A stretch of DNA of 47,452 nucleotides, taken from contig DVDV01000430.1 in NCBI GenBank assembly GCA_015296075.1, forward strand, positions 1 to 47,452, given 5' to 3'. Positions 1-47,452 of the stretch are shown here, piece by piece (the first letter of the stretch is position 1; the number at the start of each line of letters is the position of its first letter). The DNA comes from Leptolyngbyaceae cyanobacterium M33_DOE_097. GTDB taxonomy: Bacteria; Cyanobacteriota; Cyanobacteriia; Leptolyngbyales; Leptolyngbyaceae. The translations under genes were made by a program, and so were the position numbers. The notes under the pieces are model-generated. The model made no database searches. It worked only from the letters and a program-made list of their open reading frames with translations, and had not been told where the DNA came from.

Positions 1-249
1 AAACATTTGTACTGAAGTCAGAGCCTCTAAAGGCTTGTGCGCTCAATTTTATGAACGGCAGAATGGGTATTCCAGCCATTGATAGCTGTTCAAAATGAAT
101 ATTTTTGTGAGAATTATTCTCATACTGAGAATTGCTGCAATCGACCAAACGAAGCCAGCTAACGACCCCGTTCGACTTCTTGAACCCAACCAATAATCTC
201 CATACGGTCGGTGTGCAACGGGATTGTTGTATGGCATTGTTAATGCTCA
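1..249. other. Window edge, no gene recognised
   Basis: This stretch holds only short overlapping open frames without a ribosome-binding site or a recognisable protein family. It is AT-rich and contains no HIP1 octamer. I see no RNA gene or repeat that can be supported. Confidence 0.4.
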
Positions 250-657
250 TCAGGTGCTTGCTTCTGTTGCACGCCAGAGCTTATCTAATACTTGATCCAG
301 CACCTCAAGAGCATTTTCCTCACTACAAACATGTTTCTCAGTAGCGCACTGTAAATCTGACCAGTATGCAATCTCAAACCCCGGTGCTTCATCTTTAATT
401 GATCGTAGTACATCAACACAAACAAAAGGGTCTTTCTCCTTTAATCCGTGGTATGGAGTTGTTGAAATACACAAAGTAAACATTGATTGACCGGCTCGAA
501 ATTTCTTTGCTCTCTCACTGGCGGCTATCTTTTTGACTAAATGACGTAGCGGGGCTAAGGACTGCCAGTGTTTTCCAAAGAAAAATTCATCCTCATAATA
601 AAACTTCACTATGTCATTCCATGTTTCTTGATTTACAGCAGCAGTGCGATTAGACAT
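250..657 (-). CDS. Hypothetical protein, 135 aa
   Basis: I do not recognise this family. The product is soluble, with no signal peptide or membrane segment. The N-terminal half is aromatic-rich (FYYEDEFFFGKHW around residues 19-31), and a CISTTPYHGLKEKD stretch lies in the middle. The C-terminal part looks helical and acidic. A GGGAAG ribosome-binding site lies just upstream of the ATG, which supports a real gene. The gene is AT-rich and has no GCGATCGC site, unlike most neighbours, which would fit recent acquisition but is weak evidence on its own. The next gene, ridA, lies 300 bases away, so they are probably separate transcription units. Confidence 0.6.
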   Translation of the reverse strand: MSNRTAAVNQETWNDIVKFYYEDEFFFGKHWQSLAPLRHLVKKIAASERAKKFRAGQSMFTLCISTTPYHGLKEKDPFVCVDVLRSIKDEAPGFEIAYWSDLQCATEKHVCSEENALEVLDQVLDKLWRATEAST

Positions 658-958
658 GATGCTTCCCGTTTTACATCCCTTATGCTTTCTTAAGAGCTAT
701 GCATAAGCCATATAACTATTCATAGATTGAAAGTTTCTGCTTAAGATCCTATAGAGGGCGGATAGGCAGAGTAATTCGGTATAACACTTAAAATCTAATC
801 TTATGTAGATTATTTCTACATACAGTGATGTTCAAGCTGGTTCGCTTGAAGCTTGTTGCAGTATTTCAGATTGATTTGAGAGTGGCATGAAAACTTTCGC
901 TTGAAGGCTAGACAAAGTTAGCGTGTCACTCTCTTGATGGTTGGGCGATCGCAGTGGG
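658..958. other. Intergenic spacer
   Basis: About 300 AT-rich bases between the upstream end of the hypothetical gene and the 3' end of ridA. It presumably carries the promoter of the hypothetical gene. I see no gene, tRNA or strong terminator in it. Confidence 0.4.
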
Positions 959-1348
959 TTAAATTACAGCGATGCACTCAATCTCAACTAAGACATCTTT
1001 GGGTAAGCGCGAAACTTCAACGCAAGCGCGTGCGGGTGCGGTTTCTTCGTTGAAATAGTTGGCGTAAACAGCATTCATGGCAGCGAAGTCGTTCATATCG
1101 GCTAGGAACACGCTGGTTTTAACGACATCGGCAAAAGTGGCATTGGCAGCTGCTAAAACGGCTTTTAGGTTTTGCATCACTTGCTCAGTTTGACGAGCCA
1201 CATCCCCTTCGCCAACGATTTCACCGATCGCGGGGTCAATCGCAATTTGCCCTGCCAAAAAGATCATTTGCCCGGTTGCGGCGATCGCCTGATTATAAGG
1301 ACCGACTGGAGTTGGAGCAGAACTTGTACGAATAACCGTGTGTGCCAT
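959..1348 (-). CDS. ridA: RidA family enamine/imine deaminase
   Basis: RidA (YjgF/YER057c/UK114) proteins hydrolyse reactive 2-aminoacrylate and related enamines released by PLP enzymes, protecting other PLP enzymes. The 129-aa length is typical of the family. The N-terminal PVGPYNQAI segment, the central LAGQIAIDP segment and the substrate-binding arginine in PARACVEV (residues 104-111), followed by VEIECIAV at the C-terminus, are all present. It is cytosolic and expected to be a trimer. It lies 90 bases downstream of a Nudix hydrolase on the same strand, so the two may be co-transcribed as a metabolite-repair pair; that is an inference from spacing only. Confidence 0.95.
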
Positions 1349-1438
1349 AGAAGCCGCAATTTAGAAGTGACAGCGTATAGCGTACAAGTTCAGGGGCTTC
1401 AGGGCAAGAGACAATTGAGCCAGCGCAAAACTTGTGTA

Positions 1439-1870
1439 TCAGCCTAAGCGGGGGCGAATTTGGTAGTTGCGATAGAGTTGGTAGTCTTTGAGAATGCGGT
1501 CATGGTCGAAACACAGGTTTGTAGGCAACTCTGATAAATCAAAAATTTGTAAGTTCTTCGCATCATCCCCAGCGATCGCCTCACCACGGGCCGTTGCAAG
1601 AAACACAATGCTGATCGTGTGTTGGCGACTGTCGCGGTAGGGGTCAGAGTAAACATGAAACTGCTCAATCAATTCAACATCTAACCCAATTTCTTCCTTT
1701 GCCTCGCGGATGGCGGCTGTCTCGACCGACTCTCCATAATCAACAAAGCCACCTGGCAGTGCCCAACCTAAAGGCGGGTTGAGGCGCTCAATTAAAATAA
1801 TGGGCCGATTGGGGCGATCGCTCAGCTCTATCACGAGATCAACAGTTGGGGCAGGGTTGCGATAGGTCAC
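1439..1870 (-). CDS. Nudix hydrolase
   Basis: This 143-aa protein carries a complete Nudix box matching GX5EX7REUXEEXGU: GFVDYGE at about residues 42-48, then REAKEEIGL at about residues 56-64. The family hydrolyses nucleoside diphosphates linked to another moiety, using Mg2+ or Mn2+ bound by the glutamates of the box. The substrate cannot be read from the sequence; a small ADP-ribose or oxidised-nucleotide pyrophosphatase is likely from size. The ATG is the first in frame and the box sits at the usual distance from it. It lies upstream of ridA on the same strand, suggesting a housecleaning unit. Confidence 0.92.
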
Positions 1871-2140
1871 AGCTTCTCCAGGGGGTACAACAGAGATGAA
1901 AAAGAATCAATTGTCACCTCATCCATTTAAGGCATCGGCTCGTATTTAAAGTACCAGCACTGCAATGGTTCGTAACCTGAGATCAGAGAGAGCAAGGCAC
2001 TGCTCTGGAATTGTAAAGGTGTGAAAGAGGATTGCCGCGATCGCCCTTAAGTTCACCTGCATGATTGGCATCTGCCTTATCATGAAGAAAGGTAAAGACG
2101 ATTCTTCATTTAGCGATTTTAGCCACTGTGAGGCATAACT

Positions 2141-2800
2141 ATGTTTTTATTTGGACTTGGCAAAAAAGCTGCCATGCCTTCTCCACAAGAGGCGTTGCCT
2201 GGGCGCACTGAAACCATGCCCGTGACTGAAAAGCACTTTGTGAATGGTAATTCGCTGAAGCCTCCATTCCCCGCAGGGATGGAAACAGCGATGTTTGGGC
2301 TGGGTTGTTTTTGGGGGGCTGAGCGCAAGTTTTGGCAGCAAGCGGGTGTTTACTCAACGGCCGTTGGTTATGCGGCGGGCTACACCCCGAACCCGACCTA
2401 TCAAGAAGTGTGTTCTGGCATGACCGGGCACAATGAGGTGGTGTTTGTTGTGTATGACCCTCAGGTGATCAGCTACGAAAAACTGCTGAAAGTCTTTTGG
2501 GAAAGCCATGACCCAACTCAAGGTATGCGCCAGGGTAACGACGTGGGGACTCAATATCGTTCGGGGATTTACGTTTATTCTGATGCGCAGCGGCAAGCTG
2601 CAGAAGCTTCTCTGGCTGCCTATCAAAACGCTCTGGGTGAGGCGGGTTACAACAAAATCACAACCGAAATTTTGGATGCGCCACCCTTCTACTATGCTGA
2701 AACCTATCACCAACAATACCTGGCGAAAAATCCCAATGGGTACTGTGGCTTAGGTGGCACCAAGGTGTGCTATCCAGAGACAGCGGATGCTCAAGCATAA
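2141..2800 (+). CDS. msrA: Peptide-methionine (S)-S-oxide reductase MsrA
   Basis: MsrA reduces the S-epimer of methionine sulfoxide in proteins and free methionine, with electrons from thioredoxin. The catalytic motif GCFWGAE places the nucleophilic cysteine at residue 56. Two C-terminal cysteines at 202 and 210 (CGLGGTKVC) are likely resolving residues. [22 protein letters not shown] and the [15 protein letters not shown] region are family hallmarks. The 219-aa length includes a ~45-residue N-terminal extension, common in cyanobacterial MsrA, without a clear signal peptide. It stands alone on the plus strand; the upstream 270 bases should contain its promoter. Confidence 0.97.
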
Positions 2801-3067
2801 GGGTTTTCTTTCTCTTGAGGGAAACTCACTACCTAAGCTCAGCTTTGTCCAATTTAAGCAGTGTCTAACAAAGTCGGCTGAATTGTGCGAGGTTGAGCTT
2901 AGACGGATCAATTTAGGCATTATTACTTTACTCGCGATCGCAACCAAAAGGTATTCTCCCTGCTTTCCGGTTCTGCTGCATAAGAGAAACTGAAAGAAAT
3001 CGCTTGAGTATGAGATTGTTATTTTTTGAATTGCGATTAATAGTATTGAGAACGACTAAAAATTGTC
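2801..3067. other. Intergenic spacer between convergent genes
   Basis: About 270 bases between the end of msrA and the terminator of the response regulator gene. Short open frames run through it but none has family similarity or a ribosome-binding site. It contains one GCGATCGC-like site near 2935. No clear msrA terminator was found. Confidence 0.4.
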
Positions 3068-3097
3068 AAAAAAAGAGATGCGAATTTCACATCTCTT
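3068..3097 (-). terminator. Rho-independent terminator of the response regulator gene
   Basis: Read on the minus strand, an 8-bp stem (AAGAGATG pairing with CATCTCTT) with a 9-base loop is followed by a run of seven T residues. It lies 37 bases after the stop codon of the minus-strand response regulator gene. Confidence 0.88.
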
Positions 3098-3133
3098 CTA
3101 TCTGCTTAACGACTAGTGACGAGATCGGGACTG

Positions 3134-3898
3134 CTACGAAACTAATCCTGAGCGGAGAGCGCGAACAGCCGCTTCTGTGCGGTCATTTGCGCACAACTTA
3201 CTCAAAATGTTGCGAACGTGGGTTTTGACGGTGCCAACTGTGATGTAGAGTCGCTCTGCGATCGCTTCGTTTGTACACCCAGAAACAATCAGCTCAAGCA
3301 CTTCTAACTCGCGTTCAGTGAGGGGATAGGTTTCCAACACCTTCTCCATCTCGGCATCAACTGCGCTGATTTGAATGGTGCGATTTCCATCTTCAGAACC
3401 ATCCGGAATGCCCTGTCGCATTTGACGCAACACAATGTTCGCCACTGCCGGATCGATCCATGAACTGCCTGTGTGAGTCGCTTCAATCGCTTCTGAAAGC
3501 CGCTTCATATCGATGTCTTTCATGCAATAAGAGTCAGCCCCGGCAGCAAAAGCCGCTAAGACAGACTCTTCACTACCCTGCATGGTCAGCATGACAATTT
3601 TTGTGTGGTTATTTCCCTGCTCTGCCTGAAACTTCCGAAACTGACGCGTCAGTTCGATTCCATCAATTCCGGGCAAACCAATATCGACTAAAGCGACATC
3701 AACCTGAGTTGACTCTAATAGTTTAAGACCATGCACACCATTGGCTGCCTCACCAACAACACTAATTCCCTCTTGGTTTTGCAACGTTGTTCGAAGCCCA
3801 ATCCGCACAACATCATGGTCTTCAATCAAAATCACACGGATGTCATTCATCCCAGTCTCCATACTTCCTGCCATTTTGCTTGAATCGATTGTTTTCAT
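3134..3898 (-). CDS. NarL/FixJ (LuxR-type) response regulator
   Basis: A receiver domain (about residues 18-140) is followed by a LuxR-type helix-turn-helix (about 190-254). The phosphoacceptor aspartate lies in VALVDIGLPG (residue 72 from the start chosen here). The HTH shows LTERELEVLELIVSG and EAIAERLYITVGTVKTHVRNIL. It should bind DNA when phosphorylated, partner kinase unknown. The start at 3898 (MKTIDSSKM) has AGGTGAG seven bases upstream; a start four codons earlier, or at MNDIRVIL (3850, with GGAG upstream), is also possible. It is divergent from the kinase gene starting at 4244, so a shared regulatory region and pairing with that kinase are plausible but not shown. Confidence 0.93.
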   Translation of the reverse strand: MKTIDSSKMAGSMETGMNDIRVILIEDHDVVRIGLRTTLQNQEGISVVGEAANGVHGLKLLESTQVDVALVDIGLPGIDGIELTRQFRKFQAEQGNNHTKIVMLTMQGSEESVLAAFAAGADSYCMKDIDMKRLSEAIEATHTGSSWIDPAVANIVLRQMRQGIPDGSEDGNRTIQISAVDAEMEKVLETYPLTERELEVLELIVSGCTNEAIAERLYITVGTVKTHVRNILSKLCANDRTEAAVRALRSGLVS

Positions 3899-4243
3899 CA
3901 CTAGTCTCACCTAACTGAGTTGTCTAAAATGCGCTTGGGCTACAAGAGGGTTGAAATAGCAATAAAATGAGGCTCTTTTCGAAATTACTGGAGATGCCAA
4001 AACGATTTTTTGCTTAGCTATATTGGACGCGATCGCCTCTATAAAAAGAACCATTCAACTGACAGATTTTCAGTGACTGATGATTATTCCCTTAGGTAGA
4101 GATACGGAACGGTTGGATCTACCCTAGGATTTTTACAGATATAATACTTTCTTTATAATTCTCAAACTGCTCCCAAATTTCCTGGCCTGGTTTAATTTCA
4201 GAATTTGCCTTGCAGCCTTCTCCCCTAATTGCTGCCCACCTCT
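3899..4243. promoter_or_regulatory. Divergent promoter region of the two-component cluster
   Basis: About 345 AT-rich bases separate the outward-facing starts of the response regulator (minus) and the first sensor kinase (plus). Both promoters must lie here. I cannot assign -10/-35 boxes with confidence. One HIP1-like GCGATCGC site lies near 4030. Confidence 0.45.
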
Positions 4244-5827
4244 ATGTATCAGCTTAATCCTTTCGACCACGGTTTTTCATCTAATTCTGAATGCCAAGAC
4301 CGGATAGCTCTGGCGATCAGTGCAGCAGAGATTGGCATTTGGGACTGGGATATTCAGGCTAACACCGTTTATTGGAACGTTTTTCACGAGAAGTTTTGGG
4401 GGTATGAACCAAGCTCAGCCTTACGAACTTATGAAGAGTGGGCCAGCCGCGTCCATCCCGAAGATTTAGCAGTGATTGAGTCTCTAATTCAACAAAATTT
4501 AACCAGTACAACTGAACAATTTAAGGTCGAATACCGGGTTTTGCAAGCTGATAGCAGTGTGTGCTGGGTTAAAGCGAATGGTCGTATCTACCGCGCAGCC
4601 AGTGGTGAAGCCAGACGCATGATTGGCACTTTGCTGGACATTACAGACCAGAAGCAAGCCGAGGCCGCCCTCAGAAAGAGTGAAAAGCTAGCCCAATGGC
4701 GCTTAGCAGAGATCGAGTCCATTTACGCTACGGCTCCGGTGGGGCTTTGCTTTCTCGATCGCGAGTTTCACTATCTCCGGATTAATCAGCACCTTGCTGA
4801 GATCAATGGCCTCTCAATTGAGGATCACATCGGTCGCACTGTAAAGGAGGTTTTGCCAGGTTTAGGTGAAGCTCAAGAAGCTTATTTTCAGCAAGTCCTG
4901 GCCAGTGGCGAACCGCTGTTAGATGTTGAAGTGCGAGGCACAACTCCAGCTCAGCCCGGAGTTCAACGCGTCTGGTTGGTCAGCTACTACCCGCTGAAAC
5001 AAACCAACGGGCAACCGATTGGCATCAACATCGTGGCGCAAGAAATTACTGATCGCAAACGGGCTGAGCAAGCCCTCGAAACCCAAAATTTAGAACTGTC
5101 TCGCCTCAATAAGACATTAACAAGTCTGGCAACGCGCTTAAAACAACAGAACCAGGAACTTGATCAATTCACATCGGTCGTTTCGCATGACTTAAAAGCC
5201 CCACTGAGAGGCGTTGCAAATCTGTCTGAGTGGCTCGAAGAAGACTTAGAAGGGCAACTTTCACCCGACAACTACATGCAATTGCGGTTGCTGCGGCAAC
5301 GGGTCAGCCAGATGCAAGCTTTGATTGAGGGGTTATTGCAATATTCGCGCCTCGGCCGCACTCAAGAAGCACTCAAGACAGTCGGTGTGAGAGAGTTACT
5401 CAACGAAGTCATCGATCTGCTCGCACCCCCTCCAACCTTTGTGTTTGATATTTCTCCTGACTTGCCCACCCTACAGGCGAGACGGTTGTTGCTGGCTCAG
5501 GTGTTTACCAACTTGATTGGCAACGCTATTAAGCATCACCCGCGACCGGATGGGCGTATCCAAATTTCGGTGATTGAACATCAGGACTCCTACGAATTTT
5601 TGGTTGCCGATGATGGAGAAGGGATTCCCCAGCAGTACCACGATCGCATCTTCACCATGTTCCAAACGCTCGACAACAAGCAAACCACCACCAACACCGG
5701 AATTGGCTTGGCGATCGTAAAGAAGATTGTGGAATCAGAAGGTGGATCTGTTGCACTTGAGTCAGCTCCCCAGCAAGGCGCAACCTTTCGCTTTACCTGG
5801 CTCAAACAGCCTTTCGTTGATGAGTAA
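4244..5827 (+). CDS. PAS-PAS sensor histidine kinase
   Basis: A soluble sensor kinase of 527 aa. A PAS_3-like domain (about residues 20-135, with GIWDWDIQANTVYWN and the closing IGTLLDITDQK) is followed by a second PAS (about 150-275), a coiled coil (275-310), a HisKA dimerisation domain with SHDLKAPLR and phospho-histidine near 315, and an HATPase_c domain with N box (NLIGNAIKHH), DDGEGI and NTGIGLAIVKK. The HisKA type resembles that of Cph1/bacteriophytochrome kinases. The ATG at 4244 is preferred over an in-frame TTG five codons earlier; no ribosome-binding site is clear. Only 18 bases separate it from the next kinase, with which it shares its whole catalytic half, suggesting an operon and a local duplication. 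Confidence 0.93.
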   Translation: MYQLNPFDHGFSSNSECQDRIALAISAAEIGIWDWDIQANTVYWNVFHEKFWGYEPSSALRTYEEWASRVHPEDLAVIESLIQQNLTSTTEQFKVEYRVLQADSSVCWVKANGRIYRAASGEARRMIGTLLDITDQKQAEAALRKSEKLAQWRLAEIESIYATAPVGLCFLDREFHYLRINQHLAEINGLSIEDHIGRTVKEVLPGLGEAQEAYFQQVLASGEPLLDVEVRGTTPAQPGVQRVWLVSYYPLKQTNGQPIGINIVAQEITDRKRAEQALETQNLELSRLNKTLTSLATRLKQQNQELDQFTSVVSHDLKAPLRGVANLSEWLEEDLEGQLSPDNYMQLRLLRQRVSQMQALIEGLLQYSRLGRTQEALKTVGVRELLNEVIDLLAPPPTFVFDISPDLPTLQARRLLLAQVFTNLIGNAIKHHPRPDGRIQISVIEHQDSYEFLVADDGEGIPQQYHDRIFTMFQTLDNKQTTTNTGIGLAIVKKIVESEGGSVALESAPQQGATFRFTWLKQPFVDE

Positions 5828-5845
5828 CGCTACGTAACTATTGGA

Positions 5846-7639
5846 ATGCCTTCACAACCCTCGCTTCGACCACTGCAAAATTTTTGGCATCAATTATCGC
5901 TCCACCGCCGGGGGGCGATCGCAGCGAGCATTCCAACTCTTTGCTTACTCCTGTCATTGGCGGCTTTTACCTGGCTTGATTACAAAATTAAAGCCTCTCA
6001 AGATTACATCAACTATAAGGAAGCTATTCTCAGTGAAAGTGATGAGTTGCTGGTTGGGTTACTCAATGCTGAGACGGGTATGCGGGGCTATCGTCTGACT
6101 GGGCGAAAAGATTTTCTTGAGCCATACACAATGGCAGTCGGGCAAGTTCCCAAGGCGCTTGAGCGGCTCAAGACCTTAACTCAGGATAACCCTCAGAAAG
6201 AAGCAGAAATCGCAGCCTTGAGTTCTCTAGTTCAGCAACGGCTCAAGTTTCTAGAGGTACGGTTATTAGTGCCGATTACCCAATCCCCTGATGCCGCTCA
6301 ATATGAGGAAAGCAAAGTCGCGATGGATCAGGTGCGAAGGGCGATCGCTAAATTTGAAGCAGATGAACAAAAAGACCTGGAAGCGAACAGAATTGGCTTA
6401 CAAAGACAGCAAGCCCTCACTACGCGTGTGTTGTGGATCAGCGCCGGAGTTAGTGCGATTGGTTCCTTATTTGCAATCTACCTGTTCTCTCAACTCGAAA
6501 AAGAACTCAAACTACGAGAACAGCGATTGAGCGAAAGCAAGACGCTGATTCAGTCCATCACAACGAATGTAGTCGATGGCATTCTGACGCTCAATGCTGC
6601 AGGTAATATTGAGACGTTTAACCCAGCCGGACTCAAAATGTTTGGGTATGAAGGTGAAGATTTATATGACCAACCCATTTCATTGCTGTTGACAAATCCT
6701 ACGCTGAGCAGAGGTGACAATCATTACTGGCAAGACCCGACGACCTACACGGGTGCCCGCTTACAAGCGACTGGTTTTCATAAAGATGGAAAACCCTTTC
6801 CGATCGAAGTGACGGTCAGCGATATACCGCTCGAAGATCGGTTAATCGTCATCATTCGCGATATGACTGAGCAGCAACAGGCGAAAGCAGACCTGCGCGA
6901 TCGCGCTCAAGAGTTAGCGATTCTCAACAGCAAACTCAAAACCACCAACACGATTCTGGCGGCGCGCAATCAGGAGTTAAACCAATTTGCCTACATTGCT
7001 TCCCATGACTTAAAGGCTCCACTACGGGCGATCGCCAACTTGTCTGAGTGGCTTGAAGAAGACTTGGCTGACCAGCTCCCGGCTGAGAACAAGCAGCAGA
7101 TGGACTTACTGCGGGGGCGAGTGCATCGCATGGAAGCGTTAATCAATGGCCTGTTAGCCTATTCACGAGCGGGGCGAGATGAAGTCGCGATCGAATCGGT
7201 CAATGTGGCGGACTTGCTCGAAGAAATTATTGACTTACTAGCCCCCCCTGACACCTTTAAAATCGCGATCGCCCCCAACATGCCGACCTTCTGCGCACGA
7301 CGCTTACTGCTTCGACAAGTTTTCTCTAACTTGATTGACAACGCAATTAAGCATCACCCTACTCAAAATGGGCATATTCAAATTTCAGTCATCGAACAAC
7401 AACAGGCTTATGAGTTTAGTGTGGCCGATGATGGCATTGGAATTGAGCCGCAGTATCACAACAAAATATTTACTATCTTTCAAACGTTAGAAGCCAGAGA
7501 CAAGAAAGAAAGCACAGGAGTTGGACTATCAATCGTTAAAAAAATCGTTGAAGCTGAAGGGGGCACAATTCGGGTTGAATCTCAAGCTCACCAAGGCGCA
7601 ACTTTTTATTTTACCTGGCTAAAATCTTCCCTACGATAG
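5846..7639 (+). CDS. CHASE3-PAS membrane sensor histidine kinase
   Basis: 597 aa. A transmembrane helix at about residues 24-46, an extracytoplasmic CHASE3 domain (with NAETGMRGYRLTG at 74-86), a second helix near 192-214, a PAS domain (about 230-345), a coiled coil, then HisKA with phospho-histidine at about 387 in IASHDLKAPLR, and HATPase_c (NLIDNAIKHH, DDGIGIEPQ, STGVGLSIVKK). CHASE3 domains sense signals outside the cytoplasm, ligand generally unknown. The catalytic half is closely similar to that of the preceding kinase (both have ANLSEWLEEDL), whereas the sensor halves are unrelated. This looks like duplication followed by sensor swap. Confidence 0.94.
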   Translation: MPSQPSLRPLQNFWHQLSLHRRGAIAASIPTLCLLLSLAAFTWLDYKIKASQDYINYKEAILSESDELLVGLLNAETGMRGYRLTGRKDFLEPYTMAVGQVPKALERLKTLTQDNPQKEAEIAALSSLVQQRLKFLEVRLLVPITQSPDAAQYEESKVAMDQVRRAIAKFEADEQKDLEANRIGLQRQQALTTRVLWISAGVSAIGSLFAIYLFSQLEKELKLREQRLSESKTLIQSITTNVVDGILTLNAAGNIETFNPAGLKMFGYEGEDLYDQPISLLLTNPTLSRGDNHYWQDPTTYTGARLQATGFHKDGKPFPIEVTVSDIPLEDRLIVIIRDMTEQQQAKADLRDRAQELAILNSKLKTTNTILAARNQELNQFAYIASHDLKAPLRAIANLSEWLEEDLADQLPAENKQQMDLLRGRVHRMEALINGLLAYSRAGRDEVAIESVNVADLLEEIIDLLAPPDTFKIAIAPNMPTFCARRLLLRQVFSNLIDNAIKHHPTQNGHIQISVIEQQQAYEFSVADDGIGIEPQYHNKIFTIFQTLEARDKKESTGVGLSIVKKIVEAEGGTIRVESQAHQGATFYFTWLKSSLR

Positions 7640-7806
7640 AGGACTATGATCAAAAGCTCAATCTTTCAGCAGAACTCTCTAAAGTTAAATTGTATTAACT
7701 TTAACAAAGTAGGCATTTTTTCCTAGCAATTTATTGTCTTTTAGAAGGTTAACTTAGAATATCGACTCGTATCATGTCATTGTTATTGGGAGTGTTAAGT
7801 AGGTAG

Positions 7807-8238
7807 ATGGAGGATAAAGTGATTCACATCTTGTTAGTCGAGGATGATGAAGTAGATGTGATGAATGTAAAACGAGCATTTAAAAAAGGCAACATTACCA
7901 ACCCCTTATATGTCGCAAATAATGGTGTCGAAGCGTTTGTTAAACTACGCGGAGATGAGACTTCCAGTCCAGAGATCCCATCTGTAAGACGCTTAATCTT
8001 ACTTGATCTAAATATGCCTCGGATGGGAGGAATTGAATTTTTACAAGAGCTACGAGCTGACTCAGCTTTACGGCATATTCCAGTTATTGTTTTAACTACT
8101 TCGAATGCCGATCAAGATCGGGTTCAAGCGTATGACTTAAATGTGGCTGGGTATTTACTAAAACCTGTTACTTTTAGTGCGTTTGTTGAAGTGGTCATTA
8201 CACTGAACAAGTATTGGACTCTTTGCGAAATACCTTGA
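7807..8238 (+). CDS. Single-domain response regulator (CheY/Rcp1-like)
   Basis: A stand-alone receiver of 143 aa. Acidic pocket VEDDEVD at residues 11-17, phosphoacceptor D67 in LLDLNMPRMGG, threonines in VLTTSN and the conserved lysine in YLLKPV (about 119). The DEXD-type acidic start and the insertion before LLDLNMP are typical of Rcp1-like receivers that serve phytochrome-type kinases. It follows the two SHDLKAPLR kinases by 167 bases and is their most likely phosphate acceptor; this is inference from order and family. Confidence 0.94.
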   Translation: MEDKVIHILLVEDDEVDVMNVKRAFKKGNITNPLYVANNGVEAFVKLRGDETSSPEIPSVRRLILLDLNMPRMGGIEFLQELRADSALRHIPVIVLTTSNADQDRVQAYDLNVAGYLLKPVTFSAFVEVVITLNKYWTLCEIP

Positions 8239-8451
8239 TTTTTTATTTTTCGTGTGATCGCAATTCTGTTTATCAGCTAAATGGCTTAGAAGTGTTGATC
8301 TAAAAATCTGGATAATAGGCTTTTGAAAAGTGGAAAATCGCTCTTAATAGGGTTGAAGATTTTTAACTTTCCCTCTTACTTTAAATTAAGTGATTCTTTC
8401 GATAATTTGCTAACTAAGCCTTGTTTTTCAAAAAGTTAAAATTTTAGTGAA

Positions 8452-9690
8452 ATGGGTGAGCAACTCACGATACTAATTGTTGATGATGACGAAGTGGATC
8501 GAATGGCTGTGCAGCGATCGCTTCGCAAGGCAGGTGTAAAGGCAAATTTTACTGAAGTGTCTAACTGTGCGCAGGCTGTTGAGCGGTTAGAAGTCTTTCA
8601 ATTTGATGCTATTTTTTTAGACTATCGCTTACCTGATGGTAATGGATTTAACCTGGTTCAAAAAATTCGGGCGATCGGTACCCGTGTACCACTCATTGTT
8701 CTAACAGGGCAAGGAGACGAGCAAACGGCAGTTGACCTGATGAAAGCGGGTGTGTCCGATTATCTATCTAAGTCGCGAATCTCGCCCGAAGTGCTTGAAC
8801 GCATTTTACGTAATGCTCTGCGGTTGCATCGGGCTGAATTAGATGCCGAGACAGCCAATCAGCGACTGCAAGACAGCTATCGAGAGCTGATTCAAAAAAA
8901 CCGAGAACTTGAGCAACAACGCCTTCAAATTCAGCGGCAAAACCTGCAACTCATGGAAGTGGCTCGGCTCAAGTCGGAGTTTCTTGCAACCATGTCTCAC
9001 GAATTGCGCACACCGCTCAATGCGATTATCGGGTTTTCACAGATGTTGCTGCGACCCCAAAAAGGGGAGTTATCTACCAAGCAAACTCAAATGGTGCAGC
9101 ACATTTTTAATAACGGCAAACACCTGCTCGATATGTTGAATGAGATTCTTGACTTTTCGCGATTAGAAGCCGGACGGTTGGAGTTAAGACCCGAAATTTT
9201 TGAGCTACCCAATCTGATCTATTCCACGCTTGAGGAGTTGCAATCTCTAGCCGAAGAGAAACAACTTCAACTTTCGACGCAGATTCAACTGACCTATACC
9301 AAGGTATTCAATGATCCGGCGAATCTTCGCCGAATTTTGACTAACCTGGTGTCAAACGCGATCAAGTTTACCGAGCGGGGGCATATTTGGGTTGAGGTTA
9401 TAGAAAAAGACCCCGATCAAATTGTGATTGCTGTGCGTGACACCGGAATTGGCATTGGTCAGGCTGAAATGGCTCATATATTTGAGGCTTTTCGTCAGTC
9501 AGACCAGGGCAACGATCGCCGCTTTGGTGGCACTGGTCTGGGGCTAGCAATCACAGATTCACTGGTTCAGAAAATGAATGGCAAAATTACAATTGAGAGT
9601 CAAGTCGGTCAAGGCTCTACTTTTCGAGTTGAGATACCGCGATCGATACAGGTTCCAACTATCGTTTCAAAAGATACTTTAATAAGGTAA
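8452..9690 (+). CDS. Receiver-histidine kinase hybrid
   Basis: 412 aa. An N-terminal receiver (about 5-122; D57 in AIFLDYRLPDG) is joined by a long coiled coil (about 125-172) to HisKA (ATMSHELRTPLNAIIGFS, phospho-histidine near 183) and HATPase_c (NLVSNAIKFTE, DTGIGIGQAE, GGTGLGLAIT). There is no membrane segment or other sensor domain, so the receiver itself is likely the input: a kinase controlled by phosphorylation from another kinase. It probably forms a phosphorelay with the neighbouring genes. The spacing to the next gene is only 33 bases. Confidence 0.94.
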   Translation: MGEQLTILIVDDDEVDRMAVQRSLRKAGVKANFTEVSNCAQAVERLEVFQFDAIFLDYRLPDGNGFNLVQKIRAIGTRVPLIVLTGQGDEQTAVDLMKAGVSDYLSKSRISPEVLERILRNALRLHRAELDAETANQRLQDSYRELIQKNRELEQQRLQIQRQNLQLMEVARLKSEFLATMSHELRTPLNAIIGFSQMLLRPQKGELSTKQTQMVQHIFNNGKHLLDMLNEILDFSRLEAGRLELRPEIFELPNLIYSTLEELQSLAEEKQLQLSTQIQLTYTKVFNDPANLRRILTNLVSNAIKFTERGHIWVEVIEKDPDQIVIAVRDTGIGIGQAEMAHIFEAFRQSDQGNDRRFGGTGLGLAITDSLVQKMNGKITIESQVGQGSTFRVEIPRSIQVPTIVSKDTLIR

Positions 9691-9723
9691 CAAGAGCGTG
9701 TTGTTTATCGGTTTTCTCACCTA

Positions 9724-10857
9724 ATGTCATTTCAGCCACCTACCAAAGTTGACCGTGTTGTTTCTGTAGATGACACGCCGACCAATCTTGAATTGATCGA
9801 AGCAATCTTAGAAGAAGAAGGCTATGAGATTTCTTCGTTTTCAAATGGCAGTGCGGCCTTAGAGAAAATTGAGCAATCACCGCCGGAGTTGGTGCTGTTA
9901 GATGTGATGATGCCTGAGATGGATGGGTACGAAGTCGCTCGCCGCATCCGTAACAACGCCAAACTTCCCTACATCCCAATTTTGCTAATTACGGCTCACG
10001 ATCGCGCCGACTTGATCAAAGGGTTAGGGGCTGGAGCTGACGACTTTGTCCGTAAACCTGTAGATGCTGACGAGTTGTTAGCACGGGTTAAGTCGCTACT
10101 TAGGCTTAAACACAGCATTGACCAACGTGAGCAAATGATGCTCGAACGACAAGACTTTATCGCGCACTTGACCCACGACCTGCGCACGCCCTTGGTCGCT
10201 GCCGACATGATGTACAAGCTGTTTCGCAAAGAGGCGTTTTGCCCGATCTCAAATGAGATGCACGAAGCCGTATCGGCGCTCGCTCGCAGTAACCAAAACC
10301 TTTTAGAGATGGTCAATACTCTGTTAGAGGTGCAGTCTTATGACGCGGGGGCCAAGCAATTCACTCCAATTGCCTGCGATATGTGGAAGGTTTCGCAAGA
10401 GATTGTGGAAGAGTTGTCACCTATTGCTGAAGAAAAAGGGATTGAATTTAACCTTAATCTTGTCGGCGGTTTACCTCAAAACTCTCAATGTGTGACGATC
10501 AAAGGCGATTGTCTCGAAATTCGCCGGATGCTGACCAATCTGATTGGCAACTCGCTTAAGTTTACTGAGCATGGCTCTGTCACTGTTGAATTAATTCCCG
10601 CTAATGGCTCTGATGACTGCCTCATTTTGCGGGTGAAAGATACGGGGCCGGGGATTCCCCCTGAAGAGTTGTCAAACTTGTTTGAACGGTTTCGCCGGGG
10701 GAGCCATAAGCAGGCTGGCAGTGGGTTGGGTCTTCATCTTGTGCGCCGAATTTTAGAAGTGCATTGCGGCACGATCGCGGTTGAGTCAGAGCTTGGCAAA
10801 GGCAGCATGTTTATCGTTAAACTGCCGCTTGAGCGTTTTGCGGGTTTACAAAATTAG
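9724..10857 (+). CDS. Receiver-histidine kinase hybrid
   Basis: 377 aa with the same architecture as its upstream neighbour but only distantly similar. The receiver (about 11-130) has D60 in LVLLDVMMPEMDGYE and KPVDADELLARV. HisKA has phospho-histidine near 151 in AHLTHDLRTPLVAAD. HATPase_c shows NLIGNSLKFTE, DTGPGIPPEE and GSGLGLHLVRR. It is cytosolic and receiver-gated. It closes the two-component cluster; its stop codon lies at the edge of a dispersed repeat (10854-10942). Confidence 0.94.
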   Translation: MSFQPPTKVDRVVSVDDTPTNLELIEAILEEEGYEISSFSNGSAALEKIEQSPPELVLLDVMMPEMDGYEVARRIRNNAKLPYIPILLITAHDRADLIKGLGAGADDFVRKPVDADELLARVKSLLRLKHSIDQREQMMLERQDFIAHLTHDLRTPLVAADMMYKLFRKEAFCPISNEMHEAVSALARSNQNLLEMVNTLLEVQSYDAGAKQFTPIACDMWKVSQEIVEELSPIAEEKGIEFNLNLVGGLPQNSQCVTIKGDCLEIRRMLTNLIGNSLKFTEHGSVTVELIPANGSDDCLILRVKDTGPGIPPEELSNLFERFRRGSHKQAGSGLGLHLVRRILEVHCGTIAVESELGKGSMFIVKLPLERFAGLQN

Positions 10858-10942
10858 TAGTTCACTGGAAGAACTGTGCAGGGTTAATAATGACTGAGCC
10901 ATTGGGCGTTTGTCTTCTCTACCTGGCAACGTTGGCTTGGTA
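10854..10942 (+). repeat. Dispersed intergenic repeat, copy A
   Basis: This ~90-base segment aligns with the reverse complement of 22078-22178. Shared blocks are TAGTAGTTCA, AGAACT, GCAGGGT, GACTGAGCCATTGG and TCTCTACCTGGCAACGTTGG with following CTTGG. A small AGTTC/GAACT stem is kept in both copies while its loop differs. Copy B is about 13 bases longer because of extra ATTGGTTA-like sequence in the middle. It starts at the stop codon of the kinase gene. Confidence 0.8.
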
Positions 10943-11050
10943 GACTACTAGGCTCAAGATTGGGCGAGTAGTGGCGATCGCGTAGTTGTGTCTTGATATG
11001 AAAAAACTTCTCTAAAAAAAGCCTTTTTGATGGGAGTTAAGCGAGGATTT

Positions 11051-11121
11051 GGGGGCGGCGGAGCCGCAAATCGGGGGAAGTCCCCCCGCACCCCCGCTGT
11101 GTAGGGGCCTCACTCCCCTAC
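11051..11121 (+). repeat. GC-rich multi-hairpin intergenic element
   Basis: Three perfect short hairpins follow each other. GCGGC/GCCGC lies at 11055-11067, GGGGG/CCCCC at 11073-11086 and GTAGGGG/CCCCTAC at 11101-11121. The segment is far richer in G and C than its surroundings. It has no coding potential and lies between the two-component cluster and the NTRC gene. Similar CCCCTACAACCCCC-type sequence is common between cyanobacterial genes, from general knowledge. Confidence 0.7.
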
Positions 11122-11259
11122 AACCCCCGCAAGGTGTGATCGGTGGGTGGTGAATGGTTAGCTAGCCAGATGTTAAGGGTCTCAAGTTTGGCACTGCGAT
11201 CGCCTATTAAAAGAACGGGTGGCGTGAGGCGATGGTTGCAAGGGTGATCGCGCTATGCT

Positions 11260-11287
11260 TTGCGATTAAGCCAAAGTCCGTTATACT
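11260..11287 (+). promoter_or_regulatory. Candidate sigma70-type promoter of the NTRC gene
   Basis: TTGCGA (11260-11265) and TATACT (11282-11287) are separated by 16 bases and lie 36 bases before the ATG. An AGG sits just upstream of the start codon. The match is reasonable but the assignment is by eye. Confidence 0.5.
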
Positions 11288-11323
11288 ATCCGTAGTCATT
11301 ACGAGTTTACATAGCATAGGTGT

Positions 11324-12691
11324 ATGGCGAACCCCGCTGTTGAAAATCTAGTCATCCTTGGTTCAGGGCCAGCAGGCTACACGGCCGCAATTTACGCAGC
11401 ACGGGCAAACTTAAAGCCGCTTGTGTTTGAAGGCTTTCAAGTAGGTGGGTTGCCGGGTGGTCAGTTGATGACCACAACCGAGGTTGAAAACTTTCCTGGC
11501 TTTCCTGAAGGTGTGACTGGCCCTCAGCTCATGGAGCGTATGAAAGCGCAAGCTGTTCGCTGGGGGGCTGAGCTAGTCACCGAAGATGCCATAGAGGTAG
11601 ACTTGAGCCAACGTCCCTTCGTGATTCGCTCTACGGAGACAGAGGTACGCGCTCACAGCCTGATCATTTGCACCGGGGCAACGGCGAAACGGTTAAATCT
11701 GCCTTCAGAGGCCGAATATTGGAGCCGGGGAATTTCAGCCTGTGCGATCTGTGACGGAGCCACGCCGATCTTTCGGGGTGCGCCACTCGCGGTCGTTGGG
11801 GGCGGAGATAGCGCTGCTGAGGAAGCCATTTATCTGACGAAGTATGGTCAGCCTGTGCATTTGTTGGTGCGATCTGACAAAATGCGAGCCAGCAAAGCAA
11901 TGCAAGATCGGGTATTGAGCAATGCCAATATCACAGTCCACTGGCATACCGAAGTTGTGGACGCAGTTGGTGAAAATGGCATGATGACGGGGTTGCGGGT
12001 TCGCAATTGCCAAACTCAAGTAGAACATATACTACCTGTCAAGGGATTGTTTTACGCGATCGGCCACACCCCAAACACCAACATCTTTAAAGGTCAACTT
12101 GACCTTGATGACGTTGGCTATATCCAGACCCACGATGATGTTGTTACAAGTGTTGAAGGCGTGTTTGCTGCTGGAGATGTGCAAGATCAGGAGTATCGGC
12201 AAGCCATTTCAGCTGCGGGCACAGGTTGCATGGCTGCACTCAAAGCAGAGCGTTGGTTGTCAGAGCATGGGTTGATTCAAGAGTTTCACCAGACGGTTGC
12301 AACAGAAACCCAAAGCACCCAAACATCTGAGCAGAAGTCAGAGACAACTCAACCTGGCGAATTTGACATTGTGCAAACGCGGCATGAAGGCAGCTATGCT
12401 TTGCGTAAGCTTTACCACGAGAGCGATCGCCTGATTATGGTCAAGTATGCTTCGCCGCAGTGTGGCCCCTGCCATACCCTAAAGCCCATTCTCAGCAAAG
12501 TTGTAGATGAGTTTGATGGCAAAATTCACTTTGTTGAGATTGACATTGAGCAAGACCCTGATATTGCGGAAGCCGCCGGGGTGATTGGCACCCCAACAGT
12601 CCAGTTCTTTAAGGCCAAAGACAAAGTGGGTGAAATGCGCGGTGTGAAACAAAAGAGTCAGTACCGTGAATTGATTGCAGCCAATCTGTAA
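11324..12691 (+). CDS. ntrC: NADPH thioredoxin reductase-thioredoxin fusion (NTRC)
   Basis: 455 aa. Residues 1-320 form a thioredoxin reductase with FAD site GSGPAG (13-18), redox pair CAIC (C140 and C143) and NADPH site [10 protein letters not shown] polar linker (about 321-350, rich in T, Q, E) leads to a thioredoxin domain with active site CGPC (C380 and C383). NTRC passes electrons from NADPH to 2-Cys peroxiredoxin and other stromal or cytosolic targets, and is known from plants and many cyanobacteria. The canonical tryptophan before CGPC is replaced (SPQCGPC), as is usual in NTRC. The stop codon TAA coincides with the left end of a palindromic element. The symbol is not to be confused with the nitrogen regulator of the same name. 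Confidence 0.96.
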
Positions 12692-12816
12692 TACCAATTC
12701 TCTAAATCCCATTTACAGATCCGCGTAGGGGCGGTTCGCGTTCGTGTAGCGTTTCCGAAGGAAATACCGCCCTTACAGATAATCATCTGTAGCCCAGTTT
12801 TGAAGCATTGGTATAA
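12689..12816. repeat. MITE-like nested palindrome
   Basis: The ends are imperfect inverted repeats: TAATACCAAT at 12689-12698 and ATTGGTATAA at 12807-12816 (9 of 10 pair). Inside lie GTAGGGGCGGT (12725-12735) pairing with ACCGCCCTTAC (12766-12776, one mismatch), TTTCC-GAA-GGAAA (12752-12764) and ACAGAT-AATC-ATCTGT (12775-12790). There is no open reading frame. This is the structure of a small non-autonomous insertion. The first three bases are the stop codon of the NTRC gene. Confidence 0.75.
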
Positions 12817-12865
12817 GAGATTGCCCTCTTCGTAAGTCTTGCTGTCAAATTTAGAAAAACGATAA

Positions 12866-12901
12866 CCGCCCCAGGAGGTGATTTTGGAGCGGCTTTATTT
12901 T
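12866..12901. terminator. Bidirectional terminator-like hairpin between NTRC and ktrB
   Basis: CCGCCCC (12866-12872) pairs with GGAGCGG (12886-12892) with one mismatch, followed on the plus strand by a T-rich run. On the minus strand a T-rich run follows after a few bases. It lies between two convergent genes, just past the 3' end of ktrB. Confidence 0.6.
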
Positions 12902-12917
12902 TGGCTTGGGTCAACCC

Positions 12918-14255
12918 CTAGCCCACTAGCAAGTTTTCTTCGGGATAGCGGACAAAGCTCGGCTTGGGATCACCAATAATGGCTGCTACTAGCAACAAAA
13001 TGCCAACTCGCCCCATGTACATCGTGGCAACGAGTGCTAATTTTCCGACAACTGACAAGCCTGCTGTAATCCCTGTGGAAAGCCCAACCGTCGCATAGGC
13101 CGAAACAACTTCAAATAGAATGTTGATGAACTCCACCTGCGGGTCAGAAATTGTAATCACAATCGTCATCAGAACCACCGTTGCACCTGACCCCAATAAA
13201 ACACCAACCGCTTTCAGGATCAAGTTCACTGGCACCTGGCGCTGATAGAGCGTGACTTCTTCACGCCCGCGTAAAATCGCTTTTGTGCAACTGGTTAATA
13301 CACGTAAGGTTGTCGTTTTCAGGCCGCCTGCTGTACCTCCAGGGCTACCACCCACATACATTAGCGCGATCGAAATAAATAGCCCTGCCGTTGTCATTTT
13401 GCCAATGTCGATTGAGTTAAACCCGGCTGTACGGGTTGTAACGGATTGAAACCAGGCAGATGTGAGGCGGGTTGACCAGTCCATTGGGGCAAGCGTGTCA
13501 GCATTGCCTGACTCCACCATGAAAAAAGCAATCCACCCACTGATCAACAAAATAATGGTTGTGCTGACTGCAACTTTGTAATTGAGCGAGAAATTTGCTT
13601 TTTGTTGCCGCCTCATCATGCGATCGCGCAACCAGAGATAGGTCTCAAATAGTGTCTCGTAACCGATACCACCAAAAATAATGAGTCCCGGAATAATTAA
13701 ATTAAGCGGAATAGAGCCTTGATAACTAATCAAATTAGTAGGCAAGAGGCTAAACCCAGCATTATTCCAAGCACTCACACTGTGGAACACACCCAACCAT
13801 AAACTCCGCGGTAGACCATGCTGCGGCGTGAAAACCCCCGTCAAAAGAAAAGCCCCTGTAATTTCAAAGATGAGTGTTAACCCAATAATGGAGCGAATCA
13901 ATTGGGCTGAACCCTCAATCTCGGTCCGATCGAACGACTGTTGCACCGCTATCTTGTCACGCAGTTTAAAGCGACGACCTAACAACAACAACAAAAAAGT
14001 TGTTGCAGTCATGTAACCTAGCCCACCAATCTGAATCAGCGACAAAATGGTGGCCTGCCCAAACGGTGAAAAGTATGAGCCGGTATCGACAACAACGTGC
14101 CCTGTGACGCAGACCGCTGATGTTGCTGTAAATAATGCCACAAGCACGTGCTCACGCGTCCATGCCTCGGTTGAAGCAAAGGGCATACTTAACAGCAAAG
14201 TACCAAAAGTGATAACAGCTAAAAATCCAATACAAATCGTTCGAGATACTGTCAT
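12918..14255 (-). CDS. ktrB: KtrB/TrkH-type potassium uptake channel subunit
   Basis: 445 aa, polytopic. The four pore-loop repeats of the TrkH/KtrB/HKT superfamily are visible, with the filter glycines at about 52 (SAVCVTGHVVVDT), 167 (WNNAGFSLL), 279 (TTRTAGFNSID) and 391 (AYATVGLSTG). The length fits KtrB rather than the longer TrkH. KtrB works with a cytosolic RCK-domain partner (KtrA) in Na+-dependent K+ uptake; no ktrA lies in this window. In Synechocystis the Ktr system matters for osmotic shock. The gene is convergent with NTRC, and its promoter must lie between 14256 and the amt terminator. Confidence 0.93.
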   Translation of the reverse strand: MTVSRTICIGFLAVITFGTLLLSMPFASTEAWTREHVLVALFTATSAVCVTGHVVVDTGSYFSPFGQATILSLIQIGGLGYMTATTFLLLLLGRRFKLRDKIAVQQSFDRTEIEGSAQLIRSIIGLTLIFEITGAFLLTGVFTPQHGLPRSLWLGVFHSVSAWNNAGFSLLPTNLISYQGSIPLNLIIPGLIIFGGIGYETLFETYLWLRDRMMRRQQKANFSLNYKVAVSTTIILLISGWIAFFMVESGNADTLAPMDWSTRLTSAWFQSVTTRTAGFNSIDIGKMTTAGLFISIALMYVGGSPGGTAGGLKTTTLRVLTSCTKAILRGREEVTLYQRQVPVNLILKAVGVLLGSGATVVLMTIVITISDPQVEFINILFEVVSAYATVGLSTGITAGLSVVGKLALVATMYMGRVGILLLVAAIIGDPKPSFVRYPEENLLVG

Positions 14256-14573
14256 TTATTTCTGCTAAGTCCAAGTGTCGCTATCAGTGGAGCGTAAATT
14301 GATGTTGAACGATAGAGAAGCATCCTTTTTAAAATTTAAAGGGTGAAATCGATGCGGTGCTTGCTAATGCCATTTAGAATTATCGATTCACTCTTGTCGA
14401 AAAGTATGAAAAAAGTAGAAATTCTATTTATGGCGATAGGCATTTAGGTTAAGACGGGGTGCAGGGGTGGAACCCTTGGCTGGTGGTGCAGCCCCCACAA
14501 CCCCCTTTGTTTTCAATGTCCTCAACCAATTGGCGACCGCTATATTTAGAAAAAGCTAGCAAAATAGTTGCTC
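14256..14573. other. Spacer upstream of ktrB
   Basis: About 320 bases between the ktrB start and the amt terminator. It should hold the ktrB promoter. A GC-rich patch at about 14454-14512 (containing GCAGCCCCCACAACCCCC) resembles the repeat family at 11051-11121. I see no gene. Confidence 0.45.
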
Positions 14574-14615
14574 AAAAAAAAGGTGAGAGGCTGATCGGTT
14601 CAGCTTTCTCTCACC
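14574..14615 (-). terminator. Rho-independent terminator of amt
   Basis: On the minus strand GGTGAGAG (14608-14615) pairs perfectly with CTCTCACC (14582-14589), with an inner GCTGA/TCAGC stem, and is followed by eight T residues. It lies about 60 bases after the amt stop codon. Confidence 0.93.
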
Positions 14616-14676
14616 TAAATATTAGCTACCAAGTATGGAGAAACAATTGGCAACACCCATAACGGGCGATCTCTAA

Positions 14677-16260
14677 TTAGTAGGAGCCACCTGCAATGCT
14701 GCTTGACTCGGATACGCTAGAGACACCCGCCGCAGGGCCAGAAGCTTCCTTAACAAAGCCAGCATAAGCTTCCATGCCGTGTTCGCCAATGTCCAGACCC
14801 AGCAGTTCTTCTTCTTCGCTGACGCGAATACCCAGCACTGCTTTCAGGATGTACCATGCGATAGTCGAGAGCAGAACGGTCATACCACCCACTGCCAAGG
14901 TACCCAGCAGTTGAGTAATAAATTGACCCAAGCCACCACCTGCAAACAAACCAGCATTAGGACCTAAGCCCTCACCATAAAGGTTGAGAGGGCCACCCGG
15001 GCCAGTCGCAAATAAACCAACGGCAACCGTACCCCAGAGACCATTTACCAGGTGAACCGAGATAGCACCTACGGGGTCATCAATCCCAATGCGATCGAAG
15101 AAACCAACCGCAAAGACCACTAAGACACCACCAATCAAACCGATGATGGCCGAAGCAGGAATGCTGACAAAAGCACAAGGAGCTGTGACTGCCACCAAGC
15201 CAGCCAGAATACCATTGATGATCATCGAGAGGTCGGGCTTACCCAACAACAACCAAGCGGTGATGGTTGCAGCAACACCACCAAAAGCGGCGGCAGTGTT
15301 GGTCGTCACAGCAATGTGAGCAATCAGCGAACCATCACCAACACCCATTGTGGAACCAGGGTTGAAACCAAACCAGCCCAACCAGAGGATCAAGCAACCG
15401 AGCATTGCGATACTCATGTTGTGACCGGGCAATGCATTCGCAGAGCCATCACTGTTGTACTTACCAATCCGGGGACCAAGAATGGCAGCACCCATCAGGG
15501 CCGCCCAACCACCGACACAGTGTACAACGGTGGAACCAGCAAAATCCCAGAAGCCAGCTTTCGCTAACCAACCACCACCCCAGATCCAGTGGCCTGTGAT
15601 GGGATACGCAATCCCAACCAGGAAGAGGCAAAAGATTAAAAAGTCAACAAACTTAATGCGCTCAGCAACCGCACCAGAAACGATGGTTGCAGCCGTACCA
15701 GCAAACACTAGCTGGAAGAAGAACTTCGCTAGCAAAGGCACGCCAGCCCAGCTGATTGCGCTAAATACACCCTTGTAAGCATCGCCAGTGGCAGGGCTAT
15801 TGTCTTCGCCTGAGATGAATGGGTAGAAACCACCAATGAAGTCGTTACCCGTGCCAAACATCAGACCCCAACCAATTACCCAGAAAGCGATGGTTGAGAG
15901 AGCAAATACGATGAGGTTTTTTGCCAACACGTTGACCGCGTTTTTCTGACGGCAAAAACCGGTTTCAAGCATACCGAAACCCGCATTCATGAAGAATACG
16001 AGCATCCCAGCAACCATTACCCAAAGGGTGTCAAGTCCGACTTTGAGGGTGTTGGTTGTCTCAGCTAGACTCTCAACCGTAGGAGCATCTTGCGCGTGAG
16101 CGGCAACGCCCCAAACGCCAACAATGATGACAGCGAGGGGAATGCAAGCCTGCCACGTTGGGGCGAGCTGTGCGTACCAGCTGGGAGATAGCCATTTAAC
16201 GCCGAAAGGAGCCGAAGCTCTCCGCCGTTTTTGGCGCGCCTTGAAAACTGTTTTGGACAT
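14677..16260 (-). CDS. amt: Ammonium transporter (Amt family)
   Basis: 527 aa. A basic N-terminus and hydrophobic stretch (about 37-54) ending in AAHAQDA suggest a cleaved signal peptide, giving a periplasmic mature N-terminus. Eleven membrane helices follow. Family signatures include [43 protein letters not shown] and [12 protein letters not shown], which contain the pore histidines. Amt trimers conduct ammonium and are gated by PII proteins at low nitrogen demand. A perfect NtcA box lies 233 bases upstream, consistent with induction under nitrogen limitation. The gene is a single unit with its own strong terminator. The length is somewhat greater than typical because of the leader and the glycine/serine-rich tail. 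Confidence 0.97.
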
Positions 16261-16492
16261 GATTGTTTAGAAATTCCTCAGCGAATGAATATGTTGAAAC
16301 AATGCCGCTCTCGCAGGGGTAACGAGAATGGCGAAATGCAGATGCATCTATACGCCTTCTAAAGACTTGCTTGAAAGTGTGGAAGAACACAGGAACCAGA
16401 TCGGTTAATCAAGCTTTTTCTACCACCAAGCAAAAGGGGCAAATGTATTCAATGCTTCATCCGCATTTCAACAATTTGCAAATCGCAATTCT
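16261..16492 (-). other. Long leader of amt
   Basis: About 230 bases between the NtcA box and the amt start codon. An open frame extends the amt reading frame region only in another frame and has no support. I see no riboswitch. Confidence 0.35.
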
Positions 16493-16506
16493 GTATACGG
16501 TACTAC
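16493..16506. promoter_or_regulatory. NtcA binding site (GTA-N8-TAC) for amt
   Basis: GTATACGGTACTAC is an exact match to the NtcA consensus GTAN8TAC. It is palindromic and lies in the divergent region between amt (minus) and uvrC (plus). NtcA is the cyanobacterial nitrogen regulator and amt genes are classical targets. No ideal TAN3T -10 box was found about 22 bases downstream (TGAAAT is the nearest on the minus strand). Confidence 0.72.
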
Positions 16507-16639
16507 AAAATGATTGATCTGAAATTTTTTTGGTTAACGCTTGGCTAACATCAGTGATTTCAATCACCCGTCTGCAGAACTTTCTAGCTGAATACCGCGA
16601 TCGCAGGTTTCGCAATCAGATTTAGCGGATTCTTTTAAG

Positions 16640-18622
16640 ATGGAAGGGTGTGTCGCAGTTGCTTTGCTTGTGTCTTCTACAAAAGCATTACCCCTCGTCC
16701 AAGAAACTGAAAAACTTGAAGCTCGGTTAGCAGAAATCCCCCCAGTGCCGGGGGTTTATTTCATGCGGGATGCTGACGATCAAATTCTTTACATCGGTAA
16801 GTCGAAAAAGTTGCGATCGCGGGTTCGTTCCTACTTTCGTGATGACCACTTCTTCAATCCACGCATCGGGTTGATGGTCAAGCAGGTGGTCGAGATTGAA
16901 ATCATCGTCACCGATACCGAAGCTGAAGCCTTAGCCTTAGAAGCCAACCTGATCAAGCAGCATCAACCCCACTTCAATGTGTTGCTAAAGGATGACAAAA
17001 AGTATCCTTATCTGTGCATCACTTGGTCAGAAGACTATCCACGCATCTTCATCACGCGTAAACGCCGGATGCACAAAAAGGATCGCTACTATGGCCCCTA
17101 CGTTGATGTTGGGCTGTTGCGTCGCACCCTCCATCTGGTGAAGCGGATCTTTCCTTTGCGTCAGCGACCTCAGCCTTTATTTCGCGATCGCCCTTGCCTT
17201 AACTACGATATTGGGCGCTGTCCTGGTGTTTGCCAACGCCTGATCAGCCCCGAAGACTATCACAAGATCGTGCAGAAAGTGGCGATGGTTTTTCAGGGGC
17301 GCACCAAAGAGTTGGTTGATATTTTGGCCACCCAGATGGAGCAAGCGGCTGAAAACCTCAACTTTGAGCAAGCCGCCCGCATTCGTGACCAGATTGCAGG
17401 GATTAAAACCCTGGCCGCTGACCAAAAAGTTTCGACGGCAGACGACACGGTTTCGCGCGATGCGATCGCCCTTGCGGCTGACGAACATCATGCCTGTGTA
17501 CAACTCTTTCAAATTCGGGCGGGTCGTCTAGTCGGGCGTTTAGGCTTTCTAGCTGATGCCCAATCAGGAACTCCCGGCGAGATTTTGCAGCGCGTCCTCG
17601 AAGAACACTACCAGATGGTCGAAGCGGTTGAGATTCCAACTGAGATTTTGGTGCAGCATGAGTTGCCCGAAGGTGACATGCTGGCTGAGTATCTGACCCA
17701 AACGAAGGGAAGGAAAGTTACGGTCTTTAACCCGCAACGGCAAACCAAAGCCGAACTGATCGAGATGGTCGAGCGCAACGCCGCTTATGAACTGGCTCGC
17801 ACGCAAAAATTTGCCGATCGCAATGCCCAAGCCTTGCAAGACCTGGCGGTTATCCTTGATCTGCCCGACATGCCTCGCCGCATTGAAGGCTATGACATCT
17901 CGCACATTCAGGGTTCGGATGCGGTTGCTTCGCAGGTTGTTTTTGTGGATGGGTTGCCCGCTAAGCAGCACTACCGCCACTACAAGATTAAAAATCCGAC
18001 TGTTCGGGCTGGTCACTCGGATGACTTTGCCAGCATGGCTGAGGTGATTGGGCGACGATTTCGTAAGTATGCCGCTGCTAAAGCACGGGGTGAAGAGGTA
18101 CGCCCAGAGCGAGACCCATCCGTTTTGAGTCGGCATGTGAATGCCTTGTCTGACTTTCCCGACCTGATCATGATTGATGGGGGCAAAGGCCAACTTTCTG
18201 CCGTCGTCGAAGTCTTGCGCGAGCTGAATCTGCTGGAAGATATCCACGTTGTTAGCTTGGCCAAACAACGCGAAGAAATCTTTTTGCCGGGGGAGTCGTT
18301 GCCGCTCTCAACCGAAGCTGAGCAACCCGGTGTGCAACTCTTGCGGCGTTTGCGCGATGAAGCCCACCGATTTGCCGTGAGCTATCACCGTCAAAAACGT
18401 ACAGAACGAATGCGGCGATCGCGCTTGGATGAAATTCCCGGTTTGGGTGAGCATCGCCAGAAGCAACTCCTGGCAACCTTCCGCTCGATTGACTACATTC
18501 GGGAGGCATCGGTTGAGCAAATTTCCAAAGTGCCGGGGATCGGGCCTCGACTGGCTCAACAAATCTACGAATACTTCCACCCCAACGCGGTTGCCGAACC
18601 TGAAGTCAGCCATGTGGAGTAA
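16640..18622 (+). CDS. uvrC: Excinuclease ABC subunit C
   Basis: UvrC makes both incisions during nucleotide excision repair after UvrA/UvrB mark the lesion. 660 aa, with a GIY-YIG domain ([24 protein letters not shown] split over about residues 38-61), a UVR motif for UvrB contact (about 235-262, [17 protein letters not shown]), the RNase H-like C-terminal nuclease ([21 protein letters not shown]) and a final helix-hairpin-helix pair ([26 protein letters not shown]). The start is uncertain; a GTG ten codons later (16670) is also possible, and neither has a strong ribosome-binding site. The stop codon overlaps the start of the next gene. Confidence 0.96.
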
Positions 18623-19010
18623 GCAGAAAACCCCGGCTTTGCTCTTGCTCTTCCTACTTACAGCCCTTTGGGGTCTGCCTCAACCGCCTATGGATGCCAC
18701 CGAAAAAATTATCTGGAAGTGCGAAGCGATCGGGCGGCAGAGAGCCTATCAAGTTGCTTTTGAAATCGGCCAACCAAGTGTAGAAGTGGTGATCTTTGCA
18801 GCGCCCAACTTTGAGCCACAAAACCAGCAAGAAACGCTGCAAATTACCATTCAGAAATCGGATCGCTTTGAGTGGGTGGGAACTGGTCAAACAGCTCGTC
18901 AGGAGCCGTTGTCACTCAGGATATTCACTGATAACACAACGAAGCTACGTATCATTCACAACCAGGAAGTCTCTGAGGGATCCTGCTTTCGAGATGTAGA
19001 AAGTAATTAG
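18612..19010 (+). CDS. Exported hypothetical protein, 132 aa
   Basis: I do not recognise the family. The ATG at 18612 overlaps the last 11 bases of uvrC in another frame, so translation is probably coupled. A signal peptide is clear: a basic start (MWSKQK), a leucine-rich core (about 9-22) and a following proline-rich segment. The mature part has two cysteines (in WKCEAIG and GSCFRD) that could form a disulfide in the periplasm, and looks beta-rich. A longer frame beginning within uvrC is not credible because it would bury the signal peptide. Confidence 0.75.
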
Positions 19011-19438
19011 CAAGCGGATTACTCAGGAATCTTTTTCTTTCTGTATTTCTTAATTCACAAGCACTTTACTGAAAAATTGCTATTTGAAATTTTGATGAAG
19101 CTTAGACATCAAGTTGTCGTAAATGTAACAGCTAACACACTTATTTCTACTGAATCAAAAGATACATAGAAGTATCGAAACCTGCTTCGTTTTTTACTTT
19201 GTCCAACAATTTTTGCAGCGAGTGGGGCATCCAGTCCAATGAGGCCCAAACCTGACCTCTAGTTTCAGAGGTTTTCAGGACTCGTCGTGTCAGCAATTTT
19301 TCTGTGACTCGCTTGTGTGGAAGCGGGTTAGTTTTTGCTGCTTGTTTTAAGCGTGCATCAGTGTTGGAAAAGCGCAGTGTTTCGATTTCACACCCGTCAA
19401 GAGATTCGTGCAGATCTACATTCAGGAGGTTTATCCCT
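19011..19438. other. Spacer upstream of the PEP-CTERM amidase
   Basis: About 430 bases. The first half is AT-rich and contains a GATAC/GTATC small stem near 19160. The amidase frame stays open back to 19304, but the strong ribosome-binding site at 19424-19430 shows that translation begins at 19439. No other gene is seen. Confidence 0.45.
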
Positions 19439-21088
19439 GTGTTTCAATCGATTCGGCGAACGACTGTTTTGTTGGCTTCCCAGGCAGTCGTTGCTGCATT
19501 TACCCCCACGATCGCCTCGGCAGAGTTTGTCCTCTCAACCGCGACCACCAGCAACATTCAATCGGCATTTAGCTCTGGAACACTGACCTGTAGCGGGTTG
19601 ACTCAGCTCTATCTAAATCGGATCGAAGCCTATGACAAGCAAGGTCCAGCGATCAATTCCATCATTGCAACCAACCCCAACGCGCTCTCGATTGCAGCCG
19701 AGTTAGATGCAGCCTATGCCCAATCTGGCCCCGTTGGCCCGTTGCACTGCGTCCCGGTTGTTCTAAAGGACAACTTTGACACTGTGGATATGCCCACCAC
19801 GGGCGGTGCCCTCGCCTTAGAAGGATTCTTCACAGGTAGTGATGCCTTTCAAGTGCAAAAGTTGCGCGAAGCCGGAGCGCTAATTCTGGCAAAGTCAAAC
19901 CTGTCTGAATTTGCCTTTGGGTTTACCTCTGACAGCTCATTGGGTGGCTTAACGCTGAACCCCTATGACACGACCCGTAATTCCGGTGGCTCTAGTGGTG
20001 GTACAGGTGCGGCGATCGCGGCTAACTTTGGGGTGATTGGCTTTGGAACCGACACGGGTGGCTCGATCCGGGTGCCGTCATCCTTCAATAGCCTGGTGGG
20101 TTTGCGTCCCACAATTGGCTTAACCAGCCGTTCTGGCATTATTCCCCTGGCTTTGACCCAGGACGTAGGTGGCCCAATGGCTCGTACTGTCGCTGATGTC
20201 GCGGCTGCACTGAGTGTCGTGGCAGGGTTTGATCCCAAGGATCCCGTGACTGAGGGTAGCATCGGCAAAGTCCCTGAAGACTACACGGAATTTCTGGACA
20301 AGGATGGCCTCAAAGGCGCCAAGATTGGGGTCGATCGCGCCCTATTTGGTTCGCCCACCAACCCAGAAAGTGCCAAGACAACGGCTGTAATTGATGCGGC
20401 GATCGCCGAGCTAGAAGCGTTGGGAGCAGAAGTAGTAGACATTACGATCCCCAATTTGGCGGAGATCTTGAGTTTCCCCAGCTTCAGCACGTTTGAATTC
20501 AAGCGCGACCTTAATGCTTACTTGGCTGAACGCCCTGTGCCACCTTCAGGTGTGCGCGACCTGGAAGACATCATCGAAAGTGGTTTATTCCTGGAGTCTC
20601 AACGCAATGCGTACATTACTCGCAATAATGTCACACCCCCTGAAGAGAATGCTCAGTACCAGCAGTTTCTCGCAGAGCGGCCTGTGATTACGCAAGCTTC
20701 GCTTTTACAAGCACTTACAGGTCTAGATGCGATCGTGTATCCCTCTGTTGCCAGCCCGCCGAACGTAATCGGTCAGGGGTTAGCGTCTGGTTCTGCCAAC
20801 CGACTCAGCCCGTTTTCTGGCTTCCCGGCCCTGAGCGTCCCGGCTGGTTTTACCGAAGATGGGCTCCCAGTTGGCCTGGAGTTCCTCGGACGCGCTTACG
20901 ATGAGGGCACCCTGTTGAAGCTGGCCTACGCTTTTGAGCAGGGCACCCAGTTTCGGCGCGATCCACTCACGACTCCACCCCTCCCAGGCGAAACGGTGCG
21001 TGCTATACCAGAACCCAGCACTGTTGGGGCGATCGCTCTAGCAGGCATGGGCCTCATTGGTAGCCGTCGCAAACGCCAACAAGGCTAA
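19439..21088 (+). CDS. Secreted amidase with PEP-CTERM anchor
   Basis: 549 aa from a GTG start chosen because AGGAGGT lies eight bases upstream. A signal peptide (about 1-28, ending IASA) precedes an amidase-signature domain. The catalytic Ser-cisSer-Lys set is visible: lysine near 110 (VVLKDNFDT), cis-serine near 185 (NSGGSSGGTG) and nucleophile near 209 (TDTGGSIRVPS). The C-terminus is a PEP-CTERM sorting signal: IPEPS, a short hydrophobic segment and a basic tail (SRRKRQQG). Such proteins are processed by an exosortase and exported to the surface or matrix. The substrate amide is unknown. Family members without the tail are cytosolic, so an extracellular nitrogen-scavenging role is plausible but inferred. 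Confidence 0.93.
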   Translation: MFQSIRRTTVLLASQAVVAAFTPTIASAEFVLSTATTSNIQSAFSSGTLTCSGLTQLYLNRIEAYDKQGPAINSIIATNPNALSIAAELDAAYAQSGPVGPLHCVPVVLKDNFDTVDMPTTGGALALEGFFTGSDAFQVQKLREAGALILAKSNLSEFAFGFTSDSSLGGLTLNPYDTTRNSGGSSGGTGAAIAANFGVIGFGTDTGGSIRVPSSFNSLVGLRPTIGLTSRSGIIPLALTQDVGGPMARTVADVAAALSVVAGFDPKDPVTEGSIGKVPEDYTEFLDKDGLKGAKIGVDRALFGSPTNPESAKTTAVIDAAIAELEALGAEVVDITIPNLAEILSFPSFSTFEFKRDLNAYLAERPVPPSGVRDLEDIIESGLFLESQRNAYITRNNVTPPEENAQYQQFLAERPVITQASLLQALTGLDAIVYPSVASPPNVIGQGLASGSANRLSPFSGFPALSVPAGFTEDGLPVGLEFLGRAYDEGTLLKLAYAFEQGTQFRRDPLTTPPLPGETVRAIPEPSTVGAIALAGMGLIGSRRKRQQG

Positions 21089-21180
21089 TGGTGTAAAAGT
21101 CTCTCCCTCACCGGAAAGCTTTTTCACAATCCCAATCAGATCATAATCTCACGCGATCGCGATAGATAAAGATCTGTCTG

Positions 21181-21217
21181 CCCCCTCAATCCTCCTTCAT
21201 AAGGGGGATTAAGGGGG
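21181..21217. repeat. Palindromic intergenic repeat
   Basis: CCCCCTCAATCCTCCTT (21181-21197) pairs with AAGGGGGATTAAGGGGG (21201-21217) with two wobble or mismatched positions and a three-base loop. It belongs to the widespread cyanobacterial AATCCCCCTTAA-type repeats. It lies between the convergent amidase and DUF1361 genes and could also act as a terminator. Confidence 0.75.
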
Positions 21218-21266
21218 ATCATTGCGGCGTAAGACTTGTAGCTTTTTGAGAACTAGCTGCTGAAGT

Positions 21267-21896
21267 TTAAGGTTCCAGGCTGGGGTGAGAAGCCTGCCAG
21301 CGACGTAACAGAGCCAACGTAATCTCTTTGAACAACCAGTAAAGAACTGCAATCACCACAAATGTAAGCGCGATGATAACCAAGGGGCGTTGCTCAAGCA
21401 GGGTGTCTGTAACGCTATCCAGGACAACGTGCAAGCGGGTCACAAAGTACCAGCTATTTAACCGCTCAAATCGGCCTAAGTAGACACCAATGGCACTCAA
21501 AACATGGAGCATCATTTCCATCGGCAAGATGTAGCGGCTTAAGTGGTTTTGCCGTAGATAAGATCCCGCGTTGATCAATGAGATCACGTAAGCCTGAAAG
21601 CCAATTAAAACGAAAAGCGCGTACTTCGGTAAAACCACTACCGTGTTGAACCAGGGCGAGGAATTGTAGCGAATCTCACGGCTCAAATGGATCAGATCAG
21701 TCAGGACGTAGGGAGCGTTTGGCAAAAAGGCCACAAAAGTTAAGCAGACAATCCACCAAAAGAGCGATCGCGCTTGATTGCGGCGAAATAGCCAGACGCT
21801 CAACCCCAGCGGTAAAATCGCTAAAAATAAGTTCCAGCCCATCCAGCGACTTGATCCAATCCAAGAATCTAAGGCTGCTTCTATCCATGCGTTCAT
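21267..21896 (-). CDS. DUF1361 integral membrane protein
   Basis: 209 aa with about six predicted membrane helices. The conserved cluster LFLAILPLGLSVWLFRR, FLPNAPYVLTDLIHL and GFQAYVISL matches DUF1361, a family of unknown function in cyanobacteria and Firmicutes. FLPNAPYVLTD is the family hallmark. The gene stands alone on the minus strand, and nothing in its context points to a substrate. Confidence 0.9.
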   Translation of the reverse strand: MNAWIEAALDSWIGSSRWMGWNLFLAILPLGLSVWLFRRNQARSLFWWIVCLTFVAFLPNAPYVLTDLIHLSREIRYNSSPWFNTVVVLPKYALFVLIGFQAYVISLINAGSYLRQNHLSRYILPMEMMLHVLSAIGVYLGRFERLNSWYFVTRLHVVLDSVTDTLLEQRPLVIIALTFVVIAVLYWLFKEITLALLRRWQASHPSLEP

Positions 21897-22394
21897 GAAA
21901 AATCGTCCCCAAACTCGCTGGTTTTGCTCAACTACATCGACTCAGTCCGCTTTTCCAGAAAAGGTTGCAAATTTTTGTCACTGACTGCTCGTACAACAGC
22001 TATCAATTTTTGAGAAGCTGCCTTTAACTCAAGAGCCGGTTTTTGATCCGCTACTTTTCAGGAATGGCTAAGGGGCTGCCAAGCCAACGTTGCCAGGTAG
22101 AGAAAACGAATGACCGATAACCAATAACCAATGGCTCAGTCGTTATCGACCCTGCAAAGTTCTTTTGATGAACTACTAAATACCTCAGAGGTAAATGAGT
22201 CAAAAAGTTCCTAAAAACGAGCTTTTTGGGATTAATCTCTGTGCTTTTACTCAGTTGCTGAGAGTTTATAAAGAATCTGTTACGCAGGAGATGCCGCTGA
22301 GCGATCGCATAGACGGTATAGTGGGCATAGTAAGCATTTAGATACCAGGCTTACACTTTTTCTTTGCCTGCATTCCTTCTTTTGAGTCTGCGTA
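21897..22394. other. Divergent spacer between DUF1361 gene and DICT kinase
   Basis: About 500 bases without a supported gene. The centre holds copy B of a dispersed repeat (22078-22178). The rest should contain the promoters of the two outward-facing genes. Confidence 0.5.
22078..22178 (-). repeat. Dispersed intergenic repeat, copy B
   Basis: The reverse complement of this segment aligns with 10854-10942 over nearly its whole length. Shared blocks include GACTGAGCCATTGG, TCTCTACCTGGCAACGTTGG and the AGTTC/GAACT stem. This copy has an internal ATTGGTTATTGGTTA duplication absent from copy A. No open frame runs through both copies in a conserved way. Confidence 0.8.
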
Positions 22395-24392
22395 ATGAGC
22401 AACGCTACTTCCGTTTTGGAAGATTTACTTCAAGCCCTGCCGGAGCTTCATTCGCAAATTTATTTCAAGTCTTCCTTAACCGCGTTGTCTCATGCGATGG
22501 AAGATCAAGTGCTTGCAGGTAGCGGCGATCGCCCGATTGTGATTGCCAGCTTTCAACGTGAGCGCTTTTATCGCCAAGAGGCAAACCGCTATCTTCGCAT
22601 TGCCGATAAGACTGACCAGACTTATGTGTTGGCGGCTCCCGAAACCGATTTTGCGAATCATTCAGGGCCTTACGAAACCATCGCTTTCAACTCAAGCGAT
22701 GCCCTCAGCAAAGAATGGCATTTGGTGGTTTTGGGGCAACAGTATGCCGCTTGTCTGATCTGTCGAGAGCGACCCATTAACGAAGCAGAAGTCACTCTCA
22801 CTAATGACCAGTCTCGGCGCTTTGAAGGCATTTGGACATTTGACCGCGCGACTGTTTGCAAAGCAGCCGCGCTACTGCTAGATCGAATCTTGGCCTACCG
22901 CCCTGAACTAGCCAAAAAAATTGCTAAGGCAAAGCAACAAATCGTTGCAGATGCAAAACCAGGTTTTAACAATGTTGACCCAGGGCCGTTTACCGAACGG
23001 CTTGTCACTTATCTGCAAGCGGGCCAATACAAGCTGCTGAAGGCTTATCGCTCCATCGCGGCCCAAGAACGAAAAGAGCGGTTGGTTAACTCGATTACGT
23101 CGGCTATTCGGCGATCGCTCAAGCCTGACGAAATTTTTAACGTCGCCGTTCAAGAGTTGGGGCAAGCTCTGCACGTCTGTCGTTGCCTGCTTTACCGATG
23201 CAAAGATACAGATACTCAAGTCAAGATTCAGCATGAGTATCTTGCCCCTGGTGTGAAGCCTTTGCAGGGTGCAACCTGGTCTTTAAAAAATAACCCCCTG
23301 TTTCAAGAGGTGGTGCAACGGCGCGAACGCATCTGCATTCAAGACACTCAAGTGACCCCCTGGCTGCTCGAAGATGGTCGGGCGATCGCCCCTGCAAGTG
23401 AGCAAGTGAGCAAGTGGCAGATTGCGGCCTGGTTGATGGTGCCTGTGATCCACCAAAATCGGCTAATGGGCATTGTCGAGTTGCATCTCTGCAATCACAC
23501 TCTGCGTGAGTGGAATGAAGCCGAACTTGACCTGGTTGAGGCGATCGCGTCTCAGATTGGGGTGGCGCTGATTCAAGCAGAAGCCTACGCCAATCTTGAA
23601 GAACTTAATCAACAACTCGAAGCCCTCGATCGCACCCGCAGTAATTTGATCGCCATCACCGGGCACGAATTGAGGACGCCGCTCTCCACGATTCAAGTCT
23701 GTCTAGAAAGTCTCTCTAGCGACCCTGACATGCCCGTCGAAGTACAGCAGGTGATGTTAAGTTCAGCGTTAGCCGACGCTGAGCGACTGCGGAAGCTGGT
23801 GCAAGACTTTCTCACCTTGTCCGATCTTGAAAGTGGTCGTGTTCAATGGCATGTTGAGCCGCTACCCCTGCAAGAATGTGTTGATCTCGCGCTGAGTAAC
23901 GTCCGGGCACGCCAAAAATTTGATCAGTTGCCTGCTATTTCAAGCCAGGTTTCTGACGACCTGCCAATGGTGCAAACCGATGGTGAGTGGCTTGTTGAAG
24001 TGCTAGCAAAATTACTCGACAATGCTTGCAAGTTTACAGAATCCACTGGCACCGTCGAAATTGAGGCTCACCCCAATGGCGGCGAAATGATTGAAGTGAC
24101 CGTGACCGACACAGGACGCGGAATTGAGCCTGATCGCCTGGAAGTCGTCTTTGACCGCTTTTACCAGGAAGAAGGTGCCCTCCGCCGAACTGCAGGCGGC
24201 ACTGGCTTAGGTTTGGCAATTTGTCGCCAGATTGTTCACGGTTTAGGCGGCGAAATCTGGGCTGAGTCTGATGGCAAAGACAAAGGCAGCAAGTTTCACT
24301 TTACTGTGCCGATTTCTAGAAATCCGAAACTTGAGTTAGCCCCCCCACCTAAGAGCCGAGCAAAAGCTACGAAAGTGCGCGGTCGGCGATGA
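22395..24392 (+). CDS. DICT-GAF sensor histidine kinase
   Basis: 665 aa, soluble. The N-terminal DICT domain (about 15-190, including PIVIASFQRERFYRQEANRY) is a sensory module found in cyanobacterial kinases and diguanylate cyclases. A GAF domain follows (about 225-400), then HisKA with phospho-histidine near 424 (AITGHELRTPLSTIQ) and HATPase_c (KLLDNACKFTE, DTGRGIEPDR, GGTGLGLAICRQ). The tail is basic (AKATKVRGRR). The GAF shows two nearby cysteines (HVCRC near 260-264), but a bilin-binding role cannot be claimed. No response regulator is adjacent, so the partner is unknown. Confidence 0.95.
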   Translation: MSNATSVLEDLLQALPELHSQIYFKSSLTALSHAMEDQVLAGSGDRPIVIASFQRERFYRQEANRYLRIADKTDQTYVLAAPETDFANHSGPYETIAFNSSDALSKEWHLVVLGQQYAACLICRERPINEAEVTLTNDQSRRFEGIWTFDRATVCKAAALLLDRILAYRPELAKKIAKAKQQIVADAKPGFNNVDPGPFTERLVTYLQAGQYKLLKAYRSIAAQERKERLVNSITSAIRRSLKPDEIFNVAVQELGQALHVCRCLLYRCKDTDTQVKIQHEYLAPGVKPLQGATWSLKNNPLFQEVVQRRERICIQDTQVTPWLLEDGRAIAPASEQVSKWQIAAWLMVPVIHQNRLMGIVELHLCNHTLREWNEAELDLVEAIASQIGVALIQAEAYANLEELNQQLEALDRTRSNLIAITGHELRTPLSTIQVCLESLSSDPDMPVEVQQVMLSSALADAERLRKLVQDFLTLSDLESGRVQWHVEPLPLQECVDLALSNVRARQKFDQLPAISSQVSDDLPMVQTDGEWLVEVLAKLLDNACKFTESTGTVEIEAHPNGGEMIEVTVTDTGRGIEPDRLEVVFDRFYQEEGALRRTAGGTGLGLAICRQIVHGLGGEIWAESDGKDKGSKFHFTVPISRNPKLELAPPPKSRAKATKVRGRR

Positions 24393-24504
24393 GAAGAGGG
24401 GCAACTCACCTGCCCAAATCGCGCTCTATTTCGCTGCTGCGATCGCTCTGATGGCAGACTTGCCCCTCTGATTTTGCAAATCTTTTCATTTCCTCTAAAG
24501 AACT

Positions 24505-24520
24505 GTTACAGATCCCTACA
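24505..24520 (+). promoter_or_regulatory. HLR1-like RpaB site upstream of psaD
   Basis: GTTACA (24505-24510) and CTACA (24516-24520) match the HLR1 direct repeat TTACA-N5-TTACA with one mismatch. The site is 65 bases before the psaD ATG, upstream of a possible -10 (TAGGAT, 24550-24555). RpaB binding to HLR1 sites at photosystem I genes is established in other cyanobacteria. Confidence 0.5.
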
Positions 24521-24585
24521 AAGCACGTAGCCAGAGTCGGTCTGAGTGATAGGATTCCGTAAAACACTGAGAGAGATAAGCTCAC

Positions 24586-25008
24586 ATGACAGAAACTCTT
24601 TCTGGACAACCTCCTTTATTCGGCGGCAGCACTGGTGGGCTGCTGACAAAAGCACAAGTTGAAGAAAAATATGCAATCACCTGGACTAGCCCTAAAGAGC
24701 AAGTCTTTGAAATGCCGACGGGTGGTGCTGCAACCATGCGTCAAGGTGAAAATTTACTCTATCTAGCTCGTAAAGAGCATTGTTTAGCGCTTGGGCTGCG
24801 TCAACTCCGCGCACTCAAGATCATGGATTACAAGATCTATCGCATTTTTCCCAATGGCGATATCGAGTATCTGCATCCCAAAGATGGTGTCTTCCCTGAA
24901 AAGGTGAATGCAGGTCGCGAAAAGGTGAACCACAATCCCCGTAATATCGGGAGCAATGTGGATCCCGCGAAGATTAAATTCAGCGGCAAAGCGCCCTACA
25001 ATGTCTAA
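24586..25008 (+). CDS. psaD: Photosystem I subunit II (PsaD)
   Basis: PsaD is a peripheral stromal subunit of photosystem I that docks ferredoxin and stabilises PsaC. The 140-aa length and sequence are typical: FGGSTGGLL near the N-terminus, [46 protein letters not shown] and the basic C-terminal region ([22 protein letters not shown]). It is cytosolic, bound to thylakoid PSI, with no signal peptide. It is a single-gene unit with a strong terminator just downstream and an HLR1-like box upstream, suggesting light-intensity control. Confidence 0.99.
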
Positions 25009-25027
25009 AACCTAGTGATTAGTTGCG

Positions 25028-25061
25028 ATCGCTCCAGAGTATTCTGGGGCGATTCTTTTTT
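25028..25061 (+). terminator. Rho-independent terminator of psaD
   Basis: ATCGCTCCAGA pairs with TCTGGGGCGAT (11 bp, one G-T wobble) with a four-base loop, followed by a T-rich run. It begins 20 bases after the psaD stop codon. Its left arm contains a HIP1 octamer. Confidence 0.92.
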
Positions 25062-25177
25062 GTCAAACATCCGCCCAGTCGAACGTTACACGATCAAACT
25101 TGCGAGTAATGCGGTCGCTTTTGTTTGGAGTTTAGGCAAATAACGTTAATATTCTTCTACCGTTTCAGGTTTACGTA

Positions 25178-25561
25178 ATGTCCGCTGTCACCGTCACCAC
25201 CTCAGAGCTAGAACACTTTCGGGCCATCTTAGCCGACTACCCTGATGCCTTAAATGCATTAGCGGTGATTGAAGATTGTGAAGGTGATTTAGAAGATGCA
25301 GCTCTCTCGCTCGCGATTCAAGCGGGGCAAGAACCCAATACGGGCGATCGCTGGTTAGAAGGGGTAGCCAAGAGCTGGCGACATGTGCTGTGTCGCGCCG
25401 ATCTAAAACCGCAATTGCAAAGCGGCTTAAGCCCTGGAATTTTGCTGGCTCTGACGGAACACACCACCCTGCCTCTTAAGTTAGCGACTCCAGTAGCTAT
25501 CTACGTAGTTAAAGTCGGCGTGCAAGACTTTTGCCACTTGTTTGAATCGAAAATTCAGTAA
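25178..25561 (+). CDS. Conserved hypothetical protein, 127 aa
   Basis: I cannot assign a function. The protein is acidic and helical in its first half (EDCEGDLEDAALSLAIQAG, residues 33-51), followed by NTGDRWLEGVAKSWRHVLCR. The C-terminal third (LPLKLATPVAIYVVKVG) has a hydrophobic stretch that could be a short membrane-associated segment. It resembles small uncharacterised cyanobacterial proteins from memory only. It lies between psaD and ahcY on the same strand, but the psaD terminator makes co-transcription with psaD unlikely. Confidence 0.75.
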   Translation: MSAVTVTTSELEHFRAILADYPDALNALAVIEDCEGDLEDAALSLAIQAGQEPNTGDRWLEGVAKSWRHVLCRADLKPQLQSGLSPGILLALTEHTTLPLKLATPVAIYVVKVGVQDFCHLFESKIQ

Positions 25562-25720
25562 AGATTTTTGCGATTCAGTAGATTGCTCAAAAGGAGCAAG
25601 CTCAAGCCAAGTAAACTTTTGCGGCTAAAAAAATGAGTGGTTGCACGGTTCTAATTTAGGGTCTACGCTTGACGACAGGTGTCATACTGTTACACCCTAG
25701 TTTGGATAGACTAACGCTGA

Positions 25721-27016
<1,296 letters not shown>

Positions 27017-27050
27017 TTGAGATCCTAGATTCCAAAAGGTTGAACGTTTG

Positions 27051-27115
27051 GTAAGGGCGGGTTTTGCCATTTAATCCATTGCGGATGCAGATGGGTCTGC
27101 TAAACCTGCCCTTAC
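27051..27115. repeat. Palindromic intergenic repeat downstream of ahcY
   Basis: GTAAGGGCGGGTTTTGC (27051-27067) pairs with GCTAAACCTGCCCTTAC (27099-27115) over 17 positions with two mismatches. An inner GCAGA/TCTGC stem lies at 27087-27100. The arm sequence GTAAGGGCGG is related to the inner arms of the element at 12689-12816, so both may belong to one MITE family. Confidence 0.75.
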
Positions 27116-27150
27116 GCTTTGCAGACTGATTAAATCCGCGATATTTAGTC

Positions 27151-27187
27151 AAAAAAAGTCCTCTTTCCAATTGGAAAGAGGACTTTT
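27151..27187. terminator. Bidirectional terminator between ahcY and DUF4278 gene
   Basis: A perfect palindrome with 17-base arms spans 27154-27187 (AAAAGTCCTCTTTCCAA and its complement). A-rich and T-rich flanks give U-tracts on both strands. It lies between two convergent genes and should stop transcription from either side. Confidence 0.93.
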
Positions 27188-27252
27188 GGTTTAGATTGAT
27201 TTCCTAATGGGACGAGACATGAATTGCCTCATCCCATTTCTGTATCAACGAC

Positions 27253-27738
27253 CTAGCTGAGAGCAACATGACTGCGGTCATAAGCCCAGAAGCTGGGTTG
27301 AATCTTGCCTTGAATGTGAGTCCAGTAGCCAGTAGTTTCGGTGTTTAGACCCACTTCATGTGCAACCCGGCTGAGCAACACTTGTTGACGCTTTTTGGTT
27401 GCACGATGATGATTTTGAACCAGAGTGCGTGCTTTCTCTTCAAAGGTCAAGGCAGGTTGAGTAGCGGCAACCACTTGGGGTTGTGCTTCAACTTTTGGTT
27501 GAGCCATAGGCTGAGTTGTATAAGCAACACCTCTGTATTTCAGAGTGGTTCCCGCCGGGATGCTTTGGATGCTAGCAACAGGCTGGGCTTGATAGGGAAG
27601 CCCCCGATAGCGCAGGACTGCATTTAAGGATTTCGTATTGGCCTTCTCATTCTGACGAACGTTTGCGCCGTGAAACCGGGCATCGGTCAGTTGAGCAGGG
27701 GTCATTTCATAGCTGATACCACGATAGGTAAGTTTCAT
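27253..27738 (-). CDS. DUF4278 domain protein
   Basis: 161 aa. DUF4278 is a short motif of the form LxYRGxxY. It occurs three times here: LTYRGISYE at residues 3-11, LRYRGLPYQ near 42-50 and LKYRGVAYT near 66-74. The C-terminal half (about 100-161) is helical and basic (HHRATKKRQQVLLSRVAHEVG) followed by an aromatic tail. Function is unknown; the family is common and often multi-copy in cyanobacteria. A good AGGAGG-type ribosome-binding site precedes the ATG. A second, shorter member lies at 36525-36698. Confidence 0.88.
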   Translation of the reverse strand: MKLTYRGISYEMTPAQLTDARFHGANVRQNEKANTKSLNAVLRYRGLPYQAQPVASIQSIPAGTTLKYRGVAYTTQPMAQPKVEAQPQVVAATQPALTFEEKARTLVQNHHRATKKRQQVLLSRVAHEVGLNTETTGYWTHIQGKIQPSFWAYDRSHVALS

Positions 27739-27964
27739 ATTCCGCCTCCTAGTTGAATGTTGCGTTTCAGTTATGAGGCGCGTTCCTTCGGGTTTCTCCC
27801 CTACTTCCGTCTTCCACTACCCTGACCTCTTTGAATCGAGGGGGAATTTGGAAGATGAACGATTTCATTTCTGTATCCATTATTACAGAAATTTCTGGAA
27901 AAGTCTATCTTTGCAAAAATTAATCTCGCGATCGCGCCAACTAATTCCCCAGGCTTGCCGTCCC

Positions 27965-28471
27965 TTATTTCAGAGAAGCAGCCCCAAAAGTCGCGTTAAA
28001 CTGCTGACACCAGACCAAAACAGACTGGTAGTTTGCCAGATTGATGTTGCCAGGAATCTGGTAGCTCTGAGCGCCACTCGTTTTTTTGAGGGGGGCTAGC
28101 ACCACATAATCCCCTGATTTAATTGGGTAAGCAGGGGGCTTTGTCCCCGCTAATACATTGCTAGAACGATGCAAGGCAACGACCAGAGCAGGGCCAGCAT
28201 CCGTTTTGAATGAGCCATCAAACTCAACGAAGGTCTGCCCGTTCTTTTTCACAATGCGAGCGTTGCCCTTAGTGGGGTGTTCACCAGAAACAAATTTGCC
28301 CGACTTAATCGCTTGCGCTAGTTGAGGACTTGGGCTACTTGCGGTGGTTTTGGGCGATGGTGAAACAGTCTCAACACTGGGAGTCGCGATCGCCTGCTGG
28401 TTGGTTACAGCCGGGGCACAGGCTGCTAAAACGAGCGTCAACAGACCAAGGCTTAGGGGAATCAGACGCAT
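27965..28471 (-). CDS. DM13-domain lipoprotein
   Basis: 168 aa. The signal peptide ends in a lipobox (LAAC, lipidated cysteine 18), so the protein is exported and membrane-anchored. A serine/threonine/proline-rich spacer (about 30-50) precedes a DM13 domain (about 55-165) with SGKFVSGEHPTKGNA, FDGSFKTDAGPAL and SVLVWCQQFNATFGAA. DM13 domains are proposed to take part in electron transfer or redox at the cell surface, with a conserved cysteine (here C157 region, VWCQQF). The gene is divergent from an ECF sigma/anti-sigma pair and is a plausible target of it. GAGGAAG precedes the ATG. Confidence 0.92.
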   Translation of the reverse strand: MRLIPLSLGLLTLVLAACAPAVTNQQAIATPSVETVSPSPKTTASSPSPQLAQAIKSGKFVSGEHPTKGNARIVKKNGQTFVEFDGSFKTDAGPALVVALHRSSNVLAGTKPPAYPIKSGDYVVLAPLKKTSGAQSYQIPGNINLANYQSVLVWCQQFNATFGAASLK

Positions 28472-28729
28472 ATTGGCTTCCTCATGGGGTAGTTCTGTTG
28501 AAGATACGCAGCAAACCCAGTAGTGGATGAAAATTGGTTGTCAAACTCTAAAGAACGCTCTCTGTCGAGCTTTCACGTTTTAGTTGCGCCTCACAGTAGG
28601 CATTGCTAGCAAATCTATCTAAAAATTCATCCAACCAGGATGTTGACTCGTAGATTGAGTAGAACATTGCTGGTAGCTTCGGTTATTCTGACGGGCAAAG
28701 CTTAATCATGTTCACTTAGTCAGCCCCGC

Positions 28730-29317
28730 ATGGAGTTTCATTCTGTGGATGACGATGAAAACCGTCGCTCTACTTTGACCGATTCAGAGCTAGTGGCGGC
28801 AATGAGGACGGGAGATGCAGCAGCGTTGGCCACTCTCTACGATCGCTATTCGAGTCTGGTCTATCGGCTAGCTCTCCGAATCTTAAGCGACGCTGAAGAA
28901 GCAGCCGATCTCACTCAAGACGTGTTTCTCGCACTCTGGCGGGGCAACCGTTATGAGGCTAACCGCGGTTCTCTCAGCAGTTTCTTAACCACCCTGACGC
29001 GATCGCGGGCCATCGACCGACTGCGATCGCGGAGTAGCAAACTCAGGTTCCTTCAACGCTGGAGCCAACTTATGACCACACAATCCTCCTCAAATCCGTT
29101 TGAGGTCGCCTCTTTAGAACAACGATCGGAATTTGTGCGTGAGGCTTTGACCCAGTTGCCCGACAAACAGCGGCAGGTTTTAGAACTGGCTTACTACGAT
29201 GGATTGAGCCAGTCAGAAATTGCGACTCAACTGGAAGCCCCTTTAGGAACTGTAAAATCGTGGTCACGGCAGGGCTTACTCAATCTCCGCAAACAACTAC
29301 AGTCATTACTTGATTAG
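28730..29317 (+). CDS. ECF-type RNA polymerase sigma factor
   Basis: 195 aa. Region 2 (about 30-95) shows LYDRYSSLVYRLALRIL and the core-binding EAADLTQDVFLALWR. Region 4 (about 140-192) shows LPDKQRQVLELAYYDGLSQ and LGTVKSWSRQGLLNLR, the helix-turn-helix for -35 recognition. Regions 1 and 3 are absent, as expected for the extracytoplasmic function class. Five bases separate its stop codon from the anti-sigma gene, so the pair is one operon. The target promoters are unknown. Confidence 0.95.
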   Translation: MEFHSVDDDENRRSTLTDSELVAAMRTGDAAALATLYDRYSSLVYRLALRILSDAEEAADLTQDVFLALWRGNRYEANRGSLSSFLTTLTRSRAIDRLRSRSSKLRFLQRWSQLMTTQSSSNPFEVASLEQRSEFVREALTQLPDKQRQVLELAYYDGLSQSEIATQLEAPLGTVKSWSRQGLLNLRKQLQSLLD

Positions 29318-29322
29318 TTTCT

Positions 29323-30048
29323 ATGACTGATACTCCTGAATCCATGCACGAACTCCTGGCCGGGTATGCCCTTGGTGATCTGTCCCCTGAAGAGGCAGAA
29401 GCCCTCCGAGCAGCCCTAGCCGAACAACCTGAGCTGGCTACTGAGCTGCAAAAACTTCAGGAAGTGCTGGCTGCCATGCCCTATGCCCTGCCGGAAGTAC
29501 CCGTTCCCACAGAGCTACGTTCGCAGGTGCTTAAGGCCGCACAGGTGCCTACCATTCGCCCCAGGTCTGGCCGACGCATCCTACCGATCGCCTTGAGTAG
29601 TGTCGCCGCGATCGCGGCTCTGGCTTTTGGGTTAGATAATTGGCGCTTGCGTGAGCAACTCGCCACAACTCAAGCACAGGTTGCCTCTCAAAAAGATCTA
29701 ATTGCGATGCTGCAACAGCCAACGACCGAGTTAGTCACCCTCAAAAGCACAGATGAGATGGCTGCTGACGCAACGGGTAACGTTGTTGTCACCCCTGGAG
29801 ATCAAGGCGTGATCGTCGCCCTGCAAAATCTGCCGCCTCTGCAAACGGGGCAGTACTACTACCTCTGGGTTGAAGAGAATGGCAAAAAAGTGGCCTGTGG
29901 CAAGTTCACCAGTACGGGCACAGGAAATGTCCTGGTTAAATTAGTCTTACCCACAGTCGCCACCTCAAAAAATCTGGCTATTACCGTCGAAAACTCGCCC
30001 CAAATGTCGGCCCCCCAAGGCCCCATGATTATGACGAGTACGCTTTAA
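29323..30048 (+). CDS. RskA-type anti-sigma factor
   Basis: 241 aa. The N-terminal helical domain (about 1-75, MHELLAGYALGDLSPEEAEALR) is the sigma-binding part and lacks the His-Cys-Cys zinc motif of ZAS proteins. A membrane helix (about 86-103) and a coiled segment (REQLATTQAQVASQ) lead to an extracytoplasmic RskA C-terminal domain (about 145-240) with GVIVALQNLPPLQTGQYYYL and VACGKF. It should hold the upstream ECF sigma factor at the membrane until a signal, perhaps proteolysis or redox, frees it. The gene order sigma then anti-sigma is standard. Confidence 0.93.
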   Translation: MTDTPESMHELLAGYALGDLSPEEAEALRAALAEQPELATELQKLQEVLAAMPYALPEVPVPTELRSQVLKAAQVPTIRPRSGRRILPIALSSVAAIAALAFGLDNWRLREQLATTQAQVASQKDLIAMLQQPTTELVTLKSTDEMAADATGNVVVTPGDQGVIVALQNLPPLQTGQYYYLWVEENGKKVACGKFTSTGTGNVLVKLVLPTVATSKNLAITVENSPQMSAPQGPMIMTSTL

Positions 30049-30221
30049 GAAATTCTGGGATAAAAAGATTGGGGCAATTGGCCTAAAAGCTTGCAGGGTG
30101 AGTTTTTCTGGTTGATTATGCGGGCGATCGCGAAATTATTTGCCTGTAAAAATCACGAATTGGCTTGCTTCAAGTGATTAAATTCTGTAAAAGTGAAGCG
30201 AGGTTAGGAAAAGATTTTGAT

Positions 30222-30803
30222 ATGAAGCGAATTTGCGTTTTCAGTGGCTCGAACTTAGGGGCAAAGACCAGTTACGTGACCGCGACCCACGAGTTGGGCG
30301 AACTGTTAGCCCGCGAGGGTATCGGTTTGGTCTATGGTGGCGGCAACATCGGTCTCATGGGCATTTTGGCAGATGCCGCATTAGAAGCAGGCGGCGAAGT
30401 GATTGGGGTAATTCCTGAAACGCTGATTAACCGAGAGTTGGCCCACCGAGGCTTGACTGAGTTACACATCGTTCAGTCGTTACACGAGCGCCGCGCCAAA
30501 ATGATGGAGTTGGCCGACGGGTTCATCGCTGTGCCAGGTGGCTACAACACGATTGAAGAATTTTGTGAGGTCTTGACGTGGGCGCAGTATGGGTTTCACC
30601 AAAAACCCTGTGGCTTGCTGAATATTGACGGTTACTTCTATCACCTGTTAGCGATGTTCAATCACGCAGTTGGGGAGCGGTTTATGCGGCCACACATGCG
30701 ATCGCTCGTGCTTGAAGACTGGAACCCCCACGGCCTGCTAGAAAAACTCCTTGCTTATGAGCCAGTCACCATTCCAACACTAGCAAGTTTGGCAAATATT
30801 TAA
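30222..30803 (+). CDS. LOG family protein (cytokinin-riboside phosphoribohydrolase type)
   Basis: 193 aa with a Rossmann-like fold. LOG enzymes release the base from cytokinin or other nucleoside 5'-monophosphates. Signatures present are CVFSGSN at the N-terminus, LVYGGGNIGLMGILADAAL, the LHERRAKM arginine cluster and PGGYNTIEEFCEVLTWAQYG. The usual PGGxGTxxE motif reads PGGYNTIEE, with asparagine in place of the second glycine. The ATG at 30222 is chosen because AGGAAAAG precedes it; a TTG 19 codons earlier keeps the frame open but is less likely. A single gene, with no functional partner adjacent. Confidence 0.9.
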   Translation: MKRICVFSGSNLGAKTSYVTATHELGELLAREGIGLVYGGGNIGLMGILADAALEAGGEVIGVIPETLINRELAHRGLTELHIVQSLHERRAKMMELADGFIAVPGGYNTIEEFCEVLTWAQYGFHQKPCGLLNIDGYFYHLLAMFNHAVGERFMRPHMRSLVLEDWNPHGLLEKLLAYEPVTIPTLASLANI

Positions 30804-31079
30804 GACATCTGCAATCGTGCCATATTTCTTTGACTACGCAGACCACAATTGAATTACAGCTATTCTTGAAGCTGGAAGGGCGTAATACCCCTTACTTGGA
30901 GGCAGTCCCTCCAGACCCTTTCCGACCCCATTCTTCGGGCGATTTCCAAACCTTATAAGAATTGGGTTTCCTTCCGCCTTAAGTTTCATCTTTGACTGAG
31001 GAAAAGGGGATAGGGTATACAGTCAGTTCTGAATGTGCGCCATTCCTGAGGGATCAGTGAATGCGTCAAAGCGAGGAAT
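30804..31079. other. Spacer between LOG gene and debranching enzyme gene
   Basis: About 275 bases. A small TGGAGG/CCTCCA hairpin (30897-30913) sits in a GC-rich patch similar in style to other repeats here. Presumably it also holds the promoter of the debranching enzyme gene. Confidence 0.4.
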
Positions 31080-33104
31080 ATGGGCGATAGCAGAAAAGAA
31101 TCAACGATGCCGATTGGGATACATTTTGGACGTGAGATTTGCGGCAATTTAGAATCAGCTGCTCAGCGTGAATGGCTAGTTACAAACGGCATTGGCGGCT
31201 ATGCTTCTGGCACGATCGCTGGCTTGTTAACGCGTCGCTACCACGGTTTGCTGGTTGCTGCCCTGAAGCCGCCGCTAGGTCGCACGCTGATGTTGACTAA
31301 ACTCGACGAGTTGGCGCTCTACGACGGGCGCGTTTACCCGCTCCATACCAATCGTTGGGCAAATGGAACAGTTGGCCCGCATGGGTATGAACACATCGAA
31401 CGCTTTTCGTTAGAAGGAACTATCCCTGTCTGGCGGTTTGCCTGTGCCGATGCCCTACTCGAAAAACGCATCTGGATGGCACCGGGGGAAAATACCACCT
31501 ACATCCATTACCAGTTGGTGCGGGGCAGTCAACCGTTAAACTTGACCGCGAAAGCCCTGGTGAATTATCGCGACTATCACCACCAAACTCAGGCTCAAAA
31601 CTGGCGTATGACGGTGGTGCCCCTTACTGAAGGCGTTTGTGTCTCAGCTTTTCCAGAAGCGGTGCAGTTTCAGATTCTCAGCGATCGCGCCGAGGTCACG
31701 CTCAACCACGAATGGTATTACGGCTTTGAGCTGGCGATCGAGCAACAACGCGGATTCGATGACCTTGAAGATCACCTCCACGTCGCCACGTTTCAAATCA
31801 CACTGATGCCTGAAGAGACGGTGACGATTGTGGCCAGCACCGATACCCGCCCAAAGTTGGACGGAGTGACAACCCTCAAGGCTCGCCGCGCCTATGAACA
31901 AAAACTGTTGGGGCTATGGCGCAGTAGCCGCCCAGCCGAATCAAAAGAATCGTCATCCTTCACTAATCGGCTCGTCTTAGCGGCGGATCAATTTATCGTT
32001 AATCGCGCCACCCCCGATGATCCTCAAGGTAAAACCATCATTGCTGGCTATCCCTGGTTTAGCGATTGGGGCCGTGACACGATGATCAGCCTGCCGGGGT
32101 TAACCCTATGTACAGGTCGCCCCGAAATTGCGCGATCGATCCTCCGCACTTATGCCCGCCATGTGAGTGAGGGCATGTTACCCAATCGTTTCCCCGACCA
32201 AGGCGAAACGCCTGAATACAATACCGTTGATGCTACCCTCTGGTTTTTTGAAGCGATTCGCGCTTATCACGCGAGCAATGCTGATGAAGACTTGATTGCT
32301 GAGTTGTTTCCCGTGATGGCTGACATCATCGACTGGCACTGTCGCGGCACCCGCTACAATATCCATCTCGACCCTGCTGATGGGCTTCTATACGCCGGAG
32401 AAGAGGGTGTGCAACTCACCTGGATGGATGCCAAAGTAGGCGATTGGGTCGTGACCCCCCGAATTGGCAAACCCATCGAGGTTAACGCCCTCTGGTACAA
32501 CGCCCTGCGAACGATCGCCCGGATTGCCAGAGAAGTGCGCCAACCCCACCAGGAATATGACGCGATTGCCGACCGGGCGCAGGCACGATTTGGCCGCTTT
32601 TGGAACGCTGAACTTGGCTATTGTTACGATGTGCTTGATGGCCCCAATGGGGATGACGCATCCTTACGTCCGAACCAAATTTTGGCTGTGTCTCTCCCTG
32701 ATAGCCCCCTATCGTCAGCCCAACAGCGGAGTGTGGTCGAAATTTGTGGTCGTGCCCTGCTGACCTCCTACGGCTTGCGATCGCTCGCTTCCAACCAGCC
32801 TGACTACCGCGGCATTTACACCGGAAATCCTTTACAGCGCGATGGTGCTTATCATCAGGGCACCGTTTGGGGGTGGTTGTTAGGCCACTATGCGATCGCG
32901 CATCTTCGGGTGCATGGCAACCCCGCTAAAGCCCGTGAACTGTTGGAGCCAATGGTGCATCACCTCTATAGTCATGGTGTTGGCACGATGAGCGAAATTT
33001 TTGATGGGGATGCACCGATGCAACCGCGCGGCTGCATTGCCCAAGCCTGGACGGTTGCTGAAATTCTACGAGCCTGGTTACTGACTGAAACAACGCATCA
33101 ATAA
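31080..33104 (+). CDS. Amylo-alpha-1,6-glucosidase (GDE_C/GH133 type)
   Basis: 674 aa. The N-terminal glycogen-debranching beta-sandwich domain (about 10-280, with CGNLESAAQREWLVTNGIGG and LLTRRYHGLLVAALKPP) is followed by an (alpha/alpha)6 catalytic domain (about 300-670) with WFSDWGRDTMISLPGL, LPNRFPDQGETPEYNTVDA and DAKVGDWVVTPRIGKPIEV. The acidic residues in these blocks are the expected catalytic ones. It should trim alpha-1,6 branches during glycogen breakdown, alongside the GlgX route. A downstream start at 31107 (MPIGIHFG) is also possible. A strong hairpin terminator follows directly. Confidence 0.95.
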   Translation: MGDSRKESTMPIGIHFGREICGNLESAAQREWLVTNGIGGYASGTIAGLLTRRYHGLLVAALKPPLGRTLMLTKLDELALYDGRVYPLHTNRWANGTVGPHGYEHIERFSLEGTIPVWRFACADALLEKRIWMAPGENTTYIHYQLVRGSQPLNLTAKALVNYRDYHHQTQAQNWRMTVVPLTEGVCVSAFPEAVQFQILSDRAEVTLNHEWYYGFELAIEQQRGFDDLEDHLHVATFQITLMPEETVTIVASTDTRPKLDGVTTLKARRAYEQKLLGLWRSSRPAESKESSSFTNRLVLAADQFIVNRATPDDPQGKTIIAGYPWFSDWGRDTMISLPGLTLCTGRPEIARSILRTYARHVSEGMLPNRFPDQGETPEYNTVDATLWFFEAIRAYHASNADEDLIAELFPVMADIIDWHCRGTRYNIHLDPADGLLYAGEEGVQLTWMDAKVGDWVVTPRIGKPIEVNALWYNALRTIARIAREVRQPHQEYDAIADRAQARFGRFWNAELGYCYDVLDGPNGDDASLRPNQILAVSLPDSPLSSAQQRSVVEICGRALLTSYGLRSLASNQPDYRGIYTGNPLQRDGAYHQGTVWGWLLGHYAIAHLRVHGNPAKARELLEPMVHHLYSHGVGTMSEIFDGDAPMQPRGCIAQAWTVAEILRAWLLTETTHQ

Positions 33105-33105
33105 G

Positions 33106-33133
33106 AAAAAAAGCCTGATTTTGTCAGGCTTTT
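33106..33133. terminator. Bidirectional terminator between debranching enzyme and psb30
   Basis: AAGCCTGA (33111-33118) pairs with TCAGGCTT (33124-33131) around a five-base loop. A runs on the left and T on the right give U-tracts on both strands. It serves the two convergent genes. Confidence 0.93.
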
Positions 33134-33193
33134 CGCTACTCTCTCATATTCATACCAAAAAGATTAAATTACTCTCCCAAACTGGGAAGCAGC

Positions 33194-33325
33194 CTACAGG
33201 TCGCCACCTCGTGCTGCCAGCAAGAAAATCACGATGGGGCCTGCAATCATAATCGCAGCAACCATGGTGAGCTGAATAATTGCTTCAAAGTTAATTCCAC
33301 CGAGAAAATCAGTAACGAATCCCAT
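33194..33325 (-). CDS. psb30: Photosystem II protein Psb30 (Ycf12)
   Basis: A 43-aa single-helix membrane protein. Reading the minus strand from the ATG at 33325 gives a short polar start, then NFEAIIQLTMVAAIMIAGP, then IVIFLLAARGGDL and stop. The core and the AARGGDL end are diagnostic of Psb30/Ycf12, a low-mass subunit near cytochrome b559 that stabilises photosystem II, notably under strong light. GGAGGGG lies just upstream of the ATG. It is too short for usual gene-length cut-offs and easily missed. Confidence 0.95.
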   Translation of the reverse strand: MGFVTDFLGGINFEAIIQLTMVAAIMIAGPIVIFLLAARGGDL

Positions 33326-33514
33326 TTCCCCTCCAAATGCGTGGCTCGAACCTAACGCTTTTTTGTCGTAGCATGACTGTAACGATTGCTAATTGTATCG
33401 GTCTATGTCCCCCTCTCCCTCAGAAAGTTTATAAAAGTTAAAAGTCGCGCAATTCCTTTCACCATGCGACTTCTACCAGTGCTGATGATCTTCTATCAAA
33501 GGTTTTGTAACTAA
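33326..33514. promoter_or_regulatory. Divergent promoter region of psb30 and the YkgJ-like gene
   Basis: About 190 bases between two outward-facing genes must carry both promoters. I see no box that I can assign with confidence. Confidence 0.4.
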
Positions 33515-33865
33515 ATGGCAACCTGGCAATGTGTCAAAAACTGTGGTGCGTGTTGTCACCTCGACCCCCGCGATCGCCCCGATTTAGAAGACTATCTTGA
33601 GGGCGAAGAGTTAGCGCTGTATCTCAGCCTGGTTGGTGAAGATGGCTGGTGCATTCACTTTGACCACAGCAGCCGAGAATGCAGCGTTTACGCGAACCGT
33701 CCTCGCTTTTGTCGCGTTACGGCTGAGTCCTTTACTGAGATGTATGAGATTGAGCCTGAAGAGTTAAACGACTTTGCAATTGATTGTTGCCGCCAGCAGA
33801 TCGAAGGGGTCTATGGCGATCGCAGCTTAGAGATGTTGCGATTTGATCGAGCCGTTGGAATTTAG
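33515..33865 (+). CDS. YkgJ family cysteine-cluster protein
   Basis: 116 aa. Cysteines at 6, 10, 13 and 14 (CVKNCGACC), then in GWCIHF, ECSVYANRPRFC and DCC, form the CxxCxxCC-type cluster of the YkgJ/UPF0153 family, thought to bind zinc or an iron-sulfur cluster. It is soluble. The biochemical role is unknown, although related proteins are linked to metal-dependent modification. It lies 60 bases upstream of two metal/proton antiporter-like genes on the same strand, which may be coincidence. Confidence 0.88.
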   Translation: MATWQCVKNCGACCHLDPRDRPDLEDYLEGEELALYLSLVGEDGWCIHFDHSSRECSVYANRPRFCRVTAESFTEMYEIEPEELNDFAIDCCRQQIEGVYGDRSLEMLRFDRAVGI

Positions 33866-33927
33866 TTGCCATTTTCCCCAGAGTTTCCGATACTGAAGAA
33901 TAATGAAAGGAAAATGAAATAAGCTGC

Positions 33928-34374
33928 ATGAATGTAGACGTTTCTGTCGAATCTTTATCCCCCCACGTTGAAGCTGACTTAAGCCCCGTAGAGGCCGTGA
34001 TTGATTCCAACCAGGAGGCTGCGTCCTCAGTTCTAGTACAAGAGGCGATCGTCGAGTCAAATAGCGATACAACAGCCGCTTCGCATCAACGCTGGCAATT
34101 TTGGCAAGTTTTCAGCTCAACCTTCCTCACCATCTTTTTGGCAGAGTTAGGCGATAAAACCCAGGTTTCAACCCTGCTATTGAGTGCTGAGTTTCATAAT
34201 CCTTGGGTTATTTTCGCAGGGTCGGCTTTAGCCCTAATTGCAACCAGTTTACTTGGCGTTTTGGTTGGGCGTTGGCTAGCCAGCCACATTTCTCCTGCGC
34301 TGCTCGACAAAGCGGCGGGTGTGATTATGGCGCTGATCTCGGTTTGGCTTCTTCTAGAGGTGATTCAAGGCTAG
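33928..34374 (+). CDS. Half-size GDT1/TMEM165 (UPF0016) transporter subunit 1
   Basis: 148 aa. An acidic, probably cytosolic ~55-residue N-terminal extension precedes three membrane helices. The hallmark E-x-G-D-K-T occurs once, in IFLAELGDKTQVSTLLL (about residues 68-84). Full-length GDT1 proteins carry two such motifs in six helices and move Mn2+ or Ca2+ against protons. Here each half is a separate protein, so this one probably pairs with the product of the next gene. Half-size pairs of this kind have been described in cyanobacteria as hemi manganese exchangers (from memory). The next gene starts 74 bases downstream. Confidence 0.9.
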   Translation: MNVDVSVESLSPHVEADLSPVEAVIDSNQEAASSVLVQEAIVESNSDTTAASHQRWQFWQVFSSTFLTIFLAELGDKTQVSTLLLSAEFHNPWVIFAGSALALIATSLLGVLVGRWLASHISPALLDKAAGVIMALISVWLLLEVIQG

Positions 34375-34448
34375 TCAGAGCCGGTAAGTTACACGCACCT
34401 ACCTGCGTGGATTGATCAAGATTGCAAGCAGATTCAGCAAGAGGGGAT

Positions 34449-34751
34449 ATGGACTGGCACTTGTTAGGTTTGACATTCATCACTGTTTTTATTTCTGAGT
34501 TAGGCGACAAAAGCCAAATTGCCGCGATCGCTTTGAGTGGTAATACCAAATCTCACACAGGCGTTTTCTTTGGTACGGCGGCGGCTTTGCTTTTAGCCAG
34601 CTTTTTGGGGGTTTTACTCGGTGAGGGCACTGCGCATCTGTTACCCGCACGTGTAATCAAAATTGTGGCGGCGATTGGTTTTGCCGTTTTAGCAGCCCGT
34701 CTGCTGTTCTTTAACGAAGCGTCGATCACCAACGTCGAAGAAGAAGCTTAA
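34449..34751 (+). CDS. Half-size GDT1/TMEM165 (UPF0016) transporter subunit 2
   Basis: 100 aa from the ATG at 34449 (MDWHLLGLTF), which is preceded closely by AAGAGGGG; a TTG at 34422 also keeps the frame open but is less likely. Three membrane helices with one hallmark motif, FISELGDKSQIAAIAL (near residues 13-28). Together with the preceding protein it would make a six-helix, two-motif Mn2+/H+ antiporter of pseudo-twofold symmetry. Manganese homeostasis matters for photosystem II assembly in cyanobacteria. Substrate is inferred from family, not shown here. Confidence 0.9.
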   Translation: MDWHLLGLTFITVFISELGDKSQIAAIALSGNTKSHTGVFFGTAAALLLASFLGVLLGEGTAHLLPARVIKIVAAIGFAVLAARLLFFNEASITNVEEEA

Positions 34752-34865
34752 ATTCTGAAATATCTCCAGCTCAAAGACTGATACTCTCCCCAATTGACGT
34801 TTCCTGGCTCACCAGTCAGAGCCACCTCGTTTTAGAATGTAAACGCAACTCTAGCCTGGAAACGT

Positions 34866-35126
34866 ATGGCGGCTAACGTCGAGATTTATACCTGGAGCAC
34901 TTGCCCCTTCTGCATTCGGGCAAAAGCATTGTTGGATCGTAAAGGTGTTGAATACACCGAATATTGTATTGATGGTGATGAAGCAGCCCGAGCTGTCATG
35001 GCAAAACGGGCAAATGGTCGGCGCAGCTTGCCCCAGATTTTCATCAACGATCGCCATGTCGGTGGGTGTGACGACCTCCACGCACTCAATGCCGAAGGCA
35101 ATCTAGACAGCCTCTTGCAAGCGTGA
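34866..35126 (+). CDS. grxC: Glutaredoxin 3
   Basis: 86 aa, a dithiol glutaredoxin with active site CPFC (C13 and C16, in TWSTCPFCIRAK), the RRSLPQIFINDRHVGGCDDL segment with the cis-proline and glutathione-binding residues. It reduces disulfides and glutathione mixed disulfides at the expense of GSH. It lies 79 bases upstream of glutathione synthetase on the same strand, a pairing often seen in cyanobacteria, so the enzyme and the synthesis of its cofactor are probably co-expressed. Confidence 0.97.
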   Translation: MAANVEIYTWSTCPFCIRAKALLDRKGVEYTEYCIDGDEAARAVMAKRANGRRSLPQIFINDRHVGGCDDLHALNAEGNLDSLLQA

Positions 35127-35205
35127 GGCACTGGCCTTTGCTGAATTTGGCAGACGATTTGTTTTCGTCCTCTGTGTCACCCCTCACAACTCCCTTTTTT
35201 TCACC

Positions 35206-36177
35206 ATGAAATTTGCTTTCATTATTGACCCGATCGAGCGGTTAGATCCTGGGCACGACACGAGCGTGGCGCTAATGGAAGCGGCACAACAGTTAGGGCA
35301 CGAAATTTGGATCACGCAGGCCGAGCAGCTTGGCGTGATTCAAGGCAAAGCCGTTGCCCCTCTGCAAGCGGTTTCGTTGACTCCGGTGCAGTTGGTTGAT
35401 GGCAAGTGGGTCGCCACTCCCGACTGGTTTCAATTGGGCGATCGCCAACTCCGTCCCTTAGAAGAGATGGATGCGGTTTTTATGCGAACTGATCCGCCTG
35501 TGACGGTGCCCTATCTCTACGCAACATACATTCTGGATTACATTGATTCCGCTAAAACGTTGGTGGTCAACTCACCTCAAGGGATTCGGGCCGCTAACGA
35601 AAAAATGTATGCGTTGCAGTTCACGCAGGCTATCCCTGAGACGATTGTGACTCAGAATAAGCAAGTGATTCGTGAGTTTGTTGAGCAAAAAGGGGCAGCC
35701 GTGCTGAAGCCGCTTGGCGGTAAGGCGGGTGAAGGAATCTTGTTTTTAGAACCGGGCGATCGCAACTTCAACTCGATGGTGGAGATCAGCACCTACCAGG
35801 GCAAAGTTCCGGTGATGGTGCAGACGTACCTACCAGAGGCTAAAGCGGGCGATAAGCGGATTATTTTGCTGAACGGGCAACCGATTGGAGCCGTCAACCG
35901 GATCCCGACGGGGCAGGAGTTTCGCGGCAACATGGCGGTGGGTGGTAGGGTCGCCCAGGTTGATATCACAGCCCGTGAGTTAGAGATTTGCACTCAACTT
36001 GCGCCCACGCTTCAACGCGATGGCTTGATCTTCGTTGGCATTGATGTGATTGGTGGTTACCTGACTGAGGTGAATGTCACAAGCCCCACCGGGATCAGGG
36101 AAATTGACCGATTAAATAATGTCAGCCTCGGCAAGCAGGTCATTGAGTGGATCGTGGCGGCACGCAGTCAGGCGTAG
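35206..36177 (+). CDS. gshB: Glutathione synthetase
   Basis: 323 aa, an ATP-grasp enzyme that joins glycine to gamma-glutamylcysteine, the second step of glutathione synthesis. Landmarks are FIIDPIERLDPGHDTSVAL at the N-terminus, VFMRTDPPV, VVNSPQGIRAANEKMYAL, LKPLGGKAGEGI (ATP-binding loop), YLPEAKAGDKRIILLNG and the metal-binding VNVTSPTGIREIDRL. The length is that of the prokaryotic type. It follows grxC. A stem-loop at 36203-36261 may end transcription. Confidence 0.98.
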   Translation: MKFAFIIDPIERLDPGHDTSVALMEAAQQLGHEIWITQAEQLGVIQGKAVAPLQAVSLTPVQLVDGKWVATPDWFQLGDRQLRPLEEMDAVFMRTDPPVTVPYLYATYILDYIDSAKTLVVNSPQGIRAANEKMYALQFTQAIPETIVTQNKQVIREFVEQKGAAVLKPLGGKAGEGILFLEPGDRNFNSMVEISTYQGKVPVMVQTYLPEAKAGDKRIILLNGQPIGAVNRIPTGQEFRGNMAVGGRVAQVDITARELEICTQLAPTLQRDGLIFVGIDVIGGYLTEVNVTSPTGIREIDRLNNVSLGKQVIEWIVAARSQA

Positions 36178-36202
36178 CTGTCATCCTGTCCCGTTGTTTC
36201 CC

Positions 36203-36261
36203 CCCCAAGCGAGCAAGTAGCCTAAAGCCCCCTCAATGCTACTTGCTCACTTTCGTTGGGG
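36203..36261. repeat. Long stem-loop downstream of gshB
   Basis: A perfect 11-bp stem, GAGCAAGTAGC (36211-36221) with GCTACTTGCTC (36238-36248), is flanked by CCCCAA (36203-36208) and TTGGGG (36256-36261), which can extend the hairpin. No T-run follows, so it is not a standard terminator. Confidence 0.7.
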
Positions 36262-36458
36262 TGGGTAACACACAACCCATGTATTAAAACTAACCACTTT
36301 CACCCGGTTGATGGGTAAAGTGCCTGTAAAGACACCGTAATAAGTCTGTGAGTTTTTCCTTCGCTTCCGTGAATCTTGTTGGTATTAAATATTACACGAC
36401 ACGCTTTTGGACAGGGAGAGTTGACCTCAAACTGTTGCGCGATCGCCACCAAAACACC
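36262..36458. other. Spacer downstream of gshB
   Basis: About 200 bases between the stem-loop and the terminator of the DUF4278 gene, with one GCGATCGC site. A plus-strand open frame overlaps it but runs through a strong terminator and is not credible. Confidence 0.4.
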
Positions 36459-36488
36459 AAAAAAAGCTCCCCAGCGAGCAAGGGGAGC
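36459..36488 (-). terminator. Rho-independent terminator of the short DUF4278 gene
   Basis: On the minus strand GCTCCCC (36482-36488) pairs with GGGGAGC (36466-36472), loop of nine bases, followed by seven T residues. It lies about 36 bases after the stop codon. Confidence 0.93.
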
Positions 36489-36524
36489 GGTGATTGCTTA
36501 AATTCTGTTAGTCGGGGAGTCTAC

Positions 36525-36698
36525 CTAGCTAACGTATTCAACACCCCGGTAAGTTAACTTCAGGTTTGACCGTTGAGCGACCACTGTCGTTGGCAAATGA
36601 AGCACAGCTCCCCGATAATTACCAATCGCCTGCGTACCTGGTTGTGGCGTTTCAGTCGAGTTGGGTTGGTAAGGTTGACCAAGGAAGGTAAGAGTCAT
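36525..36698 (-). CDS. Short DUF4278 protein, 57 aa
   Basis: The protein has a degenerate motif at the N-terminus (LTFLGQPYQ, residues 3-11), a YRG in the middle and a clean LKLTYRGVEYV at the C-terminus, the DUF4278 pattern. The start at 36698 is chosen because GGAG lies eight bases upstream; a longer frame begins 17 codons earlier but has no such site. Function unknown. Its strong terminator and ribosome-binding site show that it is a real, independently expressed gene. Confidence 0.85.
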   Translation of the reverse strand: MTLTFLGQPYQPNSTETPQPGTQAIGNYRGAVLHLPTTVVAQRSNLKLTYRGVEYVS

Positions 36699-37192
36699 GG
36701 GGCTTTCTCCTGAATCAGTGGGAGGCATTTGCTTGATGAACTTAATCATGCGGCATTACCTTGTTTAACTTGGTGATGAAAACCCTTAGCTATGTGTGAA
36801 ATACAGCACGTCTTCAGGTGACTGCGATCGCTTAGACCAGTAGATTTGAATCAATGTCTCCCATGACCTGAATCACACGGAGTGGTGATCTCAGTCATAA
36901 CTACCCCCTGTTGTTGCCTGCTCAAACACGAAACGCTCGCTAGAGACAGGCAAAACGCTTACCCAGCGAGAACTTTCATAACCAAAGTATCTAAATTAGA
37001 AACCAAGTCAGCATGATGCTAAGGGTAGAGATCTAAACCAGCAATGTTGCCAATTCAAGAGAATTCCCCCTCCCCGGCATTACTTTACGCCAAAACTCTT
37101 TGCCCGATGCCAAACTGTTTTTGCTCTTTGAGGTAATCAAGCAAAACAGAAGCGAAAGGCTACTAAGGGGCAAACCTGACATACCTGCCGGG
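36699..37192. other. Spacer upstream of the DUF4278 gene, with possible structured RNA
   Basis: Nearly 500 bases without a supported gene. At 36914-36970 a pseudoknot is possible: TTGCCTG (36914-36920) pairs with CAGGCAA (36947-36953), and CTCGCT in its loop (36936-36941) pairs with AGCGAG (36965-36970). The region must hold the DUF4278 promoter and the permease terminator. Confidence 0.5.
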
Positions 37193-38866
37193 TCACTGCT
37201 GACTTCTAGAGCGGTAAATTCCAACACTGAGCAGCAAAACGGGGAGTAAACCCACGACAACGATCGCCAATGCCGGGCCCGCCGCTTCTGCCAAGCGCTC
37301 ATCCGATGCTAAGTTATAAACCCGCACAGCTAAGGTATCAAAGTCAAAGGGGCGCACAATCAGTGTGGCGGGCAACTCTTTCATCACATCGACAAACACC
37401 AGCGTCGCGGCTGTCAGTAAGCCCCCTCGAATCAGGGGCGTGTGAATTCGCCATAGCGTGCTAAACGGACTGTGACCCAGACTGCGTGCCGCATCATCTA
37501 GGCTTGGCTTAATTCCAGTCAGGGAAGCGTCAACTGAGCTAAAAGAAACCGCTAAAAAACGCACCAGGTAGGCATAGACCAGCGCGGTGATGGTGCCGCT
37601 CAAGAGCAACCCTGTCGAAATGTTGAAGGTCGATCGCATCCAGGCATCAACGGCGTTATCCAACGCTCCCAACGGCACCAAGATGCCCACCGCAATCACA
37701 GAACCCGGCACAGCATAACCCATTGAAGCAATTTGGGTGGCTAAACGCACGCTCCAGCGCGGGTATAGCCGCAAACCATAGGCAAGAATCAAAGCAATCA
37801 GCACCGCGATCGCCCCTGTCAGCAATGCTAACGTCAGACTATTGGTGGCAAAGCTCCAGAAGCGATCGTCAAAATTGGTTTCAACATCATCCAGCGCAAG
37901 TTTGAGTAACACCCCCGCAGGCACCCAAAAGCCCAACAGCACAGGGAGCAAACAGGCAAAGAAAGCCGCGATCGCTGGCAACATGCCCAGACGATACTTG
38001 TGTAATTGCTGAGTTCGGTTTGCGGTTTGATAGAACCGTGCCCGACCTCGTGACCACCGCTCTAAAACGAGCAGCACCAAAACAAATAACAGCAGCACTG
38101 CCGCCAGTTGAGTCGCTGCGGGTAGGTTGCCCAAACTAAACCAGGTGCGGTAGATGCCAGTTGTGAAGGTATCCACTGAGAAAAATTGCACCGTCCCAAA
38201 GTCGTTGAGCGTCTCCATCAGCGCTAGTGAAAGACCCGCCGCGATCGACGGACGCGCCAAAGGCAAAGCAATGCGCCAAAAACTCTGCCACGGTGTGCAA
38301 CCTAAACTTCGACTCGCCTCCGACAGACAAACGGACTGTGCCAAAAACGTCGATCGCGCCAACAGATAGACATAGGGATACAGCACCAGCGTCAGCATGA
38401 GGATAGCACCCGGCAGCGATCGCACATTTGGAAACCAGTAATCGGTCGCAGACTGCCAACTAAACTGCTGCCTCAGCCAGCCCTGCACAGGTCCGTAATA
38501 AGCCAATAAATCCGTGTAGACGTAGGCTAATAGATACGCCGGAGCCGCCAGGGGTAACAACAAGGCCCATTCAAACAGCCGCCCCCCCGGAAATCGACAC
38601 ATCGTTACAAGCCAAGCCGTGCCTGTACCAATCAGCGCTGTGCCCAACCCCACCCCCAGCATCAACCATAAGGAGTTGGTGATGTAAGTACTTAAAACTG
38701 TTTTAACCAGGTCTTGCCACACCTGGCCCGCATCCACAAAAACACCCCGCAAAATGATCAAAACTGGGGCAGCAATAAGCAGGGCGATCGCCCCAATCAG
38801 CAGCAACCAACTGCTTTGACTAAATTTTGCAACTGTTTTGGTGAAGCTAGCATTCGCAATCTGCAT
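37193..38866 (-). CDS. futB: Iron(III)-type ABC transporter permease
   Basis: 557 aa with about 12 membrane helices made of two MetI-like halves. Each half carries an EAA loop that contacts the ATPase: EASRSLGCTPWQSFWRIALP (near 186-205) and DAARSLGHSPFSTLWRIHTP in the second half. Fused double permeases of this kind belong to ferric-iron (FbpB/FutB/SfuB) and thiamine (ThiP) importers. The FutC-type ATPase gene is adjacent and divergent, supporting iron. No periplasmic binding protein gene lies here, so it must be elsewhere. The symbol is a family-level assignment. Confidence 0.85.
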   Translation of the reverse strand: MQIANASFTKTVAKFSQSSWLLLIGAIALLIAAPVLIILRGVFVDAGQVWQDLVKTVLSTYITNSLWLMLGVGLGTALIGTGTAWLVTMCRFPGGRLFEWALLLPLAAPAYLLAYVYTDLLAYYGPVQGWLRQQFSWQSATDYWFPNVRSLPGAILMLTLVLYPYVYLLARSTFLAQSVCLSEASRSLGCTPWQSFWRIALPLARPSIAAGLSLALMETLNDFGTVQFFSVDTFTTGIYRTWFSLGNLPAATQLAAVLLLFVLVLLVLERWSRGRARFYQTANRTQQLHKYRLGMLPAIAAFFACLLPVLLGFWVPAGVLLKLALDDVETNFDDRFWSFATNSLTLALLTGAIAVLIALILAYGLRLYPRWSVRLATQIASMGYAVPGSVIAVGILVPLGALDNAVDAWMRSTFNISTGLLLSGTITALVYAYLVRFLAVSFSSVDASLTGIKPSLDDAARSLGHSPFSTLWRIHTPLIRGGLLTAATLVFVDVMKELPATLIVRPFDFDTLAVRVYNLASDERLAEAAGPALAIVVVGLLPVLLLSVGIYRSRSQQ

Positions 38867-39091
38867 TTCAACAAGCGCTTAAGACCTTTTGCCATCACCA
38901 CCCTACTACTAAGCGGTCTGTTGTTGCATCTGATCCTCAAGAAACCTACAAACTCCAAAACTCACCAAGCCACCCTCCTTCACTCCCCCACTCCCCCACT
39001 CCCAACATCACCCAGATGTCAGCCGCCTCATGCATTGATGCTATTCTCAATAAGCTAGCCTCAAACGCAACTTCAGTAGCATCGATTTTCA
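38867..39091. promoter_or_regulatory. Divergent promoter region of the permease and ATPase genes
   Basis: About 225 bases between the two outward-facing transporter genes. A CT-rich tract with the direct repeat CTCCCCCA lies near 38980-39000. No convincing Fur box was found, although one would be expected for an iron importer. Confidence 0.4.
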
Positions 39092-40162
39092 ATGTCTCAG
39101 CCAATCATCCTACAGGTCGAGAACCTCACCCGCCAATTTGCCGGAACCGCTCAACCAGCCGTTTCAAACGTTGGCCTGCAACTTAGACAAGGCGACATCC
39201 TTAGCTTGCTTGGCCCCTCTGGCTGCGGAAAAACTACATTACTGCGCCTCATCGCCGGATTTGAGAAACCAGATAGTGGCACTGTCCAAATTGCCAATGA
39301 AACAGTTGCAGGTAACGGCTTCTGGCACCCTCCAGAGCGACGCGATGTTGGCATGGTCTTTCAAGATTACGCGCTGTTCCCCCACTTAACTGTCGCTCAA
39401 AACATCGGCTTTGGCCTCAAAGCTCGCCGCCGATCGCCCCAGCAAGAGCGGGACATGGTGAAAGGCGCGATCGCTCTGGTCGGGTTGTCGGGTTTTGAAC
39501 AACGCTATCCCCATGAGTTGTCGGGTGGGCAACAACAACGGGTCGCGTTGGCCCGCGCTTTGGCTCCCCAGCCTTCCTTGATCTTGTTGGATGAACCACT
39601 TAGCAATTTAGACGTGCAAGTGCGGTTACGCTTACGGCAAGAAGTGCGGGAGATCCTCAAAAAAACGGATACATCGGCTGTTTTTGTGACGCACGACCAG
39701 GAAGAAGCCCTCTCCATCTCTGACTGGATAGCTGTCATGCGATCGGGCAAAATTGAGCAATTTGGCTCCCCTGAAACACTCTACCAACAGCCTGCCTCTC
39801 GGTTTGTGGCTGAGTTTGTCGCACAAGCAAACTTTATTCCGGCGACGTTTGATGGGCTCTACTGGCAAACTGAGATTGGCAAATTCCAGCCAAATGTTTC
39901 TGCACCAGAAAGCTTGATGCCGTCTGCTCAAGCTGATCTGATGATTCGGCAAGAAGATCTAGAACTGGTTGCCGACGAGAGTGGAAATTTACTTGTGGGC
40001 GATCGCCAATTTCTAGGGCGCGACTATCTTTACAACTTGATTGCTCCTTCTGGTTTAACGCTCCGCGCCCGCAGTGCGGTTGCAAAACCAATGGAGATTG
40101 GAGTCAAAGTGCAGGTTCACCTCACAGGCTCTGCAATCCAGCTTTTTCCGGCTGAACGCTAA
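39092..40162 (+). CDS. futC: Iron(III)-type ABC transporter ATP-binding protein
   Basis: 356 aa. Walker A GPSGCGKTT (near 42-50), Q loop MVFQDYALFPHL, signature LSGGQQQR, Walker B LILLDEPLSNLD and H loop FVTHDQEEAL are all present. A C-terminal regulatory (TOBE-like) region fills about 240-356, as in FbpC/FutC and related importers. It should power the permease encoded divergently at 37193-38866. A polyamine or sulfate ATPase has similar sequence, so the iron assignment rests on the neighbour. Confidence 0.88.
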   Translation: MSQPIILQVENLTRQFAGTAQPAVSNVGLQLRQGDILSLLGPSGCGKTTLLRLIAGFEKPDSGTVQIANETVAGNGFWHPPERRDVGMVFQDYALFPHLTVAQNIGFGLKARRRSPQQERDMVKGAIALVGLSGFEQRYPHELSGGQQQRVALARALAPQPSLILLDEPLSNLDVQVRLRLRQEVREILKKTDTSAVFVTHDQEEALSISDWIAVMRSGKIEQFGSPETLYQQPASRFVAEFVAQANFIPATFDGLYWQTEIGKFQPNVSAPESLMPSAQADLMIRQEDLELVADESGNLLVGDRQFLGRDYLYNLIAPSGLTLRARSAVAKPMEIGVKVQVHLTGSAIQLFPAER

Positions 40163-40177
40163 TACGTCCCAAACAAA

Positions 40178-40215
40178 ATCGCGATCGCACCCACTAATCA
40201 GGATGCGATCGCGAT
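40178..40215. terminator. HIP1-based hairpin between futC and thrS
   Basis: ATCGCGATCGCA (40178-40189) and TGCGATCGCGAT (40204-40215) are perfect 12-base inverted repeats with a 14-base loop. Each arm contains the HIP1 octamer. The hairpin sits between convergent genes but lacks T-runs, so termination is possible, not certain. Confidence 0.65.
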
Positions 40216-40228
40216 GACTAACGATTCA

Positions 40229-42061
40229 TCAAAAATCGGTGTGTTCCGTTTGAGCAATTCGCAGTCGCTCTAGCACTTCAGGCACCGCGATCGCGCCCAA
40301 TTCGCCAGCAGCCCGTGTACGAATGCTGAGTGCGTTGGCTTCAACCTCTTTCGCACCGACAACACTCATCACAGGGATTTTGTCTTTCTCGGCGTTGCGA
40401 ATCAGTTTACCAAGGCGATCGCCACTGGTATCGACTTCGGCACGCACACCCAGAGCCAGCATCTTGCTCACTACTTCTCTGGCAAACGGTAACTGCTCCT
40501 CACCTACAGGCAACAGGCGCACCTGCACGGGAGCCAACCAGAAGGGAAAATCTCCGGCGTACTCTTCGATCAAAATGCCAATCAGCCGTTCAAGCGAACC
40601 AAATGGCGCGCGGTGAATCATGACGGGGCGTTGACGGGTGCCGTCTTCGGCCACGTACTCTAACTCAAACCGTTCTGGCAAGTTATAGTCAACCTGCACA
40701 GTTCCCAGTTGCCACTCCCGCTCCAGTGCGTCCTGGAAGATGAAATCAAGCTTAGGACCATAGAATGCCGCCTCACCGACCCCTTCAAAGGTTGGTAGCC
40801 CCAACGTTTCGGCAGCCTTACGAATGGCAAACTCCGCCTTGTTCCACGCATCATCGGAGCCGATGTACTTGTCTAACGCGGGATCGCGGAAACTGAGGCG
40901 AGCGCGGAAATTCTTGAGTTGCAAACTCTTGAAGACCGTCAAGATTAGATCCACCACTTTGAGAAATTCATCCTCAAGTTGGTCAGGTGTGACAAACAGG
41001 TGAGAGTCATCAACCGTGAAGCCTCGTACACGAGTCAAGCCACCCAGTTCGCCCGATTGTTCATAGCGGTAGACGGTGCCAAACTCTGCTAACCGCATCG
41101 GCAACTCACGATAAGAGCGCAACTCACTCTTATAGATCTGAATGTGGAAGGGACAGTTCATCGGCTTCAGCGCAAACCCCTGCTCAAGCAAGCGGGCTGC
41201 ATCATCCTCAGCCATCATCGGAAACATATCTTCTTTGTAGTTTTGCCAGTGACCCGAAATCTTAAACAGGTCAACCCGCCCAATATGAGGAGTCACAACT
41301 GGCAAGTAACCCCGCTTGAGTTGCTCTTGCTTGAGGAAATCTTCGAGGGTCGATCGCAAGACCGTTCCCTTTGGAGTCCACAGTGGCAAACCAGGCCCAA
41401 CCGGGTCAGCAAAGATAAACAAACCCAGCTCTTTACCCAGTTTGCGGTGGTCGCGACGCAGCGCTTCCTCTTTACGGCGTTTGTACTCAGCAAGCTGCTC
41501 CGGCGACTCCCAGGCAGTGCCATAAATGCGTTGCAACTGAGCTTTGGTTTCATCTCCGCGCCAGTAAGCACCCGCAACCGTTTCTAACTCGAACGCATCG
41601 GGGTTAATATCTCCCGTAGTCTCAACGTGAGGCCCCGCACACAGATCCCACCACGCTTCGCCCAGGTGGTAGATCGTGATTGGATCACCCTTAATATCGG
41701 CCAAAATTTCGAGTTTATACGGCTCGTTAATCGCCTTAATCCGCCGTTCGGCCTCTTCGCGCGTTACTTCTTCGCGAATTACAGGCAACTTGCGCTTGAT
41801 GATTTTCACCATCTCTTTCTTGATGGCTTTCAAATCCTTCTCGGTAAACGGCTCTGGACTATCAAAGTCATAGTAAAAGCCATTCTCAATCCAGGGACCA
41901 ATCGTGACTTGCGCCTTTGGAAACAGCTTTTGAACCGCCATCGCCATGATGTGCGAGGTGGTGTGGCGAATTTTTTTTAACGGCTCTGAAGCACTGGTTT
42001 TAGGTAAATGAATCTTTTCAGGCGGATTTTGCTCGTTATTTTCAGCATTCTCAGCAGACAT
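40229..42061 (-). CDS. thrS: Threonyl-tRNA synthetase
   Basis: 610 aa. The protein starts with a short polar leader, then the editing (N2) domain with RHTTSHIMAMAVQKLFPKAQ (the HxxxH zinc motif near 43-47). The class II catalytic core carries motif 2 (LAEFGTVYRYEQSGELGGL) and motif 3 near VMIHRAPFGSLERLIGILI. The C-terminal anticodon-binding domain (about 505-600) contains VRLLPVGEEQ and RLGKLIRNAEKDKIP. The N-terminal TGS (N1) domain of E. coli ThrRS is absent, as in other cyanobacterial ThrRS. The start at 42061 has GGAG upstream; an ATG nine codons earlier is less likely. Confidence 0.97.
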   Translation of the reverse strand: MSAENAENNEQNPPEKIHLPKTSASEPLKKIRHTTSHIMAMAVQKLFPKAQVTIGPWIENGFYYDFDSPEPFTEKDLKAIKKEMVKIIKRKLPVIREEVTREEAERRIKAINEPYKLEILADIKGDPITIYHLGEAWWDLCAGPHVETTGDINPDAFELETVAGAYWRGDETKAQLQRIYGTAWESPEQLAEYKRRKEEALRRDHRKLGKELGLFIFADPVGPGLPLWTPKGTVLRSTLEDFLKQEQLKRGYLPVVTPHIGRVDLFKISGHWQNYKEDMFPMMAEDDAARLLEQGFALKPMNCPFHIQIYKSELRSYRELPMRLAEFGTVYRYEQSGELGGLTRVRGFTVDDSHLFVTPDQLEDEFLKVVDLILTVFKSLQLKNFRARLSFRDPALDKYIGSDDAWNKAEFAIRKAAETLGLPTFEGVGEAAFYGPKLDFIFQDALEREWQLGTVQVDYNLPERFELEYVAEDGTRQRPVMIHRAPFGSLERLIGILIEEYAGDFPFWLAPVQVRLLPVGEEQLPFAREVVSKMLALGVRAEVDTSGDRLGKLIRNAEKDKIPVMSVVGAKEVEANALSIRTRAAGELGAIAVPEVLERLRIAQTEHTDF

Positions 42062-42510
42062 GGGACAACTCCAAAAATGTTGGGACAAACAGCGATCGCG
42101 AATGATTTGGGGGCGCTTAGAGCTGCCCCTCGCTAGTTCGCGTTCTGCGACTCACATTTCTCTGCGTAGACAATAACCGGAGTTCCCAAACAACCATGAA
42201 CCCAAACTTTAGCTAAATGACTTCTCAGTTTAACGCACTGCCATGATCTCAAAGCTTGAACTGTGTAGGAGGCAGCTGACAAATTTTGCTCCCACGACCT
42301 GCAACTTACAAGTTGCAAAAACCAACGATCGATTCAGCTGATGATGAACGGTGCTTACTTTATTTTAACGAGTTAATGAGCAATCAAACGGAGTAATTGA
42401 GCAGCGATGGGGAAACAGGTTCAATCATTCTTAAGAATTGTAAAGAATATTAAAAGACGCTAAGATAAACTGAGAACAGAACGTTAATCTAGGTTGTACT
42501 TAGGGGCACA
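42062..42510. other. Divergent spacer between thrS and DUF2605 gene
   Basis: About 450 bases. A 61-codon minus-strand frame (42133-42318) shows no family and no ribosome-binding site. A weak GGGGGC/GCCCCT stem lies near 42109-42128. I see no T-box; cyanobacteria normally lack them. Confidence 0.45.
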
Positions 42511-42834
42511 ATGATTCCGTCAAACTCTGAATCTGATCTACTAAAGAGCCTGCTGGAACCGCTTTTAGACGACTTTCAGTACTGGTTTGAGCGATCGCGC
42601 ACTTTATTAGAAGAAAATGAGATTGCGTTTATGGATTCAGAGCAGCAAGCGGATTTGTTAGCTCGTGTTCTTTCGGCTCAACAAGAAGTCGCTACCGTGC
42701 AATCGTTGTTTAAGCTGACTGACAAGCAAGTAGGGGTAGATACTGCAGTCATGGCATCCTGGCATCGCCTGGTGCATGAGTGTTGGCAAGTGGCTCATCG
42801 CTTTCGGCAAGAGCAAGCAAGCTGGGGAGGTTAG
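42511..42834 (+). CDS. DUF2605 family protein
   Basis: 107 aa, helical and soluble. LLEPLLDDFQYWFERSRTLL (residues 15-34), QQADLLARVLSAQQEV and DTAVMASWHRLVHECWQVA match the cyanobacterial family DUF2605, whose function is unknown. It lies 266 bases upstream of a DUF2973 gene on the same strand, and these two families are often neighbours in cyanobacterial genomes (from memory). Confidence 0.9.
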   Translation: MIPSNSESDLLKSLLEPLLDDFQYWFERSRTLLEENEIAFMDSEQQADLLARVLSAQQEVATVQSLFKLTDKQVGVDTAVMASWHRLVHECWQVAHRFRQEQASWGG

Positions 42835-43100
42835 AACTCTGTTAAAAATTTTTCAGAGGGTTGAAAATCCTGGAAAAATAACTCAAGATTACCCCTAACT
42901 TTCAGCGCAAAGTTGGCTGACCTACTAGAGTTTCCGAGATGAATCTGCGAAACTGCTAATTAAGAGAGAGTTATCAAATCTAAAGTTGAGTCTTAGGTTA
43001 GGACGGGTACGCTTGAGTTAAAAGTTATCTTGTTAGTGATTAAGATTTTCGTTCTAAAGTTTTTACCAACCAAAGTTTATTTAACGCTGAGGAAATCTCT
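42835..43100. other. Spacer between DUF2605 and DUF2973 genes
   Basis: About 265 AT-rich bases, probably with a promoter for the downstream gene pair. No gene or terminator is clear. Confidence 0.4.
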
Positions 43101-43403
43101 ATGTTACTGCACCTGCTTTACGTTATCGCCTTTACCATTCTGGCGGTTTTGGCAGTTGGTAACTTGATCCGAAACTTGATGACTCTGGGTTTTGAGTCGC
43201 AGCGTGCAGGCATGGGCAACTCACCTAACTCTGGTCGTAAGCGGATGCCATCTCATCCTGAGTTGTTAGACGCAAAGGGTAATGTGATCGATGAGCCGCT
43301 TTTAGTGATGCGTTCAATGAGTGTTGAGGATGCTCGTGAGCGCTTAGATGCGATTTTTGAAGCGTCTCCCAGCCCTTCTAATGAAACGCGGGAAGAATCC
43401 TAG
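43101..43403 (+). CDS. DUF2973 family membrane protein
   Basis: 100 aa. One N-terminal membrane helix (about 1-22, LLYVIAFTILAVLAVGNLI) is followed by a cytosolic tail. HPELLDAKGNVIDEPLLVMR (about 52-71) and SVEDARERLDAIFEASP match DUF2973, a cyanobacteria-specific family of unknown role. A 19-base gap separates it from the GTPase gene, so they are likely co-transcribed. Confidence 0.9.
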   Translation: MLLHLLYVIAFTILAVLAVGNLIRNLMTLGFESQRAGMGNSPNSGRKRMPSHPELLDAKGNVIDEPLLVMRSMSVEDARERLDAIFEASPSPSNETREES

Positions 43404-43422
43404 CTGCATTGCTTGGTGACGC

Positions 43423-44736
43423 ATGGTTGAAGATAAAAGCGATCAAAATCAACCGGCAGACTTAGCTGAATCGGCTAAATCAGATTTACGCCACTTTGAC
43501 ATGGCTGAGGGCATTCTCCAACTTCGCGATGCGATGATGAGCGGTTGGGGAAAGCTACCTTTTGTTCCGTGGGTGGTGCGATCGCTCACGGATTGGTTTT
43601 CGGTGAGTGAGGCGCAGGTTGAAGAGATTTTGAAGCAGGTTCGCTCGGAGCTACCAACGACGGAGGCGCTACTGGTTGGCAAGCCCCAGGCGGGTAAAAG
43701 CTCGATTGTTCGTGGTTTAACGGGTGTTTCAGCCGAGATTGTGGGGCAGGGGTTCAAGCCTCATACACGCCACACCCAGCAGTACGCTTATCCCGTGGAT
43801 GACCTGCCCCTCTTGCTCTTCACTGACACCGTTGGCCTGGGTGACATCACCCGCGACACGCCCATTATGGTTGAAGAACTGTTAGGCGAGCTGAGTCAAC
43901 GCGACGAAAAGCCTAAAGCTCAAGTCATTATTTTAACGATCAAAATTACCGATTTTGCGACGGATACTCTGCATCAAATCGCTAGCCAGATTCGCAAAAG
44001 TTACCCTCAAGTGCCGTGTCTACTGGCAGTGACTTGCCTGCACGAAGTCTATCCCCCGGAGGTAGATAACCACCCGCCCTACCCGCCTGAGCTGGAGCCA
44101 ATTGAGCGTGCCTTCACAGCAATTCAACAATCCTTTGCGGGGCTGTTCGATCGCGCGGTGTTGCTCGACTTTACCTTAGAGGGAGATGGGTTTGAGCCAA
44201 CCTTTTATGGTCTAGAAATGTTGGTCAACAGTCTGGCTGAGCTTTTGCCTGACGCAGAAGCGGAGGCGATGCAGCAGTTACTCAAGGGTGAGCCGGGGAA
44301 ACAACTCAGTGATGTCTATCGCGAGGCAGGCAGGCGGTATATTTTGCCTTTTGCGATTATGGCAGCCGGACTTGCGGCTGTGCCCTTACCCTTTGCTACG
44401 ATGCCTGTTTTGACCGCCCTGCAAATCTCAATGGTGGGGTTATTGGGCAAACTGTATGGGCAAACGATTAGCCCTTCCCAAGCCGGGGGTATTGTCACCG
44501 CGATCGCAGGTGGATTTTTAGCGCAGGCGATCGGCCGCGAATTGGTGAAGTTCATTCCAGGTTTAGGCAGTATTATTGCAGCGTCTTGGGCTGGGGCTTA
44601 CACTTGGGCTTTAGGCGAGGCCGCTTGTGTCTACTTTGGTGACTTAATGGGCGGTACAAAACCAGATGCCCAAAAAATTCAAGCGGTGATGCGTGAGTCC
44701 TTTGACGCTGCAAAAGAACGTTTTCGTCAGCGTTAG
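43423..44736 (+). CDS. Membrane-associated GTPase with DUF697-like C-terminus
   Basis: 437 aa. A GTPase domain (about 80-285) shows a P-loop GKPQAGKSS (86-94) and G3 DTVGLGD (135-141). The guanine-specifying G4 motif (N/TKxD) is not evident; the equivalent strand reads LLAVTCLHE (about 200-208). The C-terminal region (about 305-410) has glycine/alanine-rich hydrophobic helices (FAIMAAGLAAVPLPFATMP and GRELVKFIPGLGSIIAASWA) like DUF697 of the YcjF group, suggesting membrane insertion. It follows the DUF2973 membrane protein closely. The cellular role is unknown; it may act at the thylakoid or plasma membrane. Confidence 0.88.
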   Translation: MVEDKSDQNQPADLAESAKSDLRHFDMAEGILQLRDAMMSGWGKLPFVPWVVRSLTDWFSVSEAQVEEILKQVRSELPTTEALLVGKPQAGKSSIVRGLTGVSAEIVGQGFKPHTRHTQQYAYPVDDLPLLLFTDTVGLGDITRDTPIMVEELLGELSQRDEKPKAQVIILTIKITDFATDTLHQIASQIRKSYPQVPCLLAVTCLHEVYPPEVDNHPPYPPELEPIERAFTAIQQSFAGLFDRAVLLDFTLEGDGFEPTFYGLEMLVNSLAELLPDAEAEAMQQLLKGEPGKQLSDVYREAGRRYILPFAIMAAGLAAVPLPFATMPVLTALQISMVGLLGKLYGQTISPSQAGGIVTAIAGGFLAQAIGRELVKFIPGLGSIIAASWAGAYTWALGEAACVYFGDLMGGTKPDAQKIQAVMRESFDAAKERFRQR

Positions 44737-44798
44737 ACTCATTTCCACAGCTATCGGTGGCGATCGCAGTCAGCTCCACCCAACGCCCTATAAATCAT

Positions 44799-45200
44799 TT
44801 AGGCGGCTTGAAAGCGGGGATTTTGCTTCAACTCGCTTAGTTGAAAACTCTGCGCCCATTGAATCAGAGCATCTGCTAAAACGTCTTCTTGAGGCTGCAA
44901 CAGCAACGCCGTGTATTGTGATTTTTGCTTAACAACCAGGGCACAATACGCTTCTCCGCGAATCGTTGCATGCTGAAACCCTTCTACTCGCAAAGAAGAC
45001 ATTAACAGCGATCGCAAACCTAAAGCCTGAAAAATTGTCTGTACCCAGCACATGTTAGCGGCCTCAGAGGTGATGAAATATTCTTTGGGCAATCCATTTA
45101 AATCAAAAACAGCAGCACCCACAATCATGTCTGTGTATTGCATGGGTGTCTCCAACGTGGAAGCAATAAATGAGGTGTCAACAGGAGCAAAAGTAGACAT
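44799..45200 (-). CDS. Roadblock/LC7-like cyanobacterial protein
   Basis: 133 aa, soluble. The order of elements (GAAVFDLNGLPKEYFITSE, then a helix WVQTIFQALGLRSLL, then RGEAYCALVVKQKSQYTALLL) resembles the Roadblock/LC7 fold of MglB-type proteins that regulate small GTPases. The match is by pattern and not certain. It is convergent with the GTPase gene at 43423, which makes a functional link worth testing. An alternative start lies at residue 20 (MQYTDMIVG). Confidence 0.7.
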   Translation of the reverse strand: MSTFAPVDTSFIASTLETPMQYTDMIVGAAVFDLNGLPKEYFITSEAANMCWVQTIFQALGLRSLLMSSLRVEGFQHATIRGEAYCALVVKQKSQYTALLLQPQEDVLADALIQWAQSFQLSELKQNPRFQAA

Positions 45201-45692
45201 TGATAACAGCCAACAAACATTGTAATGGCAGAACTTGGTGGATCATGCAAAAGTGCAGTAGCCATCCAAATTGAATAAACAAAATGATGATGAGCAAAGT
45301 AATCGTTATGGAGTGTGTACCACAGATTCATCTGCTTCAGTAAGTGGAGCGGCACCCCTTAACTCTCAGTTTAAGAAATCCTTGCGGTTCCAACGACCGT
45401 GTAATCGCTCATAGGTGCGATCTCTAAACTTAAATAGGGAAACGTTGAGGTGGTAAATGCTCGGAAAAATTATGAACACCAGATAAATTAGCAATTCATT
45501 CTCTACTGGGGGAATGAAGCATAGGTTTAGAGTATTGCCCGCTTGTTAAATCACCTCAAAAAAATTTAGGGTAAACTGGCTCACTTCACGATTTTTAAAT
45601 TCGTTCTAAATGGAATCGAAAGAATGCCCAAGCCATTTAAGCGTAGGATGTAAACGAACTACTGCCAATTTTAGTGACTGTTAAAGCTTTCA
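45201..45692. other. Divergent spacer upstream of the RNase D gene
   Basis: About 490 AT-rich bases between two outward-facing genes. A minus-strand frame at 45125-45355 overlaps the Roadblock-like gene and has no support. I see no RNA gene. Confidence 0.45.
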
Positions 45693-46316
45693 ATGAGTAA
45701 CTTCTGCATTTGCGACGGGGATCTTTCCACCTCTGATCTTGAAGCCTACTTAAGTGCTGCAACGATCGCCGTAGATACTGAAACAATGGGGCTGCTACCC
45801 CACCGCGATCGCCTCTGTCTAGTGCAACTTTGTGATGAGCGCGATCGGGTAACTGTTGTTCGGATTGAGCGCGGTCAACGAGAAGCCCCTCATCTTAAGC
45901 AACTGCTTGAAGCCGAGACAATTCTCAAGATCTTTCACTTTGCCCGGTTTGACGTCGCGACGTTGCAACATCATCTAGGGATTTATGTAAAACCCTTGTT
46001 TTGCACCAAGATTGCCAGCAAACTCGCACGTACCTACACACCCAAGCATGGGTTAAAAGATTTGCTGGTCGAACTTGAGCAGGTTGAGTTAGACAAAACA
46101 GCCCAAAGCTCTGACTGGGGCAACGCGGCTAATCTCAGTGATGACCAACTGCGGTATGCAGCCAACGATGTGCGCTACCTGATCAGCGCGCACCAAAAAC
46201 TAATCACCATGCTCAAGCGCGAAGAACGATGGGAACTGGCGCAGCAGTGCTTTGAATGTATACCTGTGTTTGCAGCGTTAGACTTGATGCAATATCAAGG
46301 AATTTTTGAACACTAG
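45693..46316 (+). CDS. rnd: Ribonuclease D-like 3'-5' exonuclease
   Basis: 207 aa. The DEDDy exonuclease motifs are complete: ExoI VDTETMGL (near 27-34), ExoII with HFARFDVATLQHHL (near 88-101), and ExoIII YAANDVRYL (near 155-163), with the tyrosine of the y-subtype. The C-terminal HRDC domain of E. coli RNase D is absent, as in many cyanobacterial and short bacterial homologues. It should trim the 3' ends of tRNA precursors or other small RNAs. A single gene. Confidence 0.93.
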   Translation: MSNFCICDGDLSTSDLEAYLSAATIAVDTETMGLLPHRDRLCLVQLCDERDRVTVVRIERGQREAPHLKQLLEAETILKIFHFARFDVATLQHHLGIYVKPLFCTKIASKLARTYTPKHGLKDLLVELEQVELDKTAQSSDWGNAANLSDDQLRYAANDVRYLISAHQKLITMLKREERWELAQQCFECIPVFAALDLMQYQGIFEH

Positions 46317-46325
46317 CCTAACGCT

Positions 46326-47126
46326 TTACCATTCGTGAGCAGGCACTCGGCGGCGATCGCTATGGGCTACCTGATGTTTAGAGTGAGGAACCCGCATACT
46401 CGGTTGAGCCGAAGCCTGCAACTGCTCTCGCTGCGTCAACAGCTGCAAACCCGCAATTACCGCATCACGTACGATCGGCTCATTTTCAGATCGAAGCATT
46501 AACCGGAAGTAGTCTCTCAGCTCTTTCCGCTGGGGGTGCGATGCTTCTAAATTGATCGCGATCGCGATCAACTGCCTGACAGCAATCAAGCGCTTTAGCG
46601 CTTCGCGATGGGTTAAATCATTAACGAGATCCGCTGAATCAGGCTGCTTTGAATGAGCCTGATGATCGAGTAAATGCCGTATAAGTAGAAAAATAACTCC
46701 AACGGTTCCAGCCCCTTGTAGCAAAGAGCCAATCGCAATCCAAGCATTTGAAGACTCAACCCAAATTGAAGCGGCTAAATAGGTTGAGAAGCTGACTAAC
46801 CCACCACTCGCGATCGCCAGAGACACAGGATTGTTGAAACGATTGAATTGTTTCAACAACACAGATGGGTACTCGATTTGACGCTTTTGGTAGTGGCGTA
46901 AAAACAACACCACAGCCACCCCAACGCCTGTCGCCAGCACTAAGCGACCATTCCAAAACATAAGTGTCATCGCACCAACAGACACTAACAACCAATTGTT
47001 TGAGCGACCGAGCCACTGCTGGGGGAGCTGGTTTTTAGCAGCCACAATAATCTCTCGCAAAGGAATTGTTTGCACCGCACTGCGGACATAGTGCCAGTCA
47101 AATTCGGTCGAAGAAGCCTTTACCAC
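46326..47126 (-). CDS. Armadillo-type fold membrane protein
   Basis: 266 aa from a GTG start. Two pairs of membrane helices lie at about 45-80 (LVSVGAMTLMFWNGRLVLA and following) and 100-155 (SLAIASGGLVSFSTYLAA, then LLQGAGTVGVIFLLI). The cytosolic C-terminal region has a HEAT/armadillo-like pattern (NDLTHREALKRLIAVRQLIA, YFRLMLRSENEPIVRDAVIAG). This matches uncharacterised cyanobacterial proteins annotated as armadillo-type. It is convergent with the RNase D gene, with only 9 bases between the stop codons. Confidence 0.8.
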   Translation of the reverse strand: MVKASSTEFDWHYVRSAVQTIPLREIIVAAKNQLPQQWLGRSNNWLLVSVGAMTLMFWNGRLVLATGVGVAVVLFLRHYQKRQIEYPSVLLKQFNRFNNPVSLAIASGGLVSFSTYLAASIWVESSNAWIAIGSLLQGAGTVGVIFLLIRHLLDHQAHSKQPDSADLVNDLTHREALKRLIAVRQLIAIAINLEASHPQRKELRDYFRLMLRSENEPIVRDAVIAGLQLLTQREQLQASAQPSMRVPHSKHQVAHSDRRRVPAHEW

Positions 47127-47345
47127 GGTCGAGTTTTAAGAACGCTGAGTTTGGACAACAGATACATCTAAGGATACAGCGTGCGCGAGATTTGAGTCAT
47201 GTTTTACTTAAAATAAAGAATCCTAAAAAAATATCAGTCGGAAAGACTTGATTTCCGTTTCTACGGCAGTCCTAGCTGATGTGTGAAATGAGTGCAATGG
47301 TGGGCAAGCACCGCTAGTGCAGGCTAGCAGGAGTGACTGACCAGC
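47127..47345. other. Spacer between membrane protein gene and transposase fragment
   Basis: About 220 bases. One end of an insertion sequence is expected between here and the transposase stop codon, but I cannot place its terminal inverted repeat from one end alone. Confidence 0.4.
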
Positions 47346-47452
47346 TTAGATGACTTGATCAAACCCTTTAAACTTCCAGACAAAAGGCTTGGCAAAGGTG
47401 CGGTTGAAGTAGTCAATGAAGCTCAAGATCTGCTGCTCTAAATCAGCTGTGG
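47346..47452 (-). mobile_element. IS630-like transposase, C-terminal fragment cut by the window edge
   Basis: The last 34 codons of a minus-strand frame run off the window: LEQQILSFIDYFNRTFAKPF then VWKFKGFDQVI and stop. The pattern LxxxIxxFIxxYNxxxAKPFxWxxxG is typical of the end of IS630-family DDE transposases. The insertion sequence continues beyond position 47452. Whether it is intact cannot be judged here. Confidence 0.75.

Follow-up and report, generated by a model that had tools for sequence, protein, structure and literature searches.

An NTPase family with an invariant G4 replacement and its gene neighbourhood in a leptolyngbyacean cyanobacterium

Do three neighbouring genes of a cyanobacterium, coding for a GTPase-like protein, a small DUF2973 protein and a Roadblock-like protein, belong together functionally, and what does it mean for the first of them that it lacks the motif by which GTPases recognize guanine? 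These questions are raised by a locus in a 47,452-nucleotide stretch (the window) of contig DVDV01000430.1 from the 6.96 Mb genome of Leptolyngbyaceae cyanobacterium M33_DOE_097 (assembly GCA_015296075.1). A first-pass annotation had suggested that the three genes could make up an undescribed membrane GTPase module, by analogy with the MglA/MglB systems. Any functional handle on DUF2973 and on DUF2605, a further family encoded at the locus, would be useful, since a literature search, which did not reach most subscription journals, found no paper on either of them.

Layout of the locus and conservation of the gene cluster

The DUF2973 gene, the GTPase-like gene (hereafter the NTPase gene) and the opposing ORF were all found at the positions given in the first-pass annotation (Table 1). 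DUF2973 closely precedes the NTPase gene, with 19 nt between its stop codon and the NTPase ATG, and the Roadblock-like gene does face the NTPase gene from the opposite strand, their stop codons being 62 nt apart. The DUF2605 gene, which had been missed, belongs to the same cluster as DUF2973 and the NTPase gene. In the scans for transcription signals the number of promoter sites was lower than in shuffled sequences, and that of terminators was about the same as in the shuffles. Elsewhere in the window there is a glutamine riboswitch (RF01739, positions 27777-27863, minus strand, 56.2 bits vs 35); it immediately precedes a DUF4278 gene (27253-27738, minus strand).

Table 1. Features of the NTPase locus (positions in the window)
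Feature	Position	Strand	Evidence or remark
thrS (threonyl-tRNA synthetase), divergent upstream neighbour, outside the cluster	40229..42088	-	PF00587 E 9.6e-45
DUF2605 protein, 107 aa	42511..42834	+	PF10792 E 7.4e-43; first gene of the cluster
DUF2973 protein, 100 aa	43101..43403	+	PF11189 E 1.2e-27, 96.2 bits vs cut-off 22.2
TRAFAC-type NTPase, 437 aa, with DUF697-like C-terminal hydrophobic helical region	43423..44736	+	MMR_HSR1 (PF01926) 33.7 bits vs cut-off 21.9
G1 / P-loop GKPQAGKSS, NTPase residues 86-94	43678..43704	+	G86, K87, G91, K92, S93, S94 in 144/145 distinct rows, one gap
G3 DTVGLGD, NTPase residues 135-141	43825..43845	+	D135, G138, L139, G140 in 144/145 distinct rows, one gap
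Segment at the G4 place, TCLHEVYP, NTPase residues 204-211	44032..44055	+	stands instead of N/TKxD
Segment near the expected G5 place, DFTLEGD, NTPase residues 249-255	44167..44187	+	D249, F250, T251, D255 in 145/145; putative G5, assigned by position
DUF697-like hydrophobic helical region, NTPase residues 298-431	44314..44715	+	PF05128 27.4 bits
Roadblock/longin-fold protein (predicted fold), 133 aa, convergent neighbour, outside the cluster	44799..45200	-	no Pfam family over cut-off

Among the loci examined, the association of DUF2973 with the NTPase was complete in two cyanobacterial families and absent from those of other families. In the family of the window (f1) DUF2973 lies directly upstream of the NTPase gene in 26 of 26 genomes, the window included; these are all the f1 genomes of the class sample, and each of them has the NTPase. 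DUF2605 accompanies the pair in 23 of the 25 f1 loci besides the window. In a second family, f18, DUF2973 was upstream of the NTPase gene in 18 of the 18 loci examined, and DUF2605 was also present in 18/18 (17 loci were counted by a distance rule, in the eighteenth, G360, the NTPase is split over two frames; G349, with a partial NTPase, was left out of the count). When the two families are pooled with the window, the DUF2973-NTPase arrangement was found in 44/44 loci, 42 of which have DUF2605 as well, and this gene order ties together widespread cyanobacterial proteins of unknown function. Co-occurrence, the test named in the first-pass annotation, thus held for DUF2973 and the NTPase in f1 (25/25 besides the window) and f18, but not in other families, where DUF2973 was upstream of the NTPase gene in 0/30 loci; in 28 of the 30 the upstream sequence reaches 700 bases or more. 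Among 80 named loci, 76 with 700 bases upstream, the cluster was seen in 13 and the link was absent from 67. In a sample of the phylum DUF2973 occurred in 89 and DUF2605 in 79 of 194 genomes, every one in the class of the window; by coordinates, these two genes were often side by side, and the NTPase gene was beside DUF2973 only in f1 (G000, G060, G185).

The surroundings of the cluster served as a control for slow decay of gene order. No downstream ORF (at least 90 aa, within 2.5 kb of the NTPase gene) was common to more than 3 of the 25 f1 loci. The thrS gene adjoins the cluster in 19/25 f1 loci vs 1/18 f18 loci (three of the 18 have less than 400 bases upstream of DUF2605), and the order DUF2605-DUF2973-NTPase is kept in f18 despite this difference. 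Some candidate start codons for the NTPase precede the stop codon of DUF2973 in several genomes of f18, an arrangement compatible with translational coupling of the two genes in that family.

In a tree of 73 NTPases, 43 of them linked, the distribution of the linkage required 3 changes as opposed to a mean of 23.5 when shuffled, and a tree that keeps all linked copies together was 24.65 log units better than the tree obtained by a quick free search (p-AU 0.864). These trees are compatible with a single origin of the linkage. It must be noted that a linkage arising from one event could have persisted by operon inertia, which counts against a partnership of the two proteins. Two f18 genomes, G089 (L338 2078-2734) and G179 (L339 2298-2984), have DUF2605-DUF2973 without a downstream NTPase gene, in both cases followed by a 772-aa frame on the opposite strand, and 33 of the 89 phylum-sample genomes with DUF2973 have no strong NTPase match (E <= 1e-50, counted by hand), thus DUF2973 works without the NTPase. 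Since the two genes are not neighbours in the loci examined from families other than f1 and f18, a general partnership cannot be claimed. Clustering of the neighbours of 72 unlinked NTPase genes revealed no widely shared gene: the largest groups, ORFs overlapping the NTPase gene being excluded, were found in 17 and in 15 loci, where neither their position nor their strand was constant, and the next group, a gene of about 330 aa located downstream on the opposite strand, in 11 loci.

The NTPase family and its G4 segment

An ortholog of the NTPase was detected in 134 of 242 Cyanobacteriia genomes (profile of 26 orthologs, E <= 1e-60), with one match per genome except for one split match. In the phylum sample 73/194 genomes had some match at E <= 1e-5; 56 of the 73 matches were strong (E <= 1e-50, counted by hand) and the others were mostly partial or distant. 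Judged by these profile searches, the NTPase is one ortholog family conserved in cyanobacteria, and its full-length members have so far been found only in Cyanobacteriia, the systematic search having been made within the phylum. In two loci, L049 (G170) and L273 (G135), a second, diverged gene with a partial match to the NTPase lies about 2 kb or less from the main gene. There was no sign of a phage or mobile origin of the NTPase gene: no phage record matches, and the five matching plasmid records do so over at most a third of the protein at less than 36% identity. Nor was assignment to a defence system taken up, the sole PADLOC match being LeoBC over residues 59-124 of 437 (E 1.6e-6).

That the protein belongs with the GTPases was a correct call: its MMR_HSR1 match is over the cut-off, and the G1 and G3 motifs are intact (Table 1). 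The DUF697-like region has hydrophobic peaks, which span residues 307-342; its match to PF05128 is marginal, falling just below the curated cut-off of 27.7 bits when the protein is scored alone and reaching 30.9 when the neighbours in frame are added. The AlphaFold2 model (42 sequences) has a mean pLDDT of 52.9, with only parts of the G domain modelled well and residues 288-414 under 50, hence no conclusion on the putative membrane region or on the nucleotide pocket can be drawn from it. In this low-confidence model the G domain, approximately residues 74-281 only, shares its fold with YsxC/EngB, Arf and IRG proteins (Z 12-14; the best match is YsxC, Z 14.0 over 161 residues), a likeness of fold that shows no function; the absence of a structure from the VIA-align lists was not taken as evidence. 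We assign the protein to the TRAFAC/Era-like class of P-loop NTPases; its C-terminal hydrophobic region is of the DUF697 type, and the protein is probably membrane-bound.

The first-pass annotation was right in finding no N/TKxD motif. It had called the G4 motif degenerate, a description that we reject because the replacement is invariant across the family. Throughout the family T-[CS]-x-H-x-x-Y has taken the place of N/TKxD: T204, H207 and Y210 are present in 145/145 distinct NTPase sequences, TCLHE stands at the G4 place in 127 of the 145, and neither NKxD nor TKxD occurs in any of them. Among the 144 distinct rows without a gap at these places, there is likewise no exception at the Lys and Ser of the P-loop, at Thr115 or at the Asp and Gly of G3. 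With its non-canonical G4 fixed throughout, this family of P-loop NTPases offers a clean test of how nucleotide specificity can change in the GTPase superfamily.

Two comparisons bear on the history of this segment. The genome of the window has six DUF697 matches, the NTPase among them, and the three of the five other proteins that were read, all full-length, have NKTD, NKQD and NKVD. These DUF697 (PF05128) GTPases resemble the NTPase in their arrangement, with a hydrophobic helical region of DUF697 type coming after the G domain; they differ from it in their NKxD, where the NTPase family has T-x-x-H-x-x-Y, and in that the NTPase matches DUF697 only at the cut-off. Among distant cyanobacterial relatives of the NTPase (mostly 25-32% identity; L265-L272, L275) the G4 forms extend from TKCD and THCD at one end to TQCL and TQTT at the other, and one of these proteins has VLTKCDEVSPP aligned where the NTPase family has AVTCLHEVYPP. 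Given the NKxD of the same-genome paralogs and the TKCDEVSPP of the distant relative, the G4 change looks derived and specific, and the range of forms in the distant relatives may trace how the motif was lost. One paper on cyanobacteria mentions a DUF697 gene as a PCR target (PMC8091003).

A proposed role for the NTPase

The nucleotide specificity of the NTPase is uncertain; from the G4 segment we infer that guanine specificity has either changed or is reached in another way. A precedent is offered by YchF/Ola1, described in a review as an ATPase that has NxxE in place of NKxD, the G4 change being called likely responsible for the altered nucleotide specificity (PMC8779481). Both YchF/Ola1 and the NTPase are P-loop members of the GTPase superfamily in which a replacement at G4 has become fixed, but YchF/Ola1 has coiled coil and TGS domains (PMC8779481) and other replacement residues.

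We propose that the cluster encodes a membrane NTPase with changed or differently achieved specificity, with DUF2973 as its partner and with an NTP-driven action at the membrane, a reading whose chances, taken as a whole, we regard as about even. The NTPase would be associated with the membrane and would bind and hydrolyse a nucleoside triphosphate, and hydrolysis would drive insertion or a conformational change of its C-terminal helices at the membrane. The DUF2973 protein, which is small and has one predicted hydrophobic helix (N-terminal stretch, residues 1-19, mean hydropathy 2.59), would be a co-expressed partner or an anchor for the NTPase, and DUF2605 might be a further partner, a soluble one. 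Elsewhere among the cyanobacteria the NTPase would do its work without its gene being linked to the other two. The Roadblock-like gene, which is often found in convergent orientation to DUF2973, would be independent and would not encode the regulator of the NTPase.

A more far-reaching version, which we put forward as a tentative and rather doubtful idea, sees in these proteins ancient cyanobacterial membrane NTPases in which T-x-x-H-E-x-Y took the place of the guanine-reading motif on a single occasion and has been kept ever since. Instead of GTP they would sense another nucleotide, either ATP or one used in signalling, and they would act on the membrane through a dedicated single-helix partner, DUF2973, together with DUF2605.

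Among the alternatives, the one that survives best makes the NTPase a DUF697 GTPase of the usual, GTP-specific kind. It would recognize guanine through the H/E pair or by contacts of the backbone, its specificity would be unaffected by the altered motif, and the gene cluster would be just a housekeeping operon. Some IRG/GBP GTPases use G4 forms other than NKxD, and the full-length low-confidence model of the NTPase is closest to IRG and GBP GTPases; this and the intact P-loop and G3 agree with such a view, against which stands the His found in every one of the 145 sequences at the place of the guanine-reading Asp, a residue kept by the three same-genome paralogs. It is a possible explanation that we nevertheless consider unlikely. 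We find it improbable that the protein is a pseudo-NTPase, binding nucleotide weakly or not at all and serving as a structural membrane protein or a scaffold: the non-canonical G4 and the altered region near the G5 place could be understood in this way, but the invariance of the P-loop, Thr115 and G3 residues would be unusual for a dead pocket.

The Roadblock-like neighbour

The protein encoded opposite to the NTPase was annotated as Roadblock/LC7-like, a description supported by its predicted fold but not by a sequence match to Robl_LC7. It has no Robl_LC7, NCBIfam or PDB-sequence match, and seven members of its family gave no match to PF03259 at E <= 1. A profile of 67 family members matched 28 cyanobacterial Robl_LC7 proteins weakly (E 0.013, probability 3.3%, 70 columns), in the expected register; this was the best of five profiles tried, and four controls gave E values of 0.17-0.8. 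A scan of viral contigs found no relative of the protein, thus only three sequences were usable for the AlphaFold2 model (pLDDT 68.4), in which the order of elements is strand-strand-helix-strand-strand-strand-helix with the first helix in pieces. The Foldseek list was headed by Rag/Ragulator and Roadblock entries and also contains MglB; the best E value, 4.1e-4, belongs to a chain of a Rag complex, and an Asgard Roadblock protein has 6.6e-4. VIA-align gave Z values up to 8.7 with longin-fold proteins tied, so that Roadblock and longin are not separated. As far as can be judged from the model, the fold is Roadblock/longin. The family was found in 103 of the 242 Cyanobacteriia genomes, in five of them by weak matches. 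In one genome, G008 (L039 4275-5057, plus strand), the open frame of the Roadblock-like protein extends over 261 codons, and the additional N-terminal part matches no Pfam family.

The co-occurrence with the NTPase that the first-pass annotation would lead one to expect was absent over the 242 genomes: 62 have both proteins, 41 only the Roadblock-like protein, 72 only the NTPase and 67 neither (Fisher p = 0.24, phylogeny ignored; 61/37/73/71 and p = 0.087, also with phylogeny ignored, when the five weak Roadblock-like matches are dropped). There is no f18 genome among the 103 with a Roadblock-like protein, though the cluster is intact in f18. In f1 the Roadblock-like gene adjoins the NTPase gene in only 3 of 26 genomes, namely that of the window, G243 and G373, the last being of the same genus as the window. 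The two genes are on opposite strands, and convergent genes share no transcript.

MglA/MglB and the Streptomyces conservons (PMC4316618) resemble this locus in having a G-domain protein near a Roadblock-fold protein, but MglA is a small Ras-superfamily GTPase, whereas the NTPase of the window has 437 aa, a DUF697-like region and no conserved pairing. The genome of the window has no Robl_LC7 (PF03259) match over the cut-off, the best, of 12 bits, lying elsewhere in the genome; with Arf (PF00025), the sole small-GTPase model searched, it has two marginal matches (25.3 and 22.7 vs 22.3) in frames of 343 and 1052 aa. With the lack of association over the 242 genomes and the absence from f18 also taken into account, an MglA/MglB-like module was rejected.

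What does recur is the vicinity of the Roadblock-like gene to DUF2973. Loci from 66 of the 103 genomes with the Roadblock-like family were examined, and in 13 of them the two genes were convergent; these 13 are distributed over six families (f1, f4, f5, f8, f39 and f49), which is more than random placement gives. The NTPase gene lies between them in 2 of the 13 loci; the other 11 are without an NTPase gene in the stretch fetched. Apart from the thrS-DUF2605-DUF2973 block, other neighbours of the Roadblock-like gene were seen in at most 14 of the 66 loci. The recurrent neighbourhood with DUF2973 is real. The predicted fold and this neighbourhood notwithstanding, we think it very unlikely, in view of the missing co-occurrence, the intact f18 clusters and the 11 convergent loci without an NTPase gene, that the Roadblock-like protein is a GAP or a platform for the NTPase in a membrane module with DUF2973. 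Its part in the proposed three-part module fails, regulation of the NTPase by it is unsupported, and where its gene faces the NTPase gene it is mostly an incidental neighbour. The true partners of the Roadblock-like protein may be signalling genes.

This suggestion comes from two arrangements noted at Roadblock-like loci. In L223 of f5 a gene with receiver-like, GAF and histidine kinase parts (5350-7161) directly precedes the Roadblock-like frame, with a gap of -7. In three f26 loci (L042 5149-6567, L189 7663-9084 and L207 4841-6259) a gene whose product on visual inspection resembles a class III cyclase stands directly before the Roadblock-like frame, with gaps of -9 to 4.
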